64,000 bases of DNA. Source: Deltaproteobacteria bacterium. GTDB lineage: Bacteria > Desulfobacterota > Syntrophia > Syntrophales > JAFGHS01. Each line of letters opens with the position of its first letter. Within the stretch, counting starts at the first letter, position 1. The DNA lies in contig JAFGLN010000029.1 in assembly GCA_016928025.1 (NCBI GenBank), positions 1 to 64,000 of the forward strand. Direction: 5' to 3'. The notes beneath the pieces are model-generated. The model saw only the letters and a program-made list of their open reading frames with translations. It was not told the DNA's origin and made no database searches. Both the position numbers and the translations under genes were made by a program. Positions 1-64,000 of this stretch are shown one piece after another.

Positions 1-1602
1 CTCCTTCAACTGCTCCTGCTCTTCTTCCAGCCGCTTGCGGTCCGTAATGTCCCGGGAAACGCACCGAAAACCCATCGGGTTGCCGGCCGCGTCACGAACC
101 AGAGAAATGGATATGTCGTAATAAATCACTCTGCCGCTTTTGGTAACTGTTTTATACCCATAGACCTTAGTTGGGTTGCCGTTTCGATAAACATCAACAT
201 AGAGCTTAAATCCTTTATCTGCTATTTCCGGAGTGGCAGCTCTATCCCTGTAAGACAGGGTCTTTAATTCTTCGGCGCTGTATTCCAAGTTGCGGCAGGT
301 TGCTTGATTGAAGAGGGTAAATCTTCCGCGCAAATCCAATTCGAAGATGGAATCTTCGATATTCTCGAAAAAAACTCTGTATTTTTCCAGATCCTCTTCT
401 TTTTTCTTTTTTTCCGTAATGTCCCTGCTGATGCTCCGGAATCCGACCGGTTCGCCTTTATCGTTTTTGATCACATGAAGGGCGACTTCTATGTACAGGG
501 ATGTTCCGTCTTTTCGAATGATCTCATGAACGAATCCATGAAGGTTTTCACCTGTTTCGTTAATCTTGTTGTGGGTTTCAAAAATCCATTTTATCGATTC
601 CGGTTTTGCCAGGCCGCGCCAGTTAATCTGTTCAATCTCTTTTCCGCTGTAACCTGAAAGGCGACAAAAAGCGTCATTAAAGAAGGTGAAGCGACCGGCC
701 AGATCGTATTCCGAGCAGGCGTCATCGATATTATCAACAAAGTTCTTATACCGATCCAGTTCCGCTTCCCGATTTCTCCTCTCCGTGACATCCCTCGTAA
801 TACCTTGAAAACCAACAGGTTTTCCGTCTTCATCTCGGATAAGAGAGACCGATGCGTTTACATGTCGGATTTCGCCTTTTTTTGTCACAAGATCGTATTC
901 CAATAACGGTGCCGGCTTACCCGTTCTGTAAACCTCATTATACATTTTGTATATTTTTTGGGACATCTCCGGTGTTAAAAATTCACGGTGATCGGCCTGG
1001 AACATTTCCTCCCGATCGCGCTCCGTTAATCGGCACAAGGCCTCGTTAAAATTCTGGTAGCGGCCTCTCAGATCAACCTCGAAGCAGGCCTCTTCGACAT
1101 TTTCGACAAAATCTTTGTATCGTTCCAAGTCTTTGATTTTTTGCTCGCGATCCGTAACATCTCTTAAGATGCCGCGATACCCGACGGGATTGCCGTCGGC
1201 ATCCTTGATGATATAACCCGTGTTTTCCGCAACGCGGACGTCTCCCTTTTTCGTGAGATATTTGTAAAGCAGGTTGATGACGGGTGTTCCCGTGCGAAAG
1301 GCCTTTCGGTAAGCGCGATTTACTTTCTTGGCCTCTTCCGGTAACACCATGGCGCTGAAGGGTCTGCCGAGGATTTCTTCTCTGGACAGGCCCGTCTCGC
1401 GAAGCAGTCTTGCGTTGGCAAAGGTAAACCGACCCTCCAGATCCGTTTCGTAGCAGCTCTCATTGATGCTGTCGATGAAGTTGCGATATCGCTCTTCGCT
1501 TTCCTGAAGTCGCTGATGCAATGCCTCCAACTCATGGATACGGGCATCCGTGTCGTCGAGTTTTTGCAGTATTTCTTCTCTGGTCATTTTCCCCTGTTTC
1601 AT
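1..1602 (-). CDS. Multi-PAS sensor protein (C-terminus outside window)
   Basis: Open frame on the minus strand running off the left edge with no stop in the window, 534 codons visible. It contains four tandem PAS modules of about 120-125 residues, each beginning with a YKxFVENIEEAC-like signature and ending with a PAC-type DGxPVGFRxISRDITxR motif. Such proteins normally end in a histidine kinase, GGDEF or LuxR output domain, which would lie before base 1, so the output is unknown. I chose ATG at 1602 (AAGAG seven bases upstream); an ATG at 1587 is also possible. No transmembrane segment is seen, so the visible part looks cytoplasmic. The modules resemble one another closely enough to suggest internal duplication. 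Confidence 0.85.
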   Translation of the reverse strand, partial: MKQGKMTREEILQKLDDTDARIHELEALHQRLQESEERYRNFIDSINESCYETDLEGRFTFANARLLRETGLSREEILGRPFSAMVLPEEAKKVNRAYRKAFRTGTPVINLLYKYLTKKGDVRVAENTGYIIKDADGNPVGYRGILRDVTDREQKIKDLERYKDFVENVEEACFEVDLRGRYQNFNEALCRLTERDREEMFQADHREFLTPEMSQKIYKMYNEVYRTGKPAPLLEYDLVTKKGEIRHVNASVSLIRDEDGKPVGFQGITRDVTERRNREAELDRYKNFVDNIDDACSEYDLAGRFTFFNDAFCRLSGYSGKEIEQINWRGLAKPESIKWIFETHNKINETGENLHGFVHEIIRKDGTSLYIEVALHVIKNDKGEPVGFRSISRDITEKKKKEEDLEKYRVFFENIEDSIFELDLRGRFTLFNQATCRNLEYSAEELKTLSYRDRAATPEIADKGFKLYVDVYRNGNPTKVYGYKTVTKSGRVIYYDISISLVRDAAGNPMGFRCVSRDITDRKRLEEEQEQLKE

Positions 1603-1889
1603 GGTTTTACTCTTGCGATTGACCCGCGTCTTTTTTCAGGTTTTTCCATCAGATGTTGAAGTGTTTATTGTCGTGGAAACAATGGAAATGAAAAAAGGCA
1701 TACAATTCACATACTATATCGACAAAATAATGTGAATATAAAATTGAAAACCGGCGATTTTAAGAAATTATGAATAAAATGAAGATGGGAAGAATTATTT
1801 GACTTCAAAGACGATTCTTCCTATAGTCGCCCATCGAACAGCCAAAGAGAATCATCATTTGATCAACCAAGAAAGGAGAAAACATAGGC

Positions 1890-3098
1890 ATGAACAGGGA
1901 CGACATCGTAATTGTCAGCGGCGTAAGGACGCCGTTCAGCAAGTTCGGAGGCGCATTGAAGGAAATTCACAGTACGGATCTGGGCGTCATTGTGATCAAG
2001 GAAAGTTTGCAGCGGGCCGGGCTAAACGGAGAAGACCTGGATGAATTGTACTACGGCATGTGCGATCAGGCGGAGGCGGCCCTCTACGACAATGTCAACG
2101 GCCGTCAGGCCCTCCTGCGGGCGGGGCTCCCCAATAATCTGGTGTCACTGACCATTGACCGCGCCTGCTGTTCTTCCCTTTGTGCAGTGGACTTGGGGAG
2201 GAGAGCTATCTTGCTCGGCGAGGCGGATACCTGTATGGCCGTTGGAGCTGAAAATATGAGCAACACCCCCTTGCTGATCAGTAGGCACCGCTGGGGTATT
2301 GGAATGCAGCCGCTGCTTGTTCAGGATTACCTAAATCCGATTACCTATCGGGAGTATACACCCCTCGGCAGGGATGCCGGAGAAATCGCTATGGAGTATG
2401 ACATTTCTCGAGAAGAGCAGGACAAGTGGGCCATGGGTTCCCACCAGAAATGGGCGGCGGCGGACAAGGCCGGGCGATTCAACGATGAATTGGTGTCTGT
2501 GGAAATCCCTCAAAGGAAAGGCGATCCTGTTATATTTAACAAGGATGAATTGCCCAGACCCGACACGAATATGGACGCCCTGTCCAAATTGAAGACGATT
2601 TACGGCAGTCCGTCCGTCACGGCGGGTAATGCCCCCGGTCTGGATGCGGGGGCCGCGGCCGTCATCATTATGCGTCGTTCCCAGGCGGAAGAGAAAGGCG
2701 TCGAACCACTGGCCACGATTGTTTCAACGGCCAGCGGAGCGAGTGAACCCAGGAGAATGGCCGAACTTCCCGGTTTTGTCATCCAAAAAGCCTTGAAAAA
2801 AGCCGACTTGACGGTGGATGATCTGGACATCATTGAAGTCAATGAAGCCTTTGCGGCGGTTACTTTGGTTGCGACAAAGATTTTGGCGGAGCGGGAGGAA
2901 ACGAAATGGCGCAAGATTTTGGAAAAGACCAATCCGAATGGCGGGGCCATTGCCATCGGTCATCCCGTCGGTGCCAGCGGCGCCCGAATCTTGATGAATC
3001 TGATGTATGAACTCAAAAGAAGAGGCGGCGGATATGGTGTTTGCGGCATCTGCGGCGGATTGGCCCAAGGCGACGCGATGGTGATTCGAGTGGATTAG
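1890..3098 (+). CDS. Acetyl-CoA acetyltransferase / 3-ketoacyl-CoA thiolase
   Basis: 402-residue thiolase, full length for the family. It catalyses CoA-dependent cleavage of 3-ketoacyl-CoA, or the reverse condensation of acyl-CoAs. Visible motifs are DRACCSSLCAV with the nucleophile probably Cys93, NEAFAAV, GGAIAIGHPVGASGAR carrying the GHP histidine, and the C-terminal CGICGGLAQGDAM with the second catalytic cysteine. AGGAGA lies about twelve bases before the ATG. The gene stands alone and converges on the iron alcohol dehydrogenase, with a long inverted repeat between them. Chain-length preference cannot be read from sequence. Its likely role is the last step of fatty-acyl or ring-cleavage beta-oxidation. 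Confidence 0.93.
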   Translation: MNRDDIVIVSGVRTPFSKFGGALKEIHSTDLGVIVIKESLQRAGLNGEDLDELYYGMCDQAEAALYDNVNGRQALLRAGLPNNLVSLTIDRACCSSLCAVDLGRRAILLGEADTCMAVGAENMSNTPLLISRHRWGIGMQPLLVQDYLNPITYREYTPLGRDAGEIAMEYDISREEQDKWAMGSHQKWAAADKAGRFNDELVSVEIPQRKGDPVIFNKDELPRPDTNMDALSKLKTIYGSPSVTAGNAPGLDAGAAAVIIMRRSQAEEKGVEPLATIVSTASGASEPRRMAELPGFVIQKALKKADLTVDDLDIIEVNEAFAAVTLVATKILAEREETKWRKILEKTNPNGGAIAIGHPVGASGARILMNLMYELKRRGGGYGVCGICGGLAQGDAMVIRVD

Positions 3099-3107
3099 GA
3101 AAAACCC

Positions 3108-3139
3108 CAGGTTCAAGGTCCAAGGAAAAAGGTTCAAGG
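3108..3139. repeat. Dispersed CAAGG repeat, 32 bp identical to 46781-46812
   Basis: These 32 bases, built from GGTTCAAGG and GGTCCAAGG units, recur without a mismatch at 46781-46812 just before radA. Related tracts lie at 28088-28132, 54012-54085, 57084-57105 and 58562-58577. All are intergenic. Confidence 0.8.
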
Positions 3140-3190
3140 AAAAACCAGGGATAAAAAACGCAGACTTTGATCCTTGAACCTTTTTCCTTG
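3121..3190. terminator. Long inverted repeat between convergent genes
   Basis: Perfect 20-bp arms at 3121-3140 and 3171-3190 with a 30-base loop, followed by a T run on the plus strand. It lies between the convergent thiolase and alcohol dehydrogenase genes, so it could stop transcription from both sides. The arms are built from the CAAGGTTCAAGG-type repeat found elsewhere in the window. Confidence 0.6.
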
Positions 3191-3195
3191 TTTTT

Positions 3196-4407
3196 TTACA
3201 GTTCTGTTTTTTCGCCCGTCCAGGCCCGCAAAAAGAGATCCCGCACTTCGCCGATCGTCTCCGGCATGATGAAGAACGGCTTCATATTCGGGGGAATCAG
3301 AGCAATCCTGTTTTCGTAGGATTTGATCATGGCATCCAAGCCGGCGAAATATTTTTCTTCCGACAAATCCGAATCCTTGATGGCGGTTGGAATGCCGACG
3401 TCCTGCTTGAGTTTTGTTATAGAACTCAGAAGGGTTGATACTTTTGCCTTGTCCGTATCACCTTTCATACTTAAGGCGTCCGCTAATTGAACGAGGCGGG
3501 CGCGGCGGCCGGTTTTATAAAAGAACTCAAAAACAGGATTAAGGGCGTAAGCAATGGCCCGGCCATGGGGGATGTGAAACTCGGCGCCCATGATATGCGC
3601 TATCGAGTGCACGAGTCCCAGGGTTCCGTTGGCGAATGCCAATCCTGCCTGAAGGGCGGCCATGTGCATCTTGTCCCGTGCTTCCAGATTTTTGCCTTCG
3701 GCAACGGCTTTCGGAAGCCAGGTAAAGATATTGCGGGCCGACCAGAGGGCTTCGGAATCCACCAGATCGGAGGGATTGATCAGGACGAAACATTCGATCG
3801 CATGGGAGAGGGCGTCGAAGCCTGTATTGGCGGTTACCTGTGGCGGCATGGATATGGTGAGTTCCGGGTCGCAGATGGCAATATCCGGTACGATTTGCGG
3901 CGCGTTCCAGGCACCCTTATAAGGCGGCGTAATTGAATTATCCGTAATGACGGCGGCTCGGGTTACCTCCGATCCTGTCCCGCTCGTTGTGGGGATGGCG
4001 GCATAACGCGCCTTCTGTCGGAGGACGCATCCCAGGATCTTGGGGATCACTTCCATGACCGAGCACTTCATAAAATCGGGATTTTCATAAAGGACCCAGG
4101 CCCCTTTTCCCGCATCAATCGATGATCCGCCACCCAAGCCGATGATGAGATCGGGATTGAATTCATTGGCCAGCTCTGCGATTTTGCCGATCGTTTCCCG
4201 CGACGGGTCCGGTTCGACCTGATCATAGATGGTCGTTTCCGCCCCTTTTTCTTTCAGGATCGTCTCCAGCTTATCCACCAGCCCCTGTGATCGGACACCG
4301 CTGTCGGTGACGCAGAGAATGCGTTTTCCTGGTACACCGGCTATGGCATTCAGCGCCCCGGTGCCGTAATAAATTTCCCGTGGTGCGATAAAAACGTTGT
4401 AAGCCAT
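3196..4407 (-). CDS. Iron-containing alcohol dehydrogenase
   Basis: 403-residue group III (Fe-ADH) oxidoreductase interconverting an alcohol and aldehyde with NAD(P). The nucleotide-binding loop GGGSSIDAGK and the PTTSGTGSEVT segment are present. The metal-binding residues fall in GFDALSHAIECF and the HSIAHIMGAEFHIPHGRA stretch (Asp plus three His). Start ATG at 4407 follows AAGGAGAAACGA. The gene is monocistronic: its 3' end faces the thiolase, and the MetVF gene is read on the same strand upstream. Substrate is unknown; the family includes butanol, 1,3-propanediol and lactaldehyde dehydrogenases. Confidence 0.92.
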   Translation of the reverse strand: MAYNVFIAPREIYYGTGALNAIAGVPGKRILCVTDSGVRSQGLVDKLETILKEKGAETTIYDQVEPDPSRETIGKIAELANEFNPDLIIGLGGGSSIDAGKGAWVLYENPDFMKCSVMEVIPKILGCVLRQKARYAAIPTTSGTGSEVTRAAVITDNSITPPYKGAWNAPQIVPDIAICDPELTISMPPQVTANTGFDALSHAIECFVLINPSDLVDSEALWSARNIFTWLPKAVAEGKNLEARDKMHMAALQAGLAFANGTLGLVHSIAHIMGAEFHIPHGRAIAYALNPVFEFFYKTGRRARLVQLADALSMKGDTDKAKVSTLLSSITKLKQDVGIPTAIKDSDLSEEKYFAGLDAMIKSYENRIALIPPNMKPFFIMPETIGEVRDLFLRAWTGEKTEL

Positions 4408-4604
4408 TCGTTTCTCCTTCCTTGATTCATATAATCAAATCTTATTTTATTTCATTACAGGGGTTGATCAATATAAAAGATGTTCCCCATAAACGACTTG
4501 GTAGAAAGAGCCGCCGGCAAAACGTTCAAGCCACGACGAATGCGGCATCCTTTTGCGTATACCGCCCTAAGGAATGGCGACGAACAGCTCGGCATCCAGC
4601 CTTT

Positions 4605-6044
4605 TTACGGAGCCGTGTCCTGCTCCCGCAGGCCGGATTCCGTGACGAGCCTCGGCACAATAGATTCCCAGCCGATAGCCATAATGTGTATACCGTTGAC
4701 GCCGTGCAAACGTTTTACCTGCTCGATAATTTCCAAAGTAATCTGAATCCCTTCTTCCTGGGGATCGGCGGATTTTTCCATGCGCTCGACGATCCATGGC
4801 GGCATCTTGACGCCCGGTACGCTGCCGATGGCCTGAGCGGCCCGCAAACTTCGAATGGGTGTGATCCCGGGGAGCATGAAGACGCGTCCCAGGACGCCAC
4901 GCTGATCCAGGGCGGCCAGATACCGCTCGAAACCCTCTACATCGTAAACCAGTTGCGTCTGGAAAAACTGAGCGCCGGCGTTGACCTTCTTTTCTTCCCG
5001 GATGGCCTGGAACCGGTCGTTACTGGCGAAAGGCGATCCCGCGGCACCGATGAAGACGGGCGGTCGAACTTTTATTTCCCGCCCGTCGAGAAAGCGGCCT
5101 TCGTCGCGCATGCGACGGATTATCCAAATCATCTGAATAGCGTCCAGGTCCCAGATATCCATGCGTCCGCTGGGTTTGGGACCCTCTCGTGGATGGTCGC
5201 CCGTGATGCACAGGATGTTGCGGATACCCAAAGCCGCCGCACCGATAACTTCGCCCTGGAGTCCCATCCGCGTCCGGTCCCGGGCGGCGATTTGCATGAC
5301 CGGTTCGATGCCGTTTTGGATCGCAATCGAACAACAGGCCAGGGATGACATGCGCGGTGTCGCTGACGGGTTGTCCGTAAAATTGGCCGCGTCGATGTAA
5401 TCGCGGAGCATATCGATCTTTCTTACAATGTCGTCCGGAACGGCGGCCAAGGGCGGCGCGATTTCCGCTGTCACGACGAATTTGCCCGCACGAAGTTTTT
5501 CTTCCAGTTTGGAGTAGGCTTCATGGTTCGGTGCCGGATGGGGCTGGGCATCTCCTTGCCACCATGCGGGCTGCCGAATTTCTCGAAAGAATTGATCCCA
5601 CGTCTCGGATCGGGTTTGGGGATTTATCAGTCCTTTGATGATGGTCCCCCATCCAGTCTTATGGAGTTGCCTGAAGCCGTCGGCCCAAGTGTCCGTGCCC
5701 ACCTTATCCCAGTCAAGCGGCGGTAATACTTCCAGAAGCTGCTTCGTTCGGCCCAGTTTTTCGGCGCGTTCGTAGATTTTATACCAAACACAGAGACGGG
5801 TTTTGTCCACATAGCAATGCTCCGGTGTGGAGCCGCCACAGGGGCCGTTGCGAAGGCCTTTGGGGCACTCCATCGGGCAGATGAACGCCGTTTCCTGCAG
5901 TAGGCAGTTGCCGCACATGCGGCAGCCAAAAAATATACCCTTTAACAAACGCTCGATCGAAGCAAGGGCGCGATGCGGTATCGACAGTTTGCCGAACGGC
6001 AAATAGGCCGGTTGCCAGCGCCGGCCCGGGGTGAAAATGGCCAT
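4605..6044 (-). CDS. Methylenetetrahydrofolate reductase fused to MetV-type zinc/Fe-S domain
   Basis: About 479 residues. The N-terminal 170 residues match the MTHFR C-terminal-type (MetV) domain, with cysteine-rich GCRMCGNCLLQETAFICPM and LRNGPCGGS followed by CxVDKTRLCVWY. The rest is the MetF TIM barrel (FVVTAEIAPP, NFTDNPSATPRMS, CITGDHP). It should reduce 5,10-methylene- to 5-methyl-tetrahydrofolate. In acetogens MetV and MetF are separate partner proteins; here they are one chain. I chose ATG 6044 because AAAGG sits seven bases upstream; the ATG at 6050 is too close. With fhs in this window, it suggests a methyl branch of the reductive acetyl-CoA pathway or ordinary folate metabolism. 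Confidence 0.9.
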   Translation of the reverse strand: MAIFTPGRRWQPAYLPFGKLSIPHRALASIERLLKGIFFGCRMCGNCLLQETAFICPMECPKGLRNGPCGGSTPEHCYVDKTRLCVWYKIYERAEKLGRTKQLLEVLPPLDWDKVGTDTWADGFRQLHKTGWGTIIKGLINPQTRSETWDQFFREIRQPAWWQGDAQPHPAPNHEAYSKLEEKLRAGKFVVTAEIAPPLAAVPDDIVRKIDMLRDYIDAANFTDNPSATPRMSSLACCSIAIQNGIEPVMQIAARDRTRMGLQGEVIGAAALGIRNILCITGDHPREGPKPSGRMDIWDLDAIQMIWIIRRMRDEGRFLDGREIKVRPPVFIGAAGSPFASNDRFQAIREEKKVNAGAQFFQTQLVYDVEGFERYLAALDQRGVLGRVFMLPGITPIRSLRAAQAIGSVPGVKMPPWIVERMEKSADPQEEGIQITLEIIEQVKRLHGVNGIHIMAIGWESIVPRLVTESGLREQDTAP

Positions 6045-6335
6045 AGTCATACCTTTCTTCTTGAAACGCTTTCAAAAAATATAATGACCTTTTATGTCGC
6101 AAATTATAGGGAAACGTTTTTCACTCTGTCAAGACATTTGACAACCAGGATGAATTTTGTTATCGGTATAGGCAAAATAATCGAGATGTTTGAAAAGATG
6201 TCTCTTTATTTTCCAATATTGTTCTTTTATTCGGCTGACATGAATCATATTGGATAATCTTAATGATAATAGTTCTATATTCATCGATGATGCTGGTCTT
6301 TGGGGAATGAATATTACAAGGAAGGATTGATTGCC

Positions 6336-7265
6336 ATGTCATCAACCGTCGATCGGAATAATGCAGGCGTGAATGCCCCTTCACCGGATCAAAAGCCGCC
6401 TAAGGAAAAAAATTCCACCAAGCCGCCGGCGAAAGTTCTGATTGTCGATGACGCACAATCGATTCGTAAACTGCTGACTAATATCCTCATCAAGAACGGG
6501 TATGAGGCACAAACCGCTCCTGATGGTTTATCAGCACTTCAATCCATAGCCAAAGATCCGCCCGATATTATTCTTCTGGATATCATTATGCCCGTCATGG
6601 ACGGCTACGAGGTGTGCCGCCTCCTGAAGTCCGATGAAAAAAGCTGCATGATTCCCGTCATTTTTATCAGCGCCCTTGATGAAGAGACGGACAAGATGGA
6701 CGGATTTAATGCCGGTGGTGCGGATTACATCACAAAGCCGTTTCAAATACCGGAATTGCTGGCTCGCGTTCAGGTCCATTTGGAATTGGAGCGCCTCCAA
6801 AGAGAGCTGAAAAAGAAGAATGATGAATTGCAGCGATACGCTCAAAGGCTTGAAGAACTCAACGTTGCCCTGAAGGTTCTGCTGGTCAAAAAGGAGGAGG
6901 ACACGTTGGAACTGGAGGAGAAAATTTCGCTCAATATTAAGCGGCTTCTGTTGCCCAATGTCGAATTGTTGAAAAAAAGAATTAAGGACAAGGAATGTCA
7001 TGTGCTCCTTGATATGATTGAATTAAATCTCAAAGAAATTACGTCGACCTTTTCACAAAAGTTATCGTCTAAATTCATCGGTTTGACACCGACGGAAATC
7101 AAAGTTGCCAATTTGGTCAAAGAGGGAAAGCAGATCAAGGAAATAGCCGAAATATTATCCGTGTCCCGCTATGCTGTTGAACTTCATCGATTCAATATCA
7201 GAAAAAAACTGGGTTTAAAAAGCAGAAAGATCAACCTGCAATCCTACCTGGCCTCCATATCTTAA
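6336..7265 (+). CDS. Response regulator, REC plus LuxR-type HTH
   Basis: 309-residue cytoplasmic regulator. A low-complexity N-terminus leads into a receiver domain (about residues 33-148) with VLIVDDA, phospho-acceptor Asp82 in ILLDIIMPVMDG, and Lys134 in YITKPF. A coiled-coil linker (about 148-205) follows. A C-terminal LuxR/GerE HTH starts LTPTEIKVANLVKEGK and runs through VSRYAVELHRFNIRKKLGL. ATG 6336 has AAGGAAGG ten bases upstream; an in-frame TTG at 6300 is possible but lacks a ribosome site. No cognate kinase is adjacent. It is divergent from metVF across a 290-base spacer. Confidence 0.88.
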   Translation: MSSTVDRNNAGVNAPSPDQKPPKEKNSTKPPAKVLIVDDAQSIRKLLTNILIKNGYEAQTAPDGLSALQSIAKDPPDIILLDIIMPVMDGYEVCRLLKSDEKSCMIPVIFISALDEETDKMDGFNAGGADYITKPFQIPELLARVQVHLELERLQRELKKKNDELQRYAQRLEELNVALKVLLVKKEEDTLELEEKISLNIKRLLLPNVELLKKRIKDKECHVLLDMIELNLKEITSTFSQKLSSKFIGLTPTEIKVANLVKEGKQIKEIAEILSVSRYAVELHRFNIRKKLGLKSRKINLQSYLASIS

Positions 7266-7667
7266 CCATAGCATTATCCTAAAAACCTGCTAAAAGATAT
7301 ATCAAAATAAAATCAATCAAGTAAGGCTTTTCTTCCGCCGAAATTATATGCAAAGGAGAAGTCAATAATTTACTTAATGTCGCCACATAATTTAAGATAA
7401 TAGGTTTGGCCGCCATAAGGATATGATTAAATTCCTTAAAACATGGCGCACAGGGTGCGCATGAGTATCGATCTCTTCAACGTAATACCCAAAGTCCTCC
7501 CACCCTCCTTAGCCGGCTTATGCATTGTCTTCACCGAGCTAAAGTCGGCTAAGGAGCGCCTCCCCTTGCTCCGTTCGGTGCGATGCTTCTTTTGGGGGAT
7601 GTCTGAAATGATGATGTTTATGAAGATGATGCAATCAAGTGGTCCGGATGAACCTTGAGGCGTTTTG
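7266..7667. other. Intergenic region with hairpin
   Basis: No convincing gene. An 11-bp perfect inverted repeat (CTCCTTAGCCG at 7505-7515 and CGGCTAAGGAG at 7546-7556) has a 30-base loop. A shorter GCGCAC/GTGCGC dyad lies near 7446-7460. It sits between the convergent regulator and meaB genes. Confidence 0.5.
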
Positions 7668-8651
7668 TTAGTTGATGTTGTGATAAGTAAGCAGTTTTTC
7701 GGCGGCTGATATAGGCGATGTGAGGCCATCCATGACTTCCCTTTTGATTTTGGTCAACGAATTTTTTACCTGGGGATCACTGTTAAAGGATTCCGTAAGG
7801 CTCTCTTTGATTAAATACCACATCCAGTCCAGAGATTGTTGCCTCCGTTTCATGTCCAGTTCTCCCGTGGCTGCCAGAATCGTTCTGTGATCCGTGACGA
7901 TATTCCAAATTTCCTTGATGCCCTTTGATTCACGGGCGCTGCACGTAACGACGGGCGGCCGCCAACCGGAAAAAGACGGTGCTGAAATATGGAGGGCCAT
8001 TTCGTATTGTTGCTGGGCGAGTTTTGCTCTGTTAATATTGTCGCCGTCCGCTTTATTGATGGCAACGACATCGGCCAGTTCCAGGACGCCTTTTTTGATG
8101 CCCTGGAGTTCATCACCGGCGCCGGCGATCATGAGAATCAAAAAGAAATCAACCATGGAAGCGACGGCTACTTCCGATTGACCTGCGCCGACTGTCTCGA
8201 CGATGATCACGTCAAAACCGGCGGCTTCGCACACCAGCATGGACTCTCTTGTTTTACTGGCCACGCCGCCCAGTTTTCCACCGGAAGGAGAAGGCCGGAT
8301 GAAGGCATTCTCCTCGATGGATAATTTTTTCATGCGGGTCTTGTCCGCGAGAACACTGCCGCCGGTGACGACACTGCTGGGATCGACGGCCAGAACAGCC
8401 ACTTTGTGACCCATTTCCAGAAGCATCATACCGAGGGCGTCAATAAATGTGCTCTTACCGGCGCCGGGCACCCCGGTGATACCCATACGGATTGCCTTTC
8501 CCGTGTGTGGGAGCAGCTGATCCATAATCAGCCTGGCCTTTTTCTGATGGTCGGCATGGGTGCTTTCAATAAGAGTGATGGTTTTAGACAGCATGCGCCT
8601 GTTGCCATTGAGCACGCCATCGATATAAGGCTGAATATCGCCCGGCATCAT
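7668..8651 (-). CDS. meaB: Methylmalonyl-CoA mutase-associated GTPase MeaB
   Basis: 327-residue G3E-family GTPase (MeaB/ArgK). It protects and reactivates adenosylcobalamin-dependent methylmalonyl-CoA mutase by gating cofactor loading. Walker [10 protein letters not shown] lies near residue 60, followed by [18 protein letters not shown], the [14 protein letters not shown] switch region, and the NKAD guanine-specificity motif. Its ATG overlaps the mutase stop codon (ATGA), so translation is coupled and the two products should be made together. It is the last gene of the methylmalonyl-CoA operon. Confidence 0.95.
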
Positions 8652-10780
8652 TTACCTTTCTCCAGGATATTCAATGTCCTGTTTGCCGAATCCAGAATGG
8701 GCGTACCGGAGCCGAATATGGCCGCCACACCGGCGTTGTAGAGAAAATCATAATCGGCCTGGGGGATAATGCCGCCGGCAACAACCTTGATATCGCTGCC
8801 CCCCGCTTTTTTGAGGCATTCGATCAACTCCGGAATCAGAATCTTATGGCCTGCTGCCAGACTGGAGACGCCAACGACATGGACATCATTTTCCACGGCC
8901 ATCTTGGCTGTCTCTTCCGGTGTTTGGAACATGGGTCCGATATCCACATCAAAGCCGAGGTCTGCGTACGCTGAAGCGACCACCCGGCTGCCCCGGTCGT
9001 GGCCGTCCTGTCCCATCTTGGCGACAAGCATGCGCGGCCTGCGGCCTTCCCGTTCGAGGAAGTCGGCGGTTCTTTTTTTCACCGCGGTGAACGTTTCGTT
9101 ATCGGCATACTCTGCAGCATACACCCCGGAGATGCACTGGGTTGTAGCGGTAAAACGGCCGAAAACTTTTTCCATGGCATCGGAGATCTCTCCGATCGTG
9201 GCCCGGGCTCTTGTGGCAACAATAGAAGCTTCCAATAAATTACCGCCCTGTTCGGCACAATTGGTTATAGCTTCCAATGCTTTCTGAACGGCGACCGGAT
9301 CCCGTTTGGCCTTCAACTCCTTCAGCCTGGCGATCTGCTCATCACGAACGGTCTCAGATACCTCACGGATATCTTCGAGAACCTCTTCTTCCTCGATCTG
9401 ATACTTATTGACGCCGACGATGACATCAAGGCCCTTGTCGATCCGCGCCTGCTTCCTGGCTGCCGATTCTTCGATCCGCATTTTCGGCATTCCCGCTTCA
9501 ATGGCCTTGGCCATGCCGCCCATCTGTTCGACTTCGGCGATGATCTTTCTGGATTCCCGAACGATGGCCGCCGTCAAGGCCTCAATGTAGTAAGAGCCGC
9601 CGAGGGGATCGATGACATGGCAGATCTGGGATTCTTCCTGAATGATAATCTGCGTGTTCCGGGCAATCCGGGCGGAAAAGTCGGACGGTGTGGCGATGGC
9701 TTCATCAAAGGCGTTGGTATGCAGCGACTGGGTCCCTCCTAAAGCCGCCGCCATACATTCGATCGTTGTGCGGATGATGTTGTTGTAAGGATCCTGCTTG
9801 GTCAGGCTCCAGCCCGATGTCTGACAGTGGGTTCGAAGCGTAGCGGACCGCTTATCTTTCGGATTATAACGCATGATCAGATCATGCCAGAGGAAACGGG
9901 CGGCCCGGAGCATGGCGATTTCCATGAAGAAGTTCATTCCGATGCCGAAGAAAAACGAAAGTCTGGGGGCAAAATCGTCGATATTCAGGCCTGCCGCAAG
10001 AGCTGCGTTGACATACTCGATCCCGTCGGCGATGGTGAAAGCCGTCTGGAGAACGGAGTTCGCGCCGGCTTCCATCATGTGATAACCGCTGATACTGACG
10101 GTGTTGTATTTTGGCATATGCTTCGAACAGTAGCCGATGATATCGGAGACGATCCGCATGGATGGTTCCGGCGGATAGATGTAAGTATTTCGCGTTAAAT
10201 ATTCCTTGAGGATGTCATTCTGGATCGTGCCCGCTAATTTATCCTGACCGACGCCTTGCTCTTCCGCTGCCACGATATAGCCCGCCAGACAGGGGAGAAC
10301 CGCACCATTCATCGTCATGGAGACGGACATCTCATCCAGGGGAATCTGATCGAACAGCACCTTCATATCCTCAATCGAATCGACGGCGACACCGGCTTTT
10401 CCCACATCGCCCATGACCCTTGGATGGTCGGAGTCATAGCCGCGGTGCGTGGCCAGATCGAAAGCCACGGAAAGGCCTTTCTGACCGGCGGCGAGATTTC
10501 TCCGGTAAAAGGCATTCGATTCCTTGGCCGTGGAAAAACCGGCATATTGACGGATGGTCCAGGGCCGCTGGGCGTACATGGTCGCCTGAGGTCCTCTGAT
10601 AAAGGGCGGCACGCCGGGAAAGGTATTAACGGATTCCAGTGCTTCCAGATCTTCGGCTGTGTAAAGCGGTTTGACTTCGATACCTTCCGGCGTCATCCAG
10701 TTGAGTGATTCCAACGGTTTTCCTTTTAAATTCTTGGTTGCTAAATCTTTCCATTTCTCTATATCTGATTTTTCCGACAT
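8648..10780 (-). CDS. Methylmalonyl-CoA mutase, single-chain
   Basis: 710-residue adenosylcobalamin enzyme interconverting methylmalonyl-CoA and succinyl-CoA, carrying both catalytic and B12 domains in one chain. The substrate barrel has [12 protein letters not shown] with the family tyrosine, and [16 protein letters not shown]. The C-terminal cobalamin domain begins near residue 580 with [12 protein letters not shown], where His594 is the predicted lower axial cobalt ligand. AAAGGA precedes the ATG. It is translationally coupled to meaB downstream; the carboxyltransferase gene lies 147 bases upstream. In syntrophs this enzyme serves propionate oxidation; in other anaerobes, propionate formation. 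Confidence 0.96.
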
Positions 10781-10927
10781 GATTTAATTTTTCCTTTCAA
10801 CTCCTATATATTGTTGACTTACCCATAAGTCGAAAATGATGTCATTTTTGCGCAATTTCTCATGTGTCATATGAATAAGCGGATAATCGCCCGTCCGGTA
10901 ATGACGTTAAAAAAATAAAATTCTTTT

Positions 10928-12463
10928 TTATAATGGAATGTTCCCGTGTTTTTTGTAAGGCCGCTCTTCTTTTTTGTTCTTCAGCATTCTGAGGGCGCTG
11001 ATAATCGTGGGCCTCGTCTGCTTCGGCTCAATGACCTGCTCGACCATGGCGTGCCGGGCGGCCTGATAGGGTGTGGCAAATTCCGCGATATATTCGTCCT
11101 TCCTTTGCTGTTTGACCTCTTCAGGTTCGCTTTTGAAGATGATATCCGCCGCGCCGTCAGCCCCCATAACGGCGATTTCCGCTGTCGGCCAGGCCAGAAC
11201 CATGTCGGCACCCGCTTCCTGGGAGCACATGCCGAGATAGGCTCCACCATAGGCCTTACGTGTGACAATGGTAATCTTCGGCACGGTCGCTTCCGGATAG
11301 ACATAAAGCAGTTTCGCGCCGTGCCGGATGATGCCGCCGAATTCCTGATTAACGCCGGGCAAATAACCGGGAACATCGACAAAGGTTAAAAGCGGTATAT
11401 TGAAACAGTCGCAGAAACGGATGAAACGGGCCGCCTTATCGGATGCGTCGATATCGAGACATCCGGCGGCGAAACGGGGCTGATTGGCAATAATTCCCAC
11501 GGGTGAACCATCCAGACGGGCAAAACAGGTGATGATATTTTGCGCGAAAAGCGACTGACTTTCATATATTTCCCCGTGATCGACCACCATCTTAATCAGT
11601 TTCTTCATATCGTAGGGGCGTTTGTTGCTTTCCGGTACAATGCTGTTGAGTCCTTCATCACAGCGATCAACGGGATCGGTGCATTCAACGAACGGTGGCT
11701 TTTCAAGGTGATTGGAGGGAAGGTAGCTCAGAAGTTTCTTGATTTGCCGGATGCAGTCCTCATCGGTTTGGGCCACGAAATGCGAATTACCGCTTTTTTG
11801 GTTATGGGTGATGGCACCCCCCAGTTCGACGGCCGTGACTTCCTCCCCGGTGACGGATTTAAGTACGACGGGGCCGGTAATAAACATCTGGGCGTAGTCC
11901 TGTTTGACCATATAGACAAAATCCATCAAGGCCGGTGAATAAACGGCGCCGCCTGCCGAGGGCCCCATGATAGCGCATATTTGCGGAATAACGCCGGAGG
12001 CCATGGTGTTTCGATAAAAAATCCGTCCGTAACCGGCGAGTGAATCGACACCCTCGTGGATGCGCGCGCCGCCGGAGTCGTTCATACCGACAACGGGACA
12101 TCCGGCCAATGTGGCTCGATCCAGACACTTCACAATTTTGTTGGCGTGCATTTCGCCCAGGGAACCGCCCATAACACTGAAATCCTGTGCATACGCGAAG
12201 ACCGTTCTGCCTTCAACGGTTCCGTAACCCGTTACCACACCTTCTCCGGGAATGTCTTTTCCGGCCATATCGAAATTGGTGCAGCGATGTTCGACAAATT
12301 TATCGAGTTCGACGAAGCTGCCGGGGTCAAATAAGAGCGCTATTCGTTCTCTGGCGGTCAGTCTGCCGCTGGCATGTAATTTTTCAACGGCCTTTTCACC
12401 GCCGCCGGCTTCGATCTTTTTCTCTTTTTCCTTCAATAAAGCTAATTTTTCCTCATTAGTCAC
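10928..12463 (-). CDS. Acyl-CoA carboxylase/decarboxylase carboxyltransferase subunit (MmdA/PccB)
   Basis: 511-residue carboxyltransferase handling propionyl-/methylmalonyl-CoA carboxyl transfer to or from biotin. Features are SGRLTARERIALLFDPGSF, the oxyanion-hole glycines in DSGGARIHEG and GPSAGGAVYSPAL, and the C-terminal GAKLLYVYPEATVPK and RKAYGGAYLGM crotonase-fold segments. The preferred start is GTG 12463, eight bases after AAGGAGG; that Shine-Dalgarno lies inside the longer ATG-12481 reading, which would waste it. No biotin carrier, biotin carboxylase or membrane decarboxylase subunit is in this window, so decarboxylase, transcarboxylase and carboxylase roles cannot be told apart. 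Confidence 0.93.
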   Translation of the reverse strand: MTNEEKLALLKEKEKKIEAGGGEKAVEKLHASGRLTARERIALLFDPGSFVELDKFVEHRCTNFDMAGKDIPGEGVVTGYGTVEGRTVFAYAQDFSVMGGSLGEMHANKIVKCLDRATLAGCPVVGMNDSGGARIHEGVDSLAGYGRIFYRNTMASGVIPQICAIMGPSAGGAVYSPALMDFVYMVKQDYAQMFITGPVVLKSVTGEEVTAVELGGAITHNQKSGNSHFVAQTDEDCIRQIKKLLSYLPSNHLEKPPFVECTDPVDRCDEGLNSIVPESNKRPYDMKKLIKMVVDHGEIYESQSLFAQNIITCFARLDGSPVGIIANQPRFAAGCLDIDASDKAARFIRFCDCFNIPLLTFVDVPGYLPGVNQEFGGIIRHGAKLLYVYPEATVPKITIVTRKAYGGAYLGMCSQEAGADMVLAWPTAEIAVMGADGAADIIFKSEPEEVKQQRKDEYIAEFATPYQAARHAMVEQVIEPKQTRPTIISALRMLKNKKEERPYKKHGNIPL

Positions 12464-12499
12464 TATCGGATCCTCCTTCATTATAATGACTTAAATCCA

Positions 12500-12904
12500 T
12501 CAATCCCGCTGGCATAATTCGAGCAGAACGCCCCCGGTCGCTTTCGGATGAATAAATGCAATCATCGCGCCACCCGCGCCACGCCGGGGTTTTTCATCGA
12601 TCAAACGAATCCCTTTGTTTTTTAGTTCTTCAAGGGCCGCTTCGAGGTTATCGACCCTGAGGGCAATATGCTGGATGCCTTCCCCGTTTTTAGCGATGTA
12701 TTTGGCAATCGGTCCTTCCGGATCCGTCGATTCCAAGAGCTCGAGCTCCGATTCGCCTATCGGAAGAAAGGCGGTTTTAACCTTTTGTTCGGCAACGTCT
12801 TCGGTTCCCGTTAATTTTAGTCCCAAGGCATCGGTATAGAGCCTTGAACTTTCATGAATGCTGTTTGCGGCAATGCCGATGTGATCAATGCATAATATCT
12901 TCAC
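12500..12904 (-). CDS. mce: Methylmalonyl-CoA epimerase
   Basis: 134-residue vicinal-oxygen-chelate protein that interconverts (R)- and (S)-methylmalonyl-CoA. Metal ligands sit in IDHIGIAANSI (His), the GEGIQHIALRVDN region (His) and GGVLLELCQ (Glu). I place the start at GTG 12904 with AAGGGGG five bases upstream. The frame stays open to 13075, but the extra 57 residues lack homology to the epimerase fold and would double its N-terminus. It leads the operon mce-mmdA-mutase-meaB, a complete succinyl-CoA to methylmalonyl-CoA handling set. Confidence 0.93.
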   Translation of the reverse strand: MKILCIDHIGIAANSIHESSRLYTDALGLKLTGTEDVAEQKVKTAFLPIGESELELLESTDPEGPIAKYIAKNGEGIQHIALRVDNLEAALEELKNKGIRLIDEKPRRGAGGAMIAFIHPKATGGVLLELCQRD

Positions 12905-13251
12905 TTTAACCCCCTTTAATTTTTCGAATATTGACAGCCTGTGTCCAAAATAATCATCATGAAAAGCCAAGGTATTTTGGTCGGAAATCCCGGCATAGCC
13001 CAGGATCTGTGATTTGGCTGTGCGAAACAATATCGTTTTTTTATCGCTTGCAGCGGACCTCAGATTTTTATCCAAAAGATTTCAAACATTGTGAAAAGAG
13101 ATTTGGGCAGCAGGATATAAACAATCAGCACCTTTTGGCTTTTTTGCGGCGGAAGTATAGTCGGATCAACGGAACATGTCAATAAAATATGGAAAGAAAA
13201 TACGGAAAGAAAAAGAGGTTAATAATTGAAGGTTACAGGGGATATATCCTC
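12905..13251. other. Spacer between fhs end and mce start
   Basis: About 350 bases without a supported gene. The mce frame continues upstream here but is judged non-coding. It should hold the promoter of the methylmalonyl operon (minus strand) and the fhs 3' end; I see no clear hairpin or cobalamin-riboswitch-like element. Confidence 0.4.
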
Positions 13252-14922
13252 TCAGCTGATACCGGTGATGTTGCCTTCGTCATCGATGTCGATATTGTAG
13301 GCGGCGGGGACCTTAGCCAGACCCGGCATGCGCAGAATTTCGCCGGTAATGGGAATGAGAAAACCGGCGCCGGCGGCGATTTTGATTTCCCGGACGGTGA
13401 CAACAAAGTTAGAGGGCAATCCCAAGAGCGCCGGATTATCGGAGAGGGACTGCTGTGTCTTGGCAATGCAGACCGGAAGCTTGTCGTACCCGAATGTTTT
13501 AATCAAATCAAGGTCGCGCTTGGCTTGGGTCTGGTAATCGACGGAGACGGCGCCGTAAATCTCACTGGCGACGGTGAATATCTTGTCTTCCACCGGGCGG
13601 TCCCAGTCGTATAATGGCCGATAGGGCTCGGAGGCGTCTCCCGCAAGCTGGACGGTTTTTTCCGCCAGTTCCAGGCCGCCTTCACCGCCGAGTCGAAAAA
13701 TGTCGGCGACGGCAATGTTCATTCCCTCGTCTTCAGCGGCGGCGACAACGGCTTCTATTTCTTCGTCCGTATCGACGGCGAATCGGTTTAAGGCAATGAT
13801 ACACTGCGTATTGAACTTACCGATATTTTCATAATGCTTTCGTAAATTAGCCATGCCGAGGACGGCGACCCGCGGATTGGGTTGGATAAGGTCCTCCCGC
13901 TCGATACCCGCATGATACTTCAACGCACGAATGGTTGCGACCAGGACGACCACCTTGGGATTCAAATCACCGTAGCGGGCGACGATATCGAAAAACTTCT
14001 CCGCCCCCAGATCGAAGCCGAAACCGGCTTCGGTCACCACAAAATCGGCCAGGCGCGTGGCCAGATCGGTGCCGATGATGCTGTTCGTTCCCTGAGCGAT
14101 GTTGGCAAAGGGGCCGCCGTGGACGATGGCCGGCGTTCCTTCCGTCGTCTGGACCAGATTGGGCAGCAGGGCATGTTTCAGGAGGGCCGTGACGGCGCCT
14201 TCAATCTTCAAATTTCCCGCCCGTACCGGTTGATTGTCATAGGTAAGACTGACCAGGATCTCGCTGATTTTTTCCTTTAATTCACGGTAGGAACGGGAAA
14301 GGCACAGAATCGCCATGATTTCACTGGACGGGACGATGTCAAAACCCGTTTCGCGGGGGACGCCGCTGGCGGCCCCTCCCAGACCGATAACCATATTGCG
14401 CAACGATCGGTCGTTCATATCCACGACCCGGCGCCACATGGCTTTTCGCGGATCGATGCTGAGGGGGTTGCCGTGAAAAATGGAGTTGTCCAGAACCGCC
14501 GCCAGGAGATTGTGGGCGCTTTCGATGGCCGGGAAGTCGTTGGTAAAGTGCAGGTTGATATCGTCCGCGGGCAGCAGGCGTGACAGACCGCCGCCGGTCG
14601 CTCCGCCCTTGATGCCGAAAACGGGGCCGAGGGACGGCTCGCGCAGAGCGGCGATTGTTTTTTTGCCGAGACGGTTGAGGGCCTGGGCAAGGCCGATGGA
14701 GACAGTCGTCTTTCCTTCCCCTGCCGGTGTCGGTGTCATGGCGGAAACTAAAATCAAGGAAGAACTGCTGCGTTTTTCAAATCGCCGGATGGACTCCATT
14801 CTGACCTTGGCCTTATAGCGGCCGTAAAATTCCAAATCGTCTTCTGTGAGGCCGATGGATTCGGCAATTTCAATGATGGGCTTCATCGTATTATCTTGGA
14901 GGCGTTTATTTCCGGTTGTCAT
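13252..14922 (-). CDS. fhs: Formate--tetrahydrofolate ligase
   Basis: 556 residues, full length. It forms 10-formyl-tetrahydrofolate from formate, ATP and THF. The ATP loop TPTPAGEGKTTVSIGLAQAL is intact, as are the EPSLGPVFGIKGGATGGG segment, HGGPFANIAQGTNS and EAGFGFDLGAEKFFDI. The start at 14922 lies four bases after the ACT-protein stop codon, implying coupling; an internal ATG at 14886 is an alternative. Together with the MetVF fusion it gives two steps of the methyl branch of the Wood-Ljungdahl pathway, used in acetogens and for formate or serine metabolism in syntrophs. Confidence 0.96.
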   Translation of the reverse strand: MTTGNKRLQDNTMKPIIEIAESIGLTEDDLEFYGRYKAKVRMESIRRFEKRSSSSLILVSAMTPTPAGEGKTTVSIGLAQALNRLGKKTIAALREPSLGPVFGIKGGATGGGLSRLLPADDINLHFTNDFPAIESAHNLLAAVLDNSIFHGNPLSIDPRKAMWRRVVDMNDRSLRNMVIGLGGAASGVPRETGFDIVPSSEIMAILCLSRSYRELKEKISEILVSLTYDNQPVRAGNLKIEGAVTALLKHALLPNLVQTTEGTPAIVHGGPFANIAQGTNSIIGTDLATRLADFVVTEAGFGFDLGAEKFFDIVARYGDLNPKVVVLVATIRALKYHAGIEREDLIQPNPRVAVLGMANLRKHYENIGKFNTQCIIALNRFAVDTDEEIEAVVAAAEDEGMNIAVADIFRLGGEGGLELAEKTVQLAGDASEPYRPLYDWDRPVEDKIFTVASEIYGAVSVDYQTQAKRDLDLIKTFGYDKLPVCIAKTQQSLSDNPALLGLPSNFVVTVREIKIAAGAGFLIPITGEILRMPGLAKVPAAYNIDIDDEGNITGIS

Positions 14923-14926
14923 AATC

Positions 14927-15466
14927 TTATTTTTCTATGACCGCGTCGAATCGGATATCGATATTATATTCATCGCTGATGCGGGAAAATTCCTTTTTCA
15001 GATCGATAATCTTGACGGTCGGCGGCAGGGAAAAGTAGCAGGTCATATGAAAAACGTTAGCGCCCGTCACCGGATTATGGTCTACGTTACTGGCGATATC
15101 ATCGATATTGATGCCTTTATCGAATAGAACTTTGCAGATCTGATGGATGATGCCCGGCCGGTCGGCAGTGATGGCCAGAAGTTTATAGGGAATGGACGGC
15201 AACACTTCCCGGTGGCTGGGCGCCTTGGTTTTTCGCACATGAATATCCAGCCCCGTCAATTCGCGCAGGCCTTCCACATCATTGACAAACTTTTCGATAT
15301 CTTCCGTTTTTCCGGAGGTCAGAATGATCATGGCAAACTCGTTTCCCAGGACACAGCCTCGGGAGCGCTCAATATTAATGCCTCGCGCCGTGAAGAATTC
15401 GGATATTTCCTTGGCCAGACCGGGGCGGTCGGTTCCCATGGACGAAAAAACAACGTATGATCTCAT
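14927..15466 (-). CDS. Two-ACT-domain regulator (GcvR-like)
   Basis: 179 residues holding two ACT domains: residues 1-85 (SYVVFSSMGTDRPGLAKEIS) and about 92-179 (YKLLAITADRPGIIHQICKVL). This architecture is that of glycine-cleavage repressor GcvR and related small-molecule-binding proteins. AAAGGAG precedes the ATG. It is immediately upstream of fhs, so a role in sensing glycine or serine and tuning one-carbon flux is reasonable but inferred. No catalytic or DNA-binding domain is visible. Confidence 0.85.
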   Translation of the reverse strand: MRSYVVFSSMGTDRPGLAKEISEFFTARGINIERSRGCVLGNEFAMIILTSGKTEDIEKFVNDVEGLRELTGLDIHVRKTKAPSHREVLPSIPYKLLAITADRPGIIHQICKVLFDKGINIDDIASNVDHNPVTGANVFHMTCYFSLPPTVKIIDLKKEFSRISDEYNIDIRFDAVIEK

Positions 15467-15584
15467 CGGGCGACTCCTTTTCGTTTATTGGGCATCAGTA
15501 AGCTTTTGAATTGAGAGATGTTATTACTTTTTATTTCCGAGGAGAGCAAGGAAAAAATCATTTCAAACATGACAAAGTCCCGTT

Positions 15585-15645
15585 CCCGGAAATGGAATGG
15601 TGAATGGTAAATAGCAAATTGTGACGAGTAACGGGATCTTTAAGA
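15585..15645. repeat. AATGGTGAATGGTAAATAG low-complexity tract
   Basis: Intergenic tract of short related units (GGAATGG, GTGAATGG, GTAAATAG) between the ACT-protein gene and the rod-like gene. It is similar in style to the CAAGG repeats but different in sequence. No coding potential. Confidence 0.4.
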
Positions 15646-15742
15646 TCGAAAATATTTATTTTTAACGATTATCCGTGACAAAGGATTTTCATGAGTCGTA
15701 CCTACCCATGGCGTCATGGGAATTGGTAGCAAAACATCAATG

Positions 15743-16090
15743 TCACGCCTTGATATCAATCAGCGATTGCAGCATCTCGTCTTCCGTTTTAAGGACTTCC
15801 AGATCCAGCTTATACTGTAAGGGCGTTGTGATGAGATCGACCATTTCCTCTTCCAGAGAGACGTTGGAGGTTTCTTTGAACTCGCCGCTGATGTCATCGA
15901 CAACCACGGCACCCGGTTCATCCGGCTTGCTGAGGGTTACCTTGACGCCCTGAGGATAGGTTTCCTGAAATTCAACGCGATCCCTTTTAAATCCGTCCGT
16001 ATTGGCATTGGCAATGTTGTTGGCCGTCGTTTCCATCTTTTTATCCAATGACCGGAGAGCCGATAAAGCGATACCCGATATAACAGACAT
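15743..16090 (-). CDS. Short orphan flagellar basal-body rod-like protein
   Basis: 115 residues. The N-terminus (IALSALRSLDKKMETTANNI, then ANANTDGFKRDRVEF) is the conserved rod/hook signature of FlgB/C/F/G. The C-terminus (EEEMVDLITTPLQYKLDLEV) is the matching C-terminal helix, so the protein is nearly all coiled-coil termini with a tiny middle, closest to FlgC in size. GGAGGTGA precedes the ATG. No other flagellar gene is nearby. It could be a displaced rod gene or a repurposed axial protein. Confidence 0.75.
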   Translation of the reverse strand: MSVISGIALSALRSLDKKMETTANNIANANTDGFKRDRVEFQETYPQGVKVTLSKPDEPGAVVVDDISGEFKETSNVSLEEEMVDLITTPLQYKLDLEVLKTEDEMLQSLIDIKA

Positions 16091-16193
16091 GCCGTCACCT
16101 CCATGAGATTAATCCAATATCCCGTATCGGCATCCTGAATCGAGATCTTTAATATGAACCCGTCCTTGATTAGGCTTCGTCAACCTTTACGTG

Positions 16194-16949
16194 CTATGGG
16201 GTTCCATACAGGTATTTGTCGAACCACTTGAATATCTGGCTCCATCCGTCCATGGCCGCTTCAGGCCGGTATAGACCGCTGTCGACCATGAAGAAGGCAT
16301 GGCCGGTATTATCATAGGAGTGGAACTCATAGGTCTTGCCGTGCTTCTTGAGTTCTGCCTCCGTTTTGGCCACATCCTCCGGTGACGGCCGCATATCCTC
16401 CTTGCCGAAAAGACCCAGGAGGGGGCATTGGAGGTCTTTCGTATAATCGATGGGTGCCACGGGTTGACGAGGCGTAAGCTGTTCGGGGGGTGCGACCACG
16501 CCTCCGCCGTAACAATCAACGGCGGCATCGATGCCGGGGACCGTGCAGGCCGCCAAATAGACCTGGCGTCCGCCGGAGCAGTAGCCGATGATGCCGACTT
16601 TTCCTTTTAAGTAAGGGAGAGTACGCAGATATTCGATGGCTCCTTCAATATCCCCCATCGTACGGTCGTCGGGCATACCGCCCGCTTCCCTGACGCTTTG
16701 GGCGTTTTTACGGAAAGACCCTTGGTGTTCCCGGAAATGCAGATTGGGGCAGATGGCGCAATAGCCTTGATACGCGAAGTGGCGCGTTATTTCTTTGGTC
16801 GGATTGTCCCATCCGGGCATGTGATGGACGACGACCACTCCCGGATAGGGACCGTCTCCAAGGGGGCGGGCGAAATACGCGTCGATCAGATCGTTCTCAT
16901 GGCCCCGCATATTGACAATTTCCGCCATCATTTTCGATTCATACCGCAT
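16194..16949 (-). CDS. Dienelactone hydrolase family protein
   Basis: 251-residue alpha/beta hydrolase. The nucleophile elbow is GIIGYCSGGRQ, with Cys rather than Ser as in carboxymethylenebutenolidase; the acid is probably the Asp in LFGKEDMRPSPED, and the His is in YDNTGHAFFM. AGGAGG lies upstream of ATG 16949. The C-terminus (WSQIFKWFDKYLYGTP) is typical. It follows the radical SAM gene on the same strand by 18 bases, so the two may be co-transcribed. The substrate is unknown; many relatives are general ester or lactone hydrolases. Confidence 0.88.
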   Translation of the reverse strand: MRYESKMMAEIVNMRGHENDLIDAYFARPLGDGPYPGVVVVHHMPGWDNPTKEITRHFAYQGYCAICPNLHFREHQGSFRKNAQSVREAGGMPDDRTMGDIEGAIEYLRTLPYLKGKVGIIGYCSGGRQVYLAACTVPGIDAAVDCYGGGVVAPPEQLTPRQPVAPIDYTKDLQCPLLGLFGKEDMRPSPEDVAKTEAELKKHGKTYEFHSYDNTGHAFFMVDSGLYRPEAAMDGWSQIFKWFDKYLYGTP

Positions 16950-16967
16950 AACCTGTTCCTCCTTTTT

Positions 16968-18236
16968 TTATTTTCCGGCGTTCATACAACATTTCTTGTA
17001 TTTTTTGCCGCTCCCGCAGGGGCAGGGATCGTTTCGTCCCACAGCAGAACGGGTCGCGGCGTTTTCCGTCTGAAGAAGCCGCATCAGGCGTTCCGGCCTT
17101 TGACCGGCCATCCGCAGGGCCGCCATGCGCAGGGTATAGGGACGGCAGTGGGTAAAAAATTGCTTATAGCCCGCGCATAAATAATTCAGGCCGTTTTCAC
17201 CGTCCGGCGTCTTGATGATCCGGTCTTTCGGACATCCCCCGTTGCACAGGGCCAGGACGTCACAGTCCCGGCAGTATCGGGGGAGGGTGTCCCGCTTCGA
17301 CTCGCCGAAGCGCTTCAAAGGAGCGCTGTCCACCAGGGAAACAAGCGGGGTTTCGCGGATGTTGCCCAGGCGGTGAGCGGGATCGACTAAATGATCGCAG
17401 GCGTAAAAGTCGCCGTTGTGTTCGATCACCGGCACGTCGCCGCACGTTGGGCGAAAGATGCAGAGGGAGTGTGTCTGGCCGTAGGCGGGGCGGGCCGCCT
17501 CCTCGAAGATCTGCACGATCATGCGGCCCATGTCCTGACGGACCCATTCGTCAAAGATGGCGGAGAGAAAAAGACCGAGGGCGTCGGCGGGAACGGTCCG
17601 ATCCGTCACGGTATTTCCCCCGTTTCCGTCCCTTTCCACAAGGGGGATGAAGCTGATGTACTGGGCCTTGATCTCTTTGAAGAAGCGATAGACCGCCGAC
17701 GGCTCCCGGACGTTCCGGTCATGGACGACGCAAAGGATGTCGCAGGGAACCCTGTGATGTTTCAGGAGGCGATAAGCCTGCATGACCTGTCTGTGGGTCC
17801 GCTTTTGCCCCTTGGTGACGCGATAGACGTCGTGCAGCGCCGCAGGTCCGTCCATGCTCAAACCGACGGAAAAACCTTCCTCGGCAAAGAACCGGCACCA
17901 GTCTTCCGTGATCAGGATGCCGTTCGTCTGGATGTTATTCGTGATACGCGTTTCCGGAGGCTGATGCTTTTTCTGGAGTGCGACGATCTTCCGGAAATAA
18001 TCCAGACCCAGAACGGTCGGTTCACCACCGTGCCAGAAGAAGCTGATGTTCCTGTCCGGGGTGCCGGCAATCTGCTGGGCGATATAATCTTCCAGCAGGT
18101 CGTCGGGCATGCAGAAGGGGTCCGTTTCGAGGTAGAGCGATTCTTTTTGGAGATAGTAGCAATAACGGCATTCCAAATTGCAGACGGCCCCGGCCGGTTT
18201 GGCAAAAACCTGAAAATCATGAGATGCCTTTTTCAT
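16968..18236 (-). CDS. Radical SAM maturase (anaerobic sulfatase-maturase type) with SEC-C tail
   Basis: 422 residues from ATG 18236, chosen for GGGAG seven bases upstream; the frame extends to a GTG at 18299. Radical SAM CNLECRYCYYL (CxxxCxxC) lies near the N-terminus. SPASM-like cysteines follow in HNGDFYACDHL and RYCRDCDVLALCNGGCPKD, which matches anSME-type formylglycine-forming enzymes. The last 20 or so residues (GRNDPCPCGSGKKYKKCC) are a SEC-C zinc motif. No sulfatase gene is nearby, so the target is unknown. The neighbouring hydrolase retains cysteine, not the usual anSME target motif. Confidence 0.88.
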   Translation of the reverse strand: MKKASHDFQVFAKPAGAVCNLECRYCYYLQKESLYLETDPFCMPDDLLEDYIAQQIAGTPDRNISFFWHGGEPTVLGLDYFRKIVALQKKHQPPETRITNNIQTNGILITEDWCRFFAEEGFSVGLSMDGPAALHDVYRVTKGQKRTHRQVMQAYRLLKHHRVPCDILCVVHDRNVREPSAVYRFFKEIKAQYISFIPLVERDGNGGNTVTDRTVPADALGLFLSAIFDEWVRQDMGRMIVQIFEEAARPAYGQTHSLCIFRPTCGDVPVIEHNGDFYACDHLVDPAHRLGNIRETPLVSLVDSAPLKRFGESKRDTLPRYCRDCDVLALCNGGCPKDRIIKTPDGENGLNYLCAGYKQFFTHCRPYTLRMAALRMAGQRPERLMRLLQTENAATRSAVGRNDPCPCGSGKKYKKCCMNAGK

Positions 18237-18410
18237 GCTCGTCTCCCACCGTTCGGTCATGTCCGGTCCCGCCGCATTTTTCTGTTCGTTAATCGGCACT
18301 CAATTTGACATTAAACAAACCGTTTGATTTACGAATATAGGAGACGCCTTTATTCGATGTCAAGGTAATTTGATACACCTTAATGATTTGCTCCTCTCCC
18401 CAAAATTCTC

Positions 18411-18440
18411 TTGACATTAGAACGTACGTTCTATTAATAT
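18411..18440 (+). promoter_or_regulatory. Promoter with 16-bp palindromic operator
   Basis: TTGACA (18411-18416) and TAATAT (18435-18440) are 18 bases apart, and the spacer is nearly filled by the perfect palindrome TAGAACGTACGTTCTA (18418-18433). This is the arrangement of a repressor-blocked promoter. The core GAAC-N4-GTTC matches the Gram-positive-type LexA box and also some TetR operators. The next plus-strand gene is dinB, 364 bases downstream. Confidence 0.65.
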
Positions 18441-18608
18441 ATCTTCCACGGGGAAAAGCCTTGAAAATGACCGATTCATTGTTGTTTCGGCCGCCGGTGA
18501 ATTTAAAAAAGAAAGGATTAGCCCGTTTGACTTCATCAGGGCGAATGCAAGATTTTTCCGGGCTCCATGCCATCGCAGCGGAGCGACCGCCGGGGTCGAT
18601 GTCTGAGG

Positions 18609-18653
18609 CGTTTTTTATGGGGACAGTTTTCAAAACCGTCCCCATAAAAAACG
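18609..18653. repeat. 45-bp near-perfect palindrome with GGGGAC core (REP-like)
   Basis: Two 22-base arms around a single C, with one mismatch; the inner arms read TATGGGGACAGTTTT and AAAACCGTCCCCATA. T and A tracts at the outer ends would also allow terminator function. GGGGACAG/CTGTCCCC palindromes are typical of REP elements mobilised by TnpA-REP (RAYT) proteins; none is in this window. Confidence 0.6.
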
Positions 18654-18803
18654 GCAGCGAAGCGGGATGAAGCATGGTCGGAAAAAGATTTTGAGCCCCA
18701 TTGAAGTCAAACGGGCTGATCCCACCAGCCGGTTTACGCTTTTGCTCCGCTTCAGCGGGGCCCCTCGAAATGACGAAAGTCAAAGGTTGGAAAAGGTTTA
18801 ACC

Positions 18804-20114
18804 ATGAGCGACGACATCCTGTTCAGTCTTTATTCCTGGCCCCGGGCGATCCTGCACGTCGACGGTGATGCCTTTTTTACGTCCTGCGAGGAGGCGATCC
18901 ACCCGGAGCTCAGAGGGAAGCCCCTCATCACGGGAGGCGAGCGCGGCATCGTCGCCTGCGCCAGCTACGCGGCGAAAAATCTGGGAATCAAGCGGGGCGT
19001 TCCCCTCCACGAGGCGAAAAAAATCTGCCCGTCCCTGTTGGTTTTGCCTTCCGACTATGAGACCTACAGCCTCTTTTCCCGGCGGATGTTCAATATCATC
19101 CGGCGCTTTACGCCCCAGACGGAGGAGTATTCCATCGATGAGGCCTTTGCCGACATTACGGGGATGCGCCGGCCGTTCCATGCCTCCTATGAGGCCATCG
19201 CCCTGAAGATCAAGGTCCAGATCGAAAGGGAACTGGACATCGGCGTGTCCGTGGGGTTGAGCCTGACCAAGGTCCTGGCCAAGGTGGCCTCCAAGTATAA
19301 AAAACCCGACGGATTTACCGTGATCCCCGGCCGGCAGATCGGCCGGTATCTTCAGGACCTGCCGGTGGAGAAGGTCTGGGGCATCGGCCACGCGACGACG
19401 AATTACTTGCAGAAAATGAACGTCCGGACGGCCCTCGAATTCGCCGGAATGCCGGAAGATGTCGTGAGAAGGCGCTTTACCAAACCCGGCGTGGAAATCT
19501 GGCAGGAACTGCGCGGGGAGTCCGTCTATCCCGTCTCGCCGGAAGAGAAGAGCACCTATGCCTCCATCAGCAAGACCAAGACCTTTGCCCCCCCGACGAA
19601 TAATCGGGAATACCTTTTCGCCCAGTTGCTGAGAAATCTGGAGTCCGCCTGCATCAAGGCGCGGCGCTATGGCCTGGCCCCCAAAAAAATCGTCTCGTTC
19701 CTCAAAAAACAGAACTTCGACACCACCGCCGCCGAAGCGAAGCTCAATCGTCCGTCCAACTATCCCCTGGAACTCGTGGGGACACTGGAGGAGATGTTCG
19801 ATGTTCTCTATGGTCAGGGCGAACGCTACCGGGCGACGGGGATCGTGCTGATCGATCTCGCGCCGCATACCCAGATCCAGTACTCTCTTTTCGAGGATGC
19901 CGTTAAGGCGGAGAAGATTCGGGAACTGTACCACGCCGTGGACGAGTTGAGCGGCAAATACGGCAAGCATACCCTTCATCTGGGCGCCTCGCATCCCATC
20001 GAACAGTTCGGCAGGGGAAAGCGCGGCGCGCCGACCGTCCGGGAACAGACGAAACTTTACGGGGAAACGAAACGCCGGCACCTGGGTTTGCCGATCGTCC
20101 ATATCAAGGTGTAA
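18804..20114 (+). CDS. dinB: DNA polymerase IV (Y-family)
   Basis: 436-residue translesion polymerase. Catalytic carboxylates are Asp20 in ILHVDGDAFF, and Asp112/Glu113 in EEYSIDEAFADI. The finger motif ACASYAAKNLGIKRGVPLHEA, the thumb helix-hairpin-helix (VEKVWGIGHATTNYL) and the little-finger domain (YASISKTKTFAPPT onward) are all present. AAAAGG lies nine bases before ATG. The length is normal to slightly long; no canonical C-terminal clamp-binding peptide is obvious. Regulation may involve the GAAC-N4-GTTC operator 370 bases upstream, consistent with SOS control, though the distance is large. Confidence 0.95.
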   Translation: MSDDILFSLYSWPRAILHVDGDAFFTSCEEAIHPELRGKPLITGGERGIVACASYAAKNLGIKRGVPLHEAKKICPSLLVLPSDYETYSLFSRRMFNIIRRFTPQTEEYSIDEAFADITGMRRPFHASYEAIALKIKVQIERELDIGVSVGLSLTKVLAKVASKYKKPDGFTVIPGRQIGRYLQDLPVEKVWGIGHATTNYLQKMNVRTALEFAGMPEDVVRRRFTKPGVEIWQELRGESVYPVSPEEKSTYASISKTKTFAPPTNNREYLFAQLLRNLESACIKARRYGLAPKKIVSFLKKQNFDTTAAEAKLNRPSNYPLELVGTLEEMFDVLYGQGERYRATGIVLIDLAPHTQIQYSLFEDAVKAEKIRELYHAVDELSGKYGKHTLHLGASHPIEQFGRGKRGAPTVREQTKLYGETKRRHLGLPIVHIKV

Positions 20115-20346
20115 TTCCTAAAGATTCTGCAAGACTTTTCCGAAAAAATTGCATATAATAAGCTGTAAAATTTACACGTACCGTGATTTTATCCACTTTT
20201 CCCGCCGGCGGGAGTAAATGCGAAGGCAGGTATTATTTTTTCAGGATAGTTCTTTTTTAATGACTGAGACGTTGTCATATGAATTGTATTTGCTCAGGGG
20301 ATCCGATAATCGAAAATACGGGAACCGAACAATCCGGAGATGAATG

Positions 20347-22764
20347 ATGAAAGCCATGGACCAGTGGCAAAAAATATTTGACGTTATCACCGACCAGGTT
20401 ATGATTCTCAATCTTGACTTCAAAATTAAACATATGAATAAAGCGGCCGTCGATTTTTTCGGTCTTCCGGTGCCGGAGCTTATAGGAAAACATTGCTATG
20501 TGCTGATGCATGGAACAGATGCACCTCCTGAGGAATGCCCTTTGGCCAAGATGATCTCCACCAGGGAGCATCAGGAAGCAGAAATGTATGTCGAGAACAG
20601 AGGGATGTGGATCAATGTTTCCGTTGATCCGATTCTCGATGATGAAGGCCGTATTGTTGAAATCATTCATATCGTCAAAGACATCACGGACCGCAAGGAG
20701 AAGGAAGATCTTCTGCGCAAAAGCGAGGAAAGGTATCGAAGCATTTTCAACCATTCTCCTATCGGTTTGATCGAAATGAATGGTTCTGCAATTAAAAAAC
20801 GTCTTGAAGAGCTGTCCGCATCAGGCGTTGACGATTTAAGCCTGTATTTGGACGACCATCCTGAAGAAGCGCGCCGTTTATTGTCTTTACTTTCGTTTGT
20901 GGATGTCAACAACACGGTGCTGAGTTTTTCCGGATTTCAGAGGAAAGAAGATTATTTTAAATTTATCAGACAATTGTTGTGGGATGTCGATACGAAAGCG
21001 GCATGGGAAAGCCCGCTCGTGGATGATTCGACCAGAGGCATGATTTTTAGGGGATTCAAGGAAACGATCACCAATTTGGAGAAAGGAATTAATTTCTTTG
21101 AGGGCGAATTATCCTTTCCCATGGGCGTCGATAATGAAGACATCTATTTCAATTTGAGATGGTCCGTTCCGTCCGGCCATGAAAAAAATTATGATAAAGT
21201 ATTGATTTCATTAATTAACATCACAAAAACGAAACGTGCCGAGGCGGCTCTCCGTGAATCTGAGGATAAATACCGTAACGTCATCGAAAAATCCCTGGCC
21301 GGTTTTTTTATTGTCCAGGATGATATTTTCCGGTTTGTCAATCAAAGATTCTGCGACATCGTGGGATACTCCCATGACGAGTTATGCGATAAAATGTCGG
21401 CCCTTGAATTGACTCACCCTGAGGATCGACGGAAAGTTAAAGCCAATATTGATAAGCGCTTGTCCGGCGAGGTGGATACCGTCGAATATGAATTCAGAAC
21501 GATAAGAAAAGACGGCAAAGTGATAACATTGAAGATTCTCGGCGGTTCCATGATGTACAAAGGCAAACCGGCCGTGACGGGAACGATGATTGACGTCACG
21601 AACGAACGCAATCTCGAATTTCAACTCCGCCAGGCCCATAAAATGGAAGCCATCGGTACATTGGCGGGCGGCATTGCCCACGATTTTAATAATTTGCTGA
21701 TGACCATCCTTGGTTATACTTCCCTGATGCTGACCAATGCCGATATTGACAGCGAGGACCGTGAATATCTCAAAATTATTGAAGAACAGGTACAAAAAGG
21801 CGCCGATCTGACCAAGCAGCTCCTGGGATTCGCCCGGGGCGGCAAGTATGAAGTGAAGCCGACGGATCTAAACGATCTTCTTTCAAGAACCTCCGAACTG
21901 TTCAGCCGGACGAAAAAAGAAATCAGGATATTCAAAAAGCAAGAAGAAGACATCTGGATCGTCGATGTGGACCGGGGGCAAATCGAGCAGGTCTTTTTAA
22001 ATCTTTTGGTCAATGCCTGGCAGGCCATGCCGGCCGGCGGCGATCTTTATCTGGAGACGTCGAATGTCGTCATTGATGCCAATCACTCGAGGAGTTCCTA
22101 CCTGGAGCCGGGACGCTACGTAAGGGTGTCCGTAACGGATCAGGGTGCCGGTATGGATGAAGTGACCAAACAAAGGATCTTTGAACCTTTTTTCACGACC
22201 AAAGAAATGGGGCGCGGAACGGGTCTCGGATTGGCTTCCGCCTATGGCATCATCAAGAACCACGGCGGTTTCATCAATGTATACAGCGAAAGAGGGCAGG
22301 GGACGACATTCAATATTTATCTGCCGGTTTCAGATAAAGAGGTGTTTAAAGAAAAAGCAGTAGTCCGTGAGGTATTGAAAGGCTCGGAAATGATCCTCCT
22401 GATCGATGATCAAAAACCGGTGGTTCAGGTCGGGGAAAGTATGCTCAAGGCCCTCGGCTATGAAGTTTTGACGTCCGAACATGGAGAGGATGCGATTGCG
22501 GTTTATCAAAAGCAGCAAAAAAAGATCGATCTGGTCATCCTGGATATGATCATGCCGGGCATGAGCGGATCCGAGGTTTTCGATGCTTTGAAGACCATCA
22601 ACCCGCAAATAAAGGTCGTATTGTCAAGCGGTTACAGTATGAATGGCCAAGCCTCAAGCATCCTGGCGCGCGGCTGCAACGGTTTTATACAGAAACCCTT
22701 CAGTCTGGTTGATTTATCCAGGAAAATCAGAGAAGTTCTCGACGAAGAGCCGCTTTTTCCTTAA
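20347..22764 (+). CDS. Hybrid PAS histidine kinase with C-terminal receiver
   Basis: About 805 residues, soluble. PAS 1 (residues 10-118), a diverged PAS-like segment (128-295), PAS 3 (305-425), a HisKA dimerisation domain with phospho-accepting His446 in GGIAHDFNN, an HATPase domain (about 540-662, with [16 protein letters not shown] and GRGTGLGLA), and a receiver (about 684-800) with phospho-acceptor Asp734 in [10 protein letters not shown]. The start is ATG 20347, seven bases after GGAG; ATG 20344 is adjacent. No partner regulator is next to it. The inverted repeat TGTAAAATTTACA lies upstream at about 20166. Confidence 0.93.
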
Positions 22765-22770
22765 GGGATC

Positions 22771-23562
22771 TTATATATCCGGTTCGTCTTCAGCGAGGCA
22801 GGCGGCTCCCAGGGCGGCCGTAATCATGGGCTTTTCCGGAACGAGGATCTCCATACCCACGGCCTGAGCGACGGTGGCAACAAGGCCGGCGTCCTGGCTG
22901 CTTCCCCCGCTCATAACGATATCGGGTTCCATTTTCAGTCTTTTCACCAGCATGGAGACTTTCGAGGCCATGGCGCGATGGACGCCGGCCAAAATGTCTT
23001 CTTTGGCGGCACCTTCGGCAATGCGGGATATGGCCTCGGATTCGGCAAAGACCGCGCAGTTGGTGGAAAATTCCACCGGTGTTTGAGATTTCAAGGAGAG
23101 CGGACCGATATCCTCGATGTTGATCTGGAGGATGCGGGCAATGATCTGTAAAAACCTGCCGGAGCCGGTAGCGCATTTCTCGCTGATCAGAAAATCCAGG
23201 AGTCGGCCTTCCGGGTTTATTCGCGCGGCTTTGGTAAATTGCCCGCCGATGTCGATGATGGTGCGGGCCGAGGGAAACAGACAGAAACAACCCATGGCCT
23301 GACAGGATAGATCGGAGACCTTACGTGCTTCAAAGGCGCAGTTTCCCGCTCCCAGGCCGGTTGCCACAATTCCGGCGAGGTTTTCAAAACCGATCCCGGC
23401 TTGGGATAACGATTCATCAAGAACCCGGCGGGCCGCATTGAGGTAGTTGCCCCCAGAAGGGCTTACAGCTGATGCCATCATTTTTTTGTTGCATGTTACG
23501 ACCGCCTTGGTAAAGGCCGAACCCATATCCAGGCCGGCAAAGTATTTATCCGACATACTCAT
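22771..23562 (-). CDS. BcrD/HgdC-type activator ATPase, subunit 2
   Basis: 263-residue BadF/BcrA-family ATPase (ASKHA fold), predicted to drive electrons into its reductase partner by ATP hydrolysis. The phosphate loop is GLDMGSAFTKAVV. The [4Fe-4S]-bridging cysteines lie in SEKCATGSGRFL and STNCAVFAESE. The CAxGSG form is that of BcrD rather than HgdC. The ATG overlaps the stop of the partner ATPase upstream (ATGA), implying a heterodimer as in BcrAD. It is the last gene of the cluster. Confidence 0.88.
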   Translation of the reverse strand: MSMSDKYFAGLDMGSAFTKAVVTCNKKMMASAVSPSGGNYLNAARRVLDESLSQAGIGFENLAGIVATGLGAGNCAFEARKVSDLSCQAMGCFCLFPSARTIIDIGGQFTKAARINPEGRLLDFLISEKCATGSGRFLQIIARILQINIEDIGPLSLKSQTPVEFSTNCAVFAESEAISRIAEGAAKEDILAGVHRAMASKVSMLVKRLKMEPDIVMSGGSSQDAGLVATVAQAVGMEILVPEKPMITAALGAACLAEDEPDI

Positions 23563-24389
23563 TTAAAAAAAGTTACTCCTTCCAATCGTCTTTCCTGGTC
23601 CGGAGCCAGGCCCTTATCGGCAAGATCTTTACCGGTCAGAGCGGCGCCCAGGGCGCCCGTGATCAGCGGCTCCGGGGGCGTCAAAACCGGGAAGCCCACC
23701 TTACCCTCGATGGCTTTGACCAGTCCCGGATTTTTCGCGCCTCCTCCGGTCACGACGACCTCCTTTTCAATGCCCAAAGTCCTGACCATATTGACGACCC
23801 GGCCGGCGATGGCTTCATGAAGTCCGGCGCATATGTCCGGAATCTTTGCCCCCTCGGCCAGCCTCGATGTGACTTCGTGTTCCGCAAAAACCGTGCAGGT
23901 ATTGGAAATCTGAACGATATTTTCCGCCTGGAGGGAGAGGCGCCCCAGGTCGGTCAGCTCTATGCCCAGTGTTTCGGCAATCACTTCCAGGAAGCGTCCT
24001 GTCCCGGCCGCGCATTTGTCGTTCATCACGAAATTCACAACGCGGCCTTCCTGATTAAGCTTTATCCCTTTGGAGTCCTGACCGCCGATATCAATGACGA
24101 TGCGGACGGATGGAAAAAGGGCCCGCACGCCGCGGGCATGACAGGTGATTTCCGTGATCTGCTTATCGGCGAAAGGAACATTGATACGGCCATAGCCCGT
24201 GGCGACGATAAAACCCAGCTGTTCAAAGATAAGCCCGGTCTTTTCGAGCGCTTCTTTCATGACCGTCAAGGCCAGATGACGATGTTCGGCGCCCGTAGGA
24301 CCGATGAGTTCCTGGATGATGTTTTCCTGTTCGTCGACGATGACCACCTTCGTCATCGTCGATCCGATGTCAATGCCGGCGAAGTTCAT
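23559..24389 (-). CDS. BcrA/HgdC-type activator ATPase, subunit 1
   Basis: 276 residues, same family as its downstream neighbour. GIDIGSTMTKVVI binds nucleotide; NDKCAAGTGRFLEVI and SNTCTVFAEHEV carry the two cysteines that share one [4Fe-4S] cluster across the dimer. The CAAGTG form is typical of HgdC and BcrA. Thauera BcrA is much longer (about 440), so this is the short, HgdC-like version. It is preceded by the two catalytic-subunit genes. The pair could power either aryl-CoA ring reduction or 2-hydroxyacyl-CoA dehydration. Confidence 0.88.
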   Translation of the reverse strand: MNFAGIDIGSTMTKVVIVDEQENIIQELIGPTGAEHRHLALTVMKEALEKTGLIFEQLGFIVATGYGRINVPFADKQITEITCHARGVRALFPSVRIVIDIGGQDSKGIKLNQEGRVVNFVMNDKCAAGTGRFLEVIAETLGIELTDLGRLSLQAENIVQISNTCTVFAEHEVTSRLAEGAKIPDICAGLHEAIAGRVVNMVRTLGIEKEVVVTGGGAKNPGLVKAIEGKVGFPVLTPPEPLITGALGAALTGKDLADKGLAPDQERRLEGVTFFK

Positions 24390-24428
24390 AATGGCAGGTC
24401 CTTATTGGAAAAATAGAATGCATTGTCC

Positions 24429-25733
24429 CTATTTCTTTCTGGAAGCCATGGCATCCAAAAAGGCATGAATCTGCGCCTTCCACTGGGCCTCCGAGTAATC
24501 CCTCAAATCCACCATGTCCGAGACGAACTGCGTCATCGGCAGATCGCTATAGCGGCCGAGCATGTTTTTCGTATGGATCTGGCCGATGGTCGTTGCCCGG
24601 CAGGACCGGCAGGCATGGAAAAAGACGCCGTCGATATCATAGTCCTGAATCAGATCGAGGATCTTTTCCACGACGGGATTGCCACTGTTGGCCTTCGCCT
24701 GTTCGTGGCGTGCGGTATAACGCAAAAATGCCCGCCAGGCCAGATATTCAACGGGATCTTTCACATGGTCGGGTACCTCGACGGGATCGAAACCCCGGTA
24801 CTGGTTTTCAATGACAAAGACGGCGCCGAAGCTTTCAAAATAGTTGAAAAACCACATCGTGTGCCAAGGGGGCAGCCCGCCGCCATAGAGGATGCGATAT
24901 TTTTCATCCGGCACGACGGCCAGCTTGTTTTCGACTTTATATTTTACTTCGTCGACAAGGTCTTGAAAATAATCCACCGCTTCCTGAGTGCCGCTGTAAT
25001 AGTAGGCGGGCACCATGACATTGAAGTGATCCTGGGACGGCATGACGCAGGGTTTTGCCGTCCGCAGCCGATCGGATTCGTACCAGAGCCGCCAGGCTTC
25101 ATCGCCCAGACGGATGGTTTCCCAAAGACGGTCTTTGTTCAATGGCTTACCTGTTTGCTTTTCCAGAAAAGCGATGAGTCCCTCAAACTGCACCTTTTGA
25201 TATTGAACATAGTGATCACGCACGGCATTCAAATCGCAGTGAACAGGCGGGTGCATCACATCGATACTGTAAGTCGGCGCCGTCATGAAGCGGCCGCAGG
25301 CCTGAAACCATTTAAATCGCGGATCACAGACGCCGCTGCTGCCCAAAATGATATCAGGCAGGGGCATCCCGCCGTCCGGGGCGTTTTCGGGCATGCCGCC
25401 CAGTTCTTTGCGCAGGCTGTCAAAACCCAGTCCGATGCGGGCGTAGCTGCAGAGAACCTGGGAGTAGCCGTCCTCCTCCGCCTTGGTCAGGAACCGGTCC
25501 ATATCACGTTTGGCCGCGCAGAGGCCGGCGTAGTTTTCCGTCGGCAACGGGACGATATCCATCGCCCGCAGGATTTCATCGTACTGTGATGAGACCATGA
25601 TATAGGCCACCTTTTTGCCTTGGCTTTGGGCTTCGTGGCAGCTTTTGTATATGTTTTTGACCATGGCCCGTATCTTGCGTGCCGCGTCGGTCCCTTTGGT
25701 GGCTGTTGTTTTTGCCGGTTCTCTTTCTTCCAT
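24429..25733 (-). CDS. 2-hydroxyacyl-CoA dehydratase / benzoyl-CoA reductase B-type subunit
   Basis: 434 residues, the length of BcrB and HgdB. Family features are IMVSSQYDEILRAMDIVPLP near the N-terminus, GSSGVCDPRFKWFQ, a middle segment YRILYGGGLPPWHTMWFFNYFE, and C-terminal DGVFFHACRSCRATTIGQI; the cysteines should bind an Fe-S cluster. AGGGAGAAAGACT precedes the ATG. It lies 11 bases after the C-type subunit. Cellular location is cytoplasmic. The substrate is not deducible: aryl-CoA, 2-hydroxyacyl-CoA and others are all handled by this family. Confidence 0.87.
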   Translation of the reverse strand: MEEREPAKTTATKGTDAARKIRAMVKNIYKSCHEAQSQGKKVAYIMVSSQYDEILRAMDIVPLPTENYAGLCAAKRDMDRFLTKAEEDGYSQVLCSYARIGLGFDSLRKELGGMPENAPDGGMPLPDIILGSSGVCDPRFKWFQACGRFMTAPTYSIDVMHPPVHCDLNAVRDHYVQYQKVQFEGLIAFLEKQTGKPLNKDRLWETIRLGDEAWRLWYESDRLRTAKPCVMPSQDHFNVMVPAYYYSGTQEAVDYFQDLVDEVKYKVENKLAVVPDEKYRILYGGGLPPWHTMWFFNYFESFGAVFVIENQYRGFDPVEVPDHVKDPVEYLAWRAFLRYTARHEQAKANSGNPVVEKILDLIQDYDIDGVFFHACRSCRATTIGQIHTKNMLGRYSDLPMTQFVSDMVDLRDYSEAQWKAQIHAFLDAMASRKK

Positions 25734-25744
25734 AGTCTTTCTCC

Positions 25745-26884
25745 CTAAATGATCATCTCCAGAAATGCCTGGATGCGGGTTCGTAGTTGTCCGATGGTTG
25801 AAATGGAATAATCGTCCTCGATCATGATCACGGGAATGCCCATGGCGTTTAAATGCTCCCGTAAATCGGGACCGTCCAGTTCACAGGTGTCGCAATAACG
25901 GATAATATAGAGGATCACCCCGTCGGCACGCCACTGTTTGACGAAATCGCCGATGTGGCCGAAACGGTTTTGCAGATCTTCTTCGCGGTTGCCGGCAGCG
26001 GGGATGTAACTGCGGGGACAGTTAATGTGGAGATAGCGGCTGACAATGCCGTCCAGCGGATCGTCCGTCTCCGGCACATCATCCCAGAAAATCCGGGAGC
26101 CGGTACAAAGGTCATCCATAACCACGTAAGAACCACTGTCTTCAACCAACCGGATAAAGGCCGTATCATCGATTTCATTACCCCAGATGAAAATGCGGGG
26201 CAATTTTTGATGCTTGGGTTTCGGGCGCTTGACGACCTCCGCAATCATATTATCGATTAATTCAATATGTTCACAAGCCGGAATTCCCATGCCGGCCACC
26301 ATCAATTCCGTGATCTCGACGCCCGATATTAATGGCGGGTCGGGCTTCCTCAGCGCATAGAGTTCCCGGAGGCGGGCCCGTCTCCGGTTGTAAAGCTTGA
26401 CGGTTTCTTTAAGTTTTTCCTGATCGAGCGTCCGGCCCGACCAGTTTTCCAGGGCCTTGATAAAAAATTCCAGTTCCTTGCGGTAAAAGGTATCGGAGCT
26501 GGGCCCCATCATGTGAGGCACATTGAGAAAATGGTTGAACGCGGCGGGTGTGTTATGGTGCCAGATACTGTACATACGTTCAATCGTGTCACAGCTGTGC
26601 GGGGCGACGAACCCGTCCAGAAAATCATAATCCCCTTTAACAGCCATATTTAAGCAGCTTCGCGCGAACGGGCAGGCCATGGGTTCGATGTAGGCGTCCG
26701 CCCGATCGATGGGCTCGCTGGGGCAGCCCTGGATGCGGTAAGGGACCATATCGAAGGCGGCAATGATTTCATCCGGCACGAAGCAGCAAAAATAGCCGAC
26801 CACCTTTTGGCCCGCATCCCGCAGTTGCCGGGCCCGCTTTCCTCTTTGGGTATAGAATTCTTCAATTTGTGGAACAGCACTCAT
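25745..26884 (-). CDS. 2-hydroxyacyl-CoA dehydratase / benzoyl-CoA reductase C-type subunit
   Basis: 379 residues, matching BcrC/HgdA length. Visible features: KVVGYFCCFVPDEIIAAFDM, EPMACPFARSCLNMAVKGDY, APHSCDTIERMY, and the C-terminal ADGVILYIIRYCDTCELDGP with Cys for the [4Fe-4S] cluster. GAGGTGA precedes ATG. The arrangement C-B-ATPase-ATPase equals the order of Thauera bcrCBAD. Upstream on the same strand lie an Fe-S aldo/keto reductase and an SDR. Confidence is high for family, low for substrate. Confidence 0.87.
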   Translation of the reverse strand: MSAVPQIEEFYTQRGKRARQLRDAGQKVVGYFCCFVPDEIIAAFDMVPYRIQGCPSEPIDRADAYIEPMACPFARSCLNMAVKGDYDFLDGFVAPHSCDTIERMYSIWHHNTPAAFNHFLNVPHMMGPSSDTFYRKELEFFIKALENWSGRTLDQEKLKETVKLYNRRRARLRELYALRKPDPPLISGVEITELMVAGMGIPACEHIELIDNMIAEVVKRPKPKHQKLPRIFIWGNEIDDTAFIRLVEDSGSYVVMDDLCTGSRIFWDDVPETDDPLDGIVSRYLHINCPRSYIPAAGNREEDLQNRFGHIGDFVKQWRADGVILYIIRYCDTCELDGPDLREHLNAMGIPVIMIEDDYSISTIGQLRTRIQAFLEMII

Positions 26885-27000
26885 CGTTCACCTCATGATT
26901 TATTGCCAGATTCCGGACTTGGGACAGTGACATGAAAAGAGACCGGATGTCAATAGTCGGTTTTTCGTAAACAACCGCCGGTACATTTCAACCGTCATGA

Positions 27001-28035
27001 TCAACTCTTCCGGTCGTCTTTATGCTTTTCATAGAATTCCTTATAAAACTTAAGATTGGAACGGAGCAATTCCGGCGTATCAAGTTCATAAGGACATTGT
27101 TCTTTGCAGCTTCCACAATCCGTGCAGTCTTCGATTTTCATCATTTCTTTATACCAGGCGTCGGAAAGAAAATGACGGACCGGCGCCCGCATGAGCATCA
27201 GTGACAGGCGTGCGGCCGTATTAATGGGAATCTCGACAGGGCAGGGCATGCAATAGCCGCAGCCCCGGCAAAAGTTCCCGGCCAGTTCAACGCGGTCCTT
27301 CTCTATCTGTTTTTGCATGGCTTCGTCAAGGAAAGGCGGATTTTTTGCAAGTTCGATAAATTGATCAAGTTCCGATTTTCTCTGAATCCCCCAGATAGGG
27401 ACGACGTTTTCATATTGATTGAGAAAAGCAACGGCCGCCGGGATGTTGGAAATCAGGCCGCCGCTCAAGGCTTTCATGGCAATGAAGCCCACATCCTTTT
27501 TTTTGCAGGCCTCCACTAACGCGATGTCTTCTTTGGTGGCCAGCAGGCTGAAGGGGAATTGCAGCGTATCGAACATACCGGTGTCTATGGCTTCCAACGC
27601 GAGTTTCCGCCGGTGGTTCGTTATACCGATATGGCGGATAACACCGCTTGCCTTGGCATCGAGAAGCGCCCGATAAATGGAGCCGGGATCATCCTGTCCC
27701 GGCAGCTGATCATGGTTGTGCAACTGATAGATATCGATGTAATCGGTTTTTAGCATCTTTAAGCTTTTCTCGAGATGTTTTAAAACATGATCTTTTGTTT
27801 TTGCCTGGGTTTTGGTCGCGATAACGATATTCTTTCGGACGTCGGATAGGGCGTTGCCGATTTTTTCCTCACTGTCGGTATAGGCTCGGGCCGTGTCAAA
27901 GAAATTGATGCCGCTTTCGTAAGCGTTCCTTAAAATGCCGACCGCTTCAGTCATTTCCACTCGCTGCAGCGGAAGGACGCCAAATGCGGGTTTAGTCACC
28001 ATCAAATTTGTTCTGCCCAATCTGACTTTTTTCAT
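27001..28035 (-). CDS. Aldo/keto reductase with C-terminal 4Fe-4S domain
   Basis: About 344 residues. The AKR barrel shows the catalytic tetrad region (FFDTARAYTDSE with Asp/Tyr, the Lys in IVIATKTQAK, and His in DIYQLHNHD). The C-terminus carries two cysteine groups, FCRGCGYCMPCPVEIPI and CTDCGSCKEQCPYEL, a ferredoxin-like domain found in anaerobe AKRs. AGGGTGA lies five bases before ATG 28035; GTG at 28044 is possible. The Fe-S domain could exchange electrons with the neighbouring reductase module, which is inference. Confidence 0.9.
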   Translation of the reverse strand: MKKVRLGRTNLMVTKPAFGVLPLQRVEMTEAVGILRNAYESGINFFDTARAYTDSEEKIGNALSDVRKNIVIATKTQAKTKDHVLKHLEKSLKMLKTDYIDIYQLHNHDQLPGQDDPGSIYRALLDAKASGVIRHIGITNHRRKLALEAIDTGMFDTLQFPFSLLATKEDIALVEACKKKDVGFIAMKALSGGLISNIPAAVAFLNQYENVVPIWGIQRKSELDQFIELAKNPPFLDEAMQKQIEKDRVELAGNFCRGCGYCMPCPVEIPINTAARLSLMLMRAPVRHFLSDAWYKEMMKIEDCTDCGSCKEQCPYELDTPELLRSNLKFYKEFYEKHKDDRKS

Positions 28036-28087
28036 TCGAATCACCCTATAACGGTTAATGGTTTCTCATTATCATTTCAAAGTCCAA

Positions 28088-28132
28088 TTCTCCTTGTACC
28101 TTGTACCTTAAACTTTGTACCTTGAGCCTGTT
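28088..28132. repeat. Tandem CCTTGTA/CTTTGTACC tract
   Basis: Intergenic tract of TACCTTGTACCTTAAACTTTGTACCTTGAG-like short units between the AKR and SDR genes, in the same style as the CAAGG repeats (reverse strand). Confidence 0.55.
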
Positions 28133-28133
28133 T

Positions 28134-28937
28134 TCATCCCACCAATGTCGATTGCCCGCCGTCCACAGGGATAATGACGCCGGTGATGAACTTGGCTTCA
28201 TCGGAGCATAGAAATAAGGCCGCATAGGCCGTATCCCAGCCCGATCCCATACCGCCCTTGAGGGGAACGCGTTGGTTGCGCTGTTCGATAAGGTCCTGTT
28301 TTGATATTCTGCCTCTGCTGGAAATGCCTTCGATGGCCATAGGTGTATTCATCAGGCCGGGCATGATGCAATTGACGCGGACACCCTTTTTGGCATATTT
28401 AACGGCGAGAGAGTGGGTCAGGGCATTCACGGCCGCTTTGGAAGATTTGTAGGCCACCATGTTGGTGCCCGCGATGGCGGCGACGGAGGAAATATTCAAG
28501 ATAGCACCGCTGCCCTGCTTTTCCATAAAAGGCAAAACGTGTTTACAGGTCAGAAAGGCGCTTTTGATGTTTGTGTTGAATATGCTGTCCCATTCCTCTT
28601 CGCTTAACTGAACGGGGCTGTAATCGTTGCCGCCGCCGATGCCGACATTATTCACCAGGATGTCTATTTTACCGTAGGTCTCGACGCATTTATCCGCCAT
28701 ACGCCGGCAGTCTTCCGAGCGTGTGACATCGGTGGAAAAAGCAAAGCATTCACCCCCTTCGTTATCGATGATGGCTTGGGTTTCCTCAGCCGCTTCCAGG
28801 CGGCGGTCGACCAGCATCACTTTGGCGCCGGCCCTGGCAAACAGAACAGCCATGGCCCTCCCGTTTCCAATGGTATCGCCCGGTGTCTGACCTGCTCCCG
28901 AGACGATGGCGACTTTTCCTTCCAGACGTTTTTCCAT
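28134..28937 (-). CDS. Short-chain dehydrogenase/reductase
   Basis: 267-residue classical SDR. The cofactor loop is VSGAGQTPGDTIGNGRA (TGxxxGIG-type, with an insertion), and NNVG follows. The catalytic Ser lies in ILNISSVAAIAG and the YxxxK pair in YKSSKAAVNALTHS. The C-terminal FITGVIIPVDGG is typical. GGAGG lies upstream of ATG 28937. As first gene of the run leading to the BcrCBAD-like cluster it could act on a hydroxyacyl-CoA product. NAD is suggested by Asp in LVDRR. Confidence 0.9.
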   Translation of the reverse strand: MEKRLEGKVAIVSGAGQTPGDTIGNGRAMAVLFARAGAKVMLVDRRLEAAEETQAIIDNEGGECFAFSTDVTRSEDCRRMADKCVETYGKIDILVNNVGIGGGNDYSPVQLSEEEWDSIFNTNIKSAFLTCKHVLPFMEKQGSGAILNISSVAAIAGTNMVAYKSSKAAVNALTHSLAVKYAKKGVRVNCIMPGLMNTPMAIEGISSRGRISKQDLIEQRNQRVPLKGGMGSGWDTAYAALFLCSDEAKFITGVIIPVDGGQSTLVG

Positions 28938-29131
28938 CCTTCATCCTCCTCATGCGTTGATACGAAAATAGTGACCTTCGACAAGTGATAATGGGCGAGT
29001 ATCGAATTTATGTTGAATCTAATATCTTGTTGCCTGTCAGCGTTTACCCGCTATACATGCTTTTTGTCCTTTGTGATGTCTCAAGGGATCATGACCCATG
29101 AAAATGAAAATCCGCCCGTCTTCGATGTTGA

Positions 29132-29485
29132 TCAATCGCCGCCGGTAATTCTAATCTTTTTAACGGTCAGGTCATCGACGATAAGCTTATCAATTTTGAC
29201 CCGCTTTGCATGGAACCTGCCGATGACAAGGCGTCCGACCGCCACGGCCCCCGCGGTCAGCGCGCCGATGGTTACTGCTCCCAAAGCGAGAAAGCCCAAA
29301 CCGACAGCGCCCACGGCGACGGCACCCGTTGCGGCGGCCCCCGTCGTGGAAACCCCTGTGGCGCGGGCGCCGGTGACTGTGGCTCCGAAACTTGCCGCTC
29401 CGGAACGATACTTCCGGGCAGGTATGATACCCTTTTCCTTTATTTTTTCCCTTTCCGCGGATGCGGATATATCATCCTGATTCAT
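29132..29485 (-). CDS. Small glycine-every-fifth-residue repeat protein
   Basis: 117 residues. From residue 30 the chain is a strict five-residue periodic repeat: glycine at positions 34, 39, 44 and every fifth residue through 89 (twelve in a row). The register continues with charged residues (K94, D99, D104, K109) to the end. Units such as AVAVG, LTAGA and LIVDD resemble the pentapeptide-repeat beta-helix with Gly in the turn. The first 30 residues are charged and have no signal peptide. I do not recognise a named function. AAGG lies nine bases before ATG. The opposite strand is also open because of its composition, but that frame looks meaningless. Confidence 0.7.
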   Translation of the reverse strand: MNQDDISASAEREKIKEKGIIPARKYRSGAASFGATVTGARATGVSTTGAAATGAVAVGAVGLGFLALGAVTIGALTAGAVAVGRLVIGRFHAKRVKIDKLIVDDLTVKKIRITGGD

Positions 29486-29612
29486 GATGGTGCCTTATGA
29501 TTTTGATTCATATAGAGAATGCGTGATTATAATGGAAGGGATCTTGCGTGTCAATCAATCATCACAAGGCTATGATAATACATGGGATTTGATGATACAA
29601 TGGGAGAAAATG

Positions 29613-31922
29613 TCACCCTATGACAACATGATCATAGCGGCAGACTTTCAACAGTTCGTCGACATCCGTCTCGCCGTTGATGATCTTCTGGATACCGTCC
29701 ATCAGCAGGGTTTTCATGCCGTCTGCCGACGCCAAGTTCGCGAGTTCATCGACGGATGCCTTCTGACGAATCATCCGCTTTAATTTATTATTGTTCATAA
29801 ACAATTCATGAACAGCGATGCGACCCTTATAACCTGTGTTGTCACATAAATTACACCCGACCTTTTTCATCAATTGAGCGTCTTGATCCGTTTCCAGATT
29901 GGTCTGGTCTCCCTTCCACCGGGGACCGTATAAGCGCGCCAGTTGATCTATGTCGTCGCTTGAGGGTTTATAGGGTTTTTTGCAGGCCCCGCAGAGTCGC
30001 CGGACAAGTCGTTGTGCCAGGATGCCCAGAAGACCGTCGGCTAATTTTGCCGGATCAACGCCCAGATCGATCAGTCGGACAACGGCTTCAGCGCCACTAT
30101 TGGCATGAAGGGTTCCGAGTACCAGATGATCCGTCAGAGAAGCCTCGATGGCCGTTTTAACCGTTTCCGCATCTTTCATTTCACCGATCATGATCACATC
30201 GGGATCACTCATTAAACAGGAACACAGCGCTTCGTGATCAGTAAAACCGCTTTGGGGGTGGACCTGCACCTGTCTAAGCCCGGCCTGCCTGATTTGAACA
30301 GGGTCTTCAACCGTCCAAATTTTCCTTTCCGAAGTGTTGAGATAATTCAGCGCCGCATGGAGGGTCGTTGTTCTGCCGGATCCGCTGGGACCGACACAGA
30401 GAATCAGGCCATAGGGTTGTGAGAGCAAGTGTTCCATTTTTTCGAGATAGGCCGCCGTAAAATCGATTTTCTTTAAGGGGCGGGGTGCGGCTGTGGATAT
30501 GATTCTAACGACGGCATCTTCATTGGCCTCCACCGTTGGGACCGTTTCTAAACGGTATTCGATGGGCCTGCCTTTCTGTGGGATAATAAACCTGCCATTT
30601 TGTGTGTGCCGTCGTTCGGAGACATCCAGATTGGCCATTATTTTAAGTCTTATAATAACCGCTTTTTTGTAGGCCTTGGGGACCTGACGGACAACCCTGC
30701 AAACGCCGTCGATACGGTAGCGGATTTGCAAAGGCTTCCCAGCCGCACCCGGTTCAAAGTGAATGTCCGATGCGCCTTTGCTGTGGGCATCCAGCAAAAG
30801 GTCGTCGACCAAAGTAATGATAAGGTCGTTCCATTCGCTCAGGGATTCCATATCGTCTTCGATTTCCAGGGCTTGAGCCTCTTCATCCATTCCGCAAATG
30901 ATCTCTTCGGGGTATTCCCCTTTCGGATAGTACTTCTGAATGGCCGCCGAGATGGACCGGGATGTGGCCACAACCATTTCAACGCGACGTTTCGTATGGA
31001 AATAAAGAGAATCGGGAATGGTGTAATCCGTGGGCTCAGAGGTGGCGACAATGATCTGCTTGCCCTTGTCTTCCAAAGGCAACACGTGCAAGGCGTGAAC
31101 AATATCGGCCGGGATCGCTGCGAGAGCTTCCGGTGTCGGTATGACATCGTTTAGATCAACATACGGGAGATGAAATTTTAAGGCCAAAACCATGAGCAAT
31201 TGCTCTTCCGTGATGAGCCCTTGACGAATCAGAAGCGAACCCAGCCTGATTTTCTTGCCCCGTTCCTGACTGGCCAGGGCTTCTTCAAGTTGTGTTGGTG
31301 AAATGATGTCGGCGTTGATCAGGATATCACCGATTCTCATCCGGGGTGTCACTTTGCCGGCCACATAGGCTTTTTCAATGATGTTTTCAATTGTTTCCTG
31401 GGGAACATTCGCCTGTTCGGAGATAATCTCGCCTAACTTTCGGTTACGGATTTTTTTCTGCTCGTTTAATGTATTGTCGATGGTTGTGTGTGAAATATAA
31501 CCTTCCCCTTCAAGAATTTCGCCGAGACGGCGCTTCTGGGACCTGGTGACGACGCCTTGGTTCATAAAGAAGATGACATTGAAAGGGGTGGTCGCATCCA
31601 AAGACAGGGCATAAAAACCAGCCGGATACTTCTCGGTGGGAATCGGTTTGACATGATAGGCCCTTTCCGTAACCGTGACAATCTCTTCAGGGACATGCTG
31701 CACGCGGGAGAATGTTTTATCCTTCGGTACCATGTGGAGACAGCACAATTCGGAGGTCGATAAAGCGAATGCATCTTCGCTGTTTTCCGGTCTGAAAATG
31801 ATTTCCTTATCCCCGGGTTTGAAAGGACGAATCAAGACGATCCTTTGCATTTGACCGTCTGTTTTTTCTATAATAGCGTCCGCGGTCAACCCTGTCTCCC
31901 CCCACATGAATTCATGTTGCAA
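29613..31922 (-). CDS. GspE/PilB-like secretion ATPase with Walker A Lys-to-Arg
   Basis: 769 residues. An N-terminal region of about 130 residues is unassigned, two MshEN/GSPII_E-N-like segments follow (about 130-330), then the GspE core: ASDIHFEP (385-392), RYRIDG (401-406), Walker A GPSGSGRT (511-518) with Arg517 where Lys is invariant, Asp box DPDVIMIGEMKD (573-584), LGTLHAN (602-608), and the tetracysteine CGAC...CNLC (644-693). It normally powers pseudopilus or type IV pilus assembly at the inner membrane. No other pilus gene is near. The start is TTG 31922 (ATG at 31907 is an alternative); neither has a good ribosome site. Confidence 0.88.
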   Translation of the reverse strand: MQHEFMWGETGLTADAIIEKTDGQMQRIVLIRPFKPGDKEIIFRPENSEDAFALSTSELCCLHMVPKDKTFSRVQHVPEEIVTVTERAYHVKPIPTEKYPAGFYALSLDATTPFNVIFFMNQGVVTRSQKRRLGEILEGEGYISHTTIDNTLNEQKKIRNRKLGEIISEQANVPQETIENIIEKAYVAGKVTPRMRIGDILINADIISPTQLEEALASQERGKKIRLGSLLIRQGLITEEQLLMVLALKFHLPYVDLNDVIPTPEALAAIPADIVHALHVLPLEDKGKQIIVATSEPTDYTIPDSLYFHTKRRVEMVVATSRSISAAIQKYYPKGEYPEEIICGMDEEAQALEIEDDMESLSEWNDLIITLVDDLLLDAHSKGASDIHFEPGAAGKPLQIRYRIDGVCRVVRQVPKAYKKAVIIRLKIMANLDVSERRHTQNGRFIIPQKGRPIEYRLETVPTVEANEDAVVRIISTAAPRPLKKIDFTAAYLEKMEHLLSQPYGLILCVGPSGSGRTTTLHAALNYLNTSERKIWTVEDPVQIRQAGLRQVQVHPQSGFTDHEALCSCLMSDPDVIMIGEMKDAETVKTAIEASLTDHLVLGTLHANSGAEAVVRLIDLGVDPAKLADGLLGILAQRLVRRLCGACKKPYKPSSDDIDQLARLYGPRWKGDQTNLETDQDAQLMKKVGCNLCDNTGYKGRIAVHELFMNNNKLKRMIRQKASVDELANLASADGMKTLLMDGIQKIINGETDVDELLKVCRYDHVVIG

Positions 31923-32001
31923 CCGACTGATGTTCTTTCTCTATGGCTTGTCGAATATTTTCCTGATCGATACGTCTGCCCGGCCGCCCCGTCAAAATCA
32001 T
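31912..32001 (-). CDS. Possible 29-residue leader frame overlapping the GspE start
   Basis: ATG 32001 opens a 29-codon frame (MILTGRPGRRIDQENIRQ and 11 more residues) ending in a TGA that overlaps the GspE-like start region in another frame. It could be a translationally coupling leader, or the frameshifted true N-terminus of the ATPase. No Shine-Dalgarno. Weak support. Confidence 0.2.
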   Translation of the reverse strand: MILTGRPGRRIDQENIRQAIEKEHQSVAT

Positions 32002-32285
32002 GACTCGTTTTGATCTGTTTGTCTATAGCGGTCAACGCAATAATATATCAACATAAAAAGCAATTGGAGCCTGAAATGGCACCCTGTTTTATATCAATCA
32101 GTGTTTGTCGCGGATCACACACTGTCTGTTATTCTTGCATTATCGGGAATGCTGCAACATCGGTGCCATATTGTGGTTTGAAGAACAATCTGAAATCCCA
32201 AAGAAGAATTATCAGCGGGATAGGGGATAGCCTGCCGGGTATGCAGGGAGTAAACACCCGGCAGGCACGTTCGGTAAAGGTTTAA
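31923..32285. other. Intergenic region with GC hairpin
   Basis: No gene apart from the weak leader frame. An 11-bp inverted repeat, GCCTGCCGGGT (32230-32240) and ACCCGGCAGGC (32256-32266), sits just past the peptide-binding protein stop and could end its transcript; there is no T run on that side. Confidence 0.5.
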
Positions 32286-34010
32286 TTAATAACCCATTTT
32301 TTTCTTCAGTTCCTGATCGATCCAGATGCGGGCGATGATCGGGGCCATACGATGGCAGCCCACTCGGAGTTCGCCGTGATAGTTTTTAACCCATGGCCAC
32401 CAGGCCGTGTAATAGTAAGAACCGCTCAAAAGAATGCCCGGCACCACCTTTTCGATGGTGTAAACCCCCAGTTTTTTCAGCTCTGCGTCGCGCTGCTTCT
32501 GTGTGAGCTTAGCGTCTGTATTGAGCCGTTTCCATGTTTCGTCGATATGTTTGTCGCTGATCATGGAGGCGTTCCAGGTCTGGCCCGTTAAAAAAATCTT
32601 CCGGAGAACGGTCAAAGGCGTCCCGTGGTCCGTCGAATACATATAGCCTGCATTGTGGACCTTTTTGATCATTTGGGTGAGTCCGGCCGGGTAAGTCATG
32701 ACCTCAATTTCCATGTTCACACCGATCTTGGCCAAATAGGCCTTGATCATGGACAGATAATCGATGGTCTCCGAACTACTGCCGCCGTAAGTGCACTTGA
32801 AGGTGAATCCGTTGGGATAGCCTGCTTCGGCCAGGAGTTTTTTCGCCTTTTCCGGATTGTAAGTGAAAAGCTCTTTCGCCGCCGGTGGCAGTTCCTCCAG
32901 GGGCGTGTAAACGTTTTTAAAATAGTAGGGATATGGGACATTGACATATTCCGAATGCCCCCCCGCGAAGGTCTGTGACAATTCCGGTCGGTTGATGGCC
33001 ATGTTCAGGGCCCGCCGAACGCGCAGATCGTCAAAGGGTTTGCGGTCAAAGCGCAGGGCGATCATGGTCGCATTGATACCCAGACTCCTCGACCAGATCA
33101 GTTCCGGCGTGGTCTTTTTCATTTCCTCCATGTTCCGCCAGCCCATCAGCGTTATCATGTCCAGCTTTCCTGTCCTGAGGGCCGTCAGCATGGTGGAGGG
33201 GTCTTTGATGAGCATCGAGACGGCCTTGTCCACAAAGGGAAACTTGTATTGCTTGCCGTCGATGATGGTCTTGTCCCAGTAATTCGGATTCTTCTTAAAG
33301 ATGACCGAATGGGCGGATTTATATTCCTCGAGCATGAACGGGCCGGTCCCGCAGGCGTTTTTCCACTGACGCGCTCCGCCGGGCGCCTTTTCCTGCTCCG
33401 GCGCCTGAATGGCGTCGTAATAGCCCCAGCCCGTGTAATAGCCCCAGTCGGTGTTCCATTCATTCAGGTGGAAAATAACGGTGTGTTTGTCCTTTGCCTC
33501 AATACGGTCGATCCACGTCAGATACATGGGTATGGCCTTGCGGGAATTTTTTAAACGGTTGATGGCGTAAACCACATCATCGGCGACAAACTCCCGGGCC
33601 TTCATCACGCCGGGCTTTTCCTGCCACATGACGCCCTTGCGCAGATGAAAGATAATCTGCAGAGGTTTCTTGTTGACCTCCCAGCTTTCGGCCAGCTCAC
33701 CCCTGACGGCTTCCGGCGGAATATAGGCGCCTACGTTTTTAAAATGAAACAAATTGGCCCCTCTCGGCCCCTTTTGGAGGTTGCCCATCATTAGATGCTC
33801 GATATAAAAACCGGTATCATATCCATGCTTCCAGTTCCAGTCGGCGGAGTCCCATGACATGGGATTGATCTGAGGGTACATATCCGTGAATGTCAGGGTT
33901 CCTCCATACTGAACTTTTTCCGCTGCCGTTGCCATCGTAATCCACAAGCTAAAAACTGTGATTATTGCGATCAGCATGATCCTGATAGCTTTTTCCCATC
34001 CTTGTTTCAT
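32286..34010 (-). CDS. ABC transporter peptide/opine-type substrate-binding protein
   Basis: 574-residue solute-binding protein family 5 (DppA/OppA/NikA). The N-terminal signal peptide (IRIMLIAIITVFSLWITMAT, cleavage after AxA near residue 30) sends it to the periplasm; no lipobox Cys is visible. Family motifs: ESWEVNKKPLQIIFHLRKGV, DDVVYAINRLKNSR, RKPFDDLRVRRALNMAINR and YNPEKAKKLLAEAGYP. GGAGG lies six bases before the ATG. No permease or ATPase genes are adjacent, so it is an orphan binding protein. The ligand is unknown. Confidence 0.92.
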   Translation of the reverse strand: MKQGWEKAIRIMLIAIITVFSLWITMATAAEKVQYGGTLTFTDMYPQINPMSWDSADWNWKHGYDTGFYIEHLMMGNLQKGPRGANLFHFKNVGAYIPPEAVRGELAESWEVNKKPLQIIFHLRKGVMWQEKPGVMKAREFVADDVVYAINRLKNSRKAIPMYLTWIDRIEAKDKHTVIFHLNEWNTDWGYYTGWGYYDAIQAPEQEKAPGGARQWKNACGTGPFMLEEYKSAHSVIFKKNPNYWDKTIIDGKQYKFPFVDKAVSMLIKDPSTMLTALRTGKLDMITLMGWRNMEEMKKTTPELIWSRSLGINATMIALRFDRKPFDDLRVRRALNMAINRPELSQTFAGGHSEYVNVPYPYYFKNVYTPLEELPPAAKELFTYNPEKAKKLLAEAGYPNGFTFKCTYGGSSSETIDYLSMIKAYLAKIGVNMEIEVMTYPAGLTQMIKKVHNAGYMYSTDHGTPLTVLRKIFLTGQTWNASMISDKHIDETWKRLNTDAKLTQKQRDAELKKLGVYTIEKVVPGILLSGSYYYTAWWPWVKNYHGELRVGCHRMAPIIARIWIDQELKKKMGY

Positions 34011-34442
34011 TTAAGCCTCCATTCTAAAAAAAATTTGTTGTTATGGTTTGTTAAAACGGCATAAAAGATAAAGTCAGCTATCACCCCCGTTCCTTTTGTT
34101 TTATTTAGAGAAGCTGTTCTTCCCAATATTCAATTTTGAATAAACACCGTGAGTTCATTTTTTTTGTGAAATATGGGTGATGAAGAATCATTCGGACATT
34201 GTTCCGAAGGCAATGTCCCCCTTATCCCAGTGTCAATTCAAGTTGGTTGAAATGACATAACTTGATTCATAAACCATGCATAGAGCAGAGTCGAGACGTT
34301 GTTAGTTGACTGGAAATGAACCTTTTACGCTGCTGCGGCAAATACCGCGACCGGTTAAATATGTTTGAGCGGATTTGTTATAAACAACTTAACTGACCCA
34401 ATTAATACTGAATACACTATTTTGTGTCAAGATAATTTGGAA
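34011..34442. other. AT-rich intergenic region
   Basis: About 430 bases with no gene. An 8-bp dyad (GGACATTG/CAATGTCC, near 34194-34218) is the only structure noticed. It should contain the promoter of the minus-strand binding-protein gene next to 34010. Confidence 0.4.
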
Positions 34443-35858
34443 TCATTCCGTTTTTTGGCTGTTTTTCGACCGGTAATATTCGAGCGTTTTTTTGAGGGCT
34501 AATGCGCCCCGCTCCAGAGAGACAAATGTCGGAATGCCGCCGTCCTGGAGTTTCTTGATGAGGGTCTGGGCTTTTTCCATATACTCGGCAGAGAAGGAAT
34601 AAGATAAGATGGCCGCCACGGGTTTCGAGGTGGAATTTCTCATATCGATGGTCGCATTGATGATTTGATCGGTCAGATACATGGATTTGTAGCGTGCTGT
34701 CAGCAAGAGAACGATGTTGTCGATGTTATCGTCGGCTTCAAGGATACTGAGGATACGCTTCATTTCCCGGGAGTTTGCATTGCCCGTGTCCACGGGATTC
34801 TGATATCCTCCGCCGATGAGGCTGAAAAAAGAAGCAAATTCATCATAAGATTTCCGGGTGAGACGCGGCACCTGCAAACCGGCTTCGGCAAAGGCGTCGG
34901 CAACGGCCACGGACAGGCCGCCGGAACCGCCGGTGATGGCCACGCGGTCACCCTTGACGGGCCGCAAATAGATTATGGCCTTCAAGATATCGATCAGTTC
35001 TTCCATATTTGCCGCCGTAACGGCGCCGCATTGCCTGACCGCGGCGTCCCATACGGCTGCCTGTGCCGCCAATGCTCCCGTATGGGATGCGATGGCGCGG
35101 CTGCCGGCATCTGTTCTGCCGCCTTTCCAAATGACGACGGGTTTTCGCGCCGCTGTTTCCTTCAGCACCCGGAAAAACCGTTGCCCGTCCTTTGGTCCTT
35201 CAATGTAGATGCCGATGGCTTCAATATCTTTGTCCTGAGCAAAATATTCAAGATAATCGGCGGAATCCAGAATAATACCGTTGCCGAAACTGACGGATTT
35301 GCTGATGTTCAGGCCGTGCAGATGGGCCTCGATGGAAAAGTTTATGGCGTGGGTACCGCTTTGTGAGATGAGGCCGATGGGACCCGCGATGCCGCTGTAC
35401 TGTATCGGCGACTGTTTGACGCCGACCCGCGGATTGTATATGCCCATACAGTTTGGACCGATCAGATGGAAGTTTGCCGCCTGGGATTTTTCAATGAGAA
35501 TTTTCTCGAGATTGATGCCTTCCTTTGTTGACGTTTCGGCGAAGCCCGACGTGAAGAAATGGGCTGCCGCCACGCCCTTTTGAATGCAGTCATCGAGGAC
35601 ACGCGGCGCCACGACTCGAGGCACCGATACGATCGCCAGATCGATCGGATCGGGCACATCCATCAGGCTGGTGAAATTTTTCACCCCCAACGCGGCAATG
35701 CCGTCAAACTCCTGCGGGGCGATTTGGACGGAATACAGCGCTCCCTTAAACTCACTTTGAGCCGTCAGCCATAAATATTTATTGTCCCCCTTGTCGCCGA
35801 CTACGACGATCGTTCGAGGGTTAAAAGCCCGGTCCAGTTTAGCAAAATCCGTTTTCAA
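34443..35858 (-). CDS. ADP-forming acyl-CoA synthetase alpha-type subunit
   Basis: 471 residues, matching AcdA-like alpha subunits (CoA-binding, succinyl-CoA-ligase fold). Rossmann segment FNPRTIVVVGDKGDN, IGPNCMGIYNP, GLISQSGTHA and a probable phosphohistidine in AIASHTGALAAQ are seen. It starts with TTG 35858 behind a very strong AGGAGGAGG. The ATP-grasp beta subunit is not in the window, so the enzyme may use a distant partner. In syntrophic and fermentative anaerobes this reaction makes ATP from acyl-CoA. It follows the phosphoesterase gene by 21 bases. Confidence 0.85.
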   Translation of the reverse strand: MKTDFAKLDRAFNPRTIVVVGDKGDNKYLWLTAQSEFKGALYSVQIAPQEFDGIAALGVKNFTSLMDVPDPIDLAIVSVPRVVAPRVLDDCIQKGVAAAHFFTSGFAETSTKEGINLEKILIEKSQAANFHLIGPNCMGIYNPRVGVKQSPIQYSGIAGPIGLISQSGTHAINFSIEAHLHGLNISKSVSFGNGIILDSADYLEYFAQDKDIEAIGIYIEGPKDGQRFFRVLKETAARKPVVIWKGGRTDAGSRAIASHTGALAAQAAVWDAAVRQCGAVTAANMEELIDILKAIIYLRPVKGDRVAITGGSGGLSVAVADAFAEAGLQVPRLTRKSYDEFASFFSLIGGGYQNPVDTGNANSREMKRILSILEADDNIDNIVLLLTARYKSMYLTDQIINATIDMRNSTSKPVAAILSYSFSAEYMEKAQTLIKKLQDGGIPTFVSLERGALALKKTLEYYRSKNSQKTE

Positions 35859-35879
35859 AGCTATTCCTCCTCCTGTATC

Positions 35880-36614
35880 TTATGTTGTTTCCGCTGCAAT
35901 TCGGCTGTTTACGTCAAAAACGTATTGACGGACATCGATTTTTGTATCGTCGATGAGGTCCACAATGGCGACGCCACCGGAGATCGCGGGTGAACCGCTG
36001 TAGTAAGCTTTCACGGGCGCGCTGCAGATGCATTTGAAGAGGTTCATGTGGCCTAAAGCCACATAATCCCACCCCGAGCACATGATATCCTCGCGCGTGA
36101 TCAGATAGCTCCGGGATACATTGCCCTCGTCGCCTGCATAAAGGCCGTGAGCCACGGCGATATGCCAGTCGCCGTTGCCCTTTCTATGAGGTATGCCGCC
36201 CAGAGGGGCGATATCCTCGCTGTAGGATGTAATAGGTTTGCCCCACAACGTGATTGCGAGATCATCCAAGCGGATTATTTCACCATCCGGTTCGCGAAAG
36301 ATATGGATATTGGAGCAGTTGTCCCAAAAACGGGATTGACGGTACGGCGAAGTCGGTTCAAGACAATCGTGGTTTCCCGGTAGGATGATGGCGGGAACGA
36401 CTAATCTTTTTAATGATTCAGCCACATAAGCGATCAGATCGTTACCGATTCGATGGTGATCGAAAAGGTCGCCCGCGATCACGATGAGGTCCGGTTTTGT
36501 CTGCCCGGCGGCGACAAGAAAAGCCTCGAAATCACGGCATGCGCCGTCATTGAAGGATTGCAGATGTAAATCGGATGTGTGAAGTAATCGTCGCGGCGGT
36601 TTGTATTTATCTTT
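35880..36614 (-). CDS. Metallophosphoesterase, SbcD/Mre11-like
   Basis: About 244 residues with the calcineurin-like order: LLHTSDLHLQ (D-x-H), VIAGDLFDHH (GDxxD), ILPGNHDCLE (GNHD), VAHGLYAG, and GWDYVALGHMN (GHxH-like). It needs two metal ions. The size is smaller than SbcD and no SbcC partner is adjacent, so nuclease function is not established. Start ATG 36614 is preferred over 36647 because the preceding residues look non-homologous, but neither has a good ribosome site. It is likely co-transcribed with the flavin reductase upstream and acyl-CoA synthetase downstream. Confidence 0.8.
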   Translation of the reverse strand, partial: KDKYKPPRRLLHTSDLHLQSFNDGACRDFEAFLVAAGQTKPDLIVIAGDLFDHHRIGNDLIAYVAESLKRLVVPAIILPGNHDCLEPTSPYRQSRFWDNCSNIHIFREPDGEIIRLDDLAITLWGKPITSYSEDIAPLGGIPHRKGNGDWHIAVAHGLYAGDEGNVSRSYLITREDIMCSGWDYVALGHMNLFKCICSAPVKAYYSGSPAISGGVAIVDLIDDTKIDVRQYVFDVNSRIAAETT

Positions 36615-36713
36615 CATGGATGGAATTATTTGTGTCCAATGACCCAATAAAGGATTTTTGTAATGCGGGCCGAACCGGGGGAAAAATGGCCCTGGCTTTA
36701 TTCATGTCCGATC

Positions 36714-37193
36714 TTATTTTGAGCCCCGATAGACACCGTCATAGTCCGCTGTCGACAGCGTGGCGGTCTTGCCGGTGTTTTTCATCGCTCCCGCTTTGAT
36801 TTTGCCGATAAAAAGAGTATGATCGCCGGCATCCAATGTTGTTTCCAGCGAACAGTCCACATAACCGATGCAATCGTCCAGCACGGGAAGTCCGTTCGGA
36901 GATGGTTCGTGTGGAAACGGATCGAATTTCTTTTTCCAATCCGGAATTTTAAACTGTCCGATCATTCCCGCGGATTCTTTGGGCAGAACGTTGATGCAGA
37001 ATTTCCCCGTCTTGAGAATCTGTCCGTGAGACAGTCTGTTTTTCCGGATGGCCAGAGCGACAAGCGGTGGTTCATGGGAGCACTGAGTCACCCAGGAGGC
37101 GATCATTCCGTTATTGCCTTCGTCGGCTACGGTAGTGACCAGGTAAATGCCGTAAGGGAATCTGTCAAGGACATCCTGCCATGCTTTTTCCAT
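36714..37193 (-). CDS. Flavin reductase family protein (split-barrel FMN-binding)
   Basis: 159 residues. Family features are FPYGIYLVTTVAD, MIASWVTQCSHEPPLVALAI, LKTGKFCINVLP, VLDDCIGYVDCSLETTLDAGDHTLFIG. These proteins bind FMN and transfer hydride from NAD(P)H or act as flavoredoxin. AAGGAGAG lies nine bases before ATG. Domain content alone cannot tell flavin reductase from flavoredoxin. Followed by the phosphoesterase on the same strand. Confidence 0.88.
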   Translation of the reverse strand: MEKAWQDVLDRFPYGIYLVTTVADEGNNGMIASWVTQCSHEPPLVALAIRKNRLSHGQILKTGKFCINVLPKESAGMIGQFKIPDWKKKFDPFPHEPSPNGLPVLDDCIGYVDCSLETTLDAGDHTLFIGKIKAGAMKNTGKTATLSTADYDGVYRGSK

Positions 37194-37562
37194 CTGTGCC
37201 TCTCCTTCAACCGCCGGTCGGCGGTTACAGTTTATAAATTATCATATCAGCCGTCGGATACCTTTGAAGTGTTGCCTGACCCGTATTAACGATACCCGAT
37301 CCTCAGACCTGTCCCTGCATAATTCAGGTGGAACATAGCATATTAGGGAACGAAACGGAAGAGCCGATCCATGTTCCCGTAAAACCCATGAATAAAAGAA
37401 CGATCGGTCAAGCAACGTCATCATAGCGGTGACAGATGCAATTTCATGTCAATCCATCCTTCAGGGATTGTGATTCTTATTCTTGACGTTTTATGGGAGC
37501 GGGATGTATAGAATGACTCATTAAATTATGTGTTTTTCTCTTTCATTTCAGAGGAGGTTCCC
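37194..37562. other. Divergent intergenic region
   Basis: Spacer between the minus-strand flavin reductase and the plus-strand repeat protein. It holds a sigma-70-like promoter at 37483-37512; nothing else is seen. Confidence 0.4.
37483..37512 (+). promoter_or_regulatory. Sigma-70-like promoter
   Basis: TTGACG (37483-37488) and TATAGA (37507-37512) with an 18-base spacer; the predicted start is near 37519, giving a 40-base leader before the strong GAGGAGG of the downstream gene. Confidence 0.55.
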
Positions 37563-38009
37563 ATGAGAAAAATATTGATTGCCGTCATGACGGCGCTTTT
37601 GCTGACTGGTCCGTGCTGGGCCGATAACGCCTTGAAGGAAGGGACAAAGGATGTCGGTGAGGGATTTAAAGAAATCAAACAGAAGACCGGCAAAGCTATC
37701 AGAGAAGGCGTCAAGGACGTCGGACGTAATTTCAAAGAAATGGGTAAAGAGACCGGTCAGGCCGTTAAGGAAGGGGGGAAAGATGTCGGTAAAGGCCTCA
37801 AAAAGATGGGGGAGGGTACGGTAAAAAAGGCAAAGAAAAAGGGCCGGTCTTTTGGTGATTGGCTTGACGATACCGCCAAAAGAAGTGCGGAAGCCATAAA
37901 GAAAAAAAGCCGCTCAGCCGGAGATTGGTTCAAGGATAAAGGCCGGAAGACCTTAGACGCATTCAAAAAGATGGAACGCGATTTAAAGAAATTTTTCTCG
38001 GGGGGCTAA
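37563..38009 (+). CDS. Secreted lysine-rich protein of five 22-residue amphipathic repeats
   Basis: 148 residues from ATG 37563 (GAGGAGG upstream; the longer frame from 37530 is rejected). A signal peptide ends about Ala20 (TGPCWA). The mature part is five consecutive 22-residue units: 25-46, 47-68 and 69-90 share KEGxKDVGxxFKEMxxxTG, while 94-115 and 116-137 share RSxGDWxxDxxxK. Strong Lys content and helical periodicity suggest a surface-active or LEA/apolipoprotein-like amphipathic helix. I recognise no named family. It is monocistronic. Confidence 0.8.
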   Translation: MRKILIAVMTALLLTGPCWADNALKEGTKDVGEGFKEIKQKTGKAIREGVKDVGRNFKEMGKETGQAVKEGGKDVGKGLKKMGEGTVKKAKKKGRSFGDWLDDTAKRSAEAIKKKSRSAGDWFKDKGRKTLDAFKKMERDLKKFFSGG

Positions 38010-38316
38010 TATCGCTGGTCTTGGTATTTTGCCGGGCCTTAAGAGATTTGAATCCGTAAACAACAAATAAATTGACTCGCTGCCGGTGAACCGAACTTTG
38101 TCGAGGCTTCGCGGAAAGATACCTATTTAGAGCTTACGATGGTTGTTTTCTCCTGATGAAGTTTGACCCCCATCATGATGTACATTATACAATAAAAATA
38201 GTGACATGCGGTCTCAATGATGATAGACAGCAATGCGTTGGAAAAAAGCGGCAAAATCCGTTTTTTCACTCGGGCTTAGCCTTAAAGCAATAAATAATCA
38301 GAAAAGGAGTTTCACA
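38010..38316. other. Intergenic region
   Basis: Spacer of 307 bases with a promoter at 38163-38191. The frame upstream of 38317 that extends the acyl-CoA dehydrogenase is judged non-coding. Confidence 0.4.
38163..38191 (+). promoter_or_regulatory. Sigma-70-like promoter
   Basis: TTGACC (38163-38168) and TATACA (38186-38191), 17-base spacer; it would give a leader of about 120 bases before the acyl-CoA dehydrogenase. Confidence 0.5.
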
Positions 38317-40185
38317 ATGGCATTAAATCCGTTACTCGATTCAAGAGATCTGAGATTTGTCCTTTTTGAAGTCCTGGAAGCAGACAAACTCAACCAGTAT
38401 GAAAAATATGCCGATTTTGACCGGGATACATTCGAAGCCACCCTGAATTTAGCCGAAGAGATCGCCGTCGAACAGGTCTATCCGGCCAATGTGGAGGCGG
38501 ATAAATCCGGCGGCGCCCAATATGACGCCCGGACAAAAACCGTCGCAGCGACGGAGGGGTTTAAGAAGGCCATGGACATTTATCGGGAAGCCGGTTTTTC
38601 CGGATTGAGCAATGACGCGCAGTACGGCGGCTCGGGCATGCCGGAAACCATTTATCGCGCCGTCATGGATTATTTTTGCGCGGCTGGTGTCGCCTTCAGT
38701 TCCTATGACACCCTGAAGGTCGGTGCCTGCAATCTCATCATCAATCACGGCACCGATGAGTTGAAAAAAACCTATGTCGAAAAAATGGTTTCCGGACAGT
38801 GGGGCGGTACCATGTGCCTGACGGAACCGGGGGCGGGATCGGATGTCGGGGCCCTGAAAACGAAAGCCGTCAAACAGTCGGACGGGACCTATAAAATAAC
38901 GGGTCAGAAAATCTTCATCACCGCCGGCGACAACGATCTTTATGAAAACATCATTCATCCGGTGTTGGCGCGCATTGAAGGCGATCCTCCCGGTACCCCC
39001 GGCATTTCCATTTTTATTGTCCCTAAGTATCTTGTGAATCCGGACGGCTCAATCGGACAGCAAAACGATATCATTACGGCGGGAATTGAGCATAAGATGG
39101 GCATCAAAGGATCGGCCACGTGTTCCTTGTCATTCGGCGAAAACGGCCAATGTATCGGCTATTTGCTGGGGCAGGAACGCCAGGGGATGCGGATTATGTT
39201 TCAGATGATGAATGAAGCCCGTCTGGATGTGGCCCAGCAGGGTCTGGGGACCGCAAGCTCCGCTTACATGCATGCCGTGACTTACGCGAAAAACCGGCTG
39301 CAGGGATCGGACCCGGCCAAAAAGGGGGATTTTACCCCGGTACCGATCATTAAACATCCCGATGTCAAAAGGATGCTTCTCTGGATGAAGGCGCAGGTGG
39401 AGGCCATGAGGATGCTGACCCTTCTGGCCGCTTACAGCGCCGACCTGGCCCATTGCGAGCAGGGCGATAAAGCCAGGGAAGCGCAGGGACTGCTTGATTT
39501 TTTAATTCCCCTGTGCAAGGCGGGCAACACTGATTTGGCGTGGCTCGTGACGTCCGAGGCGATGCAGGTTTTCGGCGGCTATGGCTATTGTTCGGAATAT
39601 CCGGTGGAGCAGTTGGCGCGGGATTGCAAGATTCTGGCGATTTATGAGGGGACCAACGGAATTCAGTCCATCGACCTGGCCATGAGAAAACTCCTCATGA
39701 ACCCCGAGATGTTCAATTTTCAGGTGTTCAAGAAGCGGATTGCCGAAACGTGCGAGAAGGCCGCCGGCATCGTGGAGGAACCCTATATCGTTGCCGTCAA
39801 GGATGCCGTCGAAAAAATGGGCGCGACCGTGCAGAAACTTGCTGCCTGGAGAGACGAGGGTAAGATCCTGGACATTCTGGCCATTGCCACGCCGCTGCAG
39901 CAGGCCATGAGGATGGTGGCGCATGCCTGGATGCACCTGTGGTCCCTGTCGATTGCCGTTCCAAAGCTCAAGGCCGTCGCCGAAGACATCACGGGGGAAA
40001 AAGCAATGGCAGCGGCCAAAGATAATGAGGAAGCCGCTTACTATTACGGTAAAATTCTCTCTGCTAAATTTTATCTCACGAACGAAATCAAACATCTGGA
40101 TGGCTATCTCGCCTATATCAATGCCGGGGGGACAACGGTCAACGAAGGTGTTGAGGAAATCTTTACGGGGGCCCTATCACAGTAA
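38317..40185 (+). CDS. Acyl-CoA dehydrogenase, large (about 620-residue) class
   Basis: 622 residues from ATG 38317, which has AAAAGGAG eight bases upstream. N-terminal helical domain, FAD/substrate barrel with MCLTEPGAGSDVG and KIFITAGDN, and the C-terminal catalytic region CKILAIYEGTNGIQS with the probable general-base Glu. An extra C-terminal extension of about 130 residues puts it in the long class related to DmdC and other anaerobe dehydrogenases. It should oxidise a fatty acyl-CoA to enoyl-CoA, passing electrons to ETF. No ETF gene is near. It is followed by a strong terminator. Confidence 0.92.
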   Translation: MALNPLLDSRDLRFVLFEVLEADKLNQYEKYADFDRDTFEATLNLAEEIAVEQVYPANVEADKSGGAQYDARTKTVAATEGFKKAMDIYREAGFSGLSNDAQYGGSGMPETIYRAVMDYFCAAGVAFSSYDTLKVGACNLIINHGTDELKKTYVEKMVSGQWGGTMCLTEPGAGSDVGALKTKAVKQSDGTYKITGQKIFITAGDNDLYENIIHPVLARIEGDPPGTPGISIFIVPKYLVNPDGSIGQQNDIITAGIEHKMGIKGSATCSLSFGENGQCIGYLLGQERQGMRIMFQMMNEARLDVAQQGLGTASSAYMHAVTYAKNRLQGSDPAKKGDFTPVPIIKHPDVKRMLLWMKAQVEAMRMLTLLAAYSADLAHCEQGDKAREAQGLLDFLIPLCKAGNTDLAWLVTSEAMQVFGGYGYCSEYPVEQLARDCKILAIYEGTNGIQSIDLAMRKLLMNPEMFNFQVFKKRIAETCEKAAGIVEEPYIVAVKDAVEKMGATVQKLAAWRDEGKILDILAIATPLQQAMRMVAHAWMHLWSLSIAVPKLKAVAEDITGEKAMAAAKDNEEAAYYYGKILSAKFYLTNEIKHLDGYLAYINAGGTTVNEGVEEIFTGALSQ

Positions 40186-40210
40186 ATCGCCTGCCGTTAG
40201 ATATTGAAGA

Positions 40211-40251
40211 TAAGAAAAGCCCCTGAACATGAGCTTCAGGGGCTTTTCTTA
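40211..40251 (+). terminator. Rho-independent terminator
   Basis: A 17-bp perfect stem (arms 40211-40227 and 40235-40251, core AAAAGCCCCTGAA) with a 7-base loop and a T-rich 3' arm, just after the acyl-CoA dehydrogenase stop. Confidence 0.9.
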
Positions 40252-40630
40252 TGATTGATATAAAACGGAGGTATTTCTCCCGCGCGTCTTTTCTTGAAAA
40301 AAGTCATTGCAGTCGATGATGGTGACCCTGACAGACACGGGCGGACCGGGTCTGAAAATAGCTGACAAATGTAAAAAATTCGATTTGAATGTTCTAAGCG
40401 TTCAGCATTCACCGGCTCGCAAATGCGATGGGTCCTGCCTTCTTTCGTTTGGCCGGGAATCCTGTTGAGATGATCGAAGATGGGAGGGGCAGCCGTGTGC
40501 TCGAAAGTATGCGGGATTATCCACCCGCCCATAGAAAACGCTGATCGACGTCATTCTGACGGTGTCTCAAACGGATAGCGAAATTTTTTTGAGGGGTCTA
40601 TTTGAGAGAAATTATTCGATGTGAGTAATA
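40252..40630. other. Intergenic region between two terminators
   Basis: About 380 bases between the plus-strand and minus-strand terminators. No convincing gene or motif. Confidence 0.4.
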
Positions 40631-40661
40631 AAAAAAGCAGGGCCGATTGACCCTGCTTTTT
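40631..40661 (-). terminator. Terminator of PEP-CTERM gene 1
   Basis: AAAAAGCAGGG and CCCTGCTTTTT form an 11-bp stem with T tract on the minus strand after the first PEP-CTERM gene. The same GCAGGG/CCCTGC stem ends the second PEP-CTERM gene at 51909-51943. Confidence 0.85.
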
Positions 40662-40682
40662 ATCAAAAACATATGTGTATCT

Positions 40683-41330
40683 CTATTGCCGCATCTTTCT
40701 CCTGATTCCAGTCAAACCAATCAGACCAAGGCCAAGAAGCAGCATGGTAGCCGGTTCGGGAACGGCGGAAGTTGAGGCAAACCCATTAGATGGCATTGAG
40801 TCTCCAATGAATGTCATCGTGCTGTCTGTTAGCTGACTCGAAGCTGACACTATGTAGTTGAATAAACCGTCGTCATTTCCCAGTAAAGACATCGGGATAT
40901 TGAACTGTACACCATCTGTGAGGTAAGTCACCGTAGTAAAAGTTATACCACTCGTAGTAAAGGGATAATTCCAAATTTTACCAGACCCTTGGAAGTTTGT
41001 GCCATAGATAATTATGGCGTAGTCAATTCCCATTCCATTGTTTGATGATCCCGTCGTGCTATCCTGATCGATGTCCAGGCTAATGCCGACTGCGGAATTG
41101 CCGTTAAAGCTTCCAGGGTCATAATTTACTTGAAACTCCGCTGTGCCAGTATCCCAAATGGAGATCGTTGCTGAGACCAACTCACAATTACCATCTGTAC
41201 AGATTGACATAGATTGATCTGTATCCGAGTCTGTCACCTGTCCATCGGCAATTATTCCCGCCAATGATAAATTTGCAAAACCAAATAACAAGAGAACGAT
41301 ACTTATAGTGATTATGCTAAAACGTTTCAT
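40683..41330 (-). CDS. PEP-CTERM sorting-domain protein 1
   Basis: 215 residues. N-terminal signal peptide (IITISIVLLLFGFANLSLAG), a beta-rich secreted middle with NFQGSGKIW and INIPMSLLGND-like strands, and a C-terminal PEP-CTERM tail: VPEPATMLLLGLG, hydrophobic helix, then RRKMRQ. Such proteins are cut and anchored or released by an exosortase, usually in exopolysaccharide-producing Gram-negatives. No exosortase is in this window. A sigma-54-like promoter (41496-41511) and a 17-bp dyad (41576-41592) lie upstream, and a terminator follows. Function of the middle domain is unknown. Confidence 0.9.
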   Translation of the reverse strand: MKRFSIITISIVLLLFGFANLSLAGIIADGQVTDSDTDQSMSICTDGNCELVSATISIWDTGTAEFQVNYDPGSFNGNSAVGISLDIDQDSTTGSSNNGMGIDYAIIIYGTNFQGSGKIWNYPFTTSGITFTTVTYLTDGVQFNIPMSLLGNDDGLFNYIVSASSQLTDSTMTFIGDSMPSNGFASTSAVPEPATMLLLGLGLIGLTGIRRKMRQ

Positions 41331-41495
41331 GCTGTCTCTACCTTTCCTTAAAAGTCAATGAAAAACTTTTTACCGTCTTTTCTATCGCCGGCCCCTCCAT
41401 ATCCAAACGTCATTGAAGAATAGCAGTTGCGTAAAATCTTCTCCTCCCACGGATCGATCTCAGATGCAATTCAACAGTCTATTTATGTATGGAAT

Positions 41496-41511
41496 TGCAA
41501 TTATAATACCA
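41496..41511 (-). promoter_or_regulatory. Sigma-54-like promoter of PEP-CTERM gene 1
   Basis: On the minus strand TGGTATTATAATTGCA: GG and GC are exactly ten bases apart and TTGCA is perfect at -12; the -24 block has two mismatches to TGGCAC. It lies 166 bases from the ATG. Confidence 0.5.
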
Positions 41512-41575
41512 GTTACATAACTATACGATACTTAACAATAATCACTTCTTTTATTAATTTGCAAATGAGAATATT

Positions 41576-41592
41576 TGTAAATTATTCCGACA
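41576..41592 (-). promoter_or_regulatory. 17-bp upstream activator-like dyad (copy 1)
   Basis: Minus strand TGTCGGAATAATTTACA, matching 14 of 17 bases of the dyad upstream of PEP-CTERM gene 2 (50980-50996). It lies 64 bases upstream of the sigma-54-like element. Confidence 0.55.
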
Positions 41593-41754
41593 TATCATTC
41601 AGGGGATTAGAATGGTTTTGTTGAATAATGTTAATTATTTCAACAATCTATACGCTTCTGCCAACCGTAAAGAAATCCGTCACTTGCATTGTGTAACATA
41701 TTAACTGCCAGAAAACCGGATTCTCGAAAAAATATCACTTTCTAACAGTTATAT

Positions 41755-42162
41755 TCACTTTAAATAAAAGCTCCTAAGGCTCGCTTTGTAGATGAAAGCA
41801 GCATTTTGAAAAGTTTTAGTTTTTATTAAGTGAATCAGCTCCTTGAATTTTTCCACATCCAGGAGGTGGAGTTCCAGGACACCGGGGATGGGCTTGTTGC
41901 TGTGAGGCATTTTATTGATGGTGGACACCTTCACCTTGTTGAACTGCCGGTGCGAAGCGCCCTTGATGCCGTATATTCGACCCGTGCGCAGTCATTCATA
42001 AATCTCTTCCGCGCATGTAATGAACTCGTCATCCGTTCGTCGGCCGCCGTCGAGGCGTATCAGGAAAGTTGCGGCATACTTATCCATATCGTCGACAAGA
42101 AAATCACCGGTTTTTCGTGGGCGGATCTTGTCTTCTTTTCGATGCTTATATATTAAAGATTT
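41755..42162 (-). pseudogene. Phage terminase large-subunit fragment (GpA-like), broken by TGA
   Basis: On the minus strand one frame reads DKYAATFLIRLDGGRRTDDE, then an in-frame TGA (41992-41994) where Trp would fit, then RTGRIYGIKGASHRQF and NKMPHSNKPIPGVLELHLLD. The MP-(G/H)-xxKPIPG-LELyLLD and GIKG segments resemble the nuclease domain of GpA-type TerL from tailed phages; this is recalled, not searched. It has no start or ribosome site and no other phage genes. It begins about 100 bases from the 3' end of tRNA-Lys, a usual phage integration site, so it looks like the last trace of an element. Confidence 0.45.
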
Positions 42163-42217
42163 TGATACTTTCCATCCTTTGGAGATTAAATTTGGTGTGA
42201 TTTGGCGAGAAATAAAT

Positions 42218-42252
42218 AAAGGGTATCGAGACGTAATATCTTGATACCCTTT
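42218..42252 (-). terminator. tRNA-Lys terminator
   Basis: AAAGGGTATC (42243-42252 arm) and GATACCCTTT (42218-42227 arm) form a 10-bp stem just past the tRNA 3' end, with a T-rich 3' side on the minus strand. Confidence 0.75.
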
Positions 42253-42259
42253 ATATTAT

Positions 42260-42336
42260 TGGTGGGCCGTAGGGGATTTGAACCCCTGGCCAACGGATTA
42301 AAAGTCCGCTGCTCTACCGAACTGAGCTAACGGCCC
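42260..42336 (-). tRNA. tRNA-Lys (anticodon TTT), CCA encoded
   Basis: Minus strand: acceptor GGGCCGT pairs with ACGGCCC, D-arm TTAGCTCAGTTCGGTAGAGC, anticodon arm GCGGACTTTTAATCCGT with TTT, T-arm GGGGTTCAAATCCCC, discriminator A and genomic CCA. 77 bases. The neighbouring terminase fragment suggests its 3' end was once used for integration. Confidence 0.97.
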
Positions 42337-42360
42337 CAAGGGTGTCTTTTAAGGTTTGCC

Positions 42361-42390
42361 CTCTTAGCAGTAACGGGGTTTAAAAGTCAA
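42361..42390 (-). promoter_or_regulatory. tRNA-Lys promoter
   Basis: Minus strand TTGACT (42385-42390) and TAAGAG (42361-42366) with an 18-base spacer, about 24 bases upstream of the tRNA. It lies just after the purA stop. Confidence 0.5.
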
Positions 42391-42403
42391 GGAGAAACTA
42401 CCC

Positions 42404-43726
<1,323 letters not shown>

Positions 43727-45310
43727 TTACATGTGCAGACTCTTAACCGATATGAAATGGGGCAGACTCCGCAGCTTTTCCATAACTTCTTCCGACACCA
43801 TGCTGTCGGTACTCAATACGACGAGGGCCTGTTTCAGCTCTTCATCGAGGCTTAGATGCATCCTGGCGATATTGATATTATTTTCGCCGAGAGTCGTCCC
43901 GATATTGCCGATGACGCCCGGTCTGTCGTAATTGGTGATGACCAGCATATGACCGGCCGGATTGACTTCGATGGTGAATTGATCCAGTTTGACGATGCGC
44001 GGTTCGTGCTTGCCGAAGATAGCTCCGGCGGCATAACGCGTTTCTTTCGATGTTTTGATGATGAGGGAGATCATACTGGTATAGTCTTTCATTTCGCTGC
44101 TTTTCGCCTCGATCACCTTGATGCCCCGTTCTTTGGCGATAACGGGGGCGTTGATGTAATTGATATTTTCCGTCAGAATGGGCGTCAACAATCCTTTTAA
44201 TAAGGAAATGGTCATGGGGGCGACATGGTAATTGTTAATCTCGCCACTGTATTCGACCGTCACTTCATTGATGCCGCCCAAAACCAGTTGAGCTTCAAAT
44301 TTTCCGAGCTTTTCCGCCAGGACCAGATAGGGTTGCAGGATACTGAGCATTTCCGCGCTGACCGATGGAAAGTTTACGGCATTGCGAATTTCACCTTTTG
44401 TGAGGTAATCGGCGATTTGTTCGGCGATGGCGATGGCGACATTGGCCTGGGCTTCATCCGTCGACGCACCCAGGTGGGGTGTGGCGATAACCTGTTCCAA
44501 GGCCAGAAGTTCCGTGTTTTTTGTCGGCTCTTCTTCAAAGACATCCAGCGCGGCGCCGGCGATACTTCCGTTAACGAGGGCCTGATAAAGATCCTTTTCG
44601 TCAACGATTCCCCCCCGGGCGCAATTAATCATATAGGCGCCTTTCTTCATTTTGGCGAAGGCGTCCTTGTTGACAAGCCCTTTTGTTTCTTTCGTCAGGG
44701 GGGTATGAATGGAAATAAAATCGGCGGATTGATATAATTCGTCCAGAGAAACCAGGGTAATGCCCATTTTCGCGGCGGCTTCGGGAGCAATAAAAGGATC
44801 GTAGGCAATAACATTCATTTTCAATCCCCGGGCGCGATCGGCAACGATGGAACCCACCCGCCCGATGCCGATGATGCCTAACGTTTTGTTGTAAAACTCC
44901 GTTCCCATAAACTTATTTTTTTCCCATTTGCCCGCTTTCATGGAAGCCGTTGCCTGGGGAATCTTTCTGGTCAGGGCGATCATCATGGCAATGGCGTGCT
45001 CCCCCGTTGTGATGGTGTTGCCCCCTGGGGTATTCATGACGACGATGCCTTTTTTGCTGGCTGCTGCGACGTCAATGTTGTCGAATCCCATGCCGGCGCG
45101 ACCGATGACGCTGAGTTTTTCGGCAAGGTCGATAACCTCTTGGGTCACTTTGGTGGAACTTCTGACAGCCAGAGCATCATAATCTTTTATAATCGCCTTG
45201 AGTTCATCAGGCGATAAATTGGTTTTGACGTCGACTTGGATCCCCGGTGTGTTTTTAAAGATTTCAATGCCATCAGCTGACAGGGTATCGCTGACCAGAA
45301 CTTTTTTCAT
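43727..45310 (-). CDS. serA: D-3-phosphoglycerate dehydrogenase
   Basis: 527 residues, the long SerA form with a catalytic/NAD domain (1-310), an intervening (ASB-type) domain (about 320-450) and a C-terminal ACT domain (about 455-527, HMLVITNYDRPGVIGNIG), which binds serine for feedback in many bacteria. NAD motif GIGRVGSIVADRARG and catalytic His in VIATPHLGASTDEAQ are present. GGAGG precedes ATG. It is between serC upstream and purA. Confidence 0.96.
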   Translation of the reverse strand: MKKVLVSDTLSADGIEIFKNTPGIQVDVKTNLSPDELKAIIKDYDALAVRSSTKVTQEVIDLAEKLSVIGRAGMGFDNIDVAAASKKGIVVMNTPGGNTITTGEHAIAMMIALTRKIPQATASMKAGKWEKNKFMGTEFYNKTLGIIGIGRVGSIVADRARGLKMNVIAYDPFIAPEAAAKMGITLVSLDELYQSADFISIHTPLTKETKGLVNKDAFAKMKKGAYMINCARGGIVDEKDLYQALVNGSIAGAALDVFEEEPTKNTELLALEQVIATPHLGASTDEAQANVAIAIAEQIADYLTKGEIRNAVNFPSVSAEMLSILQPYLVLAEKLGKFEAQLVLGGINEVTVEYSGEINNYHVAPMTISLLKGLLTPILTENINYINAPVIAKERGIKVIEAKSSEMKDYTSMISLIIKTSKETRYAAGAIFGKHEPRIVKLDQFTIEVNPAGHMLVITNYDRPGVIGNIGTTLGENNINIARMHLSLDEELKQALVVLSTDSMVSEEVMEKLRSLPHFISVKSLHM

Positions 45311-45488
45311 GTTGCTGTTCCTCCATTTTTTTATTCATTGACATGACCCAACAGGATGGTACGGGGCATGAAAATAGTCCGTGCCATTCGTTGTTTCCTT
45401 ACCATTGCCACGCTCGTTTGAATCGTAACATGTTTTGAACCGGAACCCGGATCGATGGCCGGGATGATCGGTTGAAGATATGGGCCCC

Positions 45489-46616
45489 TTATAGTTGGGC
45501 TTCCTTCGCCTTATAAACGGTCTCTAATTCGGCAACGGCATCTTTAATATCCGATGGTTCGATAGTCGGGCCGCACCAGAAACGAAATCCGGCAGGTGCG
45601 TCCTTATAAGAACCGATGTCGTGGGCGATGTTCTTTTTGCTGAGTTCGGACGCAATACTTTTGAGAAATTTCGCCTGGTCGTCTTTGGAGAGGGCCTTAA
45701 ACTTTTCCGACTTGACGTTCAGGCAGACGGATGTATTGGATCGAATCTCGGCCGATTCGGCGAGAAACTCTATCCAGTCTGTTTTTTCAACCCAGTTTTC
45801 AATCACATTCAGATTGGCTCTGCTCCTCGCGATCAGACCCTGAAGCCCGATACCGCCGGCCCATTTGAGGGCGTCGAGATAATCCTCCACACAGATCATG
45901 GACGTGGTGTTGATGACATCGCCGTCAAAGATGGCCCGATTAATGGAATCGCCTTTTTTCAGCCGGAAAATCTTCGGTAGCGGCCAGGGTGGATCGTAAG
46001 ATTCCAAACGGCTGACGGCATAGGGACTTAATGCGAGCATACCGTGGGCGGCCTCTCCGCCGAGGCACTTTTGCCAGGAAAAGGTCAGAACGTCGATTTT
46101 TCGCCAATCGATGTCCATGGCGAAGGCAGCGCTGGTGGCATCGCACAGGGACAGCCCTTCGCGGTCGGCGGGAATCCAGTCCCAGTTTGGAATTTTTACG
46201 CCGCTGGTCGTGCCGTTGGCCACAAAGACCACGTCGTTTGACCAATCGATCGTGCTCAAATCCGGTAGCTTGCCGTAATCCGCCTTCATGATTTTGGGAT
46301 TGAGTTTCAATTCCTTGGAGATGTCGGACGCCCAACCCTGGCTGAAGCTTTCCCAAACCAATACCGTGACGGGTTTGGGTCCGAGGAGGCTCCACATGGC
46401 GGCTTCGAAAGCTCCCGTATCGGAGGCGGGCATAATACCGAGCAGATAATCGTCGGGCATTTCGAGCAGGCATTTACTTTCTCGAATGGCGGCTGCCAGT
46501 TTTTCTTTCCCCGGTGCCGAACGATGCGAGCGCCCTGTCAGGGTATCCTTCAAGGCGTCAAGGGTCCACCCGGGTCTCTTGCTGCAGGGGCCGGAACTAA
46601 AATTTGGATTATGCAT
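45489..46616 (-). CDS. serC: Phosphoserine aminotransferase
   Basis: 375 residues, PLP-dependent, converting 3-phosphohydroxypyruvate to phosphoserine. Features: [42 protein letters not shown], and PLP lysine in [15 protein letters not shown]. The sequence looks like the Methanosarcina/alphaproteobacterial subtype, distinct from E. coli SerC (inference from recalled motifs). AAAGGA lies upstream of the ATG. With serA it gives two of three serine-synthesis steps; serB is not in the window. Confidence 0.93.
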
Positions 46617-46780
46617 AAATCGTCCTTTGTGATTTTTTTGCGAAGGGATACATATATCAGCAATGCCTTATGAACTCAAGATATTTTGATGGCCGATTGA
46701 TGGCTTTGTAAGGAGCTTGGAAACCACAATTATTTTCAATTCATATTGACGGTTTACGGGAAAAAACATATAGGAAAGAT

Positions 46781-46812
46781 CAGGTTCAAGGTCCAAGGAA
46801 AAAGGTTCAAGG
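46781..46812. repeat. Dispersed CAAGG repeat, second copy
   Basis: Identical over 32 bases to 3108-3139. Ends 11 bases before the radA start, where it may replace the ribosome site. Confidence 0.8.
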
Positions 46813-46823
46813 CTTAAAAACAA

Positions 46824-48188
46824 ATGAAAAAAATCAAGACGCAATTTTTTTGTCAAAACTGTGGCTACCAATCGCCCAAATGGTTGGGGAAATGTCCGTC
46901 CTGTAATGAATGGAATCAGTTTGTCGAAGAGGAGATCAGGGCGATGGGCGGCGATGGTGCTCAAGAGCTTAAATTCAATGGTTCGCCCGTGCCTATCGAT
47001 GCCATTACCGCCGATGAAGGAGAGCGGATCAAAACAGGGATTGTTGAATTAGACAGGGTATTGGGCGGAGGTATTATCCAGGGGTCTGCGGTTCTTGTCG
47101 GCGGCGATCCCGGAATCGGGAAATCGACGCTGCTGTTGCAGGTGTTGCAAAAACTTGCCGAACAGGGTCGAAAAGTCCTCTACGTCTCCGGTGAAGAATC
47201 GGCCAAACAGATCAAACTGCGGGGAAGGCGTTTGGGTGCTTCTTCGGATAAACTCCTGGTTCTGGTCGAAATCGACCTGGACGGCATTCTCCGGCAAATC
47301 AGTGATATTAAACCCAGTGCCGTGGTTATTGATTCCATCCAGACGGTTTATTCCTCCGTTCTTTCGTCCGCTCCGGGCAGTGTCGGCCAAGTGAGAGAGG
47401 CGACGGAGAAATTGATTCTCGCGGCAAAGAAAACGGGCATCCCTGTATTTTTAGTTGGCCATGTCACCAAAGACGGTTCCATCGCCGGTCCGAAAGTTAT
47501 GGAACACATGGTGGACACGGTCTTGTATTTTGAAGGCGATTCCGGACATGCCTACCGGATTATCCGGGGCATAAAAAACCGGTTCGGACCGGCCAATGAA
47601 ATCGGCATTTTTGAAATGCGGGACAGCGGTCTCATCGAAGTGGAGAACCCGTCGGAGTTTTTCCTTTCCGAAAGACCGGAGGGGGCGTCGGGCTCTGTAG
47701 TTTCGCCCAGTATGGAAGGAACCCGGCCCATCCTGGTGGAAATTCAGTCTCTCGTCAGCACCTCCAATCTGGGCATGCCAAGGCGAACCGCCATTGGTGT
47801 CGATCATAACCGCGTTTCCATGCTGGTGGCTGTTATGGGCAAGGTGTGCGGCCTCCATCTGGGCAACCAGGACGTCTTTATTAATGTTGCGGGTGGTGTC
47901 AAGGTGGACGAACCGGCCATTGACCTGGGGATTGTCGCTTCCATGGCCTCCAGTTATCTCGACCGGCCGATCGACGCAGGTACGGTGGTTTTCGGAGAAA
48001 TTGGCCTGACCGGTGAAGTGAGAGGCATTTCCCAAATGGAGGCCCGCATTAAAGAGGCGGCCCGTATGGGATTCAATCGCTGCATTTTACCCAAAACACA
48101 GGGGCGCACCCGGCCGACAGGGGAAGGCGCGCGAATTAAACTGATCAGAATCAGCAATTTAAAGGAGCTGCTGGGGCATCTTTTTTGA
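46824..48188 (+). CDS. radA: DNA repair protein RadA
   Basis: 454 residues. N-terminal zinc finger (FFCQNCGYQSPKWLGKCPSC), RecA-like ATPase with Walker A GGDPGIGKSTLLLQ, the RadA signature KNRFG, and the C-terminal Lon-protease-like domain (GVDHNRVSMLVAVMGKVCGL). It promotes branch migration of recombination intermediates. The CAAGG repeat sits right upstream of the ATG, and AAGG in its last unit may serve as the ribosome site. Confidence 0.96.
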   Translation: MKKIKTQFFCQNCGYQSPKWLGKCPSCNEWNQFVEEEIRAMGGDGAQELKFNGSPVPIDAITADEGERIKTGIVELDRVLGGGIIQGSAVLVGGDPGIGKSTLLLQVLQKLAEQGRKVLYVSGEESAKQIKLRGRRLGASSDKLLVLVEIDLDGILRQISDIKPSAVVIDSIQTVYSSVLSSAPGSVGQVREATEKLILAAKKTGIPVFLVGHVTKDGSIAGPKVMEHMVDTVLYFEGDSGHAYRIIRGIKNRFGPANEIGIFEMRDSGLIEVENPSEFFLSERPEGASGSVVSPSMEGTRPILVEIQSLVSTSNLGMPRRTAIGVDHNRVSMLVAVMGKVCGLHLGNQDVFINVAGGVKVDEPAIDLGIVASMASSYLDRPIDAGTVVFGEIGLTGEVRGISQMEARIKEAARMGFNRCILPKTQGRTRPTGEGARIKLIRISNLKELLGHLF

Positions 48189-48339
48189 AAAAGAGATCTT
48201 TACAGTGCGGTTAAGAGGCAAATCCAAGCCGTTATCACCGGCGGAGAGGTCGTAACGCCGCTGCCGAAAATTAAATTTGCTTGCGACCAAGATCAATGCC
48301 TGATAGATTTCCCCCACATTAAAAACAAGGAGCGTGATG

Positions 48340-48810
48340 ATGTCCGATAAAGCGGTTCAGGATTGCTATCCCGAAGAATTTTCCCATTGTTATGGTTGCG
48401 GAAGACTCAACCGGGACGGGATGCAGATTAAGAGTTACTGGAACGGGGAGGAGTGCGTGTGCCGTTACACCGCCAAGCCCTGTTATTCGGGAGGTGTTCC
48501 CGGCTACTCATACGGGGGACTGATCGGCTCGCTCATTGATTGTCACGGCACCGCGACGGCTTCGGCGGCCAAATTGCAGGCGGAAGGCTTTACACTGGAC
48601 GACCATGCCCCCGCGCGTTTCGTAACGGCTTCGCTCAAAGTTGATTTTTTGAAACCGACGCCCCTCGGAGAGGTTTTGGAATTAAGGGGACGGGCGACGG
48701 AAATCTCGAACCGCAAAGTCGTCGTGACGGTCACCCTGTCGGCCGGCGGTGTTGTCTGCGCGAAGGGCGACGCCGTTATGGTGCAGTTGTCGCCGAGTAC
48801 AGCGCTGTAA
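48340..48810 (+). CDS. PaaI-like hotdog thioesterase
   Basis: About 156 residues. Hotdog-fold features: CYGCGRLNRDGMQIKSYW, GYSYGGLIGSLIDCHGTATA with the helical substrate cradle, and a C-terminal strand (VVCAKGDAVMVQL). Hydrolyses acyl-CoA thioesters; substrate unknown. AAGGAG precedes several starts; ATG 48340 has the best spacing, GTG 48334 and ATG 48337 are alternatives. It lies between radA and the dienoyl-CoA-reductase-like gene, which may suggest acyl-CoA turnover. Confidence 0.87.
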   Translation: MSDKAVQDCYPEEFSHCYGCGRLNRDGMQIKSYWNGEECVCRYTAKPCYSGGVPGYSYGGLIGSLIDCHGTATASAAKLQAEGFTLDDHAPARFVTASLKVDFLKPTPLGEVLELRGRATEISNRKVVVTVTLSAGGVVCAKGDAVMVQLSPSTAL

Positions 48811-48917
48811 AACAGTCGATCTTTTCCCCATCGAACAACCGGGCAGACGCCTTGCCTGCGAGAGATAATATCAAAATTTTTATAAAAGCAAGGATATAGA
48901 GAGCAAAGGAGGAGATT

Positions 48918-50879
48918 ATGAAAACACTGGATCATCTGTTGTCGCCCATAACGATTAAAACCTTGACCTTAGCCAATCGTGTTGTGATGCCGCCCATGGG
49001 GACGGGGCTGGGAAATCAGGACGGCACGGTCAGTGAGGCGAATATCGCCTATATTAAACGCCGTGCCCGGAGCGGTGCCGGTCTTTACATTACCGAGATC
49101 ACCGCTGTCCATCCGCTGGGCTATGTATCGCCCGGAGGCTTAGCCGTCTGGGACGACAAATTTATCCCCGGCTTAAGGACATTGGCCGATACGGTGCACG
49201 CCGAGGGCGGGAAGATTGCCCTGCAGCTTCATCACTGTGGGCGCGAGAGCCTCTATCAGACCCGGAATAAAACCGTTATTGGACCCTCGGCCATTCCCAG
49301 TTATGTATTCGGCCTGTTCGGAACACCCCGCGAGATGACCCTGGAAGAGGTGAAAGAAACGATTGCCGCCTTTGGTGCCGGGGCAAAGCGGGCCCGCGCG
49401 GCGGGTTTCGACGCCGTGGAACTCCATGGTGCCCACGGCTATCTTTTGATGCAGTTTCTGTCCGCCCATGCCAATCAGCGTACCGACGAATACGGCGGTG
49501 ATTTCCGGGGGCGCGCCCGTTTCATGATCGAGTGTATTGCCGAGGTGCGTAGGCAGGTCGGGGACGATTTCCCCATTTCCATCCGGATTTCCGGCGAGGA
49601 GACCCTTAAAGACGGCTATACCATCGATGATATGCGGACGATCATTCCCGATCTGGTGAAGGCCGGCGCCGATGTCATCAATGTGTCCTTCAGCACCCAC
49701 GGCAGCGCCCAGGTCGGGACGGAAACACCGAATGCGAGCGCTCCCGTGGAATATGCCCCCGGCTTCAAGGCCCATTTGGCCAGGAACGTCAAGGAGGTAA
49801 CGAACTTACCGGTCATTGCCGTGGGGCGTTTTACGGATCCTTTCTTTATGGATGAGGTGATCGCGAGAGGGGATGCGGATATGATCGCCGTGGGTCGCCA
49901 GCATCTCGCGGACCCTGACTTTCTGAAAAATGCCCGTGAGGGGCATCCGGAAGATACCTTTGAATGTCTGGCCTGCAATCAGGGCTGCATCGAACGCGAG
50001 GTCTTCGAGGGTTTGACCGTCCGGTGCGCCATCAATCCGGAAACCGGCCAGGAACTGATCAGACCGGCAGGCCCGGCCCCCGTCAGCCGCAATGTCTGGG
50101 TCATCGGTGCCGGTCCGGGAGGATTGACGGCCGCCTTTGAGGCCGCCAGGCTGGGACACAGGGTGACTCTTTTTGAGAAAGAGACGGAAACGGGCGGTCA
50201 GGTCAATTACGCGGCCAAGGCCCCCTATAAAGCCGTCTACGGCCGGTGGATCAAAACACTGACAGCCAGATGCCGGAAAGAGGATGTTGATATCCGGACG
50301 GGGACGGCGGTGACGGAGAAAATGATTCAGGAGGGTAAACCTGATTTTGTCGTCCTGGCCATCGGCGCGGATAAAGCGACCTGCCCGGCGGAAGGAATAA
50401 ATTCATCGGTTGTCTGTGATGCCTGGCAGATTCTCAACGGTGAAGTCGAACCCAAAAACGACGTGGTGGTCATTGGTGGGGGGCTCGTCGGTCTGGAGAC
50501 GGCTGATTTTCTTTGTGCGAAGGGGATCAAAAATATAACCGTGGTCGAAATGCTTCCCAAGGCGCCCGTTAAGCGGTTTACCTCACACGGCGCCATGCTC
50601 TATCGGCGCCTCAACGCGGCGGGCGTGAAACTGTCGCTCAATACGACGGTGGAAAAGATTGCGGAGGGTAGAGTTTTTATTCGTGCCGGCGAGGAAGAAA
50701 AAACCCTCGAGCCGGTCAACCAGGTCATTGTGGCCGTCGGCGTAACGCCGAGAGAAGAATTAAAGGATATGCTCGTCAAGACCAATATCCCTCATTTTAT
50801 CATCGGCGATGCCATAACGCCCCGACGCATCATTGAAGCAACGGAAGAGGGGGCAAAGGCGGCTTGGGATATTTCCTAA
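48918..50879 (+). CDS. Dienoyl-CoA reductase / old yellow enzyme with Fe-S and flavoprotein domain
   Basis: 653 residues. An FMN TIM barrel (1-330, KTLTLANRVVMPPMG, AVELHGAHGYLLMQFLS, DEYGGDFRGRARF) is followed by Fe-S cysteines (CLACNQGCIERE, VRCAINPETG), then NAD(P)/FAD Rossmann domains (VIGAGPGGLTAAFEAARLGH, VIGGGLVGLETADFL). This is the architecture of 2,4-dienoyl-CoA reductase FadH and related enoate reductases. GGAGGAG precedes the ATG. Function would be reduction of dienoyl- or enoyl-CoA intermediates; exact substrate not clear. Confidence 0.93.
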   Translation: MKTLDHLLSPITIKTLTLANRVVMPPMGTGLGNQDGTVSEANIAYIKRRARSGAGLYITEITAVHPLGYVSPGGLAVWDDKFIPGLRTLADTVHAEGGKIALQLHHCGRESLYQTRNKTVIGPSAIPSYVFGLFGTPREMTLEEVKETIAAFGAGAKRARAAGFDAVELHGAHGYLLMQFLSAHANQRTDEYGGDFRGRARFMIECIAEVRRQVGDDFPISIRISGEETLKDGYTIDDMRTIIPDLVKAGADVINVSFSTHGSAQVGTETPNASAPVEYAPGFKAHLARNVKEVTNLPVIAVGRFTDPFFMDEVIARGDADMIAVGRQHLADPDFLKNAREGHPEDTFECLACNQGCIEREVFEGLTVRCAINPETGQELIRPAGPAPVSRNVWVIGAGPGGLTAAFEAARLGHRVTLFEKETETGGQVNYAAKAPYKAVYGRWIKTLTARCRKEDVDIRTGTAVTEKMIQEGKPDFVVLAIGADKATCPAEGINSSVVCDAWQILNGEVEPKNDVVVIGGGLVGLETADFLCAKGIKNITVVEMLPKAPVKRFTSHGAMLYRRLNAAGVKLSLNTTVEKIAEGRVFIRAGEEEKTLEPVNQVIVAVGVTPREELKDMLVKTNIPHFIIGDAITPRRIIEATEEGAKAAWDIS

Positions 50880-50979
50880 CAGGGGATTATAAAATAATTT
50901 GGATATTCTCTGTTTTTTTCTGAGGAGAGATTCTGTTAATTGTCGAAACAAAGATAAGTAAGCCTCTGATATTGTAAAC

Positions 50980-50996
50980 TGTCGATATATTTTACA
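50980..50996 (+). promoter_or_regulatory. 17-bp upstream activator-like dyad (copy 2)
   Basis: TGTCGATATATTTTACA; same position class as 63002-63018 (one mismatch, TGTCGATATACTTTACA). Half sites TGTCGA and TTTACA flank five bases. A further TGTAAA half-site precedes it at 50973-50978. It lies 155 bases upstream of the sigma-54-like promoter, as enhancers do. Confidence 0.65.
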
Positions 50997-51151
50997 CTTT
51001 GGGGCATGATACATAACTATTTGTATTTGTTGATTATATCATTATTTTTGGTTCGTTTAAAAGGTGTGATAGTCGGGTATCTTTACAATACCGTCAGGTC
51101 CAAAATGAGCTAAGATTTAAATATGTTCATATAATCAGATAGTTAAGGCCA

Positions 51152-51167
51152 TGGCATTTTGTTTGCA
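51152..51167 (+). promoter_or_regulatory. Sigma-54 promoter of PEP-CTERM gene 2
   Basis: TGGCATTTTGTTTGCA: one mismatch from TGGCAC-N5-TTGCA, with correct GG-to-GC spacing of ten. The predicted start is about 12 bases downstream, giving a 45-base leader. Confidence 0.75.
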
Positions 51168-51223
51168 CATATTTATTAGTATGAAATGGGTTGTTATTAT
51201 TTAATAAATTGAAGAGGTGAATT

Positions 51224-51874
51224 ATGATGAAAGTATTTAAAATGATATTGATTGGATGTATTATGGTTTTGGCCTTCTCAGGAATGTCATTTGCCACGGT
51301 GGAAACATTCGATGATTTGATAACCGGTCAAACATCCTATGGATTTGATGCGGATAATGATGGAATGGATGACGTAGTGTTTTCCACGACGGATCCTTAT
51401 GGATTTAATACGGTAGGCCCCGGTGAGTACATGACCTATATTCAACAGCCGGGTCTCGAAGGCACGTCCTTGCTCAATCCGGATTTACGGGTGGATTTCC
51501 TGACCAAGGCGAAGGATTATTTGAAGTTTGGCTTTGCCCTCGATTCAGATAGTGATAATGCAGATACGTGGACGTCTTTTAAAGTCTATGATGCAGCGGG
51601 CAATGAGATTGCGTCTGATTTTGAATATGGATACTATACTTATCCAAACGGGACTGATCCAAGCAATTACCCAGAGGGGGTAATCGAAGTAACTTTTACG
51701 GGAATCGCGGCTTATGCCTTGTTTGATTTCAGCAGTGATTACGGCCGATACATTATTGACAATTTTGAAGGCACCTATGGAACAACGGAAGTTCCGACTA
51801 TCCCGGAGCCGGCCACAATAATATTGCTTGGTCTTGGCGTTGTTGGCTTGGTGGGGGCTAAAAGGAAATTTTAG
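51224..51874 (+). CDS. PEP-CTERM sorting-domain protein 2
   Basis: 216 residues. The signal peptide (MILIGCIMVLAFSGMSFATV) and C-terminal tail (IPEPATIILLGLGVVGLVG, then AKRKF) are clear. The middle is acidic (DADNDGMDDVVFS, DSDSDNADTW), so calcium binding or a carbohydrate-binding fold is possible. GAAGAGGTGAATT precedes ATG 51224/51227. It has a sigma-54 promoter and enhancer-like dyad upstream and the same terminator stem as PEP-CTERM gene 1. Exported, probably processed by an exosortase encoded elsewhere. Confidence 0.92.
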   Translation: MMKVFKMILIGCIMVLAFSGMSFATVETFDDLITGQTSYGFDADNDGMDDVVFSTTDPYGFNTVGPGEYMTYIQQPGLEGTSLLNPDLRVDFLTKAKDYLKFGFALDSDSDNADTWTSFKVYDAAGNEIASDFEYGYYTYPNGTDPSNYPEGVIEVTFTGIAAYALFDFSSDYGRYIIDNFEGTYGTTEVPTIPEPATIILLGLGVVGLVGAKRKF

Positions 51875-51908
51875 AAGAAATAAAAACATAAAATTCTAAT
51901 TATTGTCT

Positions 51909-51943
51909 AAAAAAGCAGGGTTATCAACACCCTGCCTTTTTTT
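51909..51943 (+). terminator. Terminator of PEP-CTERM gene 2
   Basis: AAAAAAGCAGGG and CCCTGC stem with a T run; the stem matches that of PEP-CTERM gene 1. Confidence 0.85.
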
Positions 51944-51966
51944 CATAAAATTATTTGGGATGAATG

Positions 51967-52401
51967 CTATCTCTTGACGACAAAAACGGGTTTTTGTGAT
52001 TTGCGGATGACCGTTTCGGAAACCGAGCCCAAAAACATCTCTTTAATATTGCTCATCCCGTGGGAACCGATGACGATAAGGGAAACGTTTTCCTCTTCTT
52101 CTTCCTTCAGAATCTGATTGGCGGGGACCCCCCGGGCAATTTTCGCCTTGACTTTAAAGCCGGCATTCGCGAGGGTGTTGGCGACGGCATTGAGTTTTGT
52201 TGTTACATCATTTTTGATGTCTTCTTCGAATTTGTCTATATCCAACCTGGTGAATTCACCCAAAAGATAGAAATATTTATCTTCAATAACATTTAAGACC
52301 ACGACCTCTTCAACGCCCGCTTCCTTCAACTGAATGAGAAAATCCAAAGCTGCCGTGGCGACACCGGAAAAATCCGTTGGGAAAAGGACCTTTTTAAACA
52401 T
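51967..52401 (-). CDS. Universal stress protein UspA family
   Basis: 144 residues from ATG 52401, which has AAAGGAGG seven bases upstream; the longer frame to 52500 is rejected. Starts MFKKVLFPTDFSGVA; the C-terminus carries IVIGSHGMSNIKEMFLGSVS, an ATP-binding G-2x-G-9x-G(S/T) motif, so nucleotide binding is likely. Cytoplasmic. Role in stress survival inferred from the family. Confidence 0.93.
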   Translation of the reverse strand: MFKKVLFPTDFSGVATAALDFLIQLKEAGVEEVVVLNVIEDKYFYLLGEFTRLDIDKFEEDIKNDVTTKLNAVANTLANAGFKVKAKIARGVPANQILKEEEEENVSLIVIGSHGMSNIKEMFLGSVSETVIRKSQKPVFVVKR

Positions 52402-52552
52402 ATTGTGCCTCCTTTCAAAAGATAAATTATTGCTTCTCAAGCATATTATGTTTTTTTGACTTTTAAAATCAAGACAAATGTCACGGATCATTATGATCAA
52501 TGGGCGTTTCTTTTCGAAAGTTCAGACAATGGTAACCTGCAGGACATGAAAA

Positions 52553-52873
52553 TTATTTACGAAACTGCGGGCATATTTCCGAGGAACCGGGCTCATAATC
52601 TCTGCAGGTTTTGGGTCGCGTCTCGTAGATCTTACAGACATATTGATTGTTTTCGTAAGCCAGAAAGATGCAGCCGTGAAGATATCTGCCGTTTTCGGAC
52701 GAAATGAGATGATCGCCCGCCCAGATGGCGTGTTCGCGTTCGAGCATTTGCAGAATATCGGTCCTGCCTTCCTTTTTCCACCGCTTTCGATCTTCGTCGG
52801 TGATGTAGGCGTTAGCGTCGGCAAGACAACATTTTCCACAGCGTTTGCACGTTTTTGGCACCCTATTTTGCAT
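52553..52873 (-). CDS. YkgJ-family cysteine-cluster protein
   Basis: 106 residues with eight-cysteine pattern: CKRCGKCC near the N-terminus, HGCIFL, CKIYETRPKTCRDYEP and EICPQF. This family is thought to bind a metal or Fe-S centre; function uncertain. GGGGG precedes the ATG at 52873. Standalone on the minus strand after the stress protein. Confidence 0.88.
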   Translation of the reverse strand: MQNRVPKTCKRCGKCCLADANAYITDEDRKRWKKEGRTDILQMLEREHAIWAGDHLISSENGRYLHGCIFLAYENNQYVCKIYETRPKTCRDYEPGSSEICPQFRK

Positions 52874-52903
52874 ATGTTATCCCCCGTCAATACTGATGGT
52901 TCC

Positions 52904-53040
52904 GTAAAAAGTCATATTCCCCTCCTTTGGTGGGAGGGGATGAAGGGGAGGGGGATTTATAATCATTTGTAATAACGTTATTTCTCACCCTCACCCCAAC
53001 CCTCTCCCCTCAAGGGAGAGGGTAAATTTCGACTTTTTAC
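52904..53040. repeat. MITE-like repeat, copy 1
   Basis: 137 bp bounded by GTAAAAAGTC and its inverse GACTTTTTAC. Inside are G-rich and C-rich arms (CCCCTCC...GGAGGGG and CCCTCTCCC...GGGAGAGGG). A copy with the same order lies at 61184-61310. The related 16-base sequences CCGTCAATACTGATGG and CCGTCAATGCTGATCG lie on either side. Confidence 0.8.
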
Positions 53041-53062
53041 AAGTCCGTCAATGCTGATCGTT

Positions 53063-54001
53063 TCATTTTTTGGTGAGGATCAAATATTCGTATTTATAGA
53101 GGTCATAGATAAATTGACGGACAACTTCATATTCGTCTTTTGCGGTAAAATTCGATTTCAAAATTGTCATGACCCTGTCTGAAAAATCAGGTTCGATAAA
53201 GTCTGACATCGGCCCGCGGGTCACGTCATAACCATGATACTTCGCAACGTCTGCAAGATAGGAAAATTTTAGGGTATATTCATCATGACCTTGCAGAATG
53301 ATTCTTTCCGGGTTGCCGGTTGGCACGATCTGAAGATAAGGATTGAGGATCATCGGTGCGGATGCTTCGCAGCTGTGTTCGGAAAAGAAAATATAGGTGA
53401 TGCCGGCAAAACAGAGTTTTTCCAACGCCTCGATGGCTCCAATGTTGAAATTAAAATAAGGGGTGTCCGGTTTCTTCAGTTGATAAAGAATGAAGTAACT
53501 TTTAATTTTGGATAGGACATCCGGTAAATCATTGCTACCGTCTCGAAACATATCGCAGCTGATATTTAAAACGGTCGGAAAATCCCCCAGATTTTCGTTG
53601 AAAATAGCCAGATCGTATTGTCTGAGCCATGTGATATCTGCATTAAGGAAATCTTGAAGGATATAGTCGGCGACGTCGTCTTTCAGAAGGTCACGCTGCT
53701 TATGCAAAAGAACCGGCGATATATCCAGCATGGTTATCTTACTGTCCGGTTTATTGCGAAGAAAGTCCCGCATCACATAACCGTAACCGCCGCCGACCTC
53801 TATGATATTCCTGATACGGGCCATGGGAATAAACCGCTCCATAAAGCGATAAAGCAGATGGCCGTATGAATCATTGTATTGGAGGATTTTGCGACAGGGG
53901 CTGTCCGGGGATTCCAGAGCATTGCAGACAGTCAATTCCCAGCCCAGAGTTTTGATATCCTGTTGATGATAGTCGGCAGTGGTATTGATCGAGTATTCCA
54001 T
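53063..54001 (-). CDS. Putative SAM-dependent methyltransferase (sugar O-methyltransferase-like)
   Basis: 312 residues. SAM motif I is IIEVGGGYGYVMRDFL and motif II ITMLDISPVLLHKQ; later strands (YDLAIFNENLGDF) fit a class I fold. The C-terminal part (LVRQFIYDLYKYEYLIL-type) is unassigned. The ATG at 54001 has no good ribosome site. It is preceded upstream by a CAAGG tract and the zinc-ribbon gene. Target unknown. Confidence 0.7.
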   Translation of the reverse strand: MEYSINTTADYHQQDIKTLGWELTVCNALESPDSPCRKILQYNDSYGHLLYRFMERFIPMARIRNIIEVGGGYGYVMRDFLRNKPDSKITMLDISPVLLHKQRDLLKDDVADYILQDFLNADITWLRQYDLAIFNENLGDFPTVLNISCDMFRDGSNDLPDVLSKIKSYFILYQLKKPDTPYFNFNIGAIEALEKLCFAGITYIFFSEHSCEASAPMILNPYLQIVPTGNPERIILQGHDEYTLKFSYLADVAKYHGYDVTRGPMSDFIEPDFSDRVMTILKSNFTAKDEYEVVRQFIYDLYKYEYLILTKK

Positions 54002-54011
54002 AGTCGCAAAA

Positions 54012-54085
54012 GAGGTTCAAGGATCAAGGTTCAAGGTTCAAGGATCAAGGTTCAAGGTGCAAGGTTCAGGGTTCAGGGTTCAAGA
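54012..54085. repeat. CAAGGTTCAAGG tandem tract
   Basis: At least eight units of GGTTCAAGG, GGATCAAGG, GGTGCAAGG or GGTTCAGG in tandem, right before the methyltransferase start. Longest of the dispersed tracts. Not CRISPR: no constant repeat with unique spacers. Confidence 0.75.
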
Positions 54086-54127
54086 CTAAAGGTTAAAGCC
54101 ATAGACGATGGTTTATTTTAGAACTAT

Positions 54128-54415
54128 TCACTTCTTAAAAAGAGCATTTAATTTATCCAAAGGGTTTTCTTTGCTTTTCTTGGCCTCTCCCAGGAATGAA
54201 GAATCCTTATAGATGAAATACTCACAGAAGTTGCTGCGGTCTTTATCAAGAACTCTTTCGGCCTGTGTTTCGCGGCAGGCATTGTATGAGGCCGGATCGT
54301 AAAAAATGCAGTTCAGGCAGCAGCGCAAATCGGCACGGCAAAAAGGACAGGTTTCTTTTCGTCCCAAATCTTTTTTGATATCTACTTCCTGACCGCATTG
54401 ATGGCATATTTTCAT
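54128..54415 (-). CDS. Small zinc-ribbon protein
   Basis: 95 residues. Cysteine pairs: CHQCGQEV, CPFCRADLRCCLNCIFYD, then CRETQAE and FCEYFIY, suggesting two zinc knuckles. AAGGGTG precedes ATG. The C-terminus is charged. Function unknown; it resembles conserved deltaproteobacterial hypothetical proteins. Confidence 0.75.
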   Translation of the reverse strand: MKICHQCGQEVDIKKDLGRKETCPFCRADLRCCLNCIFYDPASYNACRETQAERVLDKDRSNFCEYFIYKDSSFLGEAKKSKENPLDKLNALFKK

Positions 54416-54520
54416 GTTTGCACCCTTGTCCCATTGCCTATTTTTGAAATAATAAACTAAAAGATTTCAATGAGCAAGGTTATATGAAAGATGGATTTTT
54501 AAATTAGAATTAATAAACTG

Positions 54521-54549
54521 TTGACACCCGAATTCAAATTTCCTATAGT
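54521..54549 (+). promoter_or_regulatory. Sigma-70 promoter of the dehydrogenase pair
   Basis: TTGACA (54521-54526) and TATAGT (54544-54549), 17-base spacer; best sigma-70 match seen in the window. It leads to a leader of about 120 bases before 54674. Confidence 0.75.
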
Positions 54550-54673
54550 CCGGCGTTACGATGGGAGTCCCAATTAATTCAATTAGTTATTGCATATCGA
54601 TAATCGGGATTCGCTTCATAATGATAAAAGGCAATCCGGTGTCGGGTTGTCAATAAACGGTGAGGTAAATAAT

Positions 54674-55876
54674 ATGGCTGATTTAGAAGAATTCAGAGCA
54701 TCAGTTAGAAGCTGGCTTGAGGCAAACGCGCCCAAGTCACTACGCGGCAAGATGAGAGATCCCGCCGCGGCCTTTTGGGGCGGGAAAAAAACGAAGCTGC
54801 CTTATCCGGACTCTAAACCCTGGCTGGACATGATGGCCGAGAGGGGCTGGACGATTCCTTTCTGGCCCAAAGAGTATGGTGGCGGGGGACTCAGTAAAGA
54901 GGAAACCAAAGTGCTCAATGAGGAACTGGCCCGTCTGGAGCTACCCCCTCCATTGACCGGTTTCGGGATTACCATGATCGGTCCGACCATTCTGCAGTAC
55001 GGTACCGAGGAGCAGAAGAAGTTATATATTCCTCAGATCATCAAGGGTGAGATCCGCTGGTGTCAGGGCTATTCCGAGCCCAACGCAGGGTCGGACCTGG
55101 CCAACATCCAGACGAAAGCCGTCGTCGATGGCGATGACTATATCGTGAACGGCCAGAAGATCTGGACCAGTTTCGGCGATTTGTCTGACTGGATTTTTAT
55201 GCTGGTCAGGACAAACTGGGAAGTGAAAAAGCAGGCCGGCATTACCTTTCTGCTGGCCGATATGGAGTCGAAAGGCGTTGAGGTCCGGCCGATTAAGCTG
55301 ATCAGCGGTGCCAGTCCTTTCTGCGAGGTCTTCTTTGAAGACGTCAGAGTGCCGAGACACCAGATTCTCAATAGAGAAAACGGCGGATGGGAAGTCGCCC
55401 GCGCATTGCTGGGCCACGAACGCACGATGATTGCCAATACCTTCGGCGGCAGGCAGTCTTCTACGGAAACAAAAGAAAATCCCATGGAAGCGGCGGCCAA
55501 AAAGTACATTGGCCTGCAGGACGGAAAAATCGCCGATGACGCGATCCGTCAAAGAATGGCACAGAACCAGATTGATGAACAGAGTTTCCTGCTGACGGTG
55601 CAGCGAAATAGTGACAATATAAAGGCCGGCCACAGACCCGGTCCGGAGACCTCCATTTTCAAGGTTTACGGCACGGAGCTGAATCAGAGACGGCAGGAAT
55701 TGATGCTTTCCATTTTCGGCCCCGAATGTCTGGGCTGGGAAGGGGATGGATTCGAAAAAAATGAACTGGACCTGCCGAAGGTCTGGCTGCGATCCCGCGG
55801 CAACACATTGGAAGGCGGTTCTTCTGAAATTCAGTTGAACATCATCGCCAAGCAGGTATTGGGTCTTCCGGACTGA
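54674..55876 (+). CDS. Acyl-CoA dehydrogenase, catalytic partner
   Basis: 400 residues from ATG 54674 (GAGGT upstream; longer frame rejected). Full ACAD fold: helical N-terminus, CQGYSEPNAGSDLANIQTKA, KIWTSFGDL, and a C-terminus NTLEGGSSEIQLNIIAKQVLG with the putative catalytic Glu in LEGGSSEIQ. Next gene is a second ACAD lacking this Glu, so the pair resembles heteromeric dehydrogenases such as PimC/PimD. Oxidises an unknown acyl-CoA (dicarboxyl-CoA is one possibility). Electrons would go to ETF. Confidence 0.92.
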   Translation: MADLEEFRASVRSWLEANAPKSLRGKMRDPAAAFWGGKKTKLPYPDSKPWLDMMAERGWTIPFWPKEYGGGGLSKEETKVLNEELARLELPPPLTGFGITMIGPTILQYGTEEQKKLYIPQIIKGEIRWCQGYSEPNAGSDLANIQTKAVVDGDDYIVNGQKIWTSFGDLSDWIFMLVRTNWEVKKQAGITFLLADMESKGVEVRPIKLISGASPFCEVFFEDVRVPRHQILNRENGGWEVARALLGHERTMIANTFGGRQSSTETKENPMEAAAKKYIGLQDGKIADDAIRQRMAQNQIDEQSFLLTVQRNSDNIKAGHRPGPETSIFKVYGTELNQRRQELMLSIFGPECLGWEGDGFEKNELDLPKVWLRSRGNTLEGGSSEIQLNIIAKQVLGLPD

Positions 55877-55934
55877 TCGCTCAAGACATCAATTCCCCAA
55901 TTGCAACAAAAAATAAATTTAAGGAGATATTATC

Positions 55935-57077
55935 ATGGAACTAGTTCTGAACGAAGAACAGACCATGCTGGCTCAGACGGTCAAAAATTTTATAACGGAT
56001 AATTCCCCGATCAACCGGATGCGGCAGCTTCGGGACGACAAAGATATGCTCGGCTACTCCAAGGACATCTGGAAACAGATGGCCGATCTGGGGTGGACGG
56101 CGATCCTTTTTTCCGAAGCAGACGGAGGTCTGGAATTGGGCATGGCGGAAACGGTTCTGGTTACCGAGGAAATGGGAAGAAACCTGGCGCCGGAACCCTA
56201 TATTTCATCCATCGTGCTGGCCGGGCAAGCCCTGGCGAAAGGCGGCAGTAAAGAACTCCGTGAACAATGGTTGGGTTCCGTTATTGCGGGCGATGCCGTT
56301 TTAACGGTCGCCTATCAGGAAAAAGGCGGACGTTATGATATTACCAAGATAAAAACAACTGCGGCGAAAACCGCCGACGGCTATGTCATCAACGGCGAAA
56401 AAGTGCAGGTAACGGACGGATACGGCGCGGACGCGATGATCGTATCGGCCCGCACATCCGGAAACGACGGCGATGCCGACGGTATCACGCTGTTTCTGGT
56501 TCCCAGGGATGCGGCAGGCATGACGGTAACGCGCCAGTGGCGTCTGGATTCCCGCAACGTGGCCCTGGTGGCGTTCAAAGACGTCAAGGTTTCGGAGGCG
56601 AATATCGTCGGAACCGTCGACAAAGGCGGTCAGTTGCTCGGCCAGGTCATCGATCTGGCCACCGTGGCCCTCTGCGGGGAAATGCTGGGGGGCATGAATT
56701 TCGCCTTCAACCACATGCTGGCCTATATGAAGGAACGCGTACAGTTTAATGTTCCCATCGGTTCCTTCCAGGCGCTCAAACACCGGGCCGCCAAGATGTA
56801 TATGGAAGTCGAGCTTTCCCGTTCCGTCGTGATGGCGGCAGCACGTGCGGTGGATGAAGAAAACGCGGGGAAAGAACTTTTTATCTCGACGGCCAAAGCA
56901 CGCTGTTCGGATGCCTACATCGCTGTCACTAATGAAGCGGTCCAGATATTGGGCGGCAACGGCATGACGGACGAAGAGAACATCGGCTTCTATATGAAAC
57001 GTGCCAGAGTCGCGGAGATGACCTTTGGGGATGCGACCTATCACAAGGATCGGTTTGCCACGCTGAAAGGTTATTAA
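55935..57077 (+). CDS. Acyl-CoA dehydrogenase, non-catalytic partner
   Basis: 380 residues, 58 bases after the first subunit. AAGGAGATATT precedes ATG. The N-terminal part MELVLNEEQTMLAQTVKNFI and FAD contacts are present, but the C-terminal motif reads AEMTFGDATYHKDRF, with no Glu at the base position that is YEGT or LEGG in active partners. It therefore probably serves as the structural/FAD-binding subunit of an alpha2beta2 enzyme. No terminator until 57242-57272. Confidence 0.9.
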   Translation: MELVLNEEQTMLAQTVKNFITDNSPINRMRQLRDDKDMLGYSKDIWKQMADLGWTAILFSEADGGLELGMAETVLVTEEMGRNLAPEPYISSIVLAGQALAKGGSKELREQWLGSVIAGDAVLTVAYQEKGGRYDITKIKTTAAKTADGYVINGEKVQVTDGYGADAMIVSARTSGNDGDADGITLFLVPRDAAGMTVTRQWRLDSRNVALVAFKDVKVSEANIVGTVDKGGQLLGQVIDLATVALCGEMLGGMNFAFNHMLAYMKERVQFNVPIGSFQALKHRAAKMYMEVELSRSVVMAAARAVDEENAGKELFISTAKARCSDAYIAVTNEAVQILGGNGMTDEENIGFYMKRARVAEMTFGDATYHKDRFATLKGY

Positions 57078-57628
57078 AAACAAGGTCTAAGATTCAAGGC
57101 GCAGGGGAAAAGGATATTCTGAGCTATAGATTCAATTTTGTAACAACGGTCGACCGGAGAGTGGTAAGCGACAGATGTTATTTCGAACCAATTTCTTGAT
57201 CCTTGTGCCAATGATGCAAAATCTGGTGTGAGTTGGTAATTAAAAGGGCAAAATCATTGATTTTGCCCTTTTGCTTTCCGGGTCCGCGATTTATTAAGCA
57301 GATAGACGTGGCATCGTCCAAGGCGTTGAATTGACGATCTCTTGCATAAATTTTTTGAACTATATCTTTGAACTTGACACTTCAGTGGAAAAAGATGAAA
57401 ATTAAAAAAAACGGAAAATCTCTCTGAGCGCTCCATCGGATTTAACCCTTCTCAAATGGTTGTGACAAGCATCGATCATGATGACTTCGTTGATTCCAAG
57501 CGCTTAATCTGCTTGTTGGTGACGTTAACCTTTTGGAAAATGCATCCGTACAGTATGTGTTTTTAGTGCATGTCTCTTCGTTTCATTGTTGGTAACAAAA
57601 TTATCAGGAAATGAAAGGAGAAAAGACC
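57078..57628. other. Intergenic region with terminator
   Basis: A 550-base gap with a CAAGG-like trace at 57084-57105 and a terminator at 57242-57272. No gene seen. Confidence 0.5.
57242..57272 (+). terminator. Terminator after dehydrogenase pair
   Basis: AAAAGGGCAAAAT and ATTTTGCCCTTTT form a 13-bp stem with a 5-base loop, ending in T's. Confidence 0.9.
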
Positions 57629-57802
57629 ATGGGCAACCTGAATTTAACGCCACAGGAAGAAGAGGAGCTTTTGATTATTCTTGAGAGGTACTTGCCTGAT
57701 CTAAAAAGTGAAATGGCGAACACGGATAAGAAAGAGTTTCGAAAAAGCCTGAAAGAGCGCGAAGTATTTATGGAAGACCTCATCAATCGTCTTAAACATT
57801 GA
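57629..57802 (+). CDS. Small acidic/helical hypothetical protein
   Basis: 57 residues, from ATG 57629 with AAAGGAG nine bases upstream. Predominantly helical, charged (PQEEEELLIILERYLPDLKS and KSLKEREVFMEDLINRLKH). No signal or metal motif. It resembles conserved small proteins of the lineage but I do not know its role. The HAD gene lies on the opposite strand eight bases past its stop. Confidence 0.65.
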   Translation: MGNLNLTPQEEEELLIILERYLPDLKSEMANTDKKEFRKSLKEREVFMEDLINRLKH

Positions 57803-57809
57803 CCCTGTT

Positions 57810-58541
57810 TTAGCGAAAGCGGTACTGCTCAAGCCAGTCGTCTATTTCCAGGAGGCTGGCGATCCGGTCGCGTATCCTATCGTACTTTCCTTTCCGGTCG
57901 TAAAGGAGGGCCTCCATACCGGCGGCGCGGGGTCCTTCATAGTCGGCTTCCGGCGAATCGCCGATGAATAAGATTTCGCCAGGGAGGGTCTGTGCGAACT
58001 CGATGGCCGCAGTGTAAATGTGTTCGGATGGTTTTCGCCAGCCGACATGGCAGGACACGACAACCTGCTGAAAATAGCCATTGAGACCATGGTGCATAAG
58101 CAATTCCTGGATGCCTCCGGGGACCATGAAGTTTGAAACAACACCCATAGGAATTCCCCGCCGAGCGATGAGGTCAAGACACTGCTCGACTTCCGGCAAG
58201 ACGTAAGTACGGGCACGATACACGTTCCAGAAACTATCATGGATATATCGGACTTCTTGTTCAATTCTTTCCGGGAGCCAGGCATGTTCTGATTGAGTGA
58301 TCCGCTCGGAAAGAATATTCTTGATCCGACCGTATATAGTACCTTCGCGGAAGCAGTTTTCCGCGGCGTTTAACTGTTCCCGTTCGCGTTTCCACGCGTT
58401 TTGGAAGCTTTCCGAATCATCCCACAGATTGAGAGACTGCGCACCGCCCTCCCATGCCCAGTCCGCGTAGGCATCAAGGGAAGGCGATTCGATTTGGATG
58501 AGGGTTTCGATACAATCGAAGTAAATAAAGCGGATGTTCAA
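57810..58541 (-). CDS. HAD superfamily hydrolase, variant motif I
   Basis: About 243 residues. The nucleophile loop is IRFIYFDCIETLI; the usual second Asp (DxD) is Ile, a change found in some non-phosphatase HAD members. Motif II (MGVVSNFM), motif III Lys region (GWRKPSEHIYTAA) and motif IV IGDSPEADYEGPRAAGM are intact. TTG 58541 follows GGGGG; a TTG at 58568 also fits. Upstream lies a CAAGG tract. Substrate unknown; the fold suggests a phosphatase, mutase or dehalogenase. Confidence 0.82.
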   Translation of the reverse strand: MNIRFIYFDCIETLIQIESPSLDAYADWAWEGGAQSLNLWDDSESFQNAWKREREQLNAAENCFREGTIYGRIKNILSERITQSEHAWLPERIEQEVRYIHDSFWNVYRARTYVLPEVEQCLDLIARRGIPMGVVSNFMVPGGIQELLMHHGLNGYFQQVVVSCHVGWRKPSEHIYTAAIEFAQTLPGEILFIGDSPEADYEGPRAAGMEALLYDRKGKYDRIRDRIASLLEIDDWLEQYRFR

Positions 58542-58895
58542 TGTTCCCCCTGGAAGATTAAGGCACAAGGTTCAAGGAAACAAACAAAGGGTTATGAACA
58601 ATCATTTTCCCGACCCGTGCCCTGAAAATATCAAGGACAATTGTCGTTTCAAGCCGCCTCGTTGGCCGTCCTTTTTCGTCAGGCTCCCTAAGGAATGATA
58701 CTTGGCATATCGGGAGCCGTTTGTGTTTGTGCAAAAACTATAGCGGAGGAATAGCATTGATGTCAATAACATGATAAGAATATGGTAACAGTAAAAGTTT
58801 TAAACCTTGATGGAAGAAAGCCGGTGGTGGTTTACGTCCGTAAAGGATGAGAGTATAAGCAAGATCAGCATAGATTAAATGGAGAGAATTGTGCC
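58542..58895. other. Intergenic region with stem-loop
   Basis: No gene. CAAGG tract at 58562-58577, and GGCTCCC (58682-58688) with GGGAGCC (58712-58718) forming a stem; weak T-rich tail. Confidence 0.5.
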
Positions 58896-59843
58896 ATGAA
58901 AAAAATAATGACTTTTTTTATCCTGTTGTCTCTTTTGGTTATGATTTCCTGTGCCGCCACAACGAGCTCACGTTATCGCGAAGGCGACAACGTGGGACAG
59001 GAAGCCGCCCTGACGGTAGAAGACGAACGGCGGCTGACGCAGGAAGCGCTGCCGAACATGCTTAAAGACTATCCGCCGGCTGATAATAAGGAATTGCAGC
59101 AGTATATCTCAAACCTGGGTATGAAGATCGTTAAGGCAAACAACCTGGAAGGGAATCCGTATCACTATACTTTTTCCGTTGTTGATGTTCCTCATGTCAA
59201 CGCCTTTGCGCTTCCCGCCGGGACGGTGTTTGTGACAGCACCTCTGATTGCCATGACAGCGAACGAAGCGGAGCTTGCCGGGGTCGTTTCCCATGAGATC
59301 GGCCACGTTATCGCCCGGCACACGGCGGAGCGGATGTTTGTCATGGAGAAAGAGCAAAATAAAACCTGGCTGTATACAGTCGGGGGAGGGCTGATCGGCG
59401 TGGTTGCCGGCTATGGCTTGGGTAAGGTGCTGTGCCCGGAAGGCGATGCGGAATGCCTGGCAAAAGCGGCAATGTTGGGCGGTGCCGCCGGCGCCGGCGG
59501 CGGGTTGCTCGTGCAGAAATATAAATTCATGGGCAACTCCCGTGAAGACGAAATGGAAGCGGATCGGATCGGTTTTAGACTCGCCGTTGGAGCGGGATAC
59601 GATAAAGACCAGGTCGGGAAATTTTACGAGAGACTCCTTGAAATGGAGAAAAAAGCCCAAAAAAGCGGAAACCCGATTATTAGAAGTCTTTTAGATGCCA
59701 TGAGCACCCATCCGCCCAGCGAAGAAAGAGTGCAGCAGATGAATGAACTGGCAAAGAGCAGTCCCACTACTGCAAGAGCAATTACGAACTCCCCCGACTT
59801 TAAACGCGCCAAGCAGACAGCTGCGGGATATGTTAAGAAATAA
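58896..59843 (+). CDS. M48-family metalloprotease, lipoprotein
   Basis: 315 residues. Signal peptide with lipobox LVMISC (Cys19), then a soluble domain with zinc motif VSHEIGHVIARH (HExxH) and third ligand Glu in NSREDEMEADRIG, and a glycine-rich segment GVVAGYGLGKVL just after. This is the BepA/LoiP-type periplasmic protease that quality-controls outer-membrane proteins. Stands alone, followed by the VanZ-like gene. Confidence 0.93.
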   Translation: MKKIMTFFILLSLLVMISCAATTSSRYREGDNVGQEAALTVEDERRLTQEALPNMLKDYPPADNKELQQYISNLGMKIVKANNLEGNPYHYTFSVVDVPHVNAFALPAGTVFVTAPLIAMTANEAELAGVVSHEIGHVIARHTAERMFVMEKEQNKTWLYTVGGGLIGVVAGYGLGKVLCPEGDAECLAKAAMLGGAAGAGGGLLVQKYKFMGNSREDEMEADRIGFRLAVGAGYDKDQVGKFYERLLEMEKKAQKSGNPIIRSLLDAMSTHPPSEERVQQMNELAKSSPTTARAITNSPDFKRAKQTAAGYVKK

Positions 59844-59900
59844 AGGCTGTCAAATAGATTATCCTTGTTGTGCCGGACGGTGTTGATATAAAGGTTATTC

Positions 59901-61088
59901 ATGAAAGACATGGCATTCCTCTTCGATCACTACAGATGGTTGTTGAAGGTCATTTGCTTTGCCGTTTTCTTTATCATCCTGGTTGTTGGTCTTTGGCCGT
60001 TCAATTTCTTTCCGCAAAATAAAGTTAAATGGCTGTCCGACAGGAGTGGTATTAAGATATATGGCCAAGGGATTATTATGAGTAAAAATCCCGGTTGGCA
60101 TCAAGCAAAACCTCTTTTTCCCGATGGCGCCATAACGATAGAACTTTGGCTGCGCCCAAACCAGGAGACCGGCAGTTTGCCCTCAATCCTGACGTTCTAC
60201 GACGGTCTGAACCCCGATATTTTTCTCATCGGTCAATGGAAATCACATCTGGTCATTCGCAGTAGGACGGTAAATCGCCATCATCGCAAACCCGGCAAGG
60301 TTTATCAGGAGATTGGACTGCGCAATGCCCTTTTGAAAAATAAAGATGTTTTCATAACCGTGACATCAAATAAGAACGGGACATTTATTTTTTTAAATGG
60401 CCAATTTGCAAAAAAATATCCTTACCAGAGGTTGATGGAAAACGTATCCTGGGAAGATATGCGTCTGATTGTCGGTAATTCTCCGACAGGGCAAAGTTAC
60501 TGGCATGGCGATATCTTCGGGATGGCGATATACGGCCGGGCATTTACGGCGGATGAGATTACGGGAAATTATTTGTCATGGATTCATAACGATCCTTACT
60601 CCATCAAGAAGGAGAAAAGCCTTGTCGGCCTTTACATGTTTTATGAGAGGGAGGGGAAACTGATTCACAACGTTGTGAATCCGGATGATACTTTGACGAT
60701 TCCGGATGTTTTCAAACCCATTCGCAAAGTTGTTTTATCGTATCCCTGGCGTGATGATTTTAAATGGAATATGACGGTCAAACAGGATGGGCCTGTGAAT
60801 ATTCTGGGATTTATCCCCTTGGGATTTTTCTTTTGTCTGTTGCTTATCAGTAAAAAGAAACAGCAAAGGTCCGCTGCTTATATGATGACGATATTGATTG
60901 GTATCGGGATTAGTCTGATCGTGGAGCTGACCCAGGTCTATCTGCCTACCAGAGATTCATCACTCATAGATTTGGCAAACAATACTCTCGGAACGATCTT
61001 CGGGGTCTTGATTGTTGCGATTTTGTCGGCATTCGAAAAGAGACAAACGCTCAATATTGATATCCCCGCAGGGCCCAGTCTCCGGTGA
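59901..61088 (+). CDS. VanZ-like membrane protein with inserted LamG domain
   Basis: 395 residues. One N-terminal membrane helix (residues 12-30: KVICFAVFFIILVVGLWPF), then a LamG/concanavalin-like lectin segment (about 55-225: ITIELWLRP, DVFITVTSNKNGTFIFLNGQ), and C-terminal VanZ membrane helices (VNILGFIPLGFFFCLLLI ... LTQVYLPTRDSSLIDLANNT). The split VanZ-LamG layout is seen in exopolysaccharide/exosortase-associated proteins, which fits the PEP-CTERM genes and rmlA here. Topology and function untested. Confidence 0.82.
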   Translation: MKDMAFLFDHYRWLLKVICFAVFFIILVVGLWPFNFFPQNKVKWLSDRSGIKIYGQGIIMSKNPGWHQAKPLFPDGAITIELWLRPNQETGSLPSILTFYDGLNPDIFLIGQWKSHLVIRSRTVNRHHRKPGKVYQEIGLRNALLKNKDVFITVTSNKNGTFIFLNGQFAKKYPYQRLMENVSWEDMRLIVGNSPTGQSYWHGDIFGMAIYGRAFTADEITGNYLSWIHNDPYSIKKEKSLVGLYMFYEREGKLIHNVVNPDDTLTIPDVFKPIRKVVLSYPWRDDFKWNMTVKQDGPVNILGFIPLGFFFCLLLISKKKQQRSAAYMMTILIGIGISLIVELTQVYLPTRDSSLIDLANNTLGTIFGVLIVAILSAFEKRQTLNIDIPAGPSLR

Positions 61089-61183
61089 AACCTGTCAGTA
61101 TTACCGTTTGTCCGACATGTCGATTGCGGTCATAACTCACAACAATCCTGAACGATTCGTGATTACTTTAGAGTTGATGGCCC

Positions 61184-61310
61184 CGTAAAAAGATCATATT
61201 CCCCTCCCTTGGTGGGAAGGGACAACGGGGAGGGGGATTTATCATCACTTGTAATAATGTTATTTCTCACCCCCTCCCGTCAAGGGAGAGGGTGATTTTC
61301 GACTTTTTAA
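61184..61310. repeat. MITE-like repeat, copy 2
   Basis: 127 bp with the same order of segments as 52904-53040, diverged at several positions and with a slightly shorter right half. Flanked by AGAGTTGATGG and GAGTTAATGA. Confidence 0.8.
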
Positions 61311-61324
61311 CGAGAGCGTCCGAG

Positions 61325-61663
61325 TTAATGATATAATTTGTCGTTTATGACCTGCCGGAGTCTGGAAACCATTAAGGGTCTTTGCAGATACAGATCCGCA
61401 CCCGTATAACTTTCGCTTTGATTTTTGGGTGATTCCGTCATGCAGATTACGTAGACCGAAGGATCTTTCGATTTGATATGTTGGACAACATCGAGTCCTC
61501 TGCTGCCTCCGTTTGTAAGAATGACTTCGTACTGGCCTGTTGAAAGCATATTGATAATATCATCCTTGCAGGTGGCTATTCCCGTTTTATAGCCGAAGTT
61601 AAAGATGCTTTCCCCAAAAAATTCCAATGTACCGGGCCGTTCATCAATAAGTAGAACTTTCAT
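61325..61663 (-). CDS. Degenerate single-domain receiver 1
   Basis: 112 residues from ATG 61663, with GGAGG nine bases upstream. It aligns gap-free with the 112-residue protein at 63201, about half the residues identical by eye. Receiver fold landmarks are present (MKVLLIDERP, YEVILTN, ICMTESP, YLQRP), but the phosphoacceptor Asp is Asn51 and the conserved Lys is Arg95. It thus cannot be phosphorylated in the normal way and may act as a decoy or protein-interaction module. A dyad-like site lies upstream at 61740-61756. Confidence 0.85.
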   Translation of the reverse strand: MKVLLIDERPGTLEFFGESIFNFGYKTGIATCKDDIINMLSTGQYEVILTNGGSRGLDVVQHIKSKDPSVYVICMTESPKNQSESYTGADLYLQRPLMVSRLRQVINDKLYH

Positions 61664-61684
61664 AATAACTAACCTCCAATACAT

Positions 61685-62165
61685 CTACGGCATCAAGGCT
61701 GATACCCGATGCCTTTTCAGGAAAAAGTGTTTGTTGACGTAAAGGAAATTTACACTATCTGAAACATGACTGATGGTGAACTGGTGAAAAAACGGATCGC
61801 AAACAGATTTTTTCTTTTGACTGTTGGCTTAAGTCGTCTTCGAGTGATTTGTTTTCATCAGTTGAGGGGCATTGTAAAATAAAGCAAGACACTTGTCAAT
61901 AAAAATATTAAAATGCAAAAAAAACATTAAATTCATAATAGCGCTTATATCCAGCTGTCAGGTTTTTTTACAATTTAGTGTAAGCGATGTATGGATACAA
62001 TAAATTTTTTTATGATATCAGGGTCGATTATAAATATTTAGTTAATAATATCAATAAGTAATAAATTCAATTGGATGATTATACTAAAACAGGTATGATT
62101 TGTGCTGTATAAAATAGTGGACTTAGAAATTCACAATACTCATGTCGGATTCTGAGGAGATTATC
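61685..62165. other. AT-rich divergent regulatory region
   Basis: No gene. It separates the minus-strand receiver 1 from the plus-strand RHH-PilZ gene. Contains the dyad-like site 61740-61756 and a weak -24/-12 element AGGTATGATTTGTGCT at 62091-62106. Confidence 0.45.
61740..61756 (-). promoter_or_regulatory. Dyad-like site upstream of receiver 1
   Basis: Minus strand TGTAAATTTCCTTTACG: TGTAAA and TTTACG separated by five bases, same spacing as the TGTCGA-N5-TTTACA sites. No sigma-54 element was seen between it and the gene. Confidence 0.35.
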
Positions 62166-62660
62166 TTGAAAAAAGACAGTCTTATATGCTTTAGAGCGAG
62201 TAAGAAGCTTCATGAAACATTGACCAAAATTGCCAAGGAAGAACGTCGATCCTTATCAGCGATGATCGAAATAGCTTTGCTTAATTTTTTGAAAGAGAAA
62301 AACGTTCTTAAAAGCATTGATTCGGAGCGGCGTAAGTATCCAAGAAAAACCATTTCTGTTCCGGCCTTTATCAACCATTATGAATCAGGCAAGGCCAAGC
62401 TTAATGCCGCGTCCCTGATGGACATTTCTCTGGAAGGTATCAAAATATCCGTTCCCAGCGATGCAAAAATTGATGTACAGACCGATCCGCATAGCTCGAA
62501 ATTTCAGGTAATATTTTCGTTGCCGAATGATAACAGGCCTATCAGTCTGGATTGCGAACCTCGCAGCGTAAGTGACGATGATGACAGTATTTTAATCGGT
62601 GCGTCCATTATTGATGTCGACTTCGAAAGCTACAAGAAGCTGCAATCTTATTTGATGTAA
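62166..62660 (+). CDS. Ribbon-helix-helix / PilZ fusion
   Basis: 164 residues from TTG 62166, which has GAGGAG six bases upstream; ATG 62142 lies in frame but has none. N-terminal 55 residues match the ribbon-helix-helix DNA-binding fold (ICFRASKKLHETLTKIAKEE, SLSAMIEIALLNFLKE). The rest is a PilZ domain with c-di-GMP motifs RKYPR and DISLEG. A DNA-binding protein whose binding may respond to c-di-GMP is suggested; that is inference. Sits between the two degenerate receivers. Confidence 0.8.
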   Translation: MKKDSLICFRASKKLHETLTKIAKEERRSLSAMIEIALLNFLKEKNVLKSIDSERRKYPRKTISVPAFINHYESGKAKLNAASLMDISLEGIKISVPSDAKIDVQTDPHSSKFQVIFSLPNDNRPISLDCEPRSVSDDDDSILIGASIIDVDFESYKKLQSYLM

Positions 62661-63001
62661 TATGATCGGAAATGATATTTAATCATTCCAACATGTTGTA
62701 TCTTTTCTGTAAAATATTGTAATCCCCCTTAGATTTCAGCCATTCCTTACGTTATTGTTGCCATCTCATTTTCCCCCCCCAATTATATACATTTAATTGA
62801 TCCCTTTCGCTTCATCATGAAAGGTGAATGAGTCCGTCCGCGTAAATAATTCATCGATAAAAATCCAGCGATAACGAACTTCCAACGAATGTGTCCCTCT
62901 TCCGGTTTCAGTGTCGGTTTTTCTTACATAAAGGGGAAAGGGCGTAATACATTGTAACGACATTATTTTCCTCAATTTAACCCTAAAGCCTGCCGGTAAT
63001 T

Positions 63002-63018
63002 TGTCGATATACTTTACA
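63002..63018 (+). promoter_or_regulatory. 17-bp upstream activator-like dyad (copy 3)
   Basis: TGTCGATATACTTTACA, one mismatch to the PEP-CTERM gene 2 site; a TGTAAA half follows after five bases. 119 bases upstream of the -24/-12 element. Confidence 0.65.
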
Positions 63019-63136
63019 GATTGTAAATAAACGAAAAATAATGGTCTGGATCAACGAACGGATGTCAGACATTTAAATTTAATGATATTCAGAACATGAG
63101 ATATCATTTTCTTTGTAGATTATAAATGGATGCTTA

Positions 63137-63152
63137 GGGCATACATATTGCA
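63137..63152 (+). promoter_or_regulatory. Sigma-54-like promoter of receiver 2
   Basis: GGGCATACATATTGCA: correct GG-N10-GC spacing, perfect TTGCA, GGCA at -24. 49 bases from the ATG, like the 57-base gap for PEP-CTERM gene 2. Confidence 0.6.
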
Positions 63153-63200
63153 TAACGTTGTATTACATAACGCAGCATATCTCATATAAGGAGTTATACA

Positions 63201-63539
63201 ATGAAAGTATTGCTTATTGATGAAAGACCGGATACATTAGATTTCCTCGGAGAGAGTATGGTTAAACAAGGGTATAAAACAGGTATAGCAAAAGATAAAA
63301 AGGACATTTTTTCAATGCTTTCTGAAAACCAATACGACGTAATTCTGGCAAACGGTGTTACCAAAGAGTTGGACATCGATAAGGATATACGCTCAAGGTA
63401 TGATTCCATTTATATCGTTTATCTGTCAGCCGACGACAAAAAAAACGAACACCAGCATGCCGGAGTGGATATGTATCTGCATCGTCCCTTTGTTGCCTCG
63501 GACCTCAGGCAGGCGATCAAAAAACCATTTACGCATTGA
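63201..63539 (+). CDS. Degenerate single-domain receiver 2
   Basis: 112 residues. Starts MKVLLIDERPDTLDFLGES; the DD pair is D-E (residues 7-8), the phosphoacceptor position is Asn51 in DVILANG, and the Lys is Arg95 in YLHRPF. These are the same substitutions as in receiver 1, so they were probably fixed before the duplication and tolerated since. AAGGAG precedes the ATG. It has a sigma-54-like promoter and a 17-bp dyad shared with the PEP-CTERM genes. Confidence 0.87.
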   Translation: MKVLLIDERPDTLDFLGESMVKQGYKTGIAKDKKDIFSMLSENQYDVILANGVTKELDIDKDIRSRYDSIYIVYLSADDKKNEHQHAGVDMYLHRPFVASDLRQAIKKPFTH

Positions 63540-63908
63540 CTGACGAATGAGCAGCCTCGTCGTGGAGGCCGGGAATTGTTAAACTTAAGGCTGACCTGTG
63601 CCCGGGCGTCGCGTCTATAAAAATAAGCCCAAGATTAAATATCGCTCTCTTTTTCATAACCTCGTTGATAAAAAACGATCTCCCCAGGATCCCTTGTCAA
63701 AAAGAGATCCGGGGAGATCGTTTTTGCAATAGTCGTTCTGATACCTCGCAGCTTGCAGCAGGGCGATTTAATCGTCACAGATCGTTCCACAACATTTTGC
63801 TTTCTTCATAAGTTTACAAATGATATGGAGAAATCTATCTAAAATGATCCCCATGATGTCCCATCGGGCTAAAGCAAAATAAGGATGGAAAGGACGTTAA
63901 AACATCAA
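63540..63908. other. Intergenic region before rmlA
   Basis: No gene seen; holds the hairpin at 63670-63725. Confidence 0.5.
63670..63725 (+). terminator. Long terminator hairpin
   Basis: AAAAACGATCTCCCC (63671-63685) and GGGGAGATCGTTTTT (63711-63725) form a 15-bp perfect stem with A and T tracts outside, so it can act in both directions. Confidence 0.8.
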
Positions 63909-64000
63909 ATGAAAGGCATTATTCTGGCCGGTGGTGCCGGCACGCGTCTTTATCCCGTAACAATCAGCGTATCGAAACAATTGCTGCCGGTTTTTGACAA
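63909..64000 (+). CDS. rmlA: Glucose-1-phosphate thymidylyltransferase (start only)
   Basis: The last 30 codons of the window open with [20 protein letters not shown] and continue [11 protein letters not shown], the conserved nucleotide-binding N-terminus of RmlA/RfbA. It would make dTDP-glucose, the first step to dTDP-rhamnose for lipopolysaccharide or exopolysaccharide. The gene runs off the right edge. The ribosome site is weak (GGAAAGGACG, about 15 bases upstream). Confidence 0.85.

Follow-up and report, generated by a model that had tools for sequence, protein, structure and literature searches.

Near the end of the analyzed window (the whole stretch of 64,000 nt) lies a gene for a receiver domain that has lost its phosphorylatable aspartate (receiver 2), and upstream of it are sequences resembling the control elements of PEP-CTERM genes. 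The locus raises the question of why a receiver of this kind is placed under such control, and what it may do there. According to Haft et al. (2006, PMC1569441), proteobacterial PEP-CTERM genes are preceded by a 17-nt motif 1 that ends in TTTACA and is sometimes repeated, followed after a spacer of 32–92 nt by a sigma-54 motif 2. By phylogenetic profile, the same work assigned the response regulator PrsR and the kinase PrsK to this motif, and it noted a few sites 5' of other genes (PMC1569441). RpoN dependence was later demonstrated for one such gene (PMC9850573).

The earlier note on this DNA had placed GGGCATACATATTGCA 49 bases upstream of the ATG of receiver 2 and TGTCGATATACTTTACA a further 119 bases up, and both are found there exactly (Table 1). 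Judging by their letters, they are the motif 1 enhancer (TGTCGATATACTTTACA) and the motif 2 sigma-54 promoter (GGGCATACATATTGCA) of the 2006 PEP-CTERM genes, motif 1 being compared with its textual description in PMC1569441 and not with its logo. The element GGGCATACATATTGCA agrees with TGGCAY-N5-TTGCW at 10 of the 11 informative positions, keeps GG-N10-GC intact, and ends 48 bases before the ATG at 63201. The spacer between TGTCGATATACTTTACA and the sigma-54 element is 118 bases (135 bp from start to start). In addition, a distal enhancer copy, TGTCGGTTTTTCTTACA, was identified that the earlier note had overlooked, and a search for a third copy between 63018 and 63137 gave nothing convincing. 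The dyad described for the enhancer is present in an imperfect form only (TGT...ACA). In 20,000 dinucleotide shuffles of the region 62661–63200, an exact enhancer appeared in 7 and a sigma-54 site matching at least 10/11 positions in 70; neither an enhancer with a correctly placed sigma-54 site nor an enhancer pair appeared in any shuffle.

Table 1. Coordinates of the genes and control elements discussed in the text (positions within the window).
Feature	Position	Strand	Details
Receiver 2, single-domain Asp-less (pseudo-)receiver, 112 aa	63201..63539	+	phosphosite Asn51; PF00072 34.1 bits vs cut-off 30.2
Receiver 2, distal enhancer (UAS) TGTCGGTTTTTCTTACA	62912..62928	+	1 mismatch to TGTCG-N6-TTTACA; 90 bp 5' of the proximal copy
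Receiver 2, proximal enhancer (UAS) TGTCGATATACTTTACA	63002..63018	+	exact match
Receiver 2, sigma-54 promoter element GGGCATACATATTGCA	63137..63152	+	-24 GG / -12 GC
Receiver 2, Shine-Dalgarno-like AAGGAG	63188..63193	+	7 nt 5' of the ATG; read from sequence
Hairpin, likely transcription terminator	63671..63725	+	few T inside/after stem; RNA fold -36.8 kcal/mol, z = -7.9
RHH-PilZ gene (ribbon-helix-helix + PilZ), 172 aa	62142..62660	+	PF07238 33.8 bits; PF01402 21.4 bits
RHH-PilZ gene, enhancer TGTCAGGTTTTTTTACA	61956..61972	+	135 bp before its sigma-54-like site
RHH-PilZ gene, sigma-54-like site AGGTATGATTTGTGCT	62091..62106	+	135 bp after its enhancer
Receiver 1, Asp-less paralogue of receiver 2	61325..61663	-	49% identity; divergent from the PilZ gene
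PEP-CTERM gene 2, distal enhancer	50980..50996	+	comparison
PEP-CTERM gene 2, proximal enhancer AGTCGGGTATCTTTACA	51071..51087	+	comparison
PEP-CTERM gene 2, sigma-54 site TGGCATTTTGTTTGCA	51152..51167	+	comparison
PEP-CTERM gene 1, enhancer	41576..41592	-	sigma-54 site TGGTATTATAATTGCA 81 bp downstream at 41511 (-)

The hairpin lies between receiver 2 and the following sugar-nucleotide gene; a simple terminator scan did not pick it up. With this likely terminator behind it, receiver 2 probably forms a transcription unit of one gene. This suggests that its transcript ends at its own hairpin (63671–63725), and PEP-CTERM genes likewise usually stand alone.

The enhancer motif was then considered genome-wide. 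The pattern TGTC-N7-TTTACA has 51 exact matches in the 3.68-Mb genome, compared with 4 for the reversed pattern, and the form TGTCG-N6-TTTACA has 41 sites. Analysis of the surroundings of all 51 matches showed that most clusters lie 5' of PEP-CTERM genes, the usual cluster combining a pair of enhancers with a single sigma-54 site. The two copies are 89–92 bp apart in 16 of the 22 pairs and mostly 101–102 or 111–112 bp apart in the others; in relatives, the distances are near 88–91, 98–103, and 110–114 bp among the matches listed. The paired enhancers are helically phased, as at 62912/63002 and 50980/51071.

The earlier note had described the layout upstream of receiver 2 as a copy of that of PEP-CTERM gene 2, whose proximal enhancer AGTCGGGTATCTTTACA it had missed. 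The likeness holds for the enhancer pair (90 bp apart at receiver 2, 91 bp at PEP-CTERM gene 2) but not for the distance from the start of the proximal enhancer to the sigma-54 site, which is 135 bp compared with 81 bp, so an exact copy is ruled out by the spacing. At the PEP-CTERM genes of this genome, 81 bp is the commonest class of this distance, and values of 124–138 bp occur on contigs C24, C47, C57, and C78; receiver 2 resembles those on C78 (138), C24 (124), and C47 (126), as well as the RHH-PilZ gene (135). Expressed as spacers, these genes have 64 nt and, in several cases, 107–121 nt; the 118 nt of receiver 2 lies beyond the 32–92 nt of the 2006 set. Receiver 2 is very probably a member of the PEP-CTERM (PrsK/PrsR-type) sigma-54 regulon.

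As for receiver 1, the same control was ruled out, as no sigma-54 site was found upstream of it. It has a sigma-70-like promoter, TTGACA-17-TACAAT (61899–61871), the scan for which gave no more sites than shuffled sequences. An enhancer pair with a sigma-54 site was also observed on contig C121 of G000 (16106–16293). Some 650 bp downstream of it lies a PAS-domain-like gene, before which no PEP-CTERM gene was seen, and which may be another regulatory gene of the regulon.

The relation of the enhancer to PrsR was assessed in 155 genomes of the order (a search at the class level returned the same 155). The median number of TGTCG-N6-TTTACA sites per genome was 8 where PrsR was found above the cut-off and 2 where it was not (p = 5e-7, to be read as a guide only, the genomes being related). 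In the genome under study, the PrsR profile gave 54 matches, none of them above the cut-off, and neither PrsK nor exosortase was detected above the cut-off in this assembly (89% complete, 126 contigs). Since the genes for PrsR, PrsK, and exosortase tend to cluster, one assembly gap could hide all of them, and the incompleteness of metagenome-assembled genomes makes such absences soft. We infer that the activator of the receiver 2 promoter is PrsR.

The residues of receiver 2 were compared with those of intact stand-alone receivers of the same order (L075–L078). In the alignment, Asn51 takes the place of the phospho-Asp and Arg95 that of the conserved Lys; Glu8 is the second acidic residue, Arg9 follows it, and three residues are deleted after the phosphosite. 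No output domain is present. The description of receiver 2 as a degenerate receiver, with no phospho-Asp and under control elements like those of the genome's PEP-CTERM genes, was borne out. The AlphaFold2 model of the protein has a modest confidence (pLDDT 66.8), the alpha-4 region not being formed, and its best matches among solved structures are all receivers (TM ~0.7–0.8). The sequence profile of receiver 2 also retrieves receivers in the PDB.

A single-sequence pattern revealed no relatives of receiver 2 in the genome contigs, and an alignment-based search found five loci. Together with receivers 1 and 2, the family comprises seven sequences, the others being encoded in G087, G044 (two), G063, and contig L070. 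None of the seven has the phospho-Asp: six have Asn and one has Lys in its place. The pair Glu8-Arg9 is invariant, and the family profile gives 158–188 bits to its members compared with at most 60 bits for intact receivers. Between two sister lineages (L068 and L069), the pseudo-receiver is under purifying selection, with a dN/dS of ~0.14; comparison of receiver 2 with receiver 1 or with L070 yielded no dN/dS, synonymous sites being saturated.

The arrangement upstream of receiver 2 is kept at one other locus. On contig L070 (JARKQF010000114.1), a PEP-CTERM gene is followed by an RHH-PilZ gene and then by a pseudo-receiver gene. Upstream of this last gene, an exact enhancer lies at -327, a second one with two mismatches at -214, and a sigma-54 site at -80, so that the proximal enhancer starts 134 bp before the sigma-54 site, compared with 135 bp at receiver 2. 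This contig is filed under a Paludibacter bin, which we suspect to be a binning error. At the other four of the five homologous loci (G087, G044 (two), and G063), the enhancer and sigma-54 arrangement is absent; a search for degenerate enhancers there gave poor matches only and no suitably placed sigma-54 site. Conservation of the dyad in related genomes was therefore seen in one lineage but not at these four loci, a single contig showing the conserved synteny.

Two side observations concern these homologous loci. An unrelated 28-bp invariant block, CTACTCGTAAAAATCTTTCACTCTTGAA, precedes the pseudo-receiver genes at three of the four loci without enhancer (L064, L065, and L067), whose products are paralogues of modest protein identity; it is possibly the site of another regulator. 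On L070, positions 2422–3471 hold an open frame resembling KdsB (CMP-KDO synthetase), with an in-frame upstream stretch that resembles the Phd/YefM antitoxin, both judged by eye.

The gene between receivers 1 and 2 encodes a protein with ribbon-helix-helix and PilZ domains (RHH-PilZ), in which the RxxxR and DxSxxG motifs, read by eye, are intact. It has an enhancer and a sigma-54-like site of its own, TGTCAGGTTTTTTTACA and AGGTATGATTTGTGCT. In front of its homologues at seven more loci (L098, L102, L104, L106, L107, L108, and L109), the same arrangement is found at 133–137 bp, so that the RHH-PilZ gene recurs as a regulon member. The family was found in 12 of the 20 PrsR-positive genomes compared with 17 of the 135 others (p = 1e-5, a guide only, as the genomes are related and some matches are partial). 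The RHH-PilZ gene adjoins the pseudo-receiver gene at both loci with the full arrangement (here and in L070), and the family is present in G000, G044, and G087, all of which have a pseudo-receiver; in the majority of genomes, however, no pseudo-receiver adjoins the RHH-PilZ gene.

The slot 3' of the RHH-PilZ gene often has its own enhancer and sigma-54 promoter, and its occupant varies: L098 and L109 have PEP-CTERM genes there, L102 has another small protein, and L070 and the window have the pseudo-receiver. The small protein in the enhancer-driven slot of L102 (G135; 2452–2850 in reverse-complement coordinates) begins with MAAKIGLWLDERQAVIVSV. Next to the receivers, positions 59901–61088 encode a membrane protein with LamG and VanZ domains, which is kept beside the PilZ gene in G001. 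In this genome of the same genus, the order is VanZ, PilZ, and the sugar-nucleotide gene, with neither receiver; no enhancer at the PilZ locus, no enhancer excess, and no PrsR were found there.

Based on these data, the following mechanism can be proposed. An active enhancer-binding activator would bind both enhancers of the pair (62912 and 63002) and open the sigma-54 promoter at 63137. The receiver 2 protein made in this way would be a permanently locked protein-binding module, the activity of which would be set by its amount. Its likeliest partner would be the co-regulated product of the adjacent gene, the RHH-PilZ (c-di-GMP-type) protein, and together they would serve the surface-protein/exopolysaccharide programme as a regulatory side arm. 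Taken as a whole, this explanation (an Asp-less receiver that belongs to the regulon, is controlled by abundance, and has the RHH-PilZ protein as its partner) appears about as probable as not. It is weakened by the four homologous loci without the enhancer and sigma-54 arrangement, by the failure to detect PrsR, PrsK, or exosortase above the cut-off in the 89%-complete assembly, by a spacer longer than those of the 2006 set, and by the RHH-PilZ genes that, in most genomes, have no pseudo-receiver beside them. The loss of the phosphosite together with a tightly controlled promoter makes abundance control the simplest model for receiver 2, and a 2025 review lists it among the models for pseudo-receivers (PMC12632262). 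Read from residues and promoter, such control has roughly an even chance of being correct. Deamidation of Asn to Asp is a known caveat for the phosphorylation-independence of Asp-less receivers (PMC4395418).

The RHH-PilZ protein was ranked first among the partners because of its adjacency at both loci with the full arrangement and its co-occurrence with the pseudo-receiver in G000, G044, and G087. As a partner of receiver 2, it is put forward tentatively, its probability being well below even. A somewhat more doubtful proposal is that the RHH-PilZ protein and the Asp-less receiver, both behind promoters of the ~135-bp type, constitute a built-in arm of the regulon that would jointly couple c-di-GMP to surface-protein/exopolysaccharide output without phosphorylation.

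The earlier note had suggested feedback on the kinase or activator of the regulon. In such a model, the pseudo-receiver would bind PrsK, or pair with the receiver of PrsR as a heterodimer, and so damp or sharpen its own regulon. The co-regulation of receiver 2 with presumed PrsR targets is consistent with this, and competition for binding and heterodimer formation are among the roles proposed for pseudo-receivers (PMC12632262). However, only one of the 20 PrsR-positive genomes has a pseudo-receiver (G087), and there it has no enhancer, whereas G044 and G063 have a pseudo-receiver with no PrsR found; the four homologous loci without the enhancer and sigma-54 arrangement likewise speak against feedback. 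Moreover, the closest canonical relatives found are stand-alone receivers and not the receivers of PrsR. Feedback is accordingly considered unlikely, and the RHH-PilZ protein is a better supported partner candidate than PrsK/PrsR.

Alternatively, the degenerate receiver might bind a small molecule such as c-di-GMP and relay the signal. A precedent exists in the pseudo-receiver of Caulobacter ShkA, which binds c-di-GMP (PMC7010744), and the neighbor of receiver 2 is a PilZ protein. The surface from alpha-4 to alpha-5 that is used in ShkA is, however, poorly conserved and poorly modeled in receiver 2, and a ligand-sensing role is considered improbable.

About equally improbable is that the slot behind the RHH-PilZ gene captures genes and that receiver 2, a copy of receiver 1 in decay, came to lie there by chance. 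The varied contents of the slot, among them the PEP-CTERM genes of L098 and L109 and the unrelated small protein of L102, the nearby paralogue, and the homologues elsewhere that are not under enhancer/sigma-54 control are in line with such an origin. On the other hand, the frame of receiver 2 is intact and has a good ribosome-binding site, the family has invariant residues of its own, its relatives show purifying selection, and the same slot and spacing recur in L070. Finally, that both sequence motifs are chance resemblances has a negligible probability: the 16-mer alone is weak (two matches at no more than three mismatches compared with 0.6 expected), but a chance origin is ruled out by the shuffles and the genome-wide enhancer excess, with conservation in L070 also standing against it.

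The preferred explanation, a regulon-member receiver controlled by its abundance, can be compared with known systems. Like the PEP-CTERM box and the PrsK-PrsR regulon (PMC1569441), the receiver 2 locus has motif 1, the sigma-54 motif 2, a long intergenic region, and a single gene. It differs from the 2006 set in that receiver 2 is a signaling protein and the spacer is 118 nt instead of 32–92 nt, and from the PrsK-PrsR regulon in that no PrsR or PrsK was found in this 89%-complete assembly. In 2006, the enhancer was described almost only 5' of sorted surface proteins (PMC1569441); here, it also precedes signaling genes, namely those of an Asp-less receiver and an RHH-PilZ protein.

Like Asp-less receivers (ALRs) and pseudo-receivers (PMC4395418, PMC12632262), receiver 2 matches PF00072 without a phospho-Asp. 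Asn is the second commonest substitution of phospho-Asp in ALRs, and replacement of Lys by Arg is common in pseudo-receivers (PMC4395418, PMC12632262). Unlike the ALRs described (PMC4395418, PMC12632262), receiver 2 has no output domain and belongs to its own small family, of which seven loci were found here; a three-residue deletion after the phosphosite and control by a sigma-54 promoter also set it apart. The on/off switching of pseudo-receivers has been termed a mystery (PMC12632262), and a stand-alone receiver such as receiver 2, the amount of which is presumably set by sigma-54, is a clean test case for the model of control by abundance.

Two other known systems are close to receiver 2. 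CmrT of the Clostridioides difficile CmrRST system is also a pseudo-receiver protein, and a two-component system may control its level (PMC12632262). It differs from receiver 2, a solitary domain behind a promoter of its own, in having a DNA-binding domain and in being encoded in one operon with its kinase. The Caulobacter ShkA pseudo-receiver (PMC7010744) is, like receiver 2, a degenerate receiver; it is tied to c-di-GMP signaling, a tie that is putative for receiver 2. The paired promoters of receiver 2 and the RHH-PilZ gene indicate where c-di-GMP may enter the PEP-CTERM programme, and receiver 2 may act in a c-di-GMP-linked side arm of this system. In ShkA, the pseudo-receiver is a domain within the kinase itself (PMC7010744), whereas receiver 2 stands alone.
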